DNA of 32,666 nt, taken from the NCBI GenBank assembly GCA_022821105.1, contig JAJEEH010000104.1, forward strand, positions 1-32,666, read 5' to 3'. The notes under the pieces are model-generated. The model was not told the DNA's origin. It did not search any database and saw only the letters and a program-made list of their open reading frames with translations. The stretch is from Acidimicrobiia bacterium (GTDB lineage: Bacteria > Actinomycetota > Acidimicrobiia > Acidimicrobiales > Bin134). The position numbers and the translations under genes are program-made. Numbering within the stretch: the first letter of the stretch is position 1; each line of letters opens with the position of its first letter. This document shows, one piece after another, positions 1 through 32,666 of the stretch.

Positions 1-1
1 G

Positions 2-352
2 CAGCCCCACTCGCGATTCCAGCGAGATGGCGACAACCTGGTGGACCGGCTGGATCTGACCATGGTCCAAGCCGCGCTTGGCGCCAACTTCAAGTACGAG
101 ACGCTCGACAGCGTGGAGGATCTGGAGATACCTGCCGGCACCCAGACTGGCGATGTGTTTCGCATCCGAGGCCGGGGCGTGCCCCGACTGGAGGGTCGGG
201 GTCGGGGCGATCTGCTGGTGCAGGCCATGGTGGAAACGCCCACCGGCTTGAGCGACGAGGAAATCGACCTGCTCCACCAGCTTGCTGAGCTGCGGGGCGA
301 AGAGGTGGCGCCCACGACCAGGAAGCGACGCCGTGAAGCCCGGCGGCGGTGA
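2..352 (+). CDS. dnaJ: Chaperone DnaJ, C-terminal fragment (5' end outside window)
   Basis: This is the last ~116 residues of a DnaJ (Hsp40) co-chaperone, which delivers unfolded clients to DnaK and stimulates its ATPase in the cytoplasm. The frame is open from base 2 to the TGA at 350-352 and begins mid-protein with HSRFQRDGDNLV. That matches the start of the second C-terminal substrate-binding beta domain (typically HxxFxRDGxDL). It continues through TQAALG-like VQAALGANF, the IPAGTQTGDVFRIRGRGVP stretch and GRGDLLVQAMVETP, all hallmarks of DnaJ C-terminal domain II. The tail is Arg-rich. The J domain and zinc-finger region lie upstream, outside the window. The stop overlaps the proposed rsmE start by 20 bases, suggesting translational coupling. 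The dnaJ-rsmE order is common in Actinomycetota. Identification is secure; DnaJ versus CbpA-type paralogue cannot be settled from the fragment. Confidence 0.9.
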   Translation, partial: QPHSRFQRDGDNLVDRLDLTMVQAALGANFKYETLDSVEDLEIPAGTQTGDVFRIRGRGVPRLEGRGRGDLLVQAMVETPTGLSDEEIDLLHQLAELRGEEVAPTTRKRRREARRR

Positions 353-1028
353 CGGCCCCCACGTCTTCGTCGATGACCTGGAACACCCCGAGCTACGCGA
401 GGAAGACCGCCATCACCTGACCCGGTCGCTGCGGCTTCGGCCTGGCGACACCTTCACCGCCTCCGACGGGGCCGGTTCGTGGCGAATCTGCCGCCTGGGG
501 TCAGACCCCGAAGGCGAGACTGAGGCTGTCGGCGAGGTGGTGTTCGTGGAGGCCCCTCAGCCAAGGCTCACCATCGGCTTCGCCCTCATCAAGGGCGGCC
601 GCCCCGAGCTAGTGGTGCAAAAGCTCACCGAACTGGGCGTGGACGCCATGGTCCCGTTCACCGCCGAGCACAGCGTGGTCCGCTGGGAGGCCGATAGGGC
701 AACCCGCCACACCGAGCGCTTGCGCCGCGTAGCCCGGGAAGCCGCCATGCAGAGCCGCCAAGTGCGCCTCCCCGAGATCGGCGAGCCCACCGACTTCGCC
801 ACCCTGGCCGCCTACCCCGGCGCCATCCGAGCCGATATCACCGGAAACCCCCCATCCCTCGACCACCCCACCGTCCTAATCGGCCCCGAAGGCGGCTGGT
901 CCGAAACCGAACGCCACCAACTAGGCGCCATCCGCATCAGCTCCTCAGTCCTCCGCTCAGAGACGGCGGCCATAACCACCGCCGCCCTCCTAACCGCCCT
1001 CCGCGACGGCTTGACTGCTACCAGCTAG
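333..1028 (+). CDS. rsmE: 16S rRNA (uracil1498-N3)-methyltransferase RsmE
   Basis: RsmE transfers a methyl group from SAM to N3 of U1498 of 16S rRNA and is a SPOUT-class (trefoil-knot) enzyme. The 231-residue product is close to the usual ~240. Visible family signatures are KGGRPELVVQKLTELGVD and its following AEHSVV, AREAAMQSRQ in the middle, and the C-terminal knot motif VLIGPEGGWSETE followed by LRSETAAI, which forms the SAM pocket. The N-terminal PUA-like part begins with HVFVDDL. I chose GTG at 333 because homology begins just after it. It lies inside the dnaJ 3' end (20-base overlap), and the longer upstream frame reads dnaJ in another frame. The TAG stop overlaps the stop of the convergent citrate synthase gene on a palindromic CTAG. 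The 3' third has visibly more A-containing codons than the 5' part. Confidence 0.93.
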   Translation: MKPGGGDGPHVFVDDLEHPELREEDRHHLTRSLRLRPGDTFTASDGAGSWRICRLGSDPEGETEAVGEVVFVEAPQPRLTIGFALIKGGRPELVVQKLTELGVDAMVPFTAEHSVVRWEADRATRHTERLRRVAREAAMQSRQVRLPEIGEPTDFATLAAYPGAIRADITGNPPSLDHPTVLIGPEGGWSETERHQLGAIRISSSVLRSETAAITTAALLTALRDGLTATS

Positions 1029-2296
1029 GAGCGCTGGTTGATGGGGGTGTAGGTGCGCTCGGCGGAGCCGGTGTAGACCTGGCGGGGGCGGGCTATGCGG
1101 CTGTCTTGTTCTAGGAGCTCTACCCAGTGGGCCAGCCAGCCGGCGGTGCGGGCGATGGCGAACAGCACGGTGAACATGTCGGTGGGGAACCCCATCGACT
1201 GGTAGATGAGCCCGGAGTAGAAGTCCACGTTGGGATACAGCCGGCGGCTCACGAAATAGTCGTCGGCCAGGGCCACCTCTTCGAGCTTCAAGGCGATGTC
1301 GAGCAGGGGGTTGGAGCCGGTCACCTCGAACACGTCGTAGGCGGCTTGCTTGATGATGCGGGCCCGTGGGTCGTAGTTCTTGTACACCCGGTGGCCGAAC
1401 CCCATCAGGCGGGTCTCGCCGGCCTTGACCGCCTTGATGAACGGGTCGATGTTCTCGTAGCTGCCGATCTCGTCGAGCATCTCCATCACGGCCTGGTTGG
1501 CTCCGCCATGGCGGGGGCCATACAGCGAGCAAGCCGCCGCGGCGATCACCGAGTAGGGGTCGGTGTGGGCGCTTCCCACCACCCGGGCGGTGCTGGTGGA
1601 GCAGTTCTGGCCGTGGTCGGCGTGGGTGATGAGCAGCAGGTCGAGCGCCCGGCTGAAGGCCGGGTCGCACTGGTAGGTGGGCTCGGCGATCTTGAACATC
1701 ATCGACAGGAAATTGGTGGCAAAGTCGAGGTCGTTGTCGGGGTATACGAAGGGCATGCCGGTGTTGAACCGGGCGCCGGCGGCGGCCACGGTGGGCACTT
1801 TGGCGATGAGCCGCACGATCTGGTGCATGCGGTTCTTGGGGTCTTCGATGTCTTTGGCCTCGGGGTAGAACGTGGAAAGGGCGGCGATGGTGGACACGAA
1901 CATGCCCATGGGGTGGGCATCGTGGAGGAACGACTCCATGAACCGCTTGCGGAAGCGCTCGTGGATGAAGGTGTGGTGGGTGATCTCGTGTACCCACACG
2001 TCGTATTCGCCGGGGGTGGGGAGTTCGCCGTGGAGCAGGAGGTAGGCCACCTCCAGGAAGGTGGAGTGCTCGGCCAACTGCTCGATGGGGTAGCCCCGGT
2101 AGCGCAGGATGCCGTTCTCGCCGTCCACTTCGCTGATGGCGCTGGTAGTGGCCGCGGTGGTGCTGAAGGACGGGTCTAGGAACCAGACGTTGGGGAGTAA
2201 TTTTCGCCACGCTGCGGCATCCACACCACCGTCGACAATCGGAACCTCTATCTGCTCACCGGTCCGATTGTCGGTGATCGTTATGGATTCAGGCAC
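1025..2296 (-). CDS. gltA: Citrate synthase (type II)
   Basis: Citrate synthase condenses oxaloacetate and acetyl-CoA to citrate, the entry step of the TCA cycle. The 423-residue protein has the type II (hexameric, E. coli-like) layout, with a short N-terminal beta domain (SITITDNRTGEQIEVP) and then the helical core. Active-site elements are visible: LITHADHGQN (first catalytic His), GPRHGGANQA (second catalytic His), GFGHRVYKNYDPRA (substrate His/Arg region) and NVDFYSGL (catalytic Asp). The start ATG at 2296 is followed directly by the conserved N-terminal beta strand. The gene is the last of a minus-strand series, 86 bp after the carboxyltransferase gene. It converges on rsmE with the two stop codons sharing CTAG at 1025-1028. 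A 2-methylcitrate synthase (PrpC) is less likely because those lack the N-terminal beta domain and run nearer 370-390 residues. Confidence 0.95.
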   Translation of the reverse strand: MPESITITDNRTGEQIEVPIVDGGVDAAAWRKLLPNVWFLDPSFSTTAATTSAISEVDGENGILRYRGYPIEQLAEHSTFLEVAYLLLHGELPTPGEYDVWVHEITHHTFIHERFRKRFMESFLHDAHPMGMFVSTIAALSTFYPEAKDIEDPKNRMHQIVRLIAKVPTVAAAGARFNTGMPFVYPDNDLDFATNFLSMMFKIAEPTYQCDPAFSRALDLLLITHADHGQNCSTSTARVVGSAHTDPYSVIAAAACSLYGPRHGGANQAVMEMLDEIGSYENIDPFIKAVKAGETRLMGFGHRVYKNYDPRARIIKQAAYDVFEVTGSNPLLDIALKLEEVALADDYFVSRRLYPNVDFYSGLIYQSMGFPTDMFTVLFAIARTAGWLAHWVELLEQDSRIARPRQVYTGSAERTYTPINQRS

Positions 2297-2382
2297 GCAC
2301 GGCTCCTTTCCCTGCTCCCTCCGGCGCTGCGGCAGCTTACCTCAGGTTGTCGCTTTCGCCCCAGAGAGAGTGTTACCCCTGG

Positions 2383-3762
2383 TCACAGCGGGGTGTTGTC
2401 GTGTCGGCGGCGGGGGAGGGCCTCCCGCTTGGACTCCAGCAGATCCAGGGCGGCGGCCACCTCGGCCCGGGTGTCGGCCGGGTCGATTACCGCGTCGATC
2501 GAGCCCCGCTCGGCGGCGATGTAGGGGTTCAGGTAGCGCTCCTCGTAGGCGGCTTCCAGCTCGGCCCGCTCCTGGGGGCTCGACCGTCGGTGGACAATTT
2601 CCACTGCTCCCCGGGCGCCCATGACCGCGACCTCCGCTGAGGGCCAGGCCAGGGCGATGTCGTTTCCCATGTGGCGGGAGTCCATCACGATGTAGGCCCC
2701 GCCGTAGGACTTCCGCAGGGTCACGTTCACCCGGCCCACGGTGGCCCGGGCGTAGGCGAAGGCCAGTTGGGCCCCGTGGCGGATGATGCCCCGCCACTCG
2801 AGGTCCTTGCCCGGCTGGAAGCCCGAGGTATCCACAAAGGTGACCAGCGGCAGGTTGAAGGCGTCGCAGAACGACACGAACCGGGCCCCCTTCTGGCTGC
2901 ACGCGATGTCGAGCGTTCCGGCCAAGGTTTGGGGCTGGTTGGCCAGGATCCCCACCGGGCGTCCGGCCACGGTGGCGAAGGCGCACACCAGGTTGGCGGC
3001 CCAGTCGGCCTTGTATTCCAGCAAGTCGCCGTCGTCGGCCACGGCCCGGGCCACGTCTCGAACGTCGTAGCTGCCCAGCGGGGATTCGGGCAGGATGTCG
3101 CGCAGCTCGGGGGTGGGGCGGTCCACCGGGTCGTCCACCGGATACCGGGGAGGCAATTCGTCGGCGTGGGCGGGTAGCAGGCTCAACAGCGCGCCCACCA
3201 GGTCGGAAGCGGCGTCTTTGTCGTCCACCAGAAAGGCGGCCACCCCGCTGCGCCGGGAGAGCTGGCCAGCACCACCCAGGGTCTGGTTGCTGATCACCTC
3301 GCCGGTGTACTGGCCCACCATGCGGGGGCCGGTGACAAAGGCGTAGCTGTCCTCGGTGGCGATGGCGATGTCGACCAGTCCCAGCAGCAGGGCCGGCCCC
3401 GACACCGCCGGCCCGGTGGCGCAGAAGATGGTTGGCACCTGGCCCGAGCAGTCCACCACCGACTTGGCCACCCGGCCCCAGCCCATGGTGGCCGCGATGC
3501 CCGAGTCGATGTCGGCGCCCGACGAGGCGATGAACCCCACCAGGGGCACACGGCGCAGAAGGGCCTCTTGGGCAGCTCGCTCCAGCGTCTCGCTGTCGGC
3601 CGGGCTGAGCGCCCCCCGGTCGGCCTCGTTGTCCTCCACTTCGAACGTCACGCACTCCCGGCCGTCGTAGGAGTCGAGCCAGGCTCGGGCCGACCCCGGT
3701 GCTCCGGCTCGCAGCGGGACCCGTTCGGGACGGTTGCCGGTGGCGGTCATGGCGTCGGTCAT
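2383..3762 (-). CDS. Acyl-CoA carboxylase, carboxyltransferase (beta) subunit
   Basis: The product is a crotonase-fold carboxyltransferase of the PccB/AccD family, which moves CO2 from carboxybiotin to acetyl-CoA or propionyl-CoA. Residues ~75-210 form the N-terminal domain (GFIASSGADIDSG, then ATGPAVSGPALLLGLVDIAI with its oxyanion-type glycines). Residues ~240-440 form the C-terminal domain (DTSGFQPGKDLEWRGIIRHG, SYGGAYIVMDSRHMG, AWPSAEVAVMGARGAVEIV). At 459 residues it is shorter than typical PccB (~510-550), mainly at the N-terminus. No biotin carboxylase or biotin carrier gene is visible, so the alpha subunit must be elsewhere. It sits 28 bp after the LysR gene and 86 bp before gltA, implying co-regulation with TCA entry. 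The ATG at 3762 was chosen as the first in frame; ATG 3747 is an alternative. Substrate (acetyl-, propionyl- or other acyl-CoA) cannot be told from sequence alone. Confidence 0.88.
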   Translation of the reverse strand: MTDAMTATGNRPERVPLRAGAPGSARAWLDSYDGRECVTFEVEDNEADRGALSPADSETLERAAQEALLRRVPLVGFIASSGADIDSGIAATMGWGRVAKSVVDCSGQVPTIFCATGPAVSGPALLLGLVDIAIATEDSYAFVTGPRMVGQYTGEVISNQTLGGAGQLSRRSGVAAFLVDDKDAASDLVGALLSLLPAHADELPPRYPVDDPVDRPTPELRDILPESPLGSYDVRDVARAVADDGDLLEYKADWAANLVCAFATVAGRPVGILANQPQTLAGTLDIACSQKGARFVSFCDAFNLPLVTFVDTSGFQPGKDLEWRGIIRHGAQLAFAYARATVGRVNVTLRKSYGGAYIVMDSRHMGNDIALAWPSAEVAVMGARGAVEIVHRRSSPQERAELEAAYEERYLNPYIAAERGSIDAVIDPADTRAEVAAALDLLESKREALPRRRHDNTPL

Positions 3763-3790
3763 AGGCAGTGCTGTCAGTCTCGCGCCGTGC

Positions 3791-4693
3791 TCAGCTTGGG
3801 TACACCCCGGCCTGGTCGTAGCCGTGGGTCCCCACCACTTCGAATATCACGTCTCGCACCGCTCGGGTGACCGCCGATGGGGCCACCCGGCGGCTGACGA
3901 TCAGGCCCACCGAGCGCCGCACCAGCCCGGTGATGGGGATGCGCCGCCAGGGGCCGTCGTCGGGGGCGGCGGTGGCCGGCAATATGGCGGCGCCGAACCC
4001 GGTGAGCACGAGGGTGGCGATCATCCTCATGCCGTCGATCTCGGCCCGGGTGGTGAGCTCCACGCCCTGGTTCTTGAGCTCGGAGTCGATCTCATCTCGA
4101 AAGGCAGTGCCCGGCGGGGGCAGCAGCAGCTCGTGGCGGCTCAACTCGGCGGGGGTCACCGACGATTTGCGGGCCAGCGGGTGGTCGGGCGGGGCTATGA
4201 GCAGGCGGTCTTCCGCGAACAGCTCCTCAGCCCGGATCTCCGAGTCGCGCAGGGGCAGGTTGACCACCGCGCTGTGCAGGTCTCCGGCGATTACCTGGGG
4301 GAGGAGGCTGGTGGTGGTGGCGGTGAGCACCTCGAGTCGGATGTTGGGGTATTGGGCCTCCAAGGCGGGCAAAACGATGGGGATCAGCCACCGGGCGGTG
4401 GAGTCGATGGTGCCCAGACGGGTGACCCCGGAGATGTCGTCGCGCATGGCGGCCATGTCCAGGGCGATGGCGTCGGTCTCGGCCCGGATGCGCCGGGCTC
4501 GGGCCAATACCGCCTCCCCCTCCTCGGTGAGGGTGCCGGCGTCGCGGTCCACCAGGATGGCGCCCAGCTCCTCCTCCAACTTGGCGATGTGCTTGGACAC
4601 GTTGGACTGCACGGTGTGCAGCGACCTGGCGGCCTTGGAGAACGTCTTGTGCTCGGCTATCGCCAACAGGGCATCGAGCTGGCGGATGTCCAT
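3791..4693 (-). CDS. LysR-family transcriptional regulator
   Basis: A 300-residue LysR-type regulator. Residues 1-60 form the winged helix-turn-helix (MDIRQLDALLAIAEHKTFSKAA, then LHTVQSNVSKHIAKLEEELG). Residues ~88-295 form a substrate-binding, periplasmic-protein-like effector domain (TRLGTIDSTARWLIPIVLP, and the LLIAPPDHPLA segment). The start at 4693 gives the canonical MDIRQL opening; the longer reading frame to 4807 overlaps the aconitase gene and is not needed. The gene lies between aconitase (59 bp upstream) and the carboxyltransferase (28 bp downstream), all on the minus strand. It may therefore be co-transcribed with the pathway it regulates. Such regulators often respond to a pathway metabolite; citrate or an acyl-CoA is possible here but is inference. 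A 14-bp copy of its start region occurs 40 bp upstream (see the separate entry). Confidence 0.9.
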   Translation of the reverse strand: MDIRQLDALLAIAEHKTFSKAARSLHTVQSNVSKHIAKLEEELGAILVDRDAGTLTEEGEAVLARARRIRAETDAIALDMAAMRDDISGVTRLGTIDSTARWLIPIVLPALEAQYPNIRLEVLTATTTSLLPQVIAGDLHSAVVNLPLRDSEIRAEELFAEDRLLIAPPDHPLARKSSVTPAELSRHELLLPPPGTAFRDEIDSELKNQGVELTTRAEIDGMRMIATLVLTGFGAAILPATAAPDDGPWRRIPITGLVRRSVGLIVSRRVAPSAVTRAVRDVIFEVVGTHGYDQAGVYPS

Positions 4694-4703
4694 GGCCGTA
4701 AAT

Positions 4704-4733
4704 CTACGATCGACAGGAAGGGCGGATGTCCAT
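4704..4733 (-). promoter_or_regulatory. Possible leader ORF duplicating the LysR gene start
   Basis: Upstream of the LysR start the minus strand carries an exact second copy of CATGGACATCCGCC (plus-strand 4721-4734; the original is 4681-4694). Reading from the upstream ATG gives MDIRPSCRS and then TAG, a nine-codon ORF that begins with the same four residues as the regulator. It could be a decoy start or leader peptide affecting regulator translation, or only the trace of a short duplication. No clear Shine-Dalgarno sequence distinguishes the two starts. Confidence 0.3.
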
Positions 4734-4752
4734 GACGGCTCTCGGCGGGTGA

Positions 4753-7026
4753 TCAGCCCATGGTCCGCTGGCGGATCAGGTTCAATGCGCTGCCCGCCTG
4801 GAACCACTCGATCTGGTCGAGCGACAGGGTGTGCTCGGCGGTGATGTCCACCATGGTCCCGTCGGGCTTGGCCACCTGCACCTGCACCGGCGCGCCCGGA
4901 GCCAGATCAGCCAGGCCGAGCACCGAGATGCGGTCGTCCTCGTCGATGCGGTCGTAGTCGTCGGGGTCGGCGAAGGTGAGGGCCAGCACGCCCTGCTTCT
5001 TCAGGTTGGTCTCGTGGATGCGGGCGAATGATCGGGCGATCACCGCCGCGCACCCCCGGAAACGGGGCTCCATGGCGGCGTGCTCCCGGGACGATCCCTC
5101 GCCGATGTTGCGGTCTCCCACCACCACCCAGCGCTGCCCGGCGGCGTGGTAGGCCGCGGCCACGTCGGGGAACGAGCTGGTGGTGCCGTCGAGCTGGTTC
5201 TTGCCTTCGCCGACCGCGCCGGTGAAGGCGTTCACCGCCCCCAGGTAGAGGTTTCCGGAGATGTTCTCCAGGTGGCCCCGGTAGCGCAGCCACGGTCCGG
5301 CCATGGAGATGTGGTCGGTGGTGCATTTGCCCTGGGCTTTGAGCAGCACAGGCAGATCGGTGAGGTCCTGGCCGTCCCACGGGGAGAAGGGCTCGAGCAG
5401 TTGGAGCCGCTCGGAGTCGGGCGACACCCGCACATCCACGCCGCTGCCGTCGTCGGGCGGGGCCAAGAACCCGCTGGCGCCGGGGTCGAAGCCCTGGTCG
5501 GGAAGCTCGGTGCCCGGACCCACCATGAGCGCCACCTCGGTGCCGTCGGGGGCGGTGATGGTGTCGCTGGCCGGGTCGAAGTCCAGTGTGCCGGCCAATG
5601 CCAGGGCCACCACCGTCTCTGGGGAGGTGACGAAGGCGTTGGTGGAGGCGTAGCCGTCGTTGCGCTTGGGGAAGTTGCGGTTGTAGCTGGTGACGATGCT
5701 GTTGGGGGTGCCGTCGGCCACGTCGTCGCGGCTCCACTGGCCGATGCACGGCCCGCAGGAATTGGCCAACACGGTGGCGCCGATGGACTCCAGGTCGGCC
5801 AGCAGGCCGTCGCGCTCGATGGTCGCCCGCACCTGCTCGGAACCGGGGGTGACCATGAGGGGCGACTTGGCGGTGAGGCCGTGGGCCGCGGCGTGGCGGG
5901 CGATGCTGGCCGCCCGGGTGATGTCCTCGTAGCTCGAGTTGGTACACGATCCCACCAGCGCGGCGCTCACCTCCAGGGGCCAGCCGTTCAGCTTGGCCTC
6001 GGACCCCAGATCGGCCACCGGGCGGGCCCGGTCGGGGGTGTGGGGTCCGTTGATGTGCGGTCCCAGCTCGGACAGGTCGATCTCTACCACCCGGTCGAAG
6101 TAATCGCTGGGGTCGTCCAGCACGGTGTCGTCGGCTCGCAGGTTGTGGGCGCAGGCGTTGGCCGCGTCGGCCACGGCCTCGCGGCCGGTGGCCTTGAGGT
6201 AGCGGGCGATGGCGTCGTCGTAGGCGAACAGCGAGGTGGTGGCGCCGATCTCGGCCCCCATGTTGCAGATGGTGGCCTTGCCGGTGGCCGAAAGGGAGTG
6301 GGCGCCGGGCCCGAAGTACTCCACGATGGCCCCGGTGCCGCCGGCCACGGTGAGGATCTCGGCCACCTTCAAGATCACGTCTTTGGGGGCGGCCCAGCCG
6401 TCGAGCTCGCCGGTGAGGTGCACGCCGATGAGCTTGGGCCAGCGCACGTTCCAGGGGAAACCGGTCATCACGTCCACCGCGTCGGCGCCGCCCACGCCCA
6501 CCGCCACCATGGCCAGGCCGCCGGCGTTGGGGGTGTGGCTGTCGGTGCCGATCATCATGCCGCCGGGGAACGCGTACTGCTCCAGCACCACCTGGTGGAT
6601 GATCCCCGAGCCCGGCTTCCAGAATCCGGCGCCGTAGCGGGCGCATACCGACTCCAGGAAGTCGTACACCTCCTCGTTGTTGTCGAGGGCGGCGGCCAGG
6701 TCGCGCTGGGCGTCGATGCGGGCCGAGATGAGGTGGTCGCAGTGGGTGGTGGTGGGCACCTGCACCTCGTTCAGCCCGGCGGTCATGAACTGGAGCCAGG
6801 CCATTTGGGCGGTGGCGTCCTGCATGGCCACCCGGTCGGGGCGCAGATCCACGTAGGTTGCTCCCCGCTCCGGGGTGACGGTGGGGTCGTCTAGGTGGTT
6901 GACCAGGATTTTCTCGGCCAACGTGAGCTCTCGGCCAAAACGCTCCCGGGCGGCGTCAACCCGCTCGGCCAGGGTGGAATACACGTTTTCGATCAGCTCA
7001 ATGGGGGTGGAAGCGGCTACCGGCAT
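4753..7026 (-). CDS. Aconitate hydratase (mitochondrial-type)
   Basis: Aconitase interconverts citrate and isocitrate through cis-aconitate using a [4Fe-4S] cluster, in the cytoplasm. The 757-residue length and motifs resemble the mitochondrial-type aconitase rather than bacterial AcnA (~890) or AcnB. Landmarks are [11 protein letters not shown] near residue 95, [20 protein letters not shown] near 155, the cluster ligands in [11 protein letters not shown] and [11 protein letters not shown], and the swivel-domain signature [14 protein letters not shown] followed by [17 protein letters not shown]. The start ATG at 7026 is preceded immediately by GGAGGT, an unusually short spacing, but no better in-frame start exists near the conserved N-terminus. 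The gene is the first of the minus-strand set aconitase, LysR, carboxyltransferase, gltA. The pairing with citrate synthase supports a TCA role. The four-gene set spans 1,025-7,026. Confidence 0.95.
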
Positions 7027-7091
7027 ACCTCCGATCCTACGGGCTTTCCGGCAAAATGGCCTTGTCGCGGAATTGGCCGATTTAGGGGTTT

Positions 7092-7149
7092 TACTTGGGC
7101 CAGCGGCGGTGTTGACCGAGGGGTCCTACTTGGGCCAGCGGCGGTGTTG
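7092..7149. repeat. Direct repeat, 23 bp, at the 3' end of the PlsC gene
   Basis: Two identical 23-bp copies (TACTTGGGCCAGCGGCGGTG plus TTG) lie at 7092-7114 and 7127-7149, offset by 35 bp. The second copy covers the stop codon and last seven codons of the PlsC gene; the first lies just downstream. Because 35 is not a multiple of three, the same QHRRWPK tail can be read in two minus-strand frames. A similar 35-bp-offset repeat sits at the end of ddl. Confidence 0.85.
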
Positions 7150-8028
7150 GCGCCGGGAGCGGGGGGATCGGTCGCCGAGGGCCCAGGCCCGACGCCAGGG
7201 GGAGACGTTGGGACCGGTGAGGCCGGGGGTGGTTCCGGCGTGGGCTCGGCGGCGGGCCTGGTACCAGTCGGTGGCGCACTCGTCGGCCAGGGTGGCCACC
7301 GCCACCTCGATGCGGGCTGCGAATCGGCGGGCGTTGTCCTCCTCGGTGGGCACCAGGGGATCGCCGAAGGTCACGGTGGTGGCCGACACCTTGGGCACGT
7401 TGCGGCCCTTGGGCAAGATGCGGTCGGTGCCCTCCACATGGATCGGCACCACCGGCACGCCGCAGCGCACCGCGAGGTAGCCGGCGCCGCCCAGGAAGGG
7501 CTGGCCCCAGCCGTCGGGGCTGCGCCCGCCCTCGGGGAAGATGAGCAGGCTCCAACCGTCTTCGATGAGCGAGGCGGCCAGCCGGGCCGAGCGCCGCCCC
7601 GCCTTGGAGCGCTCGATGGGGATGGCTCCGATGACCAGGGCCGAGGCCGCCGACGTGATTGCCCCGGTGAAGAAGTAGTCGGACGCCGCCCCCACCACCA
7701 GCCGGTTGCGCCACCGGGGAGGGATAGAGGTGAACAGCAAGGGGGTGTCGATGTGGCTGTGATGGTTGGCGGCGAAGATCACCGGCCCCTCTATGCGCTC
7801 CAGCCGGTCGAGCCCCCGGCGCTGGGGCCGGGCCAGGGCGGCCATGGCCGGCTGCATCACGACTTCGGTAATGATCCGCCGGGCGGCCCGGGCCGCGGGC
7901 TTGCGGGCCCAGTCGGTGTCGTAGTCGGCCCCCCGGTTCTTGATGTCGGGCGCCGGCGGCACCCCCGCGGGCGGCCGAGCCGCCCGATAGGGGAACTCCA
8001 GCTTCGAGATGACCCGCCTAGCTGACAT
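7126..8028 (-). CDS. 1-acyl-sn-glycerol-3-phosphate acyltransferase-like (PlsC family)
   Basis: A 300-residue glycerolipid acyltransferase. Such enzymes transfer an acyl chain to lysophosphatidic acid or a related acceptor at the membrane. Motif I (HX4D) is in ANHHSHIDTP near residue 90. The acceptor-binding motif FPEGGRSPDG lies near residue 167, and a VPVVPIHVEGTD segment matches motif IV. A hydrophobic stretch near residues 112-135 could sit in the membrane. It is last in an operon with the acyl-CoA reductase/HAD gene and the LarA-like gene, and its start overlaps the stop of the latter by 11 bp. The Arg-rich C-terminal tail ends RRQHRRWPK, and a 23-bp copy of the sequence encoding its end occurs just downstream. 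Substrate is unknown; the neighbours suggest an unusual acceptor or acyl/alkyl chain. Confidence 0.88.
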   Translation of the reverse strand: MSARRVISKLEFPYRAARPPAGVPPAPDIKNRGADYDTDWARKPAARAARRIITEVVMQPAMAALARPQRRGLDRLERIEGPVIFAANHHSHIDTPLLFTSIPPRWRNRLVVGAASDYFFTGAITSAASALVIGAIPIERSKAGRRSARLAASLIEDGWSLLIFPEGGRSPDGWGQPFLGGAGYLAVRCGVPVVPIHVEGTDRILPKGRNVPKVSATTVTFGDPLVPTEEDNARRFAARIEVAVATLADECATDWYQARRRAHAGTTPGLTGPNVSPWRRAWALGDRSPRSRRQHRRWPK

Positions 8029-9631
8029 CGGCCATCAGGATGGGGGGGTTGTGAAGGTGGGTGACGGTGGGCTGGCGGCCCACGGTGTCGCTGGCAATCT
8101 CCAGGGCGTCTTGGAGGGTGGAGGCGGGGCGGAAGCCCATGCGCTGAACCGCCCGGGTGTCGCCGCCCACGATGATCACCTCGCCTAGGTGCTGAAGGGC
8201 GTGCGCCCCCCAGTACCACATGTAAAAGGGGTGGACGCCGTGGTAGGCGTACGACGTGCGGTACAGGTGGATGTACCACTCGTCGGTGGCGAACTGGCGC
8301 TCGTACTTCGCCTCGATCTCGACGGGATCGGTGGTGTCGGCCAGCACCTGCTCGAAGAAGTCGATGTAGCTGGGGTGGTGCACGGGGTGGAACTCCCAGC
8401 GGGTGGGGTGGCCCATGATCACCACGCCGCCCTCTCGCACCAGCGGGCGGCCCCGATAGAGGTTGAAGAAGTAGCCCAGCCCCAGGCACATAACCAGGAT
8501 CGGGTTCATCACCGAGTTCACGTTGTAGGGGCAGATGTAGGGCAGGCCCATGGTCAATATGTCGGTCTGGCCCTCCACGGGCACTAGGTGCTGGGCGTAC
8601 ACGTTCTCGGTGGTCACCTTGTGGACGGCCTCCACCTCGCCGGTCTGCACCGAGGTCAGCTCGTAGGGCGCCCGCCACGACTGGAAGATCTGGCGGGCCA
8701 TCTGGGGCGGGGCGTACTTCAGCCCGGTGGTCATGGCCACGAAGGCGGCCCGGTCTTTGGCCGTCCATTCCCACTCCCGCTTCTGGAGCATGGCCAGCGG
8801 GCCGTCCACCCCGAAAGTGTTGTTGTTGACCGTGGTCTCGATCTGGAAGATCTTCACCCCGGCGTCGCGCAGCACCTTGCCCATGCGCCAGTTGGAGGCG
8901 TGCAGCTCGGAGCGGTGCTGGTCCATGAACGACTTGGACTCCTGCATCGTCTTGACGTTGTGGTGGTGGCGCAGCCCTTGGTAGCCGGCCAGCCCGGTGG
9001 CGGTGCTCTTGTGGCCGCCGTCCATGGCCACCAGGTTGATGTTCACGGCCACCACCAGATCGCTCTCCGCGGCGCGCTTTGAGAACTGCACCTCCTCGCC
9101 GTGGGGGGTGGTGCCCAGCACCACCATGCCGTCGGGGTCCTCGGCGTCGTGGTTGTAGAGGCAGCCCGAAGGGGCGAATGCGTCGTAGGTGCGGTCGCCC
9201 AGGCAGTAGCGCAGCTCGTCCTCGGTCATTCGCCGATGCAGGGCCAGCGCGGCGATGATGTGAACGTCGTCCACCCCGGCCGCCGCGGCCATCTCCAGCA
9301 CCTGCTCGATCACCATCTGGCGGATGTCGGGGCGGCGCATGGGGGGCAGCGGCAGGGAGATGTCGTCGAAGGCGATGGTGAGCTTCATGCCCGGGCGCAG
9401 CTGGGCGGGCAGCGGATCTTGGTCGATGGGGTTGAGCAGCGCCCGGCGGATGGCGCCCTCGGGATCGGCCAGCCCCAGCAGCGGCTCGGCCGGGTAGATC
9501 ACCCGGCTGCGCCCCGCCGGCAGCTTCTCGGTGCGGAAGCCCTCGCCGTGGTGGAACAGGATCGGTGGGGTGGAGCGGTCTACCTCCAAGACCATGCCCG
9601 GTCGGGGGGTGGGCCGAACCCGGTCTTTCAT
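8018..9631 (-). CDS. LarA-like (DUF2088) protein, probable nickel-pincer-cofactor enzyme
   Basis: The 537-residue product belongs to the lactate racemase (LarA, DUF2088) superfamily, whose members use a nickel-pincer nucleotide to racemise or epimerise 2-hydroxy acids. Recognisable blocks are IIAALALHRRMTEDELRYCL (residues ~125-144, the LarA GTHR region with its catalytic His), HDAEDPDGMVVLGTTPHGEE (~161-180), and GGHKSTATGLAGYQGLRHHH (~205-224). In the last block K208 matches the LarA lysine that carries the cofactor, and H224 a nickel-ligand His. The second catalytic His of LarA (about ten residues before the Lys) appears absent; the sequence there is VNINLVAMDGG. The protein is ~110 residues longer than LarA. 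ATG 9631 overlaps the upstream stop as ATGA, and the stop overlaps the PlsC gene. It is therefore tightly coupled to lipid genes. Lactate racemization is unlikely; the real substrate is unknown. Confidence 0.78.
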   Translation of the reverse strand: MKDRVRPTPRPGMVLEVDRSTPPILFHHGEGFRTEKLPAGRSRVIYPAEPLLGLADPEGAIRRALLNPIDQDPLPAQLRPGMKLTIAFDDISLPLPPMRRPDIRQMVIEQVLEMAAAAGVDDVHIIAALALHRRMTEDELRYCLGDRTYDAFAPSGCLYNHDAEDPDGMVVLGTTPHGEEVQFSKRAAESDLVVAVNINLVAMDGGHKSTATGLAGYQGLRHHHNVKTMQESKSFMDQHRSELHASNWRMGKVLRDAGVKIFQIETTVNNNTFGVDGPLAMLQKREWEWTAKDRAAFVAMTTGLKYAPPQMARQIFQSWRAPYELTSVQTGEVEAVHKVTTENVYAQHLVPVEGQTDILTMGLPYICPYNVNSVMNPILVMCLGLGYFFNLYRGRPLVREGGVVIMGHPTRWEFHPVHHPSYIDFFEQVLADTTDPVEIEAKYERQFATDEWYIHLYRTSYAYHGVHPFYMWYWGAHALQHLGEVIIVGGDTRAVQRMGFRPASTLQDALEIASDTVGRQPTVTHLHNPPILMADVS

Positions 9632-11940
9632 GATGCCTTCCGGCTGCCGATGGGCAGCAGCTTGCGGGGGCCGCCGGGGGCCTTGTCGAAGTACTCGATG
9701 AGCCAGCCCCGCTTGCGGGCCAGCATGGCCAGCTTGGGCTCGGGGTTCACCGCCACCGGGTAGCCCACCGCCTCCAGCAGGGCTAAGTCGCTGGCCGAGT
9801 CGGCGTAGGCCACCGACTCCGACATCAGCAGCCCCTCGGCGTTGGCGAAGTCCCGCAGCACCTCGGCCCGCGACTCGCTGGTGGGCGGCACTTCGGCCAG
9901 CTGCCCGGTGTAGGCGCCATTGGCATGGGCCAGCTCCGCGCACACGATGTGGTCGAACAGCGGGCGCAACGGCTCCACAATGAAGTCCAGCGCGCCGGTG
10001 ATGAGCACGGTGGTGTGCCCCGCGGCGCGGTGCTGGCGCACCCGGCGGATAGCCGCAGGATACGACTGGGTCAGAATCAAATCGCTGAACATCTCGCCGG
10101 AGTCCTCGGCCATCTGCTCAATCGGCGCTCCCTGGTACCGGCGGTAGAAGTGGCGGAGGAAGTCGCTGCGGTCCCGGTGGTCCAGGGCCAGAAGCGACGG
10201 GGCCTCCAGCAAGATCTTGGCCACCAGTCGGGCCCGCTCGTCCAGCGGCAGCCGCCGGGTGGCCAGCCAGCCGTAGGCCATGACCACGTTGGCGGCGATG
10301 ACGGTGTTCTCTAAGTCGAAGGCCGCCATGTGCCGGTCGGGGGAGAGGATCTGGGTTCGTTGGCGGTCTTTGCGCGAGGAGCCCGACCGTCCCGAAGGGG
10401 CGGTCTTGACCCGGCCCTGGGCCACCACGGTGGGCAAGTGGATGTCGACCACGTAGTGGGGCCAGTCGATGATCCGGGGGTCGAAGCAGTACAGCTCCTT
10501 GTCTTCGTCGTCCAGACTGTCCCACAGCTCCAACAGCCGGTTCACTCCGAACAAGGCCTCGCACTCGGTGTAGGCCCCGTAGAGCTCCACGTAGCCCAGC
10601 GCCCGCTCCACCTGATCGCGGCGCTCGTCGAGGTCGGCGGTGATCTCGGCCTGGCGGCCCCGGATGGGCAGCCGCCCCAGCACCCGCTCACCGGCGTTCA
10701 GCCCGGTCCGCAGCCGTTTGAGCTGGCGGACCACCCGGCCCCGGCCCGGATAGGTCCAGTTGGGGGGCGGGATGGGCTGGTCGCGGTCGTCGTAGATGGG
10801 GTTCTCGCTGAACCAGCCGTGGGCTAGGTCCACCAGTTGGTTGAGCCGGAACGGATTGACTGCGCCCGATGCCACCTGGATGACCGGCTGGTCGGGGTCG
10901 TGGCCCCGGGCGGCCACCGCGCAGATGGCGGCGGCCACTAGGTCCACCGGGATCACATCCAGAACCCCCTGGGGGATTCCGGGTAAGTCGGTGAGGAGTC
11001 CCCGGCCGTAGCCGATGATGATGGGCTCGGCCATGCGGAAGCCCCGGATCCACCCCGGGAATGGCTCGGAATAGGCCGACTCGATGATCGACGGCCGCAC
11101 GGTGGAGACCTTCAGGTCGCCCTTGATCTCGGCTACCGCGGTCTCGGCCAGCGCCTTGGTGAAGGCGTAGGCATCGGGGAATCCCAGCGAAGCGGCCCGC
11201 GACCGGCCCGCTTCCACCATCTGGTCGTGGACCCAGCGGCTGCGAAGCTGCTCGGTTTTGGCCGCCAGCGCCGGGGTGCCGGCCGCGCCCAGCTCATGGC
11301 GGGCCCGGCTGCGGAACTCCTCCAGTCGGGCGGGGTCGCGGCTCTCGGTCTCGGTGGTGATGCGCCGGCGGCGACTGGCGTCAGCCTCGTCCTGCCATGA
11401 CACCGGCACGTACATGGGGCCGTCGGCCAGGGGTTCCTCGGGGGCGTTCCCCCGGCGGCTGCCGGCCACGTAGCAGGTGGACACCGCGATGAAGTGGGGG
11501 GACGCTCCCATCTCGTTGAGCATGTTCACCAGCCGAACCGGCCCCATGAGGTTGACTTCCACCGCGGTGTCCAGCGGATTGTCGAAGGCCACCGCGGCAG
11601 CCGAGTGGATGACGATGTCGCAGCCGGCGATCAGCTCCCGGCCGGCGTCATCCAGCCCCAGGCCGTCGACGCCCACGTCGCCGGCCACGCCGGTGATTTG
11701 ATCCTGGCACAGCCGCTCAAACTCGTCGGTGCCCATGTCGTCGCGCAGCCGGTCGAAGACGTCGTTGCGGATTATCTCCCGCCGAATGCGCTGCTCGGCC
11801 CCTCGGCGGCCGGGACGCACCAGCAGCACCAACTCCACCTCGGGGACGCAGCGCAACAGCCGCTCCACGAGAGCGGTGCCCAGGAAACCGGTCGTGCCGG
11901 TGATCGCCAGCCGCTTGCCGGCCAGCGCATCAGAGATCAC
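9628..11940 (-). CDS. Fatty acyl-CoA reductase / HAD-IB domain fusion
   Basis: A 770-residue two-part protein. Residues ~8-500 are a fatty acyl-CoA reductase of the extended SDR type. They include the NAD(P)H loop TGTTGFLGTALVERLL (14-29), VSTCYVAG (153-160), the YAFTK active-site pair (Y258, K262) and VRPSIIES (281-288), then a C-terminal sterile-like region. Such enzymes reduce acyl-CoA to aldehyde or alcohol. Residues ~538-750 are a HAD phosphatase of the SerB-like IB class, with motif I FDLENT (541-546), motif II VLITGA (645-650), and motif IV ADSASD (713-718). In motif I the second acidic residue is Glu (E544) instead of Asp, and the motif III Lys appears to be Arg (R691), so phosphatase activity may be altered. 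The gene is first in the operon with the LarA-like and PlsC genes, joined by an ATGA overlap. It may supply fatty alcohols for ether, wax or other lipids (inference). Confidence 0.85.
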   Translation of the reverse strand: MISDALAGKRLAITGTTGFLGTALVERLLRCVPEVELVLLVRPGRRGAEQRIRREIIRNDVFDRLRDDMGTDEFERLCQDQITGVAGDVGVDGLGLDDAGRELIAGCDIVIHSAAAVAFDNPLDTAVEVNLMGPVRLVNMLNEMGASPHFIAVSTCYVAGSRRGNAPEEPLADGPMYVPVSWQDEADASRRRRITTETESRDPARLEEFRSRARHELGAAGTPALAAKTEQLRSRWVHDQMVEAGRSRAASLGFPDAYAFTKALAETAVAEIKGDLKVSTVRPSIIESAYSEPFPGWIRGFRMAEPIIIGYGRGLLTDLPGIPQGVLDVIPVDLVAAAICAVAARGHDPDQPVIQVASGAVNPFRLNQLVDLAHGWFSENPIYDDRDQPIPPPNWTYPGRGRVVRQLKRLRTGLNAGERVLGRLPIRGRQAEITADLDERRDQVERALGYVELYGAYTECEALFGVNRLLELWDSLDDEDKELYCFDPRIIDWPHYVVDIHLPTVVAQGRVKTAPSGRSGSSRKDRQRTQILSPDRHMAAFDLENTVIAANVVMAYGWLATRRLPLDERARLVAKILLEAPSLLALDHRDRSDFLRHFYRRYQGAPIEQMAEDSGEMFSDLILTQSYPAAIRRVRQHRAAGHTTVLITGALDFIVEPLRPLFDHIVCAELAHANGAYTGQLAEVPPTSESRAEVLRDFANAEGLLMSESVAYADSASDLALLEAVGYPVAVNPEPKLAMLARKRGWLIEYFDKAPGGPRKLLPIGSRKAS

Positions 11941-11987
11941 CGCAGTGTTTTACCAAACCCAGGGACTTTTCCCCAGCCCACTTGCTC

Positions 11988-12049
11988 TCTCAGCGGTCGA
12001 TTGTCGCCGTGTTGGACCCTCATCTCAGCGGTCGGTGCGACGGTGTTGG
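11988..12049. repeat. Imperfect direct repeat at the 3' end of ddl
   Basis: TCTCAGCGGTCG occurs at 11988-11999 and 12023-12034 (35-bp offset), and each copy is followed by GTGTTGG (12009-12015 and 12043-12049). The right copy contains the ddl stop codon and last codons; the left copy lies in the 84-bp gap between ddl and the acyl-CoA reductase gene. The middle of the unit has diverged and differs by one base in length. Offset, position and end sequence resemble the repeat at the PlsC gene end. Confidence 0.75.
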
Positions 12050-13065
12050 CGGCGGCGTTCGTAGCGCTCTACGGCCAGGTCGACCAGAGTCTCGATGAGC
12101 TGGGGATAGGGCAGGCCGCTGGCCTCCCACAGCTTGGGGTACATGCTGATGGGGGTGAAGCCGGGAATGGTGTTGATCTCGCTGAGCAGCATTCCCCGGC
12201 CGTCGGATTCGTAGAGGAAGTCCACCCGGGCCATGCCCTCGCACCGCAGGGCGCGGTAGGCGGCGATCGCCAGGCGCTGGGCCTCTTGGGCAGCAGTTTC
12301 CGAAATCTGGGCGGGAACCAGCAGCTTGGCGCCGTCGGTTAGGTACTTGTCGGCGTAGTCGTAGAACTCGGCGCCGGGCACGATCTCGCCGGGGACCGAT
12401 GCCTCGGGATCGCGGTTTCCCAGAACCGATACTTCGATCTCCTGGCCAGTGACGGCCTCCTCGATGATCAGCGTCTGGTCGTATTGGGCGGCGGCCTCAA
12501 GCGCTTTGACCGTCTCGAATTCGGTGGTGGCCCGGCTCACCCCTACCGATGAGCCCATGTTGGCCGGCTTCACGAAGAGCGGCAGCCCCAACTCTGCAAT
12601 GGCCTGTTGGGCCACTACTTCGGGTTGGTCGTCAGCCGATGCCGTCCGGAAATGGCATTGGGCAAGCCCGTGCCGGGCGCACACCAGCTTGGCCATGGCC
12701 TTATCCATGCACACCGCAGAAGCCAGCACTCCCGATCCCACGTAGGGCACGTCGGCCACCTCCAGCAGTCCTTGAATGGTGCCGTCCTCGCCCATGGGGC
12801 CGTGCACCAGGGGGAACACCACCGTGTTGGGCTCGGCGAAGATCTCGGCTGGGGCCACGGCGAGTCCGTCGGCATCCAATTGGTCGGGAAGGGGTTCGGA
12901 AAGCTCAGCCAGCCGCCATTGCCCGTCCCGGGTAATGGCCAGAGCCACCACTTCGAAGCGGTCTATGTCGGCCGCGGCGGCCACATGGCGAGCCGAAACG
13001 CACGACACGTCGTGCTCGGCCGACCGTCCGCCAAAAAGCAGCACCAAGCGGGTGCGGTTTCCCAC
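12025..13065 (-). CDS. ddl: D-alanine--D-alanine ligase
   Basis: Ddl joins two D-alanines with ATP, producing the dipeptide MurF adds to UDP-MurNAc-tripeptide. The 346-residue protein has the ATP-grasp order: N-terminal LVLLFGGRSAEHDVSCVSA (7-25), FPLVHGPMGEDGTIQGLLE, KPANMGSSVGVSRA (ATP/phosphate loop), EEAVTGQEIEVSVLG, and the C-terminal metal-binding INTIPGFTPISMYPKLWEA. I chose GTG at 13065 because homology begins six residues later; the frame upstream of it is the antisense of murF. The gene is divergent from murF with only 48 bp between the starts, so both promoters must share that gap. The Arg-rich tail (RRRQHRRTDR) is unlike typical Ddl and is repeated as DNA just downstream. Identification is firm. 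Confidence 0.94.
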   Translation of the reverse strand: MGNRTRLVLLFGGRSAEHDVSCVSARHVAAAADIDRFEVVALAITRDGQWRLAELSEPLPDQLDADGLAVAPAEIFAEPNTVVFPLVHGPMGEDGTIQGLLEVADVPYVGSGVLASAVCMDKAMAKLVCARHGLAQCHFRTASADDQPEVVAQQAIAELGLPLFVKPANMGSSVGVSRATTEFETVKALEAAAQYDQTLIIEEAVTGQEIEVSVLGNRDPEASVPGEIVPGAEFYDYADKYLTDGAKLLVPAQISETAAQEAQRLAIAAYRALRCEGMARVDFLYESDGRGMLLSEINTIPGFTPISMYPKLWEASGLPYPQLIETLVDLAVERYERRRQHRRTDR

Positions 13066-13113
13066 AAGCCGACGGTACCCCACCGATTGCCCCGACAGTG
13101 GGAGGCTAAGCGT

Positions 13114-14418
13114 GTGCGAATGTCGGCATCGGAGGTGGCCCAGGCGGTGGGGGGCCGGCTGGTAGGTCCCGATGTCGAACTGTTCGGTGCTTCTATCGAC
13201 TCGAGGACCGTGGCTCCAGGCGAATTGTTCGTGCCGGTGGTGGCCGAGCGGGACGGCCACGACTTCATCGACGACGCCTTGGCCGCGGGGGCAGCGGCCT
13301 ATCTGACCTCTGTGGCCACCCAGGGAGCCACCGCGGTGGTGGTGGACGACACTGCCGCCGCCCTGGCCCAGTTGGGCCGCCACGCCCGCAGCCGGTTCAA
13401 CGGCCCGGTGGTGGGAATCACAGGGTCGGTGGGCAAGACCTCGGTGAAGGACATGGTCGCAGCGGCCATCGGGGTGGACCGACCCACCCACGCCAGCCCG
13501 ATGTCGTTCAACAACGAACTGGGCGTGCCGCTCACCCTGGTGAATCGGCCGGAGGGCGCCGAGGCGGTGGTGGTGGAGATGGGGGCTCGGGGCATGGGCC
13601 ATATCGCCTGGCTCTGCTCAATGGCCGCGCCCACCGTCGGAGTGGTGACGTCTGTCGGGGCGGCCCACACCGAGTTGTTCGGCACCGTGGAGGCGGTGGC
13701 CGAGGCCAAGGGCGAGTTGGTGGAGTCGCTAGACAGCTCCGGCGTTGCCGTGCTCAACGCCGATCAGCCCTTGGTGGCGGCCATGGCCGAGCGGACCGAG
13801 GCTGCGGTGCTGACCTTTGGCCGCGTCATGGGGGAGGTTCATGCCTCGAGGGTGAGCCTGGACGGCAGGCTGCGTCCCCGATTCCGGCTAGAGACACCCG
13901 ATGGGCAGGCCGATGTGGCCTTGTCGGTGTGCGGCGAGCACATGGTGGACAACGCGCTGGCGGCCGCCGCGGCTGCATTGGCCGTAGGAGTGGGTTTGGA
14001 AGACATCGCCGCCGGATTGGGCTCGGCTCAACTGTCGCCGTGGCGCATGGAGGTGGCCGAGCTGGCCTCGGGGGCGGTGCTCATCAACGACTCCTACAAC
14101 GCCAACCCCATGTCAATGGCCGCCGCGCTGCGCTCACTGGCCGCCGTGGACCGACCCCGCCGAGTGGCGGTGCTGGGGGTCATAGCCGAATTGGGAGACC
14201 GGACCGCAGCCGAACACGCCGCCATCGGCGCCTTGGCCCAAGAGTTGGGCATCGAGGTCATCCCCGTAGCCACTGCCGACTACGGACTGGCCCCGGTGGA
14301 TGATGCCGCCGCCGCGGTAGCAGCTCTTGGTCCACTCGAAGGCGACACCGCCGTCCTGGTCAAGGCCAGCCGCGCCGCTGGCCTAGAAGCGGTGGCCGTT
14401 GCGCTGGTCGAAGGCTGA
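13114..14418 (+). CDS. murF: UDP-N-acetylmuramoyl-tripeptide--D-alanyl-D-alanine ligase
   Basis: MurF uses ATP to add D-Ala-D-Ala to UDP-MurNAc-tripeptide, the last cytoplasmic amino-acid addition to peptidoglycan precursor. The ~434-residue product shows the N-terminal UDP-binding domain (VGGRLVGPDVE, ASIDSRTVAPGELFVP), the P-loop GITGSVGKTS (101-110), the NNELGVPLTLV and VVVEMGARGMGHIAWL central-domain motifs, and INDSYNANPMSMAAAL in the C-terminal Mur ligase domain. The GTG at 13114 is preceded by GGAGG (13101-13105) with 8-nt spacing. ATG 13120 is the alternative but has a longer, poorer spacing. It is divergent from ddl. The gene is not followed by mraY/murD, so it lies outside the usual dcw cluster in this window. 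Confidence 0.93.
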   Translation: MRMSASEVAQAVGGRLVGPDVELFGASIDSRTVAPGELFVPVVAERDGHDFIDDALAAGAAAYLTSVATQGATAVVVDDTAAALAQLGRHARSRFNGPVVGITGSVGKTSVKDMVAAAIGVDRPTHASPMSFNNELGVPLTLVNRPEGAEAVVVEMGARGMGHIAWLCSMAAPTVGVVTSVGAAHTELFGTVEAVAEAKGELVESLDSSGVAVLNADQPLVAAMAERTEAAVLTFGRVMGEVHASRVSLDGRLRPRFRLETPDGQADVALSVCGEHMVDNALAAAAAALAVGVGLEDIAAGLGSAQLSPWRMEVAELASGAVLINDSYNANPMSMAAALRSLAAVDRPRRVAVLGVIAELGDRTAAEHAAIGALAQELGIEVIPVATADYGLAPVDDAAAAVAALGPLEGDTAVLVKASRAAGLEAVAVALVEG

Positions 14419-14487
14419 GGCTGGCCGCGGCTCACAGCGGCATTGGCTGGATGTACTGTCGGGGTTTGGTCGACGGAGGAGACGAAG

Positions 14488-15876
14488 ATGGACTTTCGTG
14501 AGCGGTCGGTGCAGGAGTGGGCCGCGGCGGTGCAGAGCAGGGAGGTGTCGGCCCGGGAGATGGTTGAGGCTTCCTTGGCGGCGATTGATGCCCAGCAGGA
14601 GCTGAACGCCTTCGTGGCCATGAACCCCGAGCGGTCGTTGGCCGAGGCCGACGAGATAGACGCCCGACTGGCCTCCGGCGACGAGGTCGGGCCGCTGGCC
14701 GGCATTCCGTTCGGGGTCAAAGACTTGGAGGACGCCGCCGGGTATGTGACCTCGCAGGGCTCGTTTCTGCACGCCGGTGACCCGCCGGCGGAGGCCGACA
14801 GCGTTCTGGTGGAGCGGCTGCGGGCCGCGGGCTGCGTGGTGATGGGCAAGACCAACACGCCGGAATTCGGCTGGACCGGCGACACCTACAACCCGGTGTT
14901 CGGGGCCACCGGCAACCCGTGGAACCCGAAGCGCTCGCCGGGCGGGTCGTCGGGGGGCACTGCGGCCGCACTCATGGCCGGTCTGGTGCCGTTGTGTACC
15001 GGTTCCGACGGGGGCGGCTCCATCCGCATTCCCGCTGCGGCCTGCGGATTCAGCGGCTTCAAGGCCAGCCTGGGCCGGGTGCCGGTGGAGGGGACCTACC
15101 GGCTGTGGCCCCTCTCGGTCCACGGGCCGATGGCGCTGCGGGTGGCCGACATCGCCTTCGTGCAAGACCTGGTAATGGGGCCGTCACCCCGTGATCTCGA
15201 CTCGCTGCCCCGTCCCGCCCGGTCATGGCGCCAGGCGCTGGACGAGGGCTGGCAGCCCCAGCGGGTGGTGTGGTGCCCGGCGCCCGACGGCAAGCCGTCC
15301 GACGCCGAAGTGGTGGCGGTGTGCGAGGCCGCAGTGGCTCAGATGGAAGCGGCCGGCGTGGCCGTGGAGGTGCGGGAAGAGGGCCTGTTCAACGATCCGA
15401 TCTGGGAGTACGTGCTGTTGTCGGCCAACGCGGTGTCAGGCGAGCTGGGCGAGCTGACCGACGAGCAGATGGAGCAGATCACCCCCGGACTGCGCTACTA
15501 CTTCGGGTTGTCCACCAGTCCCCAAGTGGCTGATTTCAACCGGGCGCTCGACATCTTCTACGAGATGTCCGAAACGCTCAACGGTGTGCTGGCCGAAGCC
15601 GACTTGCTGCTCACCCCCACTGTGGCCGGCCATTTTCCCGAGTGCGGGGGCCAGGGGCTGGTCAACGGCGAGCTCGTCGACAACTGGATCCGCCACACCT
15701 ACCCGTACAACCTGACCCGGCTGCCCGCGGGCAGTGTGCGGGCCGGTTTCGCCGCGGACGGCATGCCGGTGGGGCTCCAACTAGTGGGTCCGCAGCTCAG
15801 CGATGTGAGGGTGCTCCAAGCCATGGCCTACTGCGAAGAGGTGTTCGCGCCGACAATGTGGCCCTTGGCAGCTTGA
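14488..15876 (+). CDS. Amidase (amidase-signature family)
   Basis: A 462-residue amidase-signature hydrolase that cleaves a carboxamide using a Ser-cisSer-Lys triad. The catalytic Lys is K78 in IPFGVKDL. The Ser-rich loop is SPGGSSGGTAAALMAGLVPL (150-169), and the nucleophile is S178 in GSDGGGSIR. ATG 14488 has a strong Shine-Dalgarno GGAGGAG just upstream. It resembles GatA (glutamyl-tRNA amidotransferase A), but there is no gatB or gatC beside it. The C-terminal half (LGRVPVEGTY, LLTPTVAGHFPE) looks like a stand-alone amidase that acts on small or aryl/acyl amides. It lies 69 bp after murF and before a tRNA gene, with a hairpin downstream. The real substrate cannot be inferred. Confidence 0.88.
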   Translation: MDFRERSVQEWAAAVQSREVSAREMVEASLAAIDAQQELNAFVAMNPERSLAEADEIDARLASGDEVGPLAGIPFGVKDLEDAAGYVTSQGSFLHAGDPPAEADSVLVERLRAAGCVVMGKTNTPEFGWTGDTYNPVFGATGNPWNPKRSPGGSSGGTAAALMAGLVPLCTGSDGGGSIRIPAAACGFSGFKASLGRVPVEGTYRLWPLSVHGPMALRVADIAFVQDLVMGPSPRDLDSLPRPARSWRQALDEGWQPQRVVWCPAPDGKPSDAEVVAVCEAAVAQMEAAGVAVEVREEGLFNDPIWEYVLLSANAVSGELGELTDEQMEQITPGLRYYFGLSTSPQVADFNRALDIFYEMSETLNGVLAEADLLLTPTVAGHFPECGGQGLVNGELVDNWIRHTYPYNLTRLPAGSVRAGFAADGMPVGLQLVGPQLSDVRVLQAMAYCEEVFAPTMWPLAA

Positions 15877-15882
15877 GGGCCA

Positions 15883-15907
15883 GCGGAGCCCTATCTCTTC
15901 GCTCCGC
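15883..15907 (+). terminator. Hairpin downstream of the amidase gene
   Basis: A perfect 7-bp inverted repeat, GCGGAGC at 15883-15889 and GCTCCGC at 15901-15907, encloses an 11-nt pyrimidine-rich loop. It begins six bases after the amidase stop and precedes the tRNA gene. There is no T-tract, so it may be a weak or U-less terminator. Confidence 0.4.
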
Positions 15908-15939
15908 CAATGTGGCCTGAGCTATCCTGAACGACCCCC

Positions 15940-16013
15940 GGACCGTTAGCTCAGATGGCCAGAGCGCTCGCCTCACACGCGAGAGGTCACTGGTTCAAGT
16001 CCAGTACGGTCCA
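15940..16013 (+). tRNA. tRNA-Val (anticodon CAC)
   Basis: A 74-nt cloverleaf. The acceptor stem GGACCGT pairs with ACGGTCC, and the discriminator is A16013. The D arm begins GCTCAGATGG. The anticodon stem CTCGC/GCGAG encloses the loop CTCACAC with anticodon CAC (reads GUG, Val). The T arm is ACTGG-TTCAAGT-CCAGT. The 3' CCA is not encoded (ACCG follows the stem). A TATCCT hexamer 12 bp upstream (15923-15928) could be its -10 box. Confidence 0.95.
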
Positions 16014-16042
16014 CCGCTGAGTCTCGTTTCGTACAGGTTGGG

Positions 16043-16501
16043 CTAGCCCCCCATCAAGGGGCCCTCAGACATCGACTCGATGGTGGATTGGGCCAACACG
16101 TTGTGGTCGGGGTCCAGGGTCTCGAACAGTACGCCGGTGGGGGAGTGGAGGTTGAACAGCACGATGGCCCCATCGGGTCCGCCCCGCTCCATGTGAATTT
16201 CGCCGGAAGGGCTTTGGCTGTAGGTGCCGGCGGGCTTGATCTTGTGGACGGTCTCGCCGTTGGAACCCACATCGAACACATGGTGCTCGCCCTGGAGCAC
16301 CAGGGTGCGGGTGGCGGCCACGTGGCGGTGGAAGTGACAGTGGGAGTGGGGGGCGAAGCGCACCAGCAAGTCGAGCGTGCCGAGGTCGGCCTGGGAGCCG
16401 AGCACGGCCACGTCGAACTCGATGGGATAGTCGAACTCCGGGCCACCCTCCATATGGGTCCAGTCCACGTCACTCAGGTCGAATCGAGCCTCAAAGGTCA
16501 T
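16043..16501 (-). CDS. Cupin-domain protein
   Basis: A 152-residue small cupin. The metal-binding pattern is visible in FAPHSHCHFHRHVAATRTL (about residues 50-68), rich in His, with a second strand LVLQGEHHVFDV and a later SPSGEIHMERGG. The arrangement resembles ChrR-like cupin domains or small dioxygenase-like metal proteins. Whether it is an enzyme, a metal-dependent sensor or a storage protein is not shown. The start ATG at 16501 is 20 bp from the divergent Baeyer-Villiger monooxygenase start, so the two genes likely share a regulatory region and perhaps a pathway. The longer frame to 16678 is antisense to the monooxygenase and was rejected. Confidence 0.75.
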   Translation of the reverse strand: MTFEARFDLSDVDWTHMEGGPEFDYPIEFDVAVLGSQADLGTLDLLVRFAPHSHCHFHRHVAATRTLVLQGEHHVFDVGSNGETVHKIKPAGTYSQSPSGEIHMERGGPDGAIVLFNLHSPTGVLFETLDPDHNVLAQSTIESMSEGPLMGG

Positions 16502-16521
16502 GGGCCGTATCGTAGTGAGCC

Positions 16522-18324
16522 ATGACCGACACTCTCTCTTCCGACACCGGAATGGACTTCGACCCCAACGCTCTCCGGGAGAAGTATCGCGAGGAACGGG
16601 ACAAGCGCCTGCGGTCCGACGGCAACGACCAGTACATCGCCATGGACGGGGAGTTCTCCCGCTATCTGGACGATCCATCGCAAGCTGGCATCGTCCGGGA
16701 GCCGCTGACCGACGAGGTTGACGTGGCCATCATCGGCACGGGGTTCAGCGGGCTTCTGGCCGGGGCCCGGCTGCGCCAGATGGGGGTGGAGAGCATCCGG
16801 ATGATCGAGACCGGGGCCGAGTTCGGCGGTACCTGGTACTGGAACCAGTACCCCGGCGTGCAGTGCGACATCGAGTCGTACATCTACCTGCCCCTGCTGG
16901 AAGAGCTCGACTACATGCCCAAGGAGAAGTACTCCTACGGCCCGGAGATCCTGGAGCACTGCAAGGAGCTGGGCCGCCACTTCGACCTGTACCGCGACGT
17001 GTGCTTCGGCACCCGGGTACACGAGATGCACTGGGACGACGCCGACCACCGCTGGGTGCTGCACACCAACCACAACGACCGGATGCGGGCCCGCTTCGTG
17101 ATCATGGCCATCGGGCCGCTCAGCCGGCCCAAGCTGCCCGGCATCGCCGGCATCGACACCTATGAGGGCCACTCCTTCCACACCAGCCGGTGGGACTACG
17201 ACTACACCGGCGGCGACACCAACGGGAACCTGACCAAGCTGTCCGACAAGGTGGTCGGGGTGATCGGCACCGGCGCCACTGCGGTGCAGTGCATCCCCCA
17301 TGTGGGCGAGGCCGCTCAGCAGCTGTACGTGTTCCAGCGGACCCCGTCGTCCATCGACGTGCGAGGAAATAGTCCCACCGACCCGGAGTGGGTTATGTCG
17401 CTGGAGCCTGGCTGGCAGCAGAATCGCATCGAGAACTTCGGCAACATCGTGGCCGGCAGCATGCAGGAGGAAGACCTGGTCAGCGACGGCTGGACCGACA
17501 TCCTGCGCAACCTCACCGCGTTGGGCGAGGGTGCCCGTCTCGGCACCCCTGAGGAGATCGCCGAGGCCATGGAGATGGCCGACTTCCAGAAGATGGAGCA
17601 GATCCGCAGCCGGGTCGACGAGCTGATCGAAGACCCGTCCATCGCCGAGGCGCTCAAGCCCTACTATCGGCAGTTCTGCAAGCGGCCGTGCTTCCACGAC
17701 GACTATCTGCCCACCTTCAACCGCGACAACGTCACCCTGGTGGACACCGACGGCCAGGGCGTTGAATGCATCACCCCCCGGGGTGTAGTGGCCGGCGGCC
17801 GGGAGTACGAGCTGGACTGCATCATCTTCGCCACGGGTTTCGAGGTGGGCACTGACTACTCCCATCGGGCCAACTGCGAGATCTACGGTCGGGGCGGCGT
17901 GACGCTGAGCGAGCGGTGGGCCGACGGCATGTCCACCTTCCATGGAGTGGTCAGCCGGGACTACCCCAACCTGTTGCACATGGGCGGCATCCAGTCGGGG
18001 GTCTCACCCAACTTCACCGAGCTCTACAACGAGCAGAGCCAGCACGTGGCTTACATCGTCGAGCAGGGCCTGTCTTCTGGCGCGACCGTTGTCGAGCCCA
18101 CCGAGCAGGCCGAGGCCGACTGGGTGCGCCTCATCATGGAGTCGGCCTATCGCCGAGCCGGTTTCCTGGAGTCGTGCACCCCCGGCTACTACAACAACGA
18201 GGGCAAGCCCGACGATGGCCCCGGCTGGTTTGGCGGCACCTACGGCGGAGGCGCCCAGGAGTTCTTCAAGCTCCTCAAGGCCTGGCGCGAAGAGGGGTCC
18301 CTCGAAGGCCTTGAGCTGAGCTGA
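16522..18324 (+). CDS. Flavin-containing monooxygenase, Baeyer-Villiger type
   Basis: A 600-residue FAD/NADPH class B monooxygenase, close in layout to cyclohexanone-type Baeyer-Villiger enzymes, which insert oxygen beside a ketone to give esters or lactones. The FAD Rossmann motif is VAIIGTGFSGLLAGARL (~70-86). GGTWYWNQYPGVQCD (~107-121) is the type I BVMO-specific motif. EGHSFHTSRWDYD (~215-227) is the FxGxxxHxxxW fingerprint, with Asp where Pro is usual. VGVIGTGATAVQ (~249-260) is the NADPH Rossmann loop. There is a ~40-residue N-terminal extension. The P450 gene follows after 4 bp, so the two are almost certainly co-transcribed and probably act on the same terpenoid, steroid or alicyclic substrate (inference). 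Confidence 0.9.
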   Translation: MTDTLSSDTGMDFDPNALREKYREERDKRLRSDGNDQYIAMDGEFSRYLDDPSQAGIVREPLTDEVDVAIIGTGFSGLLAGARLRQMGVESIRMIETGAEFGGTWYWNQYPGVQCDIESYIYLPLLEELDYMPKEKYSYGPEILEHCKELGRHFDLYRDVCFGTRVHEMHWDDADHRWVLHTNHNDRMRARFVIMAIGPLSRPKLPGIAGIDTYEGHSFHTSRWDYDYTGGDTNGNLTKLSDKVVGVIGTGATAVQCIPHVGEAAQQLYVFQRTPSSIDVRGNSPTDPEWVMSLEPGWQQNRIENFGNIVAGSMQEEDLVSDGWTDILRNLTALGEGARLGTPEEIAEAMEMADFQKMEQIRSRVDELIEDPSIAEALKPYYRQFCKRPCFHDDYLPTFNRDNVTLVDTDGQGVECITPRGVVAGGREYELDCIIFATGFEVGTDYSHRANCEIYGRGGVTLSERWADGMSTFHGVVSRDYPNLLHMGGIQSGVSPNFTELYNEQSQHVAYIVEQGLSSGATVVEPTEQAEADWVRLIMESAYRRAGFLESCTPGYYNNEGKPDDGPGWFGGTYGGGAQEFFKLLKAWREEGSLEGLELS

Positions 18325-18328
18325 ACCC

Positions 18329-19504
18329 ATGGCGGTGAAATTCGCGTACCGCAGCGGCGACACCTGGGCCGAGCCGTGGGACGACTACCGCGCCCTGCGC
18401 GATGAGGATCCAGTGCATGAGGTGGGCGACGGCGAGTTCTGGGTGCTGTCCCGGTTCGATGACGTGTTTGCCGCCGCCCGCGACACCGCCACCTACTCGT
18501 CGGCCAACGGCCTGACCACTGCTCCCGACGACATGGCCAGCTTCGACGAGAAGGCCCGGCCCATCGTGATGATGGACCCGCCCGAGCACACCGCCATGCG
18601 CCGGCTGGTGAGCCGACCCATGACTCCCCGCCAGGTGGCCCCGGTGGAGGACCTGGTTCGGGAGTTCATCACCGACAAACTCGATGCGGTGGCCGACGCC
18701 GGCGACGTTGACATAATCCAGGCCCTGTTCAAGCCTTTGCCCAGCTATCTGGTGGCCCACTATCTGGGCGTCCCCCCCGAAGATCGGGTGCTGTTCGACC
18801 GCTGGACCGAGCGCATTGTGCAGGCCACCGCCGAGTCCACCGCCGCCTATGGCCAGAACCAGAGCGCGTTTCTGGAGCTGTTCGAGTACGCCACCGGGCT
18901 GATCGAGCGCCGCAAGACTGATCCCGGCGACGACCTGGTGACCGGCCTGGTTGAACAGGGCGAGGATGTGGCATCGGCCATGTGGATCGTGGGGTTCATC
19001 TTCACCATGATCACCGGGGGCAATGACACCGTCACCGGCATGCTCGGCAGTTCCACGGTGCTGCTCGACCGCCATCGGGACCAGCGCCAGATGCTCATCG
19101 ACGACGCTTCGATGATTCCCAACGCGGTGGAGGAGCTGCTGCGGCTTACCTCCCCGGTTCAAAACCTGGCCCGCACGCTGACCCGTGACGTGACCCTGCA
19201 CGGGGTCACGATTCCCGAGGGCAAGAAGGCGCTGCTCCTTTTCGCCTCGGCCAACCGGGACGAGCGGGAGTTCGGGCCCACCGCCGGGGAGCTCGACGTG
19301 AAGCGCCAGATCGACAAGATCGTCTCCCTCGGCTACGGCGCCCACCATTGCCTCGGCGCTTCGGTGGCCCGGCTCCAGTGCCGGGTGGCCCTCGAAGAGA
19401 TACTGCGGCGGTTCCCGGACTATTCGATAGACGAGGACGCCGCCCGCTTCGCCGGCGGCTGGTCCACCCGCCGCTACGAGTACCTGCCGTTCTCCACCAA
19501 CTGA
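18329..19504 (+). CDS. Cytochrome P450
   Basis: A 391-residue soluble bacterial P450, using heme-thiolate to hydroxylate a small hydrophobic substrate. The I-helix oxygen-activation motif is TGGNDTVTG. The K-helix ExxR is in AVEELLRL, and the heme loop is LGYGAHHCLGASVA with the axial Cys. The usual Phe at the loop start is Leu here, a mild departure. PPEHTAMRRLVSRPMTP is a normal B-C loop region (DPPxHxxxR). It needs a ferredoxin and reductase encoded elsewhere. It follows the BVMO gene by 4 bp and its ATG lies within a coupled stop/start region. Likely a two-step oxidation with the BVMO; family number and substrate are unknown. Confidence 0.92.
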   Translation: MAVKFAYRSGDTWAEPWDDYRALRDEDPVHEVGDGEFWVLSRFDDVFAAARDTATYSSANGLTTAPDDMASFDEKARPIVMMDPPEHTAMRRLVSRPMTPRQVAPVEDLVREFITDKLDAVADAGDVDIIQALFKPLPSYLVAHYLGVPPEDRVLFDRWTERIVQATAESTAAYGQNQSAFLELFEYATGLIERRKTDPGDDLVTGLVEQGEDVASAMWIVGFIFTMITGGNDTVTGMLGSSTVLLDRHRDQRQMLIDDASMIPNAVEELLRLTSPVQNLARTLTRDVTLHGVTIPEGKKALLLFASANRDEREFGPTAGELDVKRQIDKIVSLGYGAHHCLGASVARLQCRVALEEILRRFPDYSIDEDAARFAGGWSTRRYEYLPFSTN

Positions 19505-19513
19505 GCGCGGCGA

Positions 19514-19864
19514 CTACGAGAGCTGTTCCAGGCGCTCCATCAGTGCGTCGGGGGCGCCTACGTACTGTGACAACTCTGACGCCGGGATTGACTCGCTCCA
19601 CTGGCCGTCTTCGTCTTTTCGGAGGATGGCGGGCAGCCCGGTGGTGGAGGCGAGTTGCTCAGCGGTGACCTCGTTTCGGTGCAAGAGCTCCAACTCGACG
19701 TCTGACACCGCGCAGGCCTGCTTCCAGCTCTTGGATCCCATGGGGTTCCAGCCGTGGGTGATGTCGCACAGTGCGCACTTCCCCCGGCCCAGCAGCTTGC
19801 CGGCCACATACCGCAGCTCCCCGCCGAGTCCCCCGTCAGCGTCGTAGATGCCTAGGAACGACAC
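19514..19864 (-). CDS. Conserved small protein with a CxxC motif, function unknown
   Basis: A ~116-residue protein that begins VSFLGIYDADGGLGGEL and continues to YVAGKLLGRGKCALCDITHG, giving a CxxC-DITH motif, then NPMGSKSWKQACA with a third Cys. The CxxC suggests a thiol-redox or metal site, but no known domain is assigned with confidence. I recall similar actinobacterial sequences annotated only as hypothetical. The GTG at 19864 is proposed; a TTG two codons earlier (19870) is the alternative. It converges on the P450 gene and lies 27 bp downstream of the secreted lysozyme-like gene on the same strand. Confidence 0.65.
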   Translation of the reverse strand: MSFLGIYDADGGLGGELRYVAGKLLGRGKCALCDITHGWNPMGSKSWKQACAVSDVELELLHRNEVTAEQLASTTGLPAILRKDEDGQWSESIPASELSQYVGAPDALMERLEQLS

Positions 19865-19891
19865 GCTCAAGGGTACCGGCTAACTCTGCGT

Positions 19892-20308
19892 CTAGGGCTG
19901 GCAGGCCCACTGCGACCATGGTTCTTGGTCGGTCGAGTCCTCGAAGAACCTGATGAACTTGGCGGCTTGCAGGTTTGTAGCCGGATCGGTGAGGTCGACG
20001 GGTTGTCCGTTGTGGGAGAGGATCGACCATTCCGGGCGGCTCCAGCCGGTTAGCCAGCCCTCGTTGATCTGCATTAGCCCCACCGATTCCACTCCCCATT
20101 CCTCCATATAGCGGGTGCCGGGATTGCCCTCTGACTCACAAGCCATCACCGTGAGGACGTCGTCTACCTCATCGGCCGGGAAGATCTCAGCCACCAGGGG
20201 CCGCCACTGCTCAACATCGTGGACATCGAAGCTGTCGATTCGGCCGCCGGTGACAACGAGAGTCATGGCAAACAGGGCGAGAAAACCAAGCAAGCGAAAT
20301 GGGCGCAT
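19892..20308 (-). CDS. Secreted lysozyme-like (SLT-type transglycosylase) protein
   Basis: A 138-residue protein with an N-terminal signal peptide or anchor (MRPFRLLGFLALFAMTLVVT). It is followed by a small goose-lysozyme/transglycosylase-like core: VMACESEGNPGTR with the probable catalytic Glu, VGLMQINEGWLTGW, then DPATNLQAAKFIRFF and WSQWACQ. Such domains cleave glycan strands in the cell wall. The core is minimal, so it may be a remodelling or resuscitation-type enzyme. A Cys near the C-terminus and one in the ACESE motif could pair. It lies upstream of the CxxC protein gene on the same strand. Function is by motif resemblance only. Confidence 0.72.
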   Translation of the reverse strand: MRPFRLLGFLALFAMTLVVTGGRIDSFDVHDVEQWRPLVAEIFPADEVDDVLTVMACESEGNPGTRYMEEWGVESVGLMQINEGWLTGWSRPEWSILSHNGQPVDLTDPATNLQAAKFIRFFEDSTDQEPWSQWACQP

Positions 20309-20340
20309 TTTGGGGCTTTTGGGTGTCCAGACTGATTGGG

Positions 20341-20364
20341 GAGATTGAATTGACGATCAATCTC
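20341..20364 (-). terminator. Inverted repeat after the exporter gene
   Basis: GAGATTGA (20341-20348) and TCAATCTC (20357-20364) form a perfect 8-bp stem with an 8-nt loop. It lies directly downstream of the exporter stop and upstream of the lysozyme-like gene, both on the minus strand. There is no clear T-tract; it could be a terminator or an operator for the next gene. Confidence 0.45.
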
Positions 20365-20366
20365 GA

Positions 20367-21257
20367 TTAATCCGTTGCCCGTATGCCCGTCCCGGCCGCA
20401 GTGCCGCCGGGTCCCTTAACGGAGCGGCTGAGCAAGATAGCGGCGATCACCAGGGCGATGCCAAACAATTCTCGAGCGCTCGGCACCTGAATTAGCACGG
20501 CTATGCCCACCAGCACCGCGGTGGCCGGGAGCAGCGCCTGAAGGAGGGCAAAGCGGTGTTGGGTGATGCGCCTCATCACCAATTGGTCGATCCAGTAGGG
20601 GATCACGTTGGACAACAACCCTGTGACCAGGGCCAACAGCAGCACCAGCGGTGAATCCAGGGCTGGCCCGAGCTCTGGTGCGCCGAATCCGCTGATGGCC
20701 GCCGCACCGGCCAGCATTCCCAGGCCCAACCCGTCGACCGCGGCCGGACCACGGGCCACCCGGTGGCCGAGAACGATGTACCCGGCCCAGAACATCCCGG
20801 CCAGCAGGGCGAACCCCACCCCCCGCATGGTGCCCTCGGCCTCCACTCCGGCCAGCACGACAACCCCGCCAGCAGCCAGCAGTAGTGCAGCCCCCGAGCG
20901 CAAGGTTCGGGTGAAAGCAGCGGCCACCAGGATCGGCCCGGTGAACTCGATGGCCACCGCGTTGCCCAGCGGCAGTTCGTCGATGGCCAGGTAGAACGAC
21001 AGGTTCATAGCGGCCAGCGCTACCCCGAAGGCCGACGCCCACCCCAATTCGCTGGCTGTCCAGCGACGCCGCCAGGAGCGCCGCAGCGCGATGATCATCA
21101 CCGCCGCTCCCAGCACTCGCACCAGCGCCACACCCGATGCGCCCATCTCGTCGAACAGATGAACGGCAACCGCCGCGCCCAGATACTGCGACACCGCCCC
21201 CACCATGAACAGCGGCTCGGGGGCAACCGACTCCAATCGGGGCACTCGGACCACCAC
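20367..21257 (-). CDS. EamA/RhtA-type amino-acid or metabolite exporter
   Basis: A 296-residue integral membrane protein of the drug/metabolite transporter superfamily with about ten hydrophobic segments in two EamA repeats. The MNLSFYLAIDELPLGNAVAI and EFTGPI segments are very like the threonine/homoserine exporter RhtA. The second repeat includes LSNVIPYWIDQLVMRRI and ALLPATAVLVG. It probably exports an amino acid or a related small molecule across the inner membrane; the cargo is unknown. The GTG at 21257 is the first in frame and places PEPLFMVGAVSQYLG at the first membrane helix. It is divergent from the PPOX gene across 90 bp that contain a palindrome. Confidence 0.85.
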   Translation of the reverse strand: MVVRVPRLESVAPEPLFMVGAVSQYLGAAVAVHLFDEMGASGVALVRVLGAAVMIIALRRSWRRRWTASELGWASAFGVALAAMNLSFYLAIDELPLGNAVAIEFTGPILVAAAFTRTLRSGAALLLAAGGVVVLAGVEAEGTMRGVGFALLAGMFWAGYIVLGHRVARGPAAVDGLGLGMLAGAAAISGFGAPELGPALDSPLVLLLALVTGLLSNVIPYWIDQLVMRRITQHRFALLQALLPATAVLVGIAVLIQVPSARELFGIALVIAAILLSRSVKGPGGTAAGTGIRATD

Positions 21258-21314
21258 TGTGTTCTACCCGCCCCGCCCGCCCTGGCGCGCCTCGTCGCGA
21301 TGGCGCCTCGTCGT

Positions 21315-21329
21315 TCGCGGCGGCCGCGA
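21315..21329. promoter_or_regulatory. Palindromic operator candidate between exporter and PPOX genes
   Basis: TCGCGGC-G-GCCGCGA is a perfect 7-bp inverted repeat with a one-base centre, 18 bp before the PPOX ATG and 57 bp before the exporter GTG. Just left of it GCGCCTCGTCG is repeated (21287-21297 and 21303-21313). The compact dyad fits a dimeric repressor site. GC-rich DNA makes chance dyads common. Confidence 0.35.
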
Positions 21330-21347
21330 GGTTCGTAGAGTGCAGGT

Positions 21348-21752
21348 ATGGACGGCAAAGAGATGCGTCAGCGGGTGGGGGAGGCCCGCTCCGGTGTGCT
21401 CAGCACTGTCACTGCGGAGGGGCGGCCTCACGCCGTGCCGTGCTGTTTCGTGCTGGAAGGCGACACGGTGTATTCGGCGGTAGACGCAAAGCCCAAGTCC
21501 ACCCTGGCGCTGCGCCGCCTGGACAACCTGGCCACTAACCCCTCGGCCTGCTTGCTGGTCGACTGCTACGACGACGATTGGTCGAAGCTGTGGTGGGTCC
21601 GGGGGGACGGCACCGCCCGAGTTCTAGTCGATGGCGACGAGCGCGACCACGCCCTCGAACTGTTGGCCGCCAAATACCCCCAGTACCGAGATACCCGTCC
21701 ACCTGGTCCGGTTATCGCCATAAACATCACTGCCTGGCGCTCCTGGCCCTGA
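21348..21752 (+). CDS. PPOX-class flavin/F420-binding protein
   Basis: A 134-residue split-barrel flavin- or F420-binding protein of the pyridoxamine-phosphate-oxidase superfamily. The family is recognisable from RSGVLSTVTAEGRPHAVPCC and its FVLEGD extension, YSAVDAKPKSTLALRRLDNL, and LLVDCYDDDWSKLWWVRGDG. These resemble the TIGR03668-type, Rv0121-like F420-dependent PPOX group of actinobacteria. Members reduce or oxidise small substrates using F420, F420H2 or FMN. The start ATG at 21348 follows AGG. It is divergent from the exporter gene and converges on the FAD oxidoreductase. The actual cofactor and substrate are inferred from family only. Confidence 0.85.
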   Translation: MDGKEMRQRVGEARSGVLSTVTAEGRPHAVPCCFVLEGDTVYSAVDAKPKSTLALRRLDNLATNPSACLLVDCYDDDWSKLWWVRGDGTARVLVDGDERDHALELLAAKYPQYRDTRPPGPVIAINITAWRSWP

Positions 21753-21770
21753 GCGACTGTAAGCCAGGAC

Positions 21771-23207
21771 CTACTGGGGTGTTTCAGCCGCGGCGTTGCG
21801 GCCGGCGACTCGGCCGAAGGCTAGGGCGTCGCCGATGTGGAAGCCGCCGTCTTTGCATCGGCTGTAGGTGGAGCTGACGGTGCCGGCGGCGTAAAGGCGG
21901 CCGATGGTCTCGCCGAAGGGGTCGAGCACTTGGGCCTTCTCGTTGCGGCGAGGGCCGCCGTTGGTCCAGCCCAGCAGCGGGGCGGAGGTGAAGCCGTAGT
22001 AGGGGGGTGTGGCCAGAGGTGCCAGGGTGGCCGCGGGCCGGCCCAGCGGATCGTTGCCGGCCTCGCAGACCTCGTTCCATGAGGCCACCGCCGCCTCCAG
22101 CCCATCGGGGTCGATGCCGAGGGTCTCAGCCAGTTCGGCGGGGGTGTCGGCTTGTTTGATCCACCCCTTCTCGATCTCGGCGGAGTTGTCGGCGCTCCAC
22201 TCGTAGCCCTCCATGAGCAGGTTCCACCCCACGGGCAGGATCTCCCGGGGCGGGGAGATGGGCCCGGCCTGACGGGTGGTCTCGTCGAAGATCACATGCA
22301 GTGGTCGGCGTTGGAACAGCTCGTAGTCGCCATCTATCAGCGCGTGACCGTGGCCTTGGGGCGGGATCTCATTGTGGGACCGACGGCCGTCATTGCCCAC
22401 GCAGATGAACCCCATCGAATAGATGAACATCACGTACATCCCGGCCTCGAAGCCGTCGGCGGCGAAACCAAGGGCGGCCATCATGTTGTCCATGTGCCAC
22501 AGATCGGCCCCCACTTTCTGGGCCATCTTGATGCCGTCGCCGGTGCCTGCCGGCGAGCCCCACACGGGAGAGCCGGGAAGCTGCAAGTAGTCGCGCACCA
22601 TGTCGGGGTTGTTCTCGAAGCCGCCCGTGGCCAGCACCACGCCTCGGCGGGCGCCCACCCGCAGCGGCTGGCCGCCCGAGGTGGCCGCCACGCCAACCAC
22701 TGCGCCGTCGGCGTCGGTCGCCAGTTCGTTGGCCGGCGTGTCCAACAACACCTCCACGCCCTTGTCCCGCACCGCAGCAGAAAGGGCCTTCCACAGGAGC
22801 TGCTGGCCCATCTCGCCGTTCACCCCTAGGTAGCCGCCATAGAACTCAGCCCCGGGCAACTCGGGATATTCGGGCTTGTAGTCGGCGTGGACGCCCGGTG
22901 TCACCCCCAGTCCTTCCAGCCACTCGGTGTTCTTGTAGGTCTCGTCGGCCCACACCTGCACGATCTCCTCAGGCAGCGTGTAGGGCCCGCATAGGGACCG
23001 CAGGTAGGTGGCCATTCCGTCGCGGTCCAAGCTGTTGTACCAGATCCCCCCCGAAATCCGGGTATTGCCCCCCTCACGCCCCTCGGGCATCTTCTCCAGC
23101 AGAATTACTGACGCCCCCGCATCAGCCGCCGCAATGGCCGCAGCACACCCCGCCGCGCCCATCCCCAAAACAACCACATCAGCCTGCCGGTCCCACTGCT
23201 CACTCAT
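21771..23207 (-). CDS. FAD-binding oxidoreductase (fumarate reductase/ketosteroid dehydrogenase-like)
   Basis: A ~478-residue flavoprotein of the FAD_binding_2 superfamily that includes fumarate reductase flavoproteins and 3-ketosteroid delta1-dehydrogenases. The FAD Rossmann loop is VVLGMGAAGCAAAIAAADAG (about 13-32). GGNTRISGGIWYN (about 47-59) is the second FAD motif. GVVLATGGFENNPDM (about 190) and a C-terminal GRLYAAGTVSSTYSRC plus GDALAFGRVAGRNAA complete the FAD fold. It could dehydrogenate a steroid- or enone-like substrate, which would fit the P450/BVMO neighbourhood, but no residue shown here decides it. Start ATG 23207 is proposed; ATG 23225 is six codons longer. The gene follows the amidohydrolase gene on the same strand. 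Confidence 0.85.
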   Translation of the reverse strand: MSEQWDRQADVVVLGMGAAGCAAAIAAADAGASVILLEKMPEGREGGNTRISGGIWYNSLDRDGMATYLRSLCGPYTLPEEIVQVWADETYKNTEWLEGLGVTPGVHADYKPEYPELPGAEFYGGYLGVNGEMGQQLLWKALSAAVRDKGVEVLLDTPANELATDADGAVVGVAATSGGQPLRVGARRGVVLATGGFENNPDMVRDYLQLPGSPVWGSPAGTGDGIKMAQKVGADLWHMDNMMAALGFAADGFEAGMYVMFIYSMGFICVGNDGRRSHNEIPPQGHGHALIDGDYELFQRRPLHVIFDETTRQAGPISPPREILPVGWNLLMEGYEWSADNSAEIEKGWIKQADTPAELAETLGIDPDGLEAAVASWNEVCEAGNDPLGRPAATLAPLATPPYYGFTSAPLLGWTNGGPRRNEKAQVLDPFGETIGRLYAAGTVSSTYSRCKDGGFHIGDALAFGRVAGRNAAAETPQ

Positions 23208-23292
23208 GCCGACATTGTGGCCCATTCACATTCCAATCCGAGAGGCGCACGAGGATTTCGGGAACGGTGAGAGGGCGGTGGGTGGCGCCGCA

Positions 23293-23325
23293 GGCGGACC
23301 TGGCCGCTCCGACGGCCAGGCCGCC
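23293..23325 (-). terminator. Long GC hairpin downstream of the amidohydrolase gene
   Basis: GGCGG-A-CCTGGCCG (23293-23306) pairs with CGGCCAGG-CCGCC (23313-23325) around a 6-nt loop, giving a 13-bp stem with a single bulged A. It lies in the 159-bp gap between the amidohydrolase stop and the FAD oxidoreductase start. There is no T-tract. It probably serves as a U-less terminator or an RNA-stability element. Confidence 0.5.
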
Positions 23326-23366
23326 GTAGGTGACAGGACCCGCCGCCCGGAGGATGGTGGTCGGCC

Positions 23367-24509
23367 CTAGGCAGGCACTTCCACCCGGTACAGCTTCTCG
23401 GCGTTGCCCCAGAGGAGCTGGTGGCGCTCTTCGGGGGAGAAGTGTCCGAGGCTGGCTGCGATCTTCTCCTCCACGTTGTCGTAGAGACAGGTGGGGTGGG
23501 GGAAGTCGGTCTCGAACAGCACGTTGTCGAGCGGAATCCGGCCGCCGAGCAAGTCCTGGGGGGCGGACTCCTCGAACCAGAACGTGGTGTACACCTGCCC
23601 GGAGAAGTACTCGCTGGGCAGTCGGTCGAACTCGGGCCGGTCATTCATGCCGCCGCCCTCGACAAACTGGTTGTCCACCGCCTCGAGCATGAAGGGCAGC
23701 CAGCCGATGCCCGACTCCACCGACACCACCTTCAGCTTGGGGTAGCGGGGGAGCACCCCCGACAGCAGCAGGTCGCACACCTGGATGCCGTTCTTGGTGA
23801 ACAGGTCCACCGATTGCAGGGCGTAAGCCTCGGCGAAACCCCGGCGCTCCACCCGATTGTGGTCCCAGTTGAACTCGCCGCTGCCGATGTGGAACGACAC
23901 CACCATGTCGCAGTCGCACACCGCCGACCAGAACGGATCCCAATGGGACTCGCCCAGATAGGGCAGGCCGAAAACCTGGGGCTCGCCGGTGAAGTTCACA
24001 CTCCGGTAGCCCATTGCCGCGCACCGCTGTACTTCGGCCACCGCATTGTCCACGTCCCAGAACGGGGTGGCCATCGACGGGATGAGGCGGCGGTCATCGG
24101 CGCTGCACCATTCGGAGAGGAAATCGTTGTAGGCCCGGACGCACTCGTACTTCAGCTCGGCGTCTTCGATGGACAAGAACTTCTGGGCGCCGAACCCTCC
24201 GACGTTGGGGTACAGAACTTCAGCCCACACTCCTCGCTGGTCCATCAGCTCGAGGCGGGCCTGGGCGTCAAAGGCCGCCGGGTGTACCTCGTGGTAGCCG
24301 GCGGGCGAGTCGGGCATCGGCTTTGACCACCCGGCGGGGGCCGTCGGGCCCACCGCACCGACGCGGTCGTCGCCCAACAGCCATATCTGGCGGCCGTCGA
24401 TCTCCTCGACTCTGGGAACGTGGTCGCGGTGGCGGGCGGCCACTCGGCTGGTCCAGGTGTCGGCCGGCTCGGTGATATGGGTGTCGACATCGATGATCGA
24501 ATAGGCCAT
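23367..24509 (-). CDS. Amidohydrolase-family (TIM-barrel) metal-dependent hydrolase or decarboxylase
   Basis: A 380-residue amidohydrolase-2 family protein, a TIM barrel with a mononuclear metal site, as in ACMS or orsellinate/resorcylate decarboxylases and related hydrolases. The N-terminal metal motif is IIDVDTHITEP (DxH). VVSFHIGSGEFNW supplies the central His, and FETDFPHPTC carries the catalytic Asp. YRSVNFTGEPQVFGLPYLGE fits the family. The ATG at 24509 gives the usual MAYSIIDVD opening; an upstream extension to 24569 is less likely. It is divergent from glnS and could be co-transcribed with the FAD oxidoreductase, though a hairpin separates the two. The substrate, perhaps an aromatic acid or ring-cleavage product, is inference. 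Confidence 0.8.
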   Translation of the reverse strand: MAYSIIDVDTHITEPADTWTSRVAARHRDHVPRVEEIDGRQIWLLGDDRVGAVGPTAPAGWSKPMPDSPAGYHEVHPAAFDAQARLELMDQRGVWAEVLYPNVGGFGAQKFLSIEDAELKYECVRAYNDFLSEWCSADDRRLIPSMATPFWDVDNAVAEVQRCAAMGYRSVNFTGEPQVFGLPYLGESHWDPFWSAVCDCDMVVSFHIGSGEFNWDHNRVERRGFAEAYALQSVDLFTKNGIQVCDLLLSGVLPRYPKLKVVSVESGIGWLPFMLEAVDNQFVEGGGMNDRPEFDRLPSEYFSGQVYTTFWFEESAPQDLLGGRIPLDNVLFETDFPHPTCLYDNVEEKIAASLGHFSPEERHQLLWGNAEKLYRVEVPA

Positions 24510-24532
24510 GTCCCAGTTTCTCACCAACCGAG

Positions 24533-24543
24533 CGCATAATGCG
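24533..24543. promoter_or_regulatory. Candidate -10/palindrome in the amidohydrolase-glnS gap
   Basis: CGCAT-A-ATGCG, an 11-bp palindrome, lies midway between the two divergent starts and contains CATAAT, close to a -10 hexamer reading toward glnS. No convincing -35 at 17 bp was found in either direction. Confidence 0.28.
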
Positions 24544-24580
24544 TTGCCGGTCGGTCCGAAATCGGTCAAGGATGGTGGAT

Positions 24581-26284
24581 ATGAGCAATGCCGGGAACCC
24601 GGGAGGAGATGAGCCCGGCGAGCGCAGCGACTTCATCCGCAGTCTGATCCGCCAGGACATCGCCGATGGCGTCTATGGCGGCCGCGTGCAGACTCGATTC
24701 CCGCCCGAGCCCAACGGTTATCTCCATATCGGCCACGCCAAGTCGATCTGCTTGAACTTCGACTTGGCCGCCGAATTCGGAGGCACCTGCAACCTGCGAT
24801 TCGACGACACCAACCCCGAGACCGAGCGGGCCGACTTCGTGGCCGCCATCGAGGAGGACATCGCCTGGCTGGGCTACGAATCCGACCGGGGCACCCTGTA
24901 CGCCTCCGACTACTTCGAGCAGCTCTACCAGTGGGCTGAGTACCTCATTCGGGCCGGGCTGGCCTACGTGGACGACCAGGACGCCGAGGCCATCTCTGAG
25001 AAGCGGGGCAGCTTCACCGAGCCGGGTACCGACAGCCCGTGGCGCAACCGCACCGTCGAGGAGAACCTCGACCTGTTCCGGCGGATGGCGGCCGGCGAGT
25101 TTGCCGACGGCGAGCGGGTGCTGCGGGCCCGCATCGACATGGTCCATGAGAACATGCTCATGCGCGACCCGGTGCTGTACCGGATCCGCCACGCGAGCCA
25201 TCATCGCACCGGGGAGAAGTGGTGCATCTACCCCACCTACGACTGGGCCCACGGCCAAAGCGACGCGGTGGAGGGGGTGACCAACTCCATCTGCACTCTG
25301 GAGTTCGACGCCCACCGCCCGCTGTACGACTGGTTCTTGGACCACCTCGATCTGCCCGGCGACCGCCCTCGCCAGACCGAGTTCGCCCGCTTGAACATCA
25401 CCCACGCCGTGTTGTCCAAGCGCCGTCTCTCGCAGCTGGTGGACGATGGCCATGTGGACGGCTGGGACGACCCCCGCATGCCCACTTTGCGGGGTCTTCG
25501 CCGCCGGGGCTTCCCGCCCCACGCCATCCGGGAGTTCTGCCGCCACATCGGGGTGGCCCGGGTGGACGGCACCGTGGAAGTGGAGTTGCTGGAGTCGTTC
25601 GTCCGTCGGGAGCTGAACGCCACCGCGCTGCGCCGGATGGCGGTGCTCAACCCGCTGCGGCTGGTGATTGAGAACTACCCCGAGGGCCAAGTGGAGATTC
25701 GAGAGGCGGGCAACAACCCCGAAGACCCCTCAGCCGGCGCCCGGGAGGTGCCATTCACGAGGGAGCTCTATATTGAGCGGGACGACTTCATGCTTGATCC
25801 GCCCCCTAAGTTCTTCAGGTTGTCACCGGGGCGGGAAGTGCGGCTGCGGTCGGGCTACTTCGTGACTTGCACCGGGGTGGACACCGACCCCGACGGCAAC
25901 GTGACCGCAGTCCGCTGCACCTACGACCCCGAGACCGGCTCAGGCCAGGCCCCCGACGGCCGCAAGGTGAAGGCCACCATCCACTGGGTATCGGCCGCCC
26001 ACGCCCTAGAAGGCCAGGCCATCCTTTATGAGCGCCTGTTCACCGACCCCCACCCCGGCGCCGACGGCGCCGACCCCATGGACTCGCTCGACCCCGACTC
26101 GGCCCAGCTCATCGAAGGAGCCCGCTTCGAGCCCGCCATGGCCGACATCTCCCCCGGCCAAGTGGTCCAGTTCGAGCGCCTCGGCTACTTCGCCAGCGAC
26201 CCCGAAACCCCCAACCTGTTCCACCGCACCGTCGGCCTAAGAGACGAATGGGCCCGCATCCAAAAGCGCCAGCGAGGGAAGTAG
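24581..26284 (+). CDS. glnS: Glutamine--tRNA ligase (GlnRS)
   Basis: GlnRS charges tRNA-Gln directly with glutamine using ATP. The 567-residue product has the class I signatures PPEPNGYLHIGHAKS (HIGH at 49-52) and VLSKRRL (KMSKS-like, 277-283). FDDTNPETE, CIYPTYDWAHGQSDAVEGV and EFDAHRPLYDWFL are GlnRS-specific. The C-terminal anticodon-binding beta barrels run from about 350 (REVPFTRELYIERDDFM, and DGRKVKATIHWVSAAHA). ATG 24581 lies 8 nt after AAGGA. Length and motifs separate it from GluRS, which lacks this C-terminal pair. Most actinobacteria instead make Gln-tRNA by the GatCAB amidation route, so a GlnRS here is noteworthy. It converges on the RCC1-repeat gene with a gap of 18 bp. Confidence 0.95.
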   Translation: MSNAGNPGGDEPGERSDFIRSLIRQDIADGVYGGRVQTRFPPEPNGYLHIGHAKSICLNFDLAAEFGGTCNLRFDDTNPETERADFVAAIEEDIAWLGYESDRGTLYASDYFEQLYQWAEYLIRAGLAYVDDQDAEAISEKRGSFTEPGTDSPWRNRTVEENLDLFRRMAAGEFADGERVLRARIDMVHENMLMRDPVLYRIRHASHHRTGEKWCIYPTYDWAHGQSDAVEGVTNSICTLEFDAHRPLYDWFLDHLDLPGDRPRQTEFARLNITHAVLSKRRLSQLVDDGHVDGWDDPRMPTLRGLRRRGFPPHAIREFCRHIGVARVDGTVEVELLESFVRRELNATALRRMAVLNPLRLVIENYPEGQVEIREAGNNPEDPSAGAREVPFTRELYIERDDFMLDPPPKFFRLSPGREVRLRSGYFVTCTGVDTDPDGNVTAVRCTYDPETGSGQAPDGRKVKATIHWVSAAHALEGQAILYERLFTDPHPGADGADPMDSLDPDSAQLIEGARFEPAMADISPGQVVQFERLGYFASDPETPNLFHRTVGLRDEWARIQKRQRGK

Positions 26285-26302
26285 TTCCAGCGAGCAGAGG
26301 AC

Positions 26303-27859
26303 TCAGGGCAGAAGGGCCGCCCGATTGCCGTTGCCCCAACACACCACGGTCTGGTCGGGGCGCAGCCCGCAGACATGCAACCGCCCGGCGGCAAGAGCGG
26401 TAAAGCGCTCGTCTGGGGGCGCAGTCAGTTGGTCGCCGTGGTTGCCGCCCCAGCAGATCGCAGTCTGGTCGGGGCGCACGCCGCATGAATAGAAGGCACC
26501 GGCGGTGACGGCGATGAACTGGCCAGATGGCACTTCAGCTTGTCCTTGGTTGTTGTTGCCCCAGCTGATCGCAGTTTGGTCGGAACGCACGGCGCACGCG
26601 TGCCCCCCGTTCCCCACCGCCACAGACAAGAATGGGGCTTGTTGGGGATCCGGAAGTGATCCCAAGACTGTGGGTTTGCCCCAGCAGGCTACGGAGCGGT
26701 CGGCGCGGAGCCCACACCCCTGCTGTCCGGAAACATCAATGGAAATGAGCGGGTCAGGAGGTGCGTTACCTTCTCCGCTGTCGATGTTGCCCCAGCATTC
26801 AACGCTCTGGTCAACGTATAGTCCGCAGGAGTGCGCTCCCCCTGCGCCAACGCTGATGAACTGACCGAATACCGCGGCGGTCCGACCATGACCACCGTGG
26901 CCCCAGCAGGTCGCAGACTGGTCGATTCGCACTCCGCACGCGTGGCCCGAGCCGGTGCTGATATCGGTGAATTGCCCTTGCGGGACCTCCAGTTGCCCGA
27001 AAGTGTTGTCACCCCAGCATTCAACGGTCTGGTCGGTACGCAAGCCGCAGGTGAAATCCCCTTCAGAAGTGATGGTGGTGAACTTTCCCGTTGGAGCGGC
27101 CATCCGATTGTCGTAATTTCGCCCCCAGCAGACTGCGGAGTGGTCAGGACGCAACCCGCAGGTGTACTCGAAGCCGACGCTCAAGGAAATGAACTGGCCT
27201 TCAGGTGCCCTGGCTTGACCGAAGTTGTTGTTGCCCCAGCAGATTGCGGTTTGGTCGGCTCGCAGCCCGCATGAATGCAAACTACCGACATCGATGGTGA
27301 TGAGTGGCTCTGACGGCACCCCCAGTTGGTTGTAGGTGTTGTCGCCCCAGCACTCAACCGACTGGTCAAGGCGAAGTCCGCAGGTGTGAGCCCGTCCAGC
27401 ACCAACGGCGACGAACTGGCCGGGGGGCTCATCCCTTTCTCCCGCCTGGTTGAATCCCCAGCAGTCCAGAGTTCCATCGGTCAACAGCCCACAGGAGTGC
27501 ATGGTGCCAGAGTCAATGGCAGTGAACTGGCCCTGAGGTGCGTCCAGTTGCCGAAAGTGGTTGTGGCCCCAGCACTCAACGGTCTGGCTGGGGCGAAGCC
27601 CGCAAGTGAAGCGGCCGCCTCCCGATAGAGCGTTGAACTCACCTTCAGGCGCCGAGGTTTGATCCGCGATGTTCTCCCCCCAGCACTCAACGGTCTGGTC
27701 AGGGCGCAGGCCGCACGCGTGGTAGTTGCCAGCGGCAAGGGCAGTGAACTCGCCTGATGGCGCATTGAGTTCCCCTTGGGAATTGCTGCCCCAGCAGACA
27801 ACAGTCTGGTCAGTGCGCAACCCGCACGTGTGGTCTGCTCCCGCGGCAAGTTGGATATA
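26303..27859 (-). repeat. Tandem ~111-bp coding repeats (RCC1-like), about 14 units
   Basis: Within the RCC1-protein gene a ~111-bp unit recurs about 14 times, seen on the plus strand as CCCCAGCA...TGGTCGG...CGCAGCCCGCA blocks. Copies are diverged at many positions but keep phase, showing expansion by duplication. One unit (near 26,555-26,595) has TGG preceded by Ser instead of Cys (AISWG). Confidence 0.85.
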
Positions 27860-28447
27860 CCGGTCGTCGGCGGTGGGAGCAGCAACCGGCTGTAACTCTG
27901 GGGACTCGGGCTGGGAAGACTCGGATGCCGTATCTTCTTGCTGGGCCTCCTCTGGCGTTGCCGTCGGCTCAGGGTTTGGTTCGGATTCGATGTCTGTGGT
28001 TTGAGTTTCCTCCGTTGGCCCAGAGTCCTGTTCCGGTTCAGTTGTCGATTCCGGTGTAGGGGCCTGCTCGGCGAGAGGGGTCGGTTTCGGAGCGGGAGTT
28101 TGCTCGGGGGTGGTCGCAGGGGCTGGAGGAGCTAGGTCTCCGCCCCTGGTCTCGGGAGGTTCATTTTCTTGGGCTGGGTCGCCATCTTCAGGTTGGGGGG
28201 TGGCATCAAAGTCGTCATTGGTATCGAAAAATTGCGTCTCTAGAGGGGCTTCGTTGTTGTTGGCGATGGCCTGAACGCTGACGATGATGGCGGCGACCAG
28301 GGCGAGCACAGTGATCCCGGCACCCAGCCGCTGGTTTCGCCGACGTCGCCGGGCGCGAGCGCGGATCTCACCCATCGACGACTGCTCGACTCGAATGCCG
28401 CCCGCTCTTCGGTCGAAATGGTCTCTTAGTTCGTCGTCAATTCCCAC
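26303..28447 (-). CDS. Membrane-anchored RCC1-repeat protein, partner of the ECF sigma factor
   Basis: A 714-residue predicted single-pass membrane protein. Residues 1-41 are short, charged and probably cytoplasmic (VGIDDELRDHFDRRAGGIR, then a run of Arg). Residues ~42-62 form a transmembrane helix (GAGITVLALVAAIIVSVQAI). Residues ~65-195 are a Pro/Glu/Thr/Ala-rich linker, and residues ~197-714 are about 14 repeats of ~37 residues with the consensus HxCGLRxDQTVxCWGxN, like RCC1 propeller repeats. Most repeats carry a Cys pair, probably disulfide-bonded outside the cell. The GTG at 28447 has GGAGG six bases upstream and overlaps the sigma factor stop by 11 bp, implying coupled translation. By position it would be the anti-sigma or sensor partner, but it has no recognisable zinc anti-sigma domain. 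That role is inferred from location and topology only. Confidence 0.82.
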   Translation of the reverse strand: MGIDDELRDHFDRRAGGIRVEQSSMGEIRARARRRRRNQRLGAGITVLALVAAIIVSVQAIANNNEAPLETQFFDTNDDFDATPQPEDGDPAQENEPPETRGGDLAPPAPATTPEQTPAPKPTPLAEQAPTPESTTEPEQDSGPTEETQTTDIESEPNPEPTATPEEAQQEDTASESSQPESPELQPVAAPTADDRYIQLAAGADHTCGLRTDQTVVCWGSNSQGELNAPSGEFTALAAGNYHACGLRPDQTVECWGENIADQTSAPEGEFNALSGGGRFTCGLRPSQTVECWGHNHFRQLDAPQGQFTAIDSGTMHSCGLLTDGTLDCWGFNQAGERDEPPGQFVAVGAGRAHTCGLRLDQSVECWGDNTYNQLGVPSEPLITIDVGSLHSCGLRADQTAICWGNNNFGQARAPEGQFISLSVGFEYTCGLRPDHSAVCWGRNYDNRMAAPTGKFTTITSEGDFTCGLRTDQTVECWGDNTFGQLEVPQGQFTDISTGSGHACGVRIDQSATCWGHGGHGRTAAVFGQFISVGAGGAHSCGLYVDQSVECWGNIDSGEGNAPPDPLISIDVSGQQGCGLRADRSVACWGKPTVLGSLPDPQQAPFLSVAVGNGGHACAVRSDQTAISWGNNNQGQAEVPSGQFIAVTAGAFYSCGVRPDQTAICWGGNHGDQLTAPPDERFTALAAGRLHVCGLRPDQTVVCWGNGNRAALLP

Positions 28448-28970
28448 GGGGATCCTCCACAAGATCGGCGAGGCGGTCGAGGGCGCGGCTGAGCCGGCTC
28501 TTGACCGTTCCCGGAGCGATGTTCAGGGCTTCCGCGATCTGGCGCTCCGACCAGTCGAGGTAGAAGCTGAGCACCACAACCGAACGCTGGCCCGCGGAAA
28601 GCTGGGCCAGTGCCGTGTCCAGTCGGTTGACAACTCCCAGCGCGACATCTTGGCCATCCCGCGGTGCGGGCAACGGCCTGCCGTGGAGCTTGCGTAGAAG
28701 GGAGCGGGCCCAATTGAGCCCCACTCGGTACACCCAACCGGCAGGGTTTTGATACTTGCCCACCGTGGTCCAGCGCTGGTACGCCCTGGTCATCGCCTCG
28801 GCGGCGGCCTCATGGGCCAGGTCTACGTCGCCAAGCGTTAGCGACAGAGCCCGACAGACACTGTCGTGATGCCGTCGATAGAAGACCTCAAAGTCGGGCA
28901 CACCCTCTCTTCGAAGCTCGGAGAACTCAATCTCCTCCGTCGCACCGTCGTCCGGGCTTCCCCCTCGCAT
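28437..28970 (-). CDS. ECF-type RNA polymerase sigma factor
   Basis: A ~177-residue sigma-70 family ECF factor directing RNA polymerase to a small stress or envelope regulon. Region 2 is FEVFYRRHHDSVCRALSLTL, followed by GDVDLAHEAAAEAMTRAYQRW (the -10-binding region). The linker runs PAGWVYRVGLNWARSLLRK. Region 4 is ALAQLSAGQRSVVVLSFYLD, then WSERQIAEALNIAPGTVKSR, with the helix-turn-helix that binds -35. ATG 28970 is proposed since the ECF-like promoter just upstream would give a very short leader; GTG 28982 is the alternative. Its stop overlaps the RCC1-membrane-protein start, the classic sigma/anti-sigma gene arrangement. Autoregulation is suggested by GGAACC-N16-CGTTT upstream. Confidence 0.92.
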   Translation of the reverse strand: MRGGSPDDGATEEIEFSELRREGVPDFEVFYRRHHDSVCRALSLTLGDVDLAHEAAAEAMTRAYQRWTTVGKYQNPAGWVYRVGLNWARSLLRKLHGRPLPAPRDGQDVALGVVNRLDTALAQLSAGQRSVVVLSFYLDWSERQIAEALNIAPGTVKSRLSRALDRLADLVEDPRGN

Positions 28971-28990
28971 GGCTCCGTCCACTGCTATCT

Positions 28991-29017
28991 AAACGCCTGA
29001 GACCTCTCCTTGGTTCC
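28991..29017 (-). promoter_or_regulatory. ECF-type promoter of the sigma factor gene
   Basis: On the minus strand GGAACC (29017-29012) and CGTTT (28995-28991) are separated by 16 bp, close to the GGAAC/CGTT consensus of many ECF-dependent promoters. A start site about 7-10 bp downstream would fall near 28,983, just before the sigma factor start codon. This suggests the sigma factor activates its own operon. Confidence 0.6.
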
Positions 29018-29061
29018 GTCTGTCCCAGGCTCAAACCTACGGGGCGCGAACACTAGCTGAA

Positions 29062-29078
29062 CAAGCTGTTGTAGCTTG
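29062..29078. promoter_or_regulatory. Inverted repeat before the low-GC lipoprotein gene
   Basis: CAAGCT-GTTGT-AGCTTG is a perfect 6-bp dyad with a 5-bp centre, ending 8 bp before the lipoprotein ATG. It may be an operator or a leader hairpin near the ribosome-binding site. No strong Shine-Dalgarno sequence is visible. Confidence 0.3.
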
Positions 29079-29086
29079 CTGATCGG

Positions 29087-31765
29087 ATGATGTGCAGGAG
29101 CGCTGCCCCGTGCAGCAACGATGGTCGGGACGCACTGTCAAGTGCTCGACGTATTGTCGCGATGGTCGTAACGGGGAGTCTTGCCGTTACCAGTTGCGGA
29201 GGAGATGCGTCTGACCGATCAATGGCGACAGTGGAAACAGCGGCGAATGCAGCCGACTCGTCTGGTAGTGATGGACCCGCATTTAGCGCTAAACTCGATA
29301 GTTCTAGCACTGTTCCCGCAACTGGCTCAGATGCTGCCGTTGCTGGTTCATCCCAGAGCACTTTTGCCAAAGAGCCGTCGACCCTGACGCTGAAGTCGGC
29401 CGAATCGTCCATTCTGGAGCAGCCAACTGGAGAATTCTCTACCACAGAATCTTCCTCGGTTTTGTCACATGCAGAACCTGAAGCTTCGACTACGAACAGT
29501 GGATCACCAGGATCATACTGGTTCTCCAGGGACAATCTAGCGATTGGATATGAGGGCTTTCTTGAATTGAAAAAGCCTGCTGGACCTGAACGTGAAGACG
29601 AACTCATCATTACTGATGTGACGACGAGAGAATGTGTTGTTCGAGGAACGGTGTATAACTCGTCTAGCCGGTTATTCGCCAGAAATGTCGTCGTAAGCCT
29701 TGAGCAAGTTGGAGGCGATGGAATAGCAACTTGGCACTGGCCATTGACAATGCTTCCCGGTGAGCAAGCACCCTTTGAAATCGAATTCTCTTGGCCACCA
29801 GAGTCTTCGTCACCAGGTTTTTCATGGTTGGACTACATTTGGTATTCAGGTAGCAGACAAATCGACGCGCGTTTAAATGTTACTGGAGAACTAACTGAGA
29901 CTCCTGATCTTGGCCGTGCCTTCACGAGGAATCGATTGCCTAATGATGGCAATACAAGATTCAGTATTCCGCAGATTGTTGTTCACGATGAACGTCTTTA
30001 TGAGTATGAAGATTGGGATTATTGGGTCAGACAACGACCATACTACTTTGACTTGCAAAATAAAGAGAGGTTCTTATCGCAGTTTCCATTCAGTCTTGTG
30101 CACAGTGATGACCTAGACCCTATCGCCTCAGAATTTATTCCACTGACCTTTTCAAATTATTCCTTTACTCCGAAGGCTGCATTTCCAAATGTCTATATCC
30201 CAGAAGAACATTATATGGTTGAAGATATTCGAGCGTACCAAGCTATTTTGGGAGTCAAGACGGTCTATCTCGGATCTCTGCGTATAAATCCTTTGCCATC
30301 CACATACGACCCGGTCTCTAATAGCTATACCACTTGGGACGTACTTGATGTGAGGGAACTTGTGCCGTTCAGCTTTAAAAGACAATTTGACGCAGATTCT
30401 GGTGAAACTGTCGAAAGGTTAGTTGCCATAAGTGGAGTTTCAAGCTCGGAAATCTTATCTATTGACCCCTTTTATCTCTTGCAATTGATTCCTGTTAGTC
30501 CAAACAAGTTGTTTCCACATAACTTAGAATTGGTACCGGAAGATGTGAAGCTTAGCGATACAGAAGCAGACGAATATTTCGATCTCTATCCCTGGACAGA
30601 ACGCTATTACGATTCCATCGAATACCAATTGTGGATAGGTGCAGGTTATGATGGCACAGAAGGTTCGCGGAGTGAGTCTAACTCCGCTGATTCGGAACCG
30701 CTGGCTTCTAGGGATTCTAGAGGGCAGGCTCGCGGCTCTTGTGATTCTACGAGTGGATTACACAGGGTGGAACGTAAGCGTTTTCGACAGTATTGGGAGC
30801 CTTATTCGCCTCCATTGGGAACCTATGGCTCTGGAGGAGCCTATCCTTCCGACAAATTTGTTGATGATATCGTTGATGATGTCGTGGTGGATTTGGGGAC
30901 CGTGACGATCAATGATGGTGCTGTCAGAGGGTTAGCGCAAAACCGTTCCAACAGTATGTTCGCCCGTGATGTAGTAGTGCGGGTTGCGTCAGGAGTAGAT
31001 TGTGATGAGGATGCTACATGGGTGTGGCCACTAACAGTCCAACCAGGGGAACGTGTTCCATTTGAGATTGAGGGCTGCAAGGCTAACACTGCCTCGGATG
31101 CTATAGAATTCAAAGTAACGTCTTCTTTCTCAGATCGCTTGGACATCAGCCGCTCTTTTCATATAGTGGGCCATAACTCTGGATCAATTTATGGTGACGA
31201 TGCGGAAATAGCGAACTATGGCAATTATAACGAATATTCGGTTCCACGATCTTCTTCCGCTGGGAATGTAGATCGCCAAGTGAGAAATGCATCGTACCTT
31301 CACCTCCTAGAGAGTGAATTTCGGAACATCTATCCACATGATATAACTATTGAACTTATATTCGGTCCAGGTGTACTAGAATTTCACGATCTGTACGCCA
31401 AACTTGAAAGTGCTGTTTCGCATCCTAGCTTGAAACAGCAGACTTTGACTCAGACTATTGACACCCTTAAAGCATACGCGGCAGTTTTTGATTCGGATAT
31501 GAGAGTCTTGGACGTGAAGGAGCTGGCGCCATTCACTACAACCCATGGCCCCACAAGCGGCAAGGCACATTTCCTAATGGTAGATAGCATTCCTGCTGCG
31601 AGTGTGTGGGCGCCGAACTCAGTGCGGCTGCTGTTGACATACCCTCGCGAGAACGAGGAGGTTGCCGAGATTTGCTCGCTGGGCAAGACATTCAACGAAG
31701 ACCCTTGTGAGTATCGTGACCGGTATCGGGTGTGGATTGGAGGCGCGGTCGAGCCGTTGCCTTGA
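29087..31765 (+). CDS. Large low-GC predicted lipoprotein with two homologous modules, function unknown
   Basis: An 892-residue product I do not recognise. Residues ~20-37 (RRIVAMVVTGSLAVTSC) look like a lipoprotein signal with Cys37 in a lipobox, so it is probably exported and lipidated. Residues 38-140 are Ser/Thr/Ala-rich linker. Two related modules follow, ~173-520 and ~596-885. Shared blocks are SSRLFARNVVVSL with SNSMFARDVVVRV, WPLTMLPGEQAPFEIE with WPLTVQPGERVPFEIE, VLDVRELVPF with VLDVKELAPF, and YQLWIGAG with YRVWIGGA. The first part of each resembles an FxLYD-like or Ig-type beta domain. Base composition is very different from all neighbours: about 23-24 G+C per 60 bases at 30,001 and 30,121, against about 70% nearby. 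Together with AT-rich codon use, this points to recent acquisition. ATG 29087 is the first in frame; the true start might be later. It is divergent from the ECF sigma operon. Confidence 0.72.
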   Translation: MMCRSAAPCSNDGRDALSSARRIVAMVVTGSLAVTSCGGDASDRSMATVETAANAADSSGSDGPAFSAKLDSSSTVPATGSDAAVAGSSQSTFAKEPSTLTLKSAESSILEQPTGEFSTTESSSVLSHAEPEASTTNSGSPGSYWFSRDNLAIGYEGFLELKKPAGPEREDELIITDVTTRECVVRGTVYNSSSRLFARNVVVSLEQVGGDGIATWHWPLTMLPGEQAPFEIEFSWPPESSSPGFSWLDYIWYSGSRQIDARLNVTGELTETPDLGRAFTRNRLPNDGNTRFSIPQIVVHDERLYEYEDWDYWVRQRPYYFDLQNKERFLSQFPFSLVHSDDLDPIASEFIPLTFSNYSFTPKAAFPNVYIPEEHYMVEDIRAYQAILGVKTVYLGSLRINPLPSTYDPVSNSYTTWDVLDVRELVPFSFKRQFDADSGETVERLVAISGVSSSEILSIDPFYLLQLIPVSPNKLFPHNLELVPEDVKLSDTEADEYFDLYPWTERYYDSIEYQLWIGAGYDGTEGSRSESNSADSEPLASRDSRGQARGSCDSTSGLHRVERKRFRQYWEPYSPPLGTYGSGGAYPSDKFVDDIVDDVVVDLGTVTINDGAVRGLAQNRSNSMFARDVVVRVASGVDCDEDATWVWPLTVQPGERVPFEIEGCKANTASDAIEFKVTSSFSDRLDISRSFHIVGHNSGSIYGDDAEIANYGNYNEYSVPRSSSAGNVDRQVRNASYLHLLESEFRNIYPHDITIELIFGPGVLEFHDLYAKLESAVSHPSLKQQTLTQTIDTLKAYAAVFDSDMRVLDVKELAPFTTTHGPTSGKAHFLMVDSIPAASVWAPNSVRLLLTYPRENEEVAEICSLGKTFNEDPCEYRDRYRVWIGGAVEPLP

Positions 31766-31799
31766 TCTCATTGAGAGTCGAGGCCCTAAGGCGCAGTGG

Positions 31800-32597
31800 T
31801 CAGTCTCTGACGGGCCAGCGTTCGGCGGTGGTGTTGGTGGTGGGCCAGGCGTCGGCGTTGAGGGCGGCGTCGCTGCCACCGTCCATGAACACCAGCGAGC
31901 CGCAGAAGAAGCTGGCGTCGGGCGACAGCAAGAACGCGAGCAGGTTGGCCACCTCGGCGGGGCGGCCGGGGCGGTTCTGGGGGATGGGGTACACGTCGCC
32001 CAGGTTCATGATCATGTCGAGGTTGTCGGCCACCAACGGGGTGTCGATGAGGCCGGGGGCCACGGCGTTGAGCCGGATGCCCGAGCCGATCCAGTCGTCG
32101 CCGATGGCGGTGCGGCGAACCCAGCGGGCCAACGCCAGCTTGCTGGTGGCATAGGCCGTGCCCGGGTCGGAGCCAGCCAGGTCCCGGGCTTGGGTCTCAT
32201 CGTCGTCCAAGCAGGCCTCCACCAGGCCATCGGGCAGGTCCACCAGCGTGGTACAGGAGTTGGAGCTGATGGCCACGGCCGAGGAGTCGGTGCCCTGGGC
32301 CAACAGGGGGCGCAGCCCCTCCACGGTGGCCACTGCCCCGAAGTAGTTGATCGACACCACCTGCTGCGGATCGGGACCGGTGATCCCCGCGCCAGCCACT
32401 AGGCCGTCGATGCGGCCCCCGCTGGCGGCGGCCACCGCACCGATCATCGCGTTGCGCCCCTCGGGAGTTGAGAGATCGGCAATGACCTCGGCGTCGCGGA
32501 TATCCACCCCAATCACCTCGTGGCCGTCTCGGCTGAGCCGCTCCCTAGTGGCTTGGCCGATTCCGCCTGCTGATCCGGTGATGACAATCGTTCCCAT
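31800..32597 (-). CDS. Short-chain dehydrogenase/reductase (SDR)
   Basis: A 265-residue classical SDR, an NAD(P)-dependent alcohol/ketone oxidoreductase. The cofactor loop is TGSAGGIGQ (7-15). The DI segment IGVDIRDAEV follows, and AGAGITGP stands for the NAG motif. The active site is SSNSCTT (Ser) with YATSK (Tyr, Lys). VAPGLIDTPL follows, as in many 3-alpha-hydroxysteroid dehydrogenase-type members. The C-terminal tail is long. ATG 32597 precedes the first beta strand. It converges on the lipoprotein gene. The GC returns to the high level typical of the window, which bounds the low-GC segment. Substrate is unknown, perhaps a steroid or terpenoid alcohol given other oxidoreductases nearby. 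Confidence 0.88.
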   Translation of the reverse strand: MGTIVITGSAGGIGQATRERLSRDGHEVIGVDIRDAEVIADLSTPEGRNAMIGAVAAASGGRIDGLVAGAGITGPDPQQVVSINYFGAVATVEGLRPLLAQGTDSSAVAISSNSCTTLVDLPDGLVEACLDDDETQARDLAGSDPGTAYATSKLALARWVRRTAIGDDWIGSGIRLNAVAPGLIDTPLVADNLDMIMNLGDVYPIPQNRPGRPAEVANLLAFLLSPDASFFCGSLVFMDGGSDAALNADAWPTTNTTAERWPVRD

Positions 32598-32666
32598 GGG
32601 CCCTAATCATTAGCAGGGTCGAACTGGGTTCAGCTTCCTTGTGAATAAATTGGATTCGTAGCCTGA

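Follow-up and report, generated by a model that had tools for sequence, protein, structure and literature searches.

Which signal does an ECF sigma factor serve when the gene that overlaps its own encodes a membrane protein with an outer RCC1 propeller? ECF sigma factors are a main route by which bacteria read their surface, and to our knowledge many of those found in Actinomycetota have no recognised regulator. Such a gene pair lies on the stretch of 32,666 nucleotides of DNA from an uncultured member of the Acidimicrobiia analysed here, which we refer to as the window. A first-pass annotation, made from the letters of this DNA alone, had proposed it as a candidate new sigma/anti-sigma pair acting as an envelope sensor. 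Below, we discuss the features of the two proteins, the conservation of the pair, the promoter that precedes it, and the explanations that can account for them.

The sigma factor and its membrane partner

The first gene encodes a protein with sigma2 and sigma4 domains and without sigma3, as is characteristic of ECF (sigma70 group 4) factors. Searches of Pfam detected Sigma70_r4_2 at 5.9e-17 and r2 at 6.2e-05, the latter being a weak match just under its cut-off, and the protein scores above the NCBIfam cut-off for TIGR02937. Its top NCBIfam model is the SigE family TIGR02983, at 105.8 bits against a curated cut-off of 141.55 bits, and the protein is thus SigE-like without reaching membership of that family. 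The first-pass annotation had placed the end of the pair at position 28970, which is 12 bp short: the sigma start codon is the GTG at 28982. It had correctly described the overlap, with 11 bp between the TGA of the sigma gene and the GTG of the partner gene at 28447, as well as a GGAGG belonging to the partner itself, which lies 6 nt before this GTG. The overlap of the genes is consistent with translational coupling of the sigma factor and its partner.

Table 1. Features of the sigma/partner locus and its surroundings (positions in the window)
Feature	Position	Strand	Remarks
glnS gene	24539-26284
Single-pass membrane partner, 714 aa	26303-28447	-	GTG start at 28447; stop ends at 26303
14 RCC1 repeats	26306-27862	-	Likely two 7-bladed propellers
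Extracellular Pro/Glu/Thr-rich linker	27863-28255	-	Residues 65-195
Membrane helix	28262-28321	-	Residues 43-62; hydropathy
Cytoplasmic tail, putative anti-sigma element	28322-28447	-	Residues 1-42: helix 1, loop, Arg-rich helix 2; tail alignment, AF2 helices, no Cys or zinc motif
ECF sigma factor, 181 aa, SigE-like (sigma2 + sigma4)	28437-28982	-
Shine-Dalgarno GGAGG of the partner gene	28454-28458	-	Inside the sigma gene; sequence read directly
-10 element GCGTTTA	28990-28996	-	First base 14 nt before the sigma GTG; spacing common to most relatives
-35 element GGAACC of the predicted autoregulatory ECF promoter	29012-29017	-	Conserved before sigma relatives
Predicted lipoprotein gene, 892 aa	29087-31765	+	No Pfam match; between the SDR gene and the sigma operon, outside the promoter
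SDR gene	31800-32597

The partner had been described as a protein with a short charged N-terminus, one membrane helix and a linker, and this layout was recovered: an Arg-rich tail of about 42 aa precedes the membrane helix, and the 131-residue linker that follows consists of 20% P, 17% E and 15% T. The earlier remark that no zinc anti-sigma motif is visible also held, and could be extended to relatives. Firstly, none of the 56 tails that we examined contains HxxxCxxC, the hallmark of zinc anti-sigma factors (ZAS, class I), or indeed any cysteine. Secondly, the roughly 42 residues before the membrane helix fall short of the size of a class I anti-sigma domain (about 100 residues), the cytoplasmic domains of this class having a mean of 101 residues (PMC7406223). 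The layout is instead that of class II (CnrY-like) anti-sigma factors, in which a short two-helix tail is followed by a membrane helix, as judged from the tail alignment and from the helices in the AlphaFold (AF2) model. The tail profile matched no solved anti-sigma factor in the PDB, such tails diverging fast, and the tails gave no consistent family and no meaningful match in Pfam.

The outer part had been estimated to contain about 14 RCC1-like repeats, and their number is exactly 14. The repeat length is 37 aa, with two spacings of 40 and 38, and Cys-x10-Cys is present in each repeat except one; the second cysteine is gone in repeat 12 (AISWG). The repeats score far above the Pfam cut-off (RCC1_2, 3.4e-74; PF13540, 243 bits against 22), and both sequence and model assign a propeller fold. 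The partner encoded by the congener G119 likewise contains exactly 14 repeats despite an identity of 47%, which fits two 7-bladed propellers. Among solved structures, those nearest in sequence are BLIP-II, a secreted inhibitor, and the outer parts of CRINKLY4 receptor kinases from plants, with CRINKLY4/ACR4 being the best (1.7e-27 by sequence; model match with Z 16.0 and 32% identity). RCC1-type propellers were also matched by a single-sequence AF2 model of the ectodomain, which is of modest quality (mean pLDDT 68), the other four of five models being poor. Relatives of the RCC1 part from viruses were of no help in fold modelling, being too distant.

Conservation of the pair and exchange of its outer domain

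In a survey of 198 genomes of the order, 45 contained a relative of the sigma factor at an E-value below 1e-20, and in at least 55 of 58 such loci the sigma gene is followed, with an overlap or a short gap, by a gene for a single-pass membrane protein. When the 53 pairs with a sigma identity of at least 43% are considered, the partner start lies within -1 to -17 of the sigma stop in 50 of them, which is far beyond chance, and the overlap is 4 bp in 33. The membrane helix of these 53 partners starts between residues 37 and 64, and their tails follow a common pattern: a first helix with LR..L...A, a Gly/Pro loop and a second helix with RA.RRRRR, directly before the membrane helix. The same gene order and tail are also found in Actinoplanes, Micromonospora, Nocardioides and others. 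Furthermore, sigma factors that are further apart in sequence also have tails that are further apart (r 0.35; permutation maximum 0.11), a value inflated by shared ancestry, whereas no such correlation is seen for the adjacent membrane helix (r 0.07), an imperfect control because such helices saturate quickly. Together, these data support the view that the sigma factor and its membrane partner are a conserved functional unit; the absence of the pair from relatives, which would have spoken against the first-pass proposal, is not what we observe.

The outer domains of 53 scanned partners, as assigned by Pfam and NCBIfam, are diverse: RCC1 was found in two, BNR/sialidase-like domains in four and FG-GAP in two, with single cases of Vps10-like, transglutaminase and PASTA domains. 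In addition, 18 of 53 partners carry at least two [ST].[DN]GxxW motifs, which are typical of BNR propellers, where shuffles gave an expectation of 0.05. RCC1 repeats accompany this sigma factor in only two species. In a third, the congener G176, the sigma factor (68% identical), the tail (57% identical), the membrane helix and the linker are kept without a propeller. The partner gene of G176 (L044:10202-10954) runs into the antisense end of glnS, indicating that the propeller was lost or never gained. The best reading of these comparisons is that the outer domain is an exchangeable module on a conserved tail. The RCC1 form is thus a rare variant of a widespread arrangement, and the proposal of a new kind of sigma/anti-sigma pair does not stand: the same architecture is widespread in Acidimicrobiales and in other Actinomycetota, where many partners have other propeller-like domains. 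What does gain support is the proposal of a sensor and regulator, as the pair is a conserved unit in which no zinc motif was detected and in which a short conserved tail stays constant while the outer domain changes, as expected of such a protein.

Within the genus, this sigma factor is present in only 3 of 22 species. In the two relatives with the operon, identity reaches 89-93% for the flanking SDR and glnS genes and is lower, at 68-72%, for the sigma factor. In most congeners where both were seen, the SDR and glnS genes are direct neighbours. Since this junction is empty in most congeners and holds unrelated cargo in others, the operon occupies a variable site. The other cargo comprises a lone secreted RCC1 gene (L308; G200), a PIN-like gene (L296), a pentapeptide-repeat-like gene (L307) and an ATPase gene (L301). 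The lipoprotein gene of the window is absent from this place in G119 and G176, and a 31% identical relative of its product is encoded at the same junction in G209 (L295).

A conserved promoter and the probable role of the partner

A paired-word search of the regions before the sigma genes detected GGAAC-N16-GCGT in 23 of 53, with at most 5 occurrences of any word in shuffles. In a fuller set, GGAACC-N15-GCGTNTA precedes 49 of 66 sigma genes (shuffle mean 6.4), and, counted from the first base of the -10 element, the distance to an in-frame start codon is typically 12-14 nt; judged from sequence, the sigma mRNA is probably leaderless. This conserved promoter is new here, and its position just before the sigma genes points to autoregulation. 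The promoter in the window (28990-29017) is the sole exact match in the 3.28-Mb assembly.

For structural comparison, a fused chain of the sigma factor and the tail was taken from the DNA of the window, the word CCCC being treated as one residue, and modelled with AlphaFold using an alignment of sigma rows only. Most of the sigma factor has a pLDDT above 90. The tail is helical (residues 178-193 and 203-242 of the fused chain), it is poorly placed (pLDDT about 57-76), and the model gave no readable interface between the tail and the sigma factor. The best superpositions of the compact sigma part are with sigma factors, or mimics of them, taken from complexes with anti-sigma factors, and not with forms bound to RNAP; its match to CnrH in the CnrH-CnrY complex has a Z of 14.4, at 2.7 A over 139 residues. 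In the model, this compact form may be independent of the tail.

Our preferred reading, to which we give a probability of roughly 0.6, is that of an autoregulated ECF sigma factor with a membrane-bound regulator, the latter combining a minimal anti-sigma tail of the CnrY type with a sensor domain that can be swapped. The two tail helices would embrace sigma2 and sigma4, as the two helices of CnrY do (PMC4598750), and the outer propellers would bind a ligand or a surface partner. Once freed by binding or proteolysis, the sigma factor would transcribe the operon that encodes it, perhaps together with a small number of envelope genes. The outer module would be exchangeable, being RCC1 here and BNR/sialidase-like or of another fold in relatives. 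Anti-sigma action is the likely role of the tail, with gene position and shape suggesting inhibition.

The lack of further exact promoter matches in this genome beyond the operon itself would also fit a simpler explanation, in which the sigma factor merely drives the expression of a surface RCC1 protein that is itself the output, as an adhesin or inhibitor, and the basic tail is a topology signal. The genus is rich in secreted RCC1 proteins, and BLIP-II provides a precedent for RCC1 propellers as secreted inhibitors. However, a pure topology signal explains neither the conservation of the first helix and the loop across many genera nor the correlation between tail and sigma distances; the tail is retained where the propeller is missing, and most other RCC1 genes with known starts begin with signal peptides or lipoboxes. 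We therefore regard this explanation as unlikely.

It is also conceivable, as an extension of our preferred reading and compatible with it, that the pair forms a surface-remodelling circuit that also switches on secreted RCC1 proteins, sensor and output sharing a fold. A parallel is RsgI/SigI of Clostridium thermocellum, where a GH10 module is common to RsgI6 and the target-type enzyme Xyn10D (PMC4711584). In G119, GGAACC-N15-GYGTNT has three genome-wide matches, before the sigma gene and before two genes for secreted RCC1 proteins of 1013 and 697 aa (L252:2318-5395 and L253:1771-3910), one of which has the same 14-nt leaderless spacing; the first is probably leaderless. On the other hand, two species that lack this sigma factor keep the site before orthologues of one target, and a second ECF pair, found nearly genus-wide (L094:7463-10031 in G000:C239; orthologues L103-L121), with a single-pass partner and a BNR-like outer domain, has a promoter of the same class (GGAACC-N15-GCGTCGT). 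The link to an RCC1 regulon is thus a lead only. Furthermore, the pattern counts are near those of a reversed-pattern control, and in the genome that contains the window, several of whose RCC1 genes are incomplete at the 5' end, no non-self match precedes an RCC1 gene. The promoters in G119 are therefore suggestive and ambiguous, and we consider such a circuit doubtful. Finally, the tail might be an activator or an obligate membrane tether of the sigma factor, like some FecR-type proteins, which gene order and tail conservation fit equally well and which we consider the least probable, because inhibition is generally known to be the role of most single-pass partners characterised at this gene position (PMC7406223, PMC4598750).

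Relation to known systems and significance

The preferred reading places the pair closest to CnrH/CnrY of Cupriavidus metallidurans, a class II system that also has a very short two-helix tail with one membrane helix and no zinc motif, and whose sigma factor in complex resembles the sigma part of our fused model. However, CnrY shows no detectable sequence similarity to the window tail and senses via CnrX (PMC4598750), whereas the window partner has a large ectodomain of its own. Among SigE-family ECF factors of Actinomycetota with an overlapping membrane partner (TIGR02983), the relatives in Actinoplanes, Micromonospora and Nocardioides have the gene order and tail of the window, but no RCC1 repeats in the partners seen. 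SigI/RsgI of C. thermocellum is likewise an autoregulated sigma factor with a single-pass regulator, the paralogues of which differ in an outer module that can correspond to a module of the regulated proteins; the proteins are nevertheless unrelated, the N-terminal segment of RsgI has about 165 residues, and sigma-I lacks sigma4 (PMC4711584). Plant CRINKLY4/ACR4 also crosses the membrane once and exposes a Cys-rich propeller of the RCC1 type, but this receptor is eukaryotic and its inner part is a kinase. ECF57 sigma factors are likewise associated with a repeat domain, which is of the WD40 type (PMC8999054); there, the WD40-like domain is a C-terminal extension fused to the sigma factor itself and not a separate membrane protein. 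More distant partners show weak, sub-threshold matches to the CU044_5270 family (NF038083) over the tail and membrane helix, whereas the window protein has no match. In our literature search, we found no paper on ECF sigma or anti-sigma factors with RCC1, nor any that describes a bacterial sigma partner whose outer domain is RCC1.

It is tempting to speculate that Acidimicrobiales possess lineage-wide sigma regulators built from one minimal two-helix tail and interchangeable propellers, and that the ligand or partner sensed by the RCC1 version is shared by secreted RCC1 proteins, whose genes it would switch on; we consider this combination improbable. More generally, the short conserved tail, which in our data is combined with different outer domains, marks such sigma regulators without any zinc motif, and the promoter motif allows the prediction of their regulons.
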